Under the pieces are notes generated by a model. The model made no database searches. It had not been told where the DNA came from and worked only from the letters and a program-made list of their open reading frames with translations. Below are positions 1-7,270 of a DNA stretch of 7,270 nt, piece after piece. How positions within the stretch are numbered: position 1 is the stretch's first letter; the number at the start of each line of letters is the position of its first letter. Source of the DNA: an uncultured bacterium (GTDB lineage Bacteria > CALINM01); NCBI GenBank assembly GCA_938045315.1, contig CALINM010000011.1:1-7270 (forward strand), in the 5' to 3' direction. A program made the position numbers and the translations under genes.

Positions 1-2
1 TG

Positions 3-398
3 CGTCAGAATGGTTTCGGCAATATATATAGCATAAATGAGGGTAATTATAATAATTGGGAAGATTGGACTAAGAATTATATAAATGATATTAAGAAAAA
101 AAAGGAAAAAAGCTTGAGATATGTGGGAACTCTTGTGGCAGATATACACAGAACATTGCTAAAAGGTGGTATATTTTTGTATCCCGGTGATATTAAAAAC
201 CCTTCAGGTAAATTAAGATTATTATATGAATGCTTTCCTATGGCATATCTTATTGAACAAGCAGGTGGATTAGCAACAGATGGATATAATAGAATTCTTG
301 AAAAAGTTCCTGTTGAGCTTCATGAACGTTCACCCCTGATTATAGGAAGTAAACAGGATGTGGAGGATGTATTAAAATTTATAAAAGGGGGTAATTAA
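3..398 (+). CDS. fbp: Fructose-1,6-bisphosphatase class I, C-terminal part (5' truncated by window)
   Basis: This gene encodes the cytosolic enzyme that hydrolyses fructose 1,6-bisphosphate to fructose 6-phosphate in gluconeogenesis. The frame is open from the first complete codon at position 3, so the true start is outside the window; 131 residues are visible out of the roughly 320-340 usual for the family. A TTG at 114 is internal and not a start. Class I signatures are seen in order: YSINEGN (about residues 9-15 of the visible part), RYVGTLVADIHR (39-50), GGIFLYP and GKLRLLYEC (69-77). By family knowledge, the Tyr residues of RYVG and FLYP and the Lys of GKLRLL contact the substrate, and the Glu of LYEC binds metal; all are present. 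The ending AGGLATDG...LHERSPLIIGS is also typical. The gene ends one base before the GTG of the next gene, so the two are probably co-transcribed. Identification is firm. Confidence 0.96.
   Translation, partial: RQNGFGNIYSINEGNYNNWEDWTKNYINDIKKKKEKSLRYVGTLVADIHRTLLKGGIFLYPGDIKNPSGKLRLLYECFPMAYLIEQAGGLATDGYNRILEKVPVELHERSPLIIGSKQDVEDVLKFIKGGN
385..392 (+). promoter_or_regulatory. Ribosome binding site for the GTG start at 400
   Basis: An AAGGGGGT stretch lies 7-8 bases before GTG 400, inside the last codons of fbp. It supports the GTG as the true start. Starting there gives a short basic N-terminus (MKN) followed by a hydrophobic stretch and a lipobox, as expected for a lipoprotein signal peptide. 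Confidence 0.7.
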
Positions 399-399
399 A

Positions 400-1191
400 G
401 TGAAAAACTTGATTTATGTATTGATTTTATTATTTTCAGGTTGTGCTATTACTCAGGATAGAAATCAGTCTGAATATTTTAAAGATTTTCAGACACAACT
501 TGTTACCCTTTCTCAAAGAGTAGATGTTCTGGAATCTAAAATACAAAGAGATATGGGTTTAAAAAGCAGTGTGTATGATAGAGTAGATAGGTTAGAGGAA
601 AAAATGAAGGATGCAGAAGAAACTATTGCTAAAATAAAGGCACATCCCTTATTTGATAGTCTTGATACAGTAAAATTACAACCTGCTCCCTCAAGTACAG
701 TAATTACCATAAAACCATCAGAAATAGAAAAGCTTGAAAAGTCAACTACAAAAACCTCTCAAGAAGAATTTAAACAGGTAGAAAAGGTAAGAGATGATAG
801 TATGGTAAAGGCTAAGATAGGAGAAGCAACGTTGATTAAGACAAATCCAGCAGCACTTTATAATCAGGGGTATGAAATGTATCTAAAAGGTAAATATGCA
901 CAGGCAATTACAATATTCAGGGAATTTCTACAAAACTTCCCAAATGATGCTTTGGCCGATAATGCACAATACTGGATTGGTGAATGCTACTATTCTCAAA
1001 AAATGTTTGATAGGGCAATAAGTGAATTCAAAAAAACCGAAAACTATCCTGATGGTAATAAAGTTCCTGATGCTTATTTAAAAATTTATTATTCCTATAA
1101 CGAACTGGGTAAAAAAGAGGAAGCAAATCAATGGAAAAAACTTCTTTTAGAGAAATTTGGAAATTCAGAAGCAGCGAAAAAAATAAAATAG
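400..1191 (+). CDS. CpoB/YbgF-like TPR lipoprotein (Tol-Pal-associated type)
   Basis: This is a predicted envelope lipoprotein of 263 aa. It has a short signal peptide (residues 1-14) ending in the lipobox FSGC with Cys15 as the lipidation site. The residue after Cys is Ala, not Asp, which favours the outer membrane by the E. coli rule. Residues about 26-80 show heptad-like spacing of Leu/Val/Ile (QLVTLSQRVDVLESKI, RVDRLEEKM), suggesting a coiled coil that could trimerise. A polar linker follows. Residues 149-263 hold about three tetratricopeptide repeats beginning NPAALYNQGYEMYLKGKY, closely like the C-terminal domain of YbgF/CpoB, which in E. coli coordinates PBP1B and Tol during septal wall synthesis. 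The canonical protein is periplasmic and sits next to pal; here no tol or pal gene is in view, so the partner is unknown. The start is GTG with a good upstream Shine-Dalgarno. The domain call is strong; functional equivalence to CpoB is inferred. Confidence 0.85.
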   Translation: MKNLIYVLILLFSGCAITQDRNQSEYFKDFQTQLVTLSQRVDVLESKIQRDMGLKSSVYDRVDRLEEKMKDAEETIAKIKAHPLFDSLDTVKLQPAPSSTVITIKPSEIEKLEKSTTKTSQEEFKQVEKVRDDSMVKAKIGEATLIKTNPAALYNQGYEMYLKGKYAQAITIFREFLQNFPNDALADNAQYWIGECYYSQKMFDRAISEFKKTENYPDGNKVPDAYLKIYYSYNELGKKEEANQWKKLLLEKFGNSEAAKKIK

Positions 1192-1201
1192 TATTCCCAG
1201 T

Positions 1202-1207
1202 AGGGGG
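1202..1207 (+). promoter_or_regulatory. Ribosome binding site deciding the start at 1212
   Basis: AGGGGG sits 4 bases before ATG 1212, in the 20-base gap after the CpoB-like gene. The alternative in-frame ATG at 1131 lies inside the upstream gene. Using it would put a charged 27-residue extension in front of the signal peptide, so 1212 is preferred. Confidence 0.7.
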
Positions 1208-1211
1208 AATT

Positions 1212-2237
1212 ATGAGAATAAAAAATTTTTTAATCTTTTTAGTGTCTGCATCAGTGTGCTTTTCTTTTTCTCCTTATGATGAACATGTGATTCAAAGGGG
1301 AGAAAATTTATGGAAAATTACAGAGAAGTATTTAAACGATCCCTTTAAATGGGTGGAGATCTGGAAAATAAACCCTGATGTTAAAGATCCCCATTGGATA
1401 TATCCAGGCAGAAAAATTAAAATACCATCAAAAATGGGCAAGAAAGAATCAGTGCAGGAAATATTACCTATAAAAGAAGAAAAGCCCATCGTTAAAGAGA
1501 TTGTTATCTGGGAAAAAGATGCTGCTATGGTAGATGTTGAAGGTGATAAAAAAATAAAAAAATATATTGTAAATATTGATCAGTTAAATAGATTAGATTA
1601 CTATACGAAAATGCCTCTCAAAAATAATTTTGTTTTACTGAGAACTGATGACAATGTGATTTTAGGTTCATCGGGGCGAAAGTATTTTATTGATGGTGGA
1701 AGTATTCATGGCATAGAAATGGGTAAAAGATTCAAAGTAGTTAAAAAACCAAGGATCTTAAAAGATAAAGAAACAGGTAATGAGTATGGCTATATATATC
1801 CAGTTGCAGGTATTATTGAGATTAGTGAGGTGTATCCTCAGATTTCTGCAGGTTATATAATTGAAAGTTTTATTGAGATTACTCAAGGTGACCTCCTTGC
1901 ACCTGTTGAAAAAGTGACCAATCCTGAAATAATAATTAAAAAGTCAAAAGTTTTTTTGGAAGGCAAGATTATAGATATAGCTGATAATCATATTTTTGTA
2001 CAGAATAGGGACTTTGTTTTTTTAGATAGAGGCAGTAAAGATGGGCTTGAAAAAGGGGATATTTTAAAAATAGAAAAATTTATTCCCCATGTTAAAGAGA
2101 ATTTAAAGGATGTGGGTCGAATGGTGGTCATAAATTCCTTCGATGATGTTTCAATCGCTTATGTCCTTGAGATAAGAGATGTTATAGAAATAGGTTCAAG
2201 ATTTTCAACCTATACTGATAATTTAGGGAAAAAATAA
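1212..2237 (+). CDS. Secreted LysM-domain protein with two C-terminal repeat modules
   Basis: This is a predicted periplasmic or cell-surface protein of 341 aa. Residues 1-20 form a signal peptide (MRIKN then a hydrophobic run). Cys16 lacks a good lipobox, so cleavage by ordinary signal peptidase is more likely. A LysM domain spans about 24-72 (HVIQRGENLWKITEKY...IYPGRKIKIP); this domain binds the N-acetylglucosamine chains of peptidoglycan. It is the variant found in Gram-negative LysM proteins, with WKINPD...WIYPG. A Lys/Glu-rich linker follows. Two similar modules come next, about 159-233 and 270-338. Each starts with a G-S-x-x-G-(I/L)-E-x-G turn and ends with a beta-rich segment like ISAGYIIESFIEITQGD or VSIAYVLEIRDVIEIGS. 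They resemble the small beta module seen in FlgT-C-like and related envelope proteins, but that link is only my inference. The gene lies between the CpoB-like and SPOR genes in an apparent operon. The LysM call is firm; the overall role (wall anchoring or assembly) is inferred. Confidence 0.88.
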   Translation: MRIKNFLIFLVSASVCFSFSPYDEHVIQRGENLWKITEKYLNDPFKWVEIWKINPDVKDPHWIYPGRKIKIPSKMGKKESVQEILPIKEEKPIVKEIVIWEKDAAMVDVEGDKKIKKYIVNIDQLNRLDYYTKMPLKNNFVLLRTDDNVILGSSGRKYFIDGGSIHGIEMGKRFKVVKKPRILKDKETGNEYGYIYPVAGIIEISEVYPQISAGYIIESFIEITQGDLLAPVEKVTNPEIIIKKSKVFLEGKIIDIADNHIFVQNRDFVFLDRGSKDGLEKGDILKIEKFIPHVKENLKDVGRMVVINSFDDVSIAYVLEIRDVIEIGSRFSTYTDNLGKK

Positions 2238-2251
2238 AGAGAGGTTTTGAT

Positions 2252-2821
2252 ATGAAAAAGCCAATTTTAATAGCCATTTTATCATCCATTTTGATTTTAG
2301 TTGGTAGCTATTATTATTTTTATATTTTGAATCCCCTGGTTGAAGAGCCTAAATTGCCCAAAAAGCAGAGAATTATAATTCAGAAACCTGTTACCAGTAT
2401 ACAATCCAAAGTGGTAGTTAAGGCTGAATTAAAAACAGATAAGAAAAAAGAGGAAACTAAATCCAGAGAACAGAAAGAGGGTGATCTGAAGCATAGTGAA
2501 AAAACTAAAGAAAAGATAAAACAAAGGGAGCAAAAAGAAATAAAACAAGATGAAAAGGTGAAAAAGGAAGTAGTTTCAAAACCCAAAAAACAACCCAGGT
2601 TTTATAGTTTAATATATGTAGCATCAAGTAGGAGAGAAGCAGAAAAGATAAAAGATGATGTTTATGGCAAAGGCTATCATACAGCAAAAGCAGGTAAGCA
2701 TGGTAAAAACGATGCTGTTATTATTTCACCTTTTACAGATAAATGGGAGGCTGAATATGTTTTAAAGCATCTTATAGAGGATACAGGTATAAAAAGCTTT
2801 AAAATTGTTGCTGTTTATTGA
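2252..2821 (+). CDS. Membrane-anchored SPOR-like domain protein
   Basis: This is a 189-aa predicted inner-membrane protein of FtsN-like layout. It has a short cytosolic N-terminus (MKKP), one membrane helix at about residues 5-25, a long low-complexity periplasmic linker (about 30-114) dominated by Lys, Glu and Gln, and a C-terminal domain at 115-189. The C-terminal domain matches the SPOR pattern: a first strand (FYSLIYVASS), a helix beginning REAEKIKDDVYGKGY, a strand ending in VIISPF (the usual V-G-P-F position), a second helix starting WEAEYVLKHL, and a last strand KIVAV. SPOR domains bind denuded glycan strands at the septum. The usual Q-V-G-S-F start is degenerate here (LIYVASS). ATG 2252 has an AGAGAGG site 7 bases upstream. 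The gene ends with tandem in-frame stops, TGA then TAA. The domain call rests on pattern, without a profile search; a division or wall-remodelling role is inferred. Confidence 0.8.
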   Translation: MKKPILIAILSSILILVGSYYYFYILNPLVEEPKLPKKQRIIIQKPVTSIQSKVVVKAELKTDKKKEETKSREQKEGDLKHSEKTKEKIKQREQKEIKQDEKVKKEVVSKPKKQPRFYSLIYVASSRREAEKIKDDVYGKGYHTAKAGKHGKNDAVIISPFTDKWEAEYVLKHLIEDTGIKSFKIVAVY

Positions 2822-2840
2822 TAAAAATTTGCTTCTAATA

Positions 2841-2848
2841 AGAGGTGG
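2841..2848 (+). promoter_or_regulatory. Ribosome binding site for the actin-like gene
   Basis: AGAGGTGG ends 3 bases before ATG 2852. It lies in the largest intergenic gap of the window (30 bases, 2822-2851), which shows neither a convincing promoter nor a terminator hairpin. The downstream gene is therefore probably read through from the envelope genes. Confidence 0.6.
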
Positions 2849-2851
2849 AAA

Positions 2852-3871
2852 ATGACAATAATTGGAATAGACATTGGTTTTGGTTATACAAAAGCTACTG
2901 ATGGGGTAAAAGATATTGTGTTTAAATCTATTCTTGGAGAAGCTGCGGAAATTCAATTTCAAGATGAATTGTTCCCTAAAAAAAAACAGGAAATGTTTCA
3001 TATAAGAATAGATGGTAAAGACTTTTTTGCAGGTGATCTGGCAGAGAGGCAATCTAATGTTAGATTGTTTACCCTTGATCAGAGTCAGTTTATTGCCCAA
3101 TTCGCACGAGTTCTTGCACTTGTTGCTCTCGGGAATCTTGTCAATAATTATGATATAATTAATTTGGTAACAGGACTTCCAGTGGGATATTATAAACAAT
3201 ATAAAGAAACTCTTGCTAATAGCCTTTTGGGGGAGCATAAGTATTCTTTTGTAAAAAATAATGGTGATACTTTAGAGAAAATTTTTACAGTAAATAAAAT
3301 TCGCATTATACCTCAACCATATGGTAGTTTATTAAATCTTTTTCTTGATGATGATGGCAAGCCCAGAAACAGTGATCTCATAAAGCAAAAAATTGGAATT
3401 ATAGATATTGGTTTTAGAACTACTGACTATGTGGTTTCTGATAAAATGCAGTATTCTGAGCGGGGAAGTAAAACAACTGATAATGGTATAGCTAAAGCAT
3501 TTAGTGTAGTTGCCAATAAACTTAGAGAGAAAAGCTCTGTTAATATCGAACTTTTTAAACTTTATGAGGCACTTGTAAAGGGTAGTATCAAAATAAGAGG
3601 TAAAGAATATGATTTAACTTCCATCAAAGAGCAAGTTTATCAGCAACTTTCTAATCAGATAGTTGCAGATGCTGAAAGATTTTGGGTAGATGATTGGGAT
3701 ATTGATTTTGTAATAATAAGTGGTGGAGGTGGTGTTTTATTGGACAAATATATAACTCCACTTATACCTAATTCAAAAACAGCATTTTCTCCTGGTATGG
3801 ACGGTAGGTTTTTTAATGTGAAAGGTTATTTAAAATATGGTAAAAGTGTTTGGTTTGAATCAAAGGAATGA
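2852..3871 (+). CDS. ParM/StbA-family actin-like ATPase
   Basis: This is a predicted cytosolic actin-fold ATPase of 339 aa, close to the usual 320-350 of ParM-like and archaeal Ta0583-like proteins. Actin-superfamily motifs appear in order. Phosphate 1 is DIGFGYTK (residues 7-14). An ALP-type N-terminal domain includes NLVTGLPVGYY. Phosphate 2 is DIGFRTTD (185-192, after GII). The adenosine motif is VIISGGGGVLL (287-297). By family knowledge such proteins polymerise into ATP-dependent filaments that segregate plasmids (ParM, AlfA, Alp7A) or have unassigned chromosomal roles. No ParR-like DNA-binding gene, centromere-like repeat array or other plasmid gene is visible nearby, which argues against a standard partition operon. 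It follows the SPOR gene and overlaps the permease by four bases (ATGA), so translation of the two is probably coupled. Family assignment is strong; the function here is unknown. Confidence 0.88.
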   Translation: MTIIGIDIGFGYTKATDGVKDIVFKSILGEAAEIQFQDELFPKKKQEMFHIRIDGKDFFAGDLAERQSNVRLFTLDQSQFIAQFARVLALVALGNLVNNYDIINLVTGLPVGYYKQYKETLANSLLGEHKYSFVKNNGDTLEKIFTVNKIRIIPQPYGSLLNLFLDDDGKPRNSDLIKQKIGIIDIGFRTTDYVVSDKMQYSERGSKTTDNGIAKAFSVVANKLREKSSVNIELFKLYEALVKGSIKIRGKEYDLTSIKEQVYQQLSNQIVADAERFWVDDWDIDFVIISGGGGVLLDKYITPLIPNSKTAFSPGMDGRFFNVKGYLKYGKSVWFESKE

Positions 3872-5196
3872 AGAATAATTTTTTTAGTATTTTATCTATC
3901 GATAAAAAAAATTTAAACTTAAAGACTGAAATTGAAGGTGGTTTAGCAACCTTCTTTACAATGTGTTATATTATTTTTGTACAGCCTGTTGTACTTTCCA
4001 GACTTAATATGGATATAGGTGCGGTCATGATAGCTACATGTATTTCCAGTGCTATTGCATGTTTTGCTATGGGAATCCTTGCCAATTACCCTGTTGCTTT
4101 AGCCCCAGGTATGGGGCATAACTTTCTTTTTGTATCAATTGCTACTGCATATGGGCTTTCTTTTCAACAGGCTTTGGGAATTGTTTTTATATCAGGTATG
4201 TTATTTGTGGTTCTTTCATTTATACCTTTTAGGGAAAAAATACTTAATGAGATACCGATGGGTATAAAACACGGAATATCAGTTGGTATAGGTTTTTTGA
4301 TTACCCTTATAGGATTGGAATGGTCTGGAATTGTGGTCGGGGCACCTGGAACTTATATTGGCCTTGGTAAGTTGAATAGTAATTATGTTTTAATTAGTCT
4401 AATAGGGTTTATTGTTATAATATTTTTGACATTGAAAAACAAAAAGTCGGCAATTATTTGGGGTATACTTACTTCTACTTTTTTATCTCTTTTATTAGGC
4501 TTTAGTAAATTTTCTGGTGTTGTTGATTACCCACCTTCTTTATATCCTACTTTTTGGAAATTAGAAATTAATAAAGACTTTTTTAGTTTGTCTTTTTTAA
4601 ATGTAATTTTCACCTTTCTTTTTCTCGATGTTTTTGATACAGTTGGTACCCTTGTTGGTGTAGGTGAACAGGGTAAATTTCTTGTAAATGGTAAACTACC
4701 GAGGGCAAAACAGGCTTTTTTAGCTGATGCAATTGGAACTGTTGCAGGTAGTATATTTGGGACTTCTACAGTTACAAGTTATATAGAGAGTGCATCCGGT
4801 ATTAGTGTGGGTGCAAAAACTGGTATAGCGAGTATTGTGACGGGTATATTATTTCTTTTATCAATCTTCTTTTATCCTTTAGTTCGCACAGTTGGTTCTG
4901 CATATGTTACAGAAAATGGACTTGTCTTATATCCTACAATTGCACCTGCATTAATTTTTGTTGGATTTCTAATGATTTCAAATATTAAGAAGATAGATTT
5001 CGCTAATTATGAAGAAAGCATTCCTGCATTCTTAGCTGTGGTTTTAATACCATTAGGTTTTAGTATATCTGATGGTATCGCGATTAGTTTTATAACCTTT
5101 TGTATCATAAAAATATTGCTATTTAAATTTAAGGATATAAGTTTTGTAGTATACATATTAACTTTGATATTTTTATTTCGATATATATTTATCTAA
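3868..5196 (+). CDS. AzgA-type (NCS2) purine permease, probable hypoxanthine/guanine/adenine transporter
   Basis: This is a polytopic inner-membrane proton symporter of 442 aa, the normal size for the AzgA/PbuG branch of nucleobase-cation symporters. Characteristic segments are TEIEGGLATFFTMCYIIFVQP (20-40), LAPGMGHNFLF (about 73-83), FLDVFDTVGTLVGVG (with D254, D257 and T258), and ADAIGTVAGSIFGTSTVTSYIES (ending 298-308); hydrophobic spans run throughout. These segments build the substrate site in the UraA-like fold. The GMGHN motif differs from the commoner GMGLN, so which purine is carried cannot be told. The start codon overlaps the stop of the actin-like gene (ATGA). The AAAGG site is only one or two bases from the ATG, so initiation probably depends on ribosomes terminating just upstream. 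The usual family N-terminus (short, then TEI-x-x-GL-T-F) agrees with this start. No purine riboswitch is seen upstream. Confidence 0.92.
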   Translation: MKNNFFSILSIDKKNLNLKTEIEGGLATFFTMCYIIFVQPVVLSRLNMDIGAVMIATCISSAIACFAMGILANYPVALAPGMGHNFLFVSIATAYGLSFQQALGIVFISGMLFVVLSFIPFREKILNEIPMGIKHGISVGIGFLITLIGLEWSGIVVGAPGTYIGLGKLNSNYVLISLIGFIVIIFLTLKNKKSAIIWGILTSTFLSLLLGFSKFSGVVDYPPSLYPTFWKLEINKDFFSLSFLNVIFTFLFLDVFDTVGTLVGVGEQGKFLVNGKLPRAKQAFLADAIGTVAGSIFGTSTVTSYIESASGISVGAKTGIASIVTGILFLLSIFFYPLVRTVGSAYVTENGLVLYPTIAPALIFVGFLMISNIKKIDFANYEESIPAFLAVVLIPLGFSISDGIAISFITFCIIKILLFKFKDISFVVYILTLIFLFRYIFI

Positions 5197-6557
5197 TGAA
5201 AAAGTCAACTATATCCTATCTTGAAAGAACATTTGGTTCTAAAAAGCTTTTAACTTTGAATATACCTGAGAAGTTTAGTTACGATGAATCAACAATTTAC
5301 TACTCCCATCCTGAAGCAGTTTTTTTGCCAGATACAGAAGAAGAAATTAAAGAATTTTTAAAAATAGCGAAGGAGAGAAAAGTAAAAGTAGTGCCAAGAG
5401 GTGGTGGAACAGGTGTATGTGGTGGGGCTGTTGCAATTTTTGGAGGGATAGTGTTATCTACAGAGAGGTTGAATAAAATAATTGATTTTGACGAGTTAAA
5501 TCAATGTGTAGAAGTAGAAGCAGGCGTCGTAAATGGAGATTTAAAAAAATTTCTGGAAGAAAGAGGGTATTATTATCCACCAGATCCCCAGAGCTATGAA
5601 ACGTCGTTTATAGGAGGGAACATAGCTACAAATGCAGGTGGGCCAAGAGCAGTAAAATATGGGACAACAAAAGACTACGTGATGGGCTTGAGTATTGTTA
5701 CTGGTGAAGGTAGAATTGTAAAGACGGGTGGTAAGGTCTACAAATTTTCTTCTGGTTATAATCTTAATGAACTTATATGTGGTTCAGAAGGTACCTTAGG
5801 TATTATAACAAGAGCAATTTTAAAATTTCTTCCATTACCAATGGAACGTATTGTTTTTTTGCTGCCCTTTTTAAATTTAGAGGATGCTTTAAATTTTGTT
5901 CTCCAGGTACAAAAAGCAAATCTACCCTTCTCGGCTTTTGAATTTATTGATGATACAGCTATCTATTATGTAGAAAGATTTTTAAGGAGGAGTTTACCCT
6001 ACTCTGAAAGAGCTAAATGTTACCTTTTTACCGAATTAGAATGGCAAAATAATGATAACTATGTTGATCTTGTTGAAAAAATTGCGAACAAGAATAATGT
6101 TCTTAATATTTTTGTTGCTTCAGACAGAATAAATGAAGAAAAATTGTGGGAAGCGAGAAAAAAAATCTCATATGCATTCAAAGAGTTTTCTAAAAGAGTT
6201 TATAAGGCTGATGTGGTTGTACCAAGGGGAAAAATATCTCAATTTGTAAAAAAAATCAAGGGAATAAGCACTGATAAAATGCCAGTGGCATGCTTCGGGC
6301 ATGTAGGTGATGGTAATGTACATGTTAATATTCTGGAACTAAAAAATACCGATGTTTGTGATGTAAAAAATGTGCTTAATTCAATTATGAAGATAGTCAA
6401 AAATTTAGGTGGATTTCCATCTGGTGAGCATGGAATAGGAGTTGCAAAAAAAGAGTTTTTAAAAAATTTCTTTTCCCGTTATCATATAGATAAGTGGAGA
6501 AAAATTAAAAAGGTTTTTGATCCCTATAATATTTTAAATCCTGGAAAAATTTTTTAG
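5196..6557 (+). CDS. GlcD-type FAD-linked 2-hydroxyacid (glycolate/D-lactate) dehydrogenase
   Basis: This is a flavoprotein of the VAO/PCMH fold, 453 aa, the usual length for GlcD or bacterial D-lactate dehydrogenase. Residues about 38-176 form the FAD-binding domain, with PRGGGTG (67-73), GGNIATNAGGP (140-150) and KYGTTKDYV. NELICGSEGTLGIIT closes this part. The C-terminal FAD-oxidase domain (about 213-452) carries FGHVGDGNVHVNI, with H369 and H376, and SGEHGIG, with E411 and H412; these are the family's substrate and metal-site residues. The protein oxidises a 2-hydroxyacid such as glycolate or D-lactate and passes electrons to a partner. No fused Fe-S domain and no glcE or glcF gene are in view, so the acceptor is unknown and substrate specificity is open. 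Its ATG shares one base with the stop of the permease (TAATG), implying coupled translation. No Shine-Dalgarno of its own is obvious. Confidence 0.92.
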   Translation: MKKSTISYLERTFGSKKLLTLNIPEKFSYDESTIYYSHPEAVFLPDTEEEIKEFLKIAKERKVKVVPRGGGTGVCGGAVAIFGGIVLSTERLNKIIDFDELNQCVEVEAGVVNGDLKKFLEERGYYYPPDPQSYETSFIGGNIATNAGGPRAVKYGTTKDYVMGLSIVTGEGRIVKTGGKVYKFSSGYNLNELICGSEGTLGIITRAILKFLPLPMERIVFLLPFLNLEDALNFVLQVQKANLPFSAFEFIDDTAIYYVERFLRRSLPYSERAKCYLFTELEWQNNDNYVDLVEKIANKNNVLNIFVASDRINEEKLWEARKKISYAFKEFSKRVYKADVVVPRGKISQFVKKIKGISTDKMPVACFGHVGDGNVHVNILELKNTDVCDVKNVLNSIMKIVKNLGGFPSGEHGIGVAKKEFLKNFFSRYHIDKWRKIKKVFDPYNILNPGKIF

Positions 6558-6561
6558 GAGG
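6556..6561 (+). promoter_or_regulatory. Consensus Shine-Dalgarno for the small Cys-rich gene
   Basis: AGGAGG, the best ribosome binding site in the window, overlaps the TAG stop of the GlcD-type gene and lies 6 bases before ATG 6568. This is ideal spacing and suggests the small protein is made efficiently from the shared transcript. Confidence 0.8.
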
Positions 6562-6567
6562 TTTAAT

Positions 6568-6759
6568 ATGGAATGTATCTATGAAAAGAACTTAAAGGAA
6601 TGTACATGTACTTACACTGCATGCGAAAAAAGAGGAAAATGTTGTTTATGTGTTTCTTATCACAGGAAAAGAAATGAGATACCTGGTTGTTTCTTCTCAC
6701 CACAGGCTGAAAAAACATATGATAGGAGCATAAAGAACTTTATAGCGACAAATAGATGA
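6568..6759 (+). CDS. Small cysteine-rich protein, DUF6485-type
   Basis: This 63-residue protein has no signal peptide or membrane span, so it is likely cytosolic. It has eight cysteines (3, 12, 14, 19, 25, 26, 28, 41) plus His32, arranged as C-x8-C-x-C-x4-C-x5-CC-x-C, then YHRK, then PGCFF. It ends with AEKTYDRSIKNFI. This layout matches my memory of the DUF6485 family, small proteins frequent in anaerobic bacteria and of unknown function. The cysteine density suggests a zinc or iron-sulfur site; that is inference and no metal is shown. The gene follows the GlcD-type gene by 10 bases, with an excellent Shine-Dalgarno, and overlaps the next gene by four bases (ATGA). Coding status is well supported by the RBS, the coupling and the conserved-looking motif pattern. 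Confidence 0.85.
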   Translation: MECIYEKNLKECTCTYTACEKRGKCCLCVSYHRKRNEIPGCFFSPQAEKTYDRSIKNFIATNR

Positions 6760-7148
6760 AAAAAATTGCAGTATTAATAATATTTATCTTACTCTCAGGG
6801 TGTTTTATTGTATTCACTCATGAGAGTAGAGATCCATCTATTATAACTGTGCATCTTTTACCGCCAAAAGTCTCGGAGGGGCTTAAGCCCTCAAAAGCTA
6901 TAAATGCTTATATTGGTGTTGTACCTTTTGAATTTGATTTAAAATTTTCTGAGGATAAGCAACCTTATTATTTCGATTATTCATATCTTCCAAAAGAGTT
7001 TTATCAAAATGTTCTGGTTTTGTTAGAAAATGGTATTTTTAATAAAGTAATTGAACAGGATGTTAATGAAAATATAAAGAACCCTGAACAATTAATAAAG
7101 AAAATAACTGAAAATAAGCTTGATACAGGATTATTTATAAAAATATAA
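6756..7148 (+). CDS. Predicted lipoprotein, apparently cut short by a frameshift
   Basis: This frame encodes 130 aa. A signal peptide (residues 1-15, MKK plus a hydrophobic run) ends in a perfect lipobox LSGC, with Cys16 as the lipid anchor. The next residue is Phe, consistent with outer-membrane sorting. The mature part is not a family I can name. The segment AYIGVVPFEFDL, followed by a helix and LLENGIFNKVIEQ, recalls the TolB-N/LpoB/CsgG-like 'V-V-P-F ... L...G.F..V' layout of small envelope lipoproteins; this is a weak inference. The frame ends at TAA 7146-7148, but clearly coding sequence continues in the neighbouring frame from 7141 to the window end. The intact protein is therefore probably longer and this version is frameshifted. 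The start is an ATGA overlap with the DUF6485-type gene. Confidence 0.75.
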   Translation: MKKIAVLIIFILLSGCFIVFTHESRDPSIITVHLLPPKVSEGLKPSKAINAYIGVVPFEFDLKFSEDKQPYYFDYSYLPKEFYQNVLVLLENGIFNKVIEQDVNENIKNPEQLIKKITENKLDTGLFIKI

Positions 7149-7270
7149 TGATTTTAAGATTGCGAAAAAATCTAATGGTTGGTTTGGTAACATAAAATAT
7201 AGAATTATGATAGTAACTTATGATGGTAATGTATTAAAAGACGAAGAGAAATTTTTTACCCTTGAGAAAG
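7141..7270 (+). pseudogene. Out-of-frame continuation of the lipoprotein gene, open to window end
   Basis: Read from 7141, this stretch has no stop for 43 codons. It gives a balanced, protein-like sequence beginning KYNDFKIAKKSNGWFGNIKY and continuing RIMIVTYDGNVLKDEEKFF. The same frame has a stop at 7138-7140 just upstream. Its first ATG (7207) lacks a ribosome binding site and falls mid-strand, so it is not an independent gene start. Removing one A from the A5 run at 7139-7143 would join LDTGLFIK directly to YNDFKIAKK in one frame. This is best read as the 3' half of the same gene after a one-base insertion, whether natural, a sequencing error, or bypassed by slippage. The gene's end lies outside the window. 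Confidence 0.65.

Follow-up and report, generated by a model that had tools for sequence, protein, structure and literature searches.

In filamentous cyanobacteria, rod shape depends on FcmB, a chromosomal actin derived from ParM (PMC12645912). Conserved ParMs encoded on the chromosome (cParMs) have been described in Desulfitobacterium and Clostridium (PMC12270681; PDB 8x1i). The window analysed here, an entire 7270-nt contig of a draft genome, encodes an actin-like protein of 339 aa (ALP; positions 2852..3871, + strand) that adds a new lineage to the chromosomal actins of the ParM type. By sequence, ALP is of the ParM type: it matched ALP_N at 8.5e-36 and MreB-like_C at 1.1e-17, and the nearest solved proteins were pCBH ParM (2e-36), Dh-cParM1 and CorM. 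Intact copies of the ATP-site motifs DxGxGxTK, D[IV]GFxTTD and GGGG were present in each of the 11 clade sequences that were examined. As for other actins of the host family (f1), its genomes contained a separate MreB match of 500 bits, ALP was not among the MreB_Mbl matches, and mreBCD-mrdA-rodA was intact in one genome, G001. The other actin-superfamily matches fitted FtsA, DnaK and PilM, as named by size and score and not by profiles of their own. We consider the chances about even that ALP became fixed on the chromosome as a ParM-type actin without any ParR/parC and took on a host role, most likely in envelope growth or division. According to this reading, an actin of the plasmid or phage type would have settled on the chromosome and parted from ParR/parC. 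It would form nucleotide-dependent cytosolic filaments and would serve the host beside MreB and FtsA.

All coding in the window lies on the + strand and is tightly packed. The 3' part of a class 1 fructose-1,6-bisphosphatase (FBPase) gene (3..398; PF18913 3.5e-51) ends 1 nt upstream of a gene with a GTG start for a YbgF/CpoB-type TPR outer-membrane lipoprotein with a lipobox Cys (400..1191). Next come a periplasmic LysM protein whose C-terminal region is weakly FlgT_C-like (1212..2237; LysM 1e-06, FlgT_C 0.001), a single-pass inner-membrane SPOR protein (2252..2821) and ALP. Downstream of ALP lie an NCS2-type xanthine/uracil permease (3868..5196; PF00860 5e-40), the start of which is 4 nt inside the ALP stop, a GlcD-like FAD-linked oxidase (5196..6557; TIGR00387 3e-113), a cysteine-rich DUF6485 protein of 63 aa (6568..6759; PF20095 3.1e-09) and a lipoprotein reading frame (6756..7148). 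The intergenic gaps, from FBPase to the lipoprotein frame, are 1, 20, 14, 30, -4, -1, 10 and -4 nt. The DUF6485 protein is 94% identical between the genome of the window (G000) and G001. The lipoprotein frame is shortened by a frameshift and ends early relative to its 377-aa orthologue (L004:9248-10381), with homology resuming in another frame after about 7136-7150; this disruption near the contig end is either a real frameshift or a sequencing error.

The initial annotation had read positions 400-3871 as three consecutive envelope genes followed by an actin gene, together forming one module. All four genes proved real and correctly placed, their domain calls held (YbgF, LysM and ALP_N by profile, SPOR by predicted fold), and they do share an operon. 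This operon, however, comprises at least nine genes and runs without a break into metabolic genes on both sides, so that no gap marks the edges of the proposed module, to which FBPase, purine permease and glcD are directly joined. The 4-nt overlap of ALP and permease was present in 3/3 genomes of the family and is tighter than the SPOR-ALP junction. In G000 (30 nt) and G002 (113 nt), the SPOR-ALP gap was the largest within the row, while in G001 it measured 22 nt vs 24 nt before LysM. The gap-free joining of FBPase, purine permease, glcD and DUF6485 with wall genes favours a bystander operon, i.e. unrelated housekeeping genes bundled together, with the partners of ALP encoded elsewhere or ALP serving a process unrelated to the wall. 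We regard this explanation as possible but doubtful.

Among the envelope genes, the TPR protein scores above the YbgF threshold with its C-terminal domain (TIGR02795, 93.6 bits vs 90.1), in which it resembles YbgF/CpoB of the Tol-Pal system, and its lipobox cysteine is conserved in the three genomes. However, the gene lies outside the tol-pal locus. A separate ybgF follows pal in a tolA-tolB-pal-ybgF locus elsewhere in each f1 genome, which makes the gene in the window paralogous to the positional YbgF. The LysM profile matched in 194 of 386 genomes, with many of the matches covering the LysM domain only. A similar TPR gene was located directly 5' of the LysM homologue in no fewer than three other families (G180, G016 and G187), which makes TPR-LysM a recurrent pair; at these loci, the window profiles picked up neither SPOR nor ALP homologues. 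The predicted model of the LysM protein (pLDDT 35) was too poor for use. The SPOR protein scored 15.2 bits against Pfam, below the cut-off of 21, and its orthologues match the SPOR family in 3/3 genomes. Its SPOR segment was modelled with pLDDT 93 as beta-alpha-beta-beta-alpha-beta. A fold search with this model gave the FtsN SPOR domain as the top PDB match and also listed the SPOR domains of CwlC and RlpA (TM 0.61-0.71), by which the SPOR fold of the predicted structure is confirmed. Each f1 genome has a further two SPOR genes that score above the cut-off.

The phylum sample consisted of three genomes (G000, G001 and G002), all of family f1 and belonging to two genera. The TPR-LysM-SPOR-ALP order recurred in the other two MAGs, of which one shares the genus of G000 and one does not, as part of a longer FBPase-TPR-LysM-SPOR-ALP-permease-glcD order kept in all three. 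An assembly artefact can be ruled out, the order being common to three separate MAGs. The FBPase gene is complete in L004 and L005, and since the genes 5' of it differ between G001 and G002, the operon starts at FBPase. Other operons are equally collinear among the three genomes, for example the tilS-ftsH-P611 locus, so the conserved order is weak evidence for a single machine, and its unexceptional nature is also in keeping with a bystander operon. In the scan of genome contigs, that of G001 was the sole match, and a scan of viral contigs found no relatives.

The four genes evolve at different rates. Identities to the two other f1 genomes were 92/74% for ALP, 81/52% for TPR, 72/41% for LysM and 62/38% for SPOR, making ALP the most conserved and SPOR the fastest-evolving of the four. 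Because dS was saturated for most genes, dN was used for gene comparison. Between G000 and G001, it amounted to 0.049 for ALP, 0.271 for SPOR, 0.172 for LysM, 0.109 for TPR, 0.099 for the permease and 0.142 for GlcD; among the compared genes, only the 63-aa DUF6485 gene had a lower value than ALP.

These results bear on the chain across the envelope envisaged by the initial annotation, in which an ALP filament would be bound to SPOR, SPOR to LysM and LysM to the TPR lipoprotein, the N-terminal cytosolic tail of SPOR being the actin contact. The order kept in three genomes and the domains, which suit septum or wall binding, speak for such a chain. Yet the SPOR protein begins with MKKP and passes directly into its membrane segment (residues ~5-26), followed by a Lys/Glu-rich linker and the SPOR domain (~117-189); a tail of ~4 residues leaves almost nothing for a filament to bind. 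The contrast between the fastest SPOR and the slowest ALP, the paralogy of the TPR protein to the YbgF of tol-pal, and the absence of TPR-LysM-SPOR-ALP linkage outside one family likewise stand against it. What joins the four proteins is their membership of the same operon, and we judge the chain improbable and the four-gene module as drawn unlikely. TPR, LysM and SPOR are most likely ordinary peptidoglycan-interacting envelope proteins that are expressed together with ALP and possibly are active in the same process.

Outside f1, only two other members of the ALP clade were found in the 386 genomes, both in family f109; the sixth match of this search, in G311, groups with plasmid ParM. Within the small phylum of f109, 9 of 12 genomes possessed the clade. 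The f1 and f109 ALPs form one clade (support 99/97). Its sister group consists of phage actins of the SPO1 type (97/93), and the plasmid ParMs fall outside. As the complete f109 genome G246 is a single 2.8-Mb contig, ALP is chromosomal there as well. The usual arrangement there, present in seven genomes, is P611-ALP-CHB930, followed in several genomes with sufficient sequence by FHA, HD-GYP, TPR, a ~110-aa protein and an M23 peptidase. Pfam searches in two genomes gave Csd3_N2 plus M23 for the M23 peptidase and TPR for the TPR protein. ALP in f109 is accompanied by an inner-membrane-anchored periplasmic repeat protein with a single TM, a TPR lipoprotein and a Csd3-like M23 peptidase. The repeat protein (CHB930; 930 aa, single-pass; L050:5620-8409) carries CHB_HEX_C_1/Fn3-associated repeats and Reg_prop motifs, and its paralogues occur nearby in several f109 genomes.

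The neighbours of ALP are not homologous between the two phyla, and in G246 the LysM homologue is located 328 kb from ALP. The linkage of the four genes holds in 3/3 genomes within f1 and is lost outside this family; scattering of the genes in relatives is what the initial annotation had named as evidence against its module. Such a complete change of neighbours is what a bystander operon might be expected to show. Against it, envelope proteins recur beside the ALP clade in both phyla, and the ParM-derived FcmB acts on cell shape (PMC12645912). The presence of inner-membrane, TPR and wall-linked neighbours in both phyla is suggestive. Because in each phylum ALP shares its neighbourhood with genes for periplasmic proteins anchored in the inner membrane, for TPR proteins and for wall-associated proteins, and by analogy with FcmB (PMC12645912), we infer a role in envelope growth or division. 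ALP has most likely been domesticated and serves the cell biology of its host, probably in the growth of the envelope. A more specific version can be put forward tentatively, namely that domestication of a plasmid- or phage-type actin also took place outside the cyanobacteria and that, after the loss of ParR, this actin turned into a cytoskeleton of the envelope in two phyla. An adaptor would couple it to periplasmic wall-binding proteins, which would be SPOR, LysM and TPR in the phylum of f1 and the Fn3/CHB_HEX repeat protein and the Csd3-like endopeptidase in that of f109. No membrane-binding element is visible in ALP, and for attachment to the membrane it would depend on an additional adaptor. 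In G110, ALP has been reduced to a short remnant (L105:8571-8671) between P611 and CHB930 while these neighbours persist, indicating that ALP can be dispensable; G386, of the same genus, has a whole ALP.

P611, the gene preceding ALP in f109, encodes a ~600-aa soluble protein without a Pfam family (L050:9632-11467, L082:8595-10346) and has orthologues in 3/3 f1 genomes. It was considered as an ALP-specific partner and rejected. P611 occurred in 12 of the 386 genomes, including every ALP-clade genome of the sample (chance estimate for two families, 6e-4). However, 86 of the 375 genomes sampled from another phylum also had it, and no ALP of the f1/f109 clade was found in that sample (best match 3.1e-48). 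Given its presence where the ALP clade was not found, co-occurrence lends little support to a partnership, which is further weakened by the position of the f1 P611 gene beside tilS-ftsH, away from ALP. In G126 (L106:9102-13581), P611 lies head to head with an SLT/TPR lytic transglycosylase gene, which is followed by a frame that appears ZapA-like by eye.

As for the partners of a segregation actin, the gene neighbourhoods of f1 and f109 contained no ParR-like gene adjoining ALP; the next gene is the permease in f1 and the 930-aa membrane protein in f109. Among the relatives examined, those of plasmids and phages and most of the divergent genomic ones have a small gene (~75-150 aa) next to the actin. 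No parC repeat array was found near ALP, with just weak short two-copy repeats at 2200-3000. ALP might still move DNA, be it a plasmid or the chromosome, with ParR encoded elsewhere: the closest solved relatives are plasmid ParMs, pCBH ParM foremost, and fixation on chromosomes is known for cParMs accompanied by ParR (PMC12270681). Given the lack of an adjoining ParR-like gene, the retention of the small gene by plasmid and phage relatives and the weakness of the repeats, we consider a segregation role unlikely, though less so than the filament-SPOR-LysM-TPR chain.

If ALP acts on the envelope, the recruitment of plasmid or phage actins for cell shape would be a repeated event and not a cyanobacterial peculiarity, and in this instance the partner derived from ParR, which accompanies the known cases, would be lacking. 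How a segregation actin is converted into a host cytoskeleton could then be tested on purified proteins. The case for a machine of four genes is weak.

A described module of TPR, LysM, SPOR and actin was not found in the literature. For the actin itself, several known systems offer a comparison. ALP differs from MreB in lying outside the MreB_Mbl matches, a separate MreB being encoded, together with mreCD in G001. It shares with ParMRC the ParM type of its actin, whereas the adjacent ParR gene and the parC array are missing. The sister proteins, SPO1 Bacillus phage gp27.9 and its Alicyclobacillus phage relative, are 30-32% identical to ALP but are phage-borne, and their actin gene is followed by a small gene overlapping it. 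Like ALP, the cParMs are ParM-type actins fixed on the chromosome and strongly conserved in their lineage (PMC12270681), yet they have ParR downstream. CorM (PDB 9rmi) is an actin-like protein detectable by sequence (E 4.1e-19), although its similarity to ALP is just moderate and its partner and function are not comparable here. With FcmB/FcmC, ALP has in common that it is ParM-derived, chromosomal, conserved in its lineage and present alongside MreB (PMC12645912). It differs in scoring 71.1 bits against the NCBIfam FcmB cut-off of 300, and in having the overlapping permease directly downstream in place of an FcmC-like gene. ALP is thus most likely comparable to FcmB and CorM while not being a member of either.
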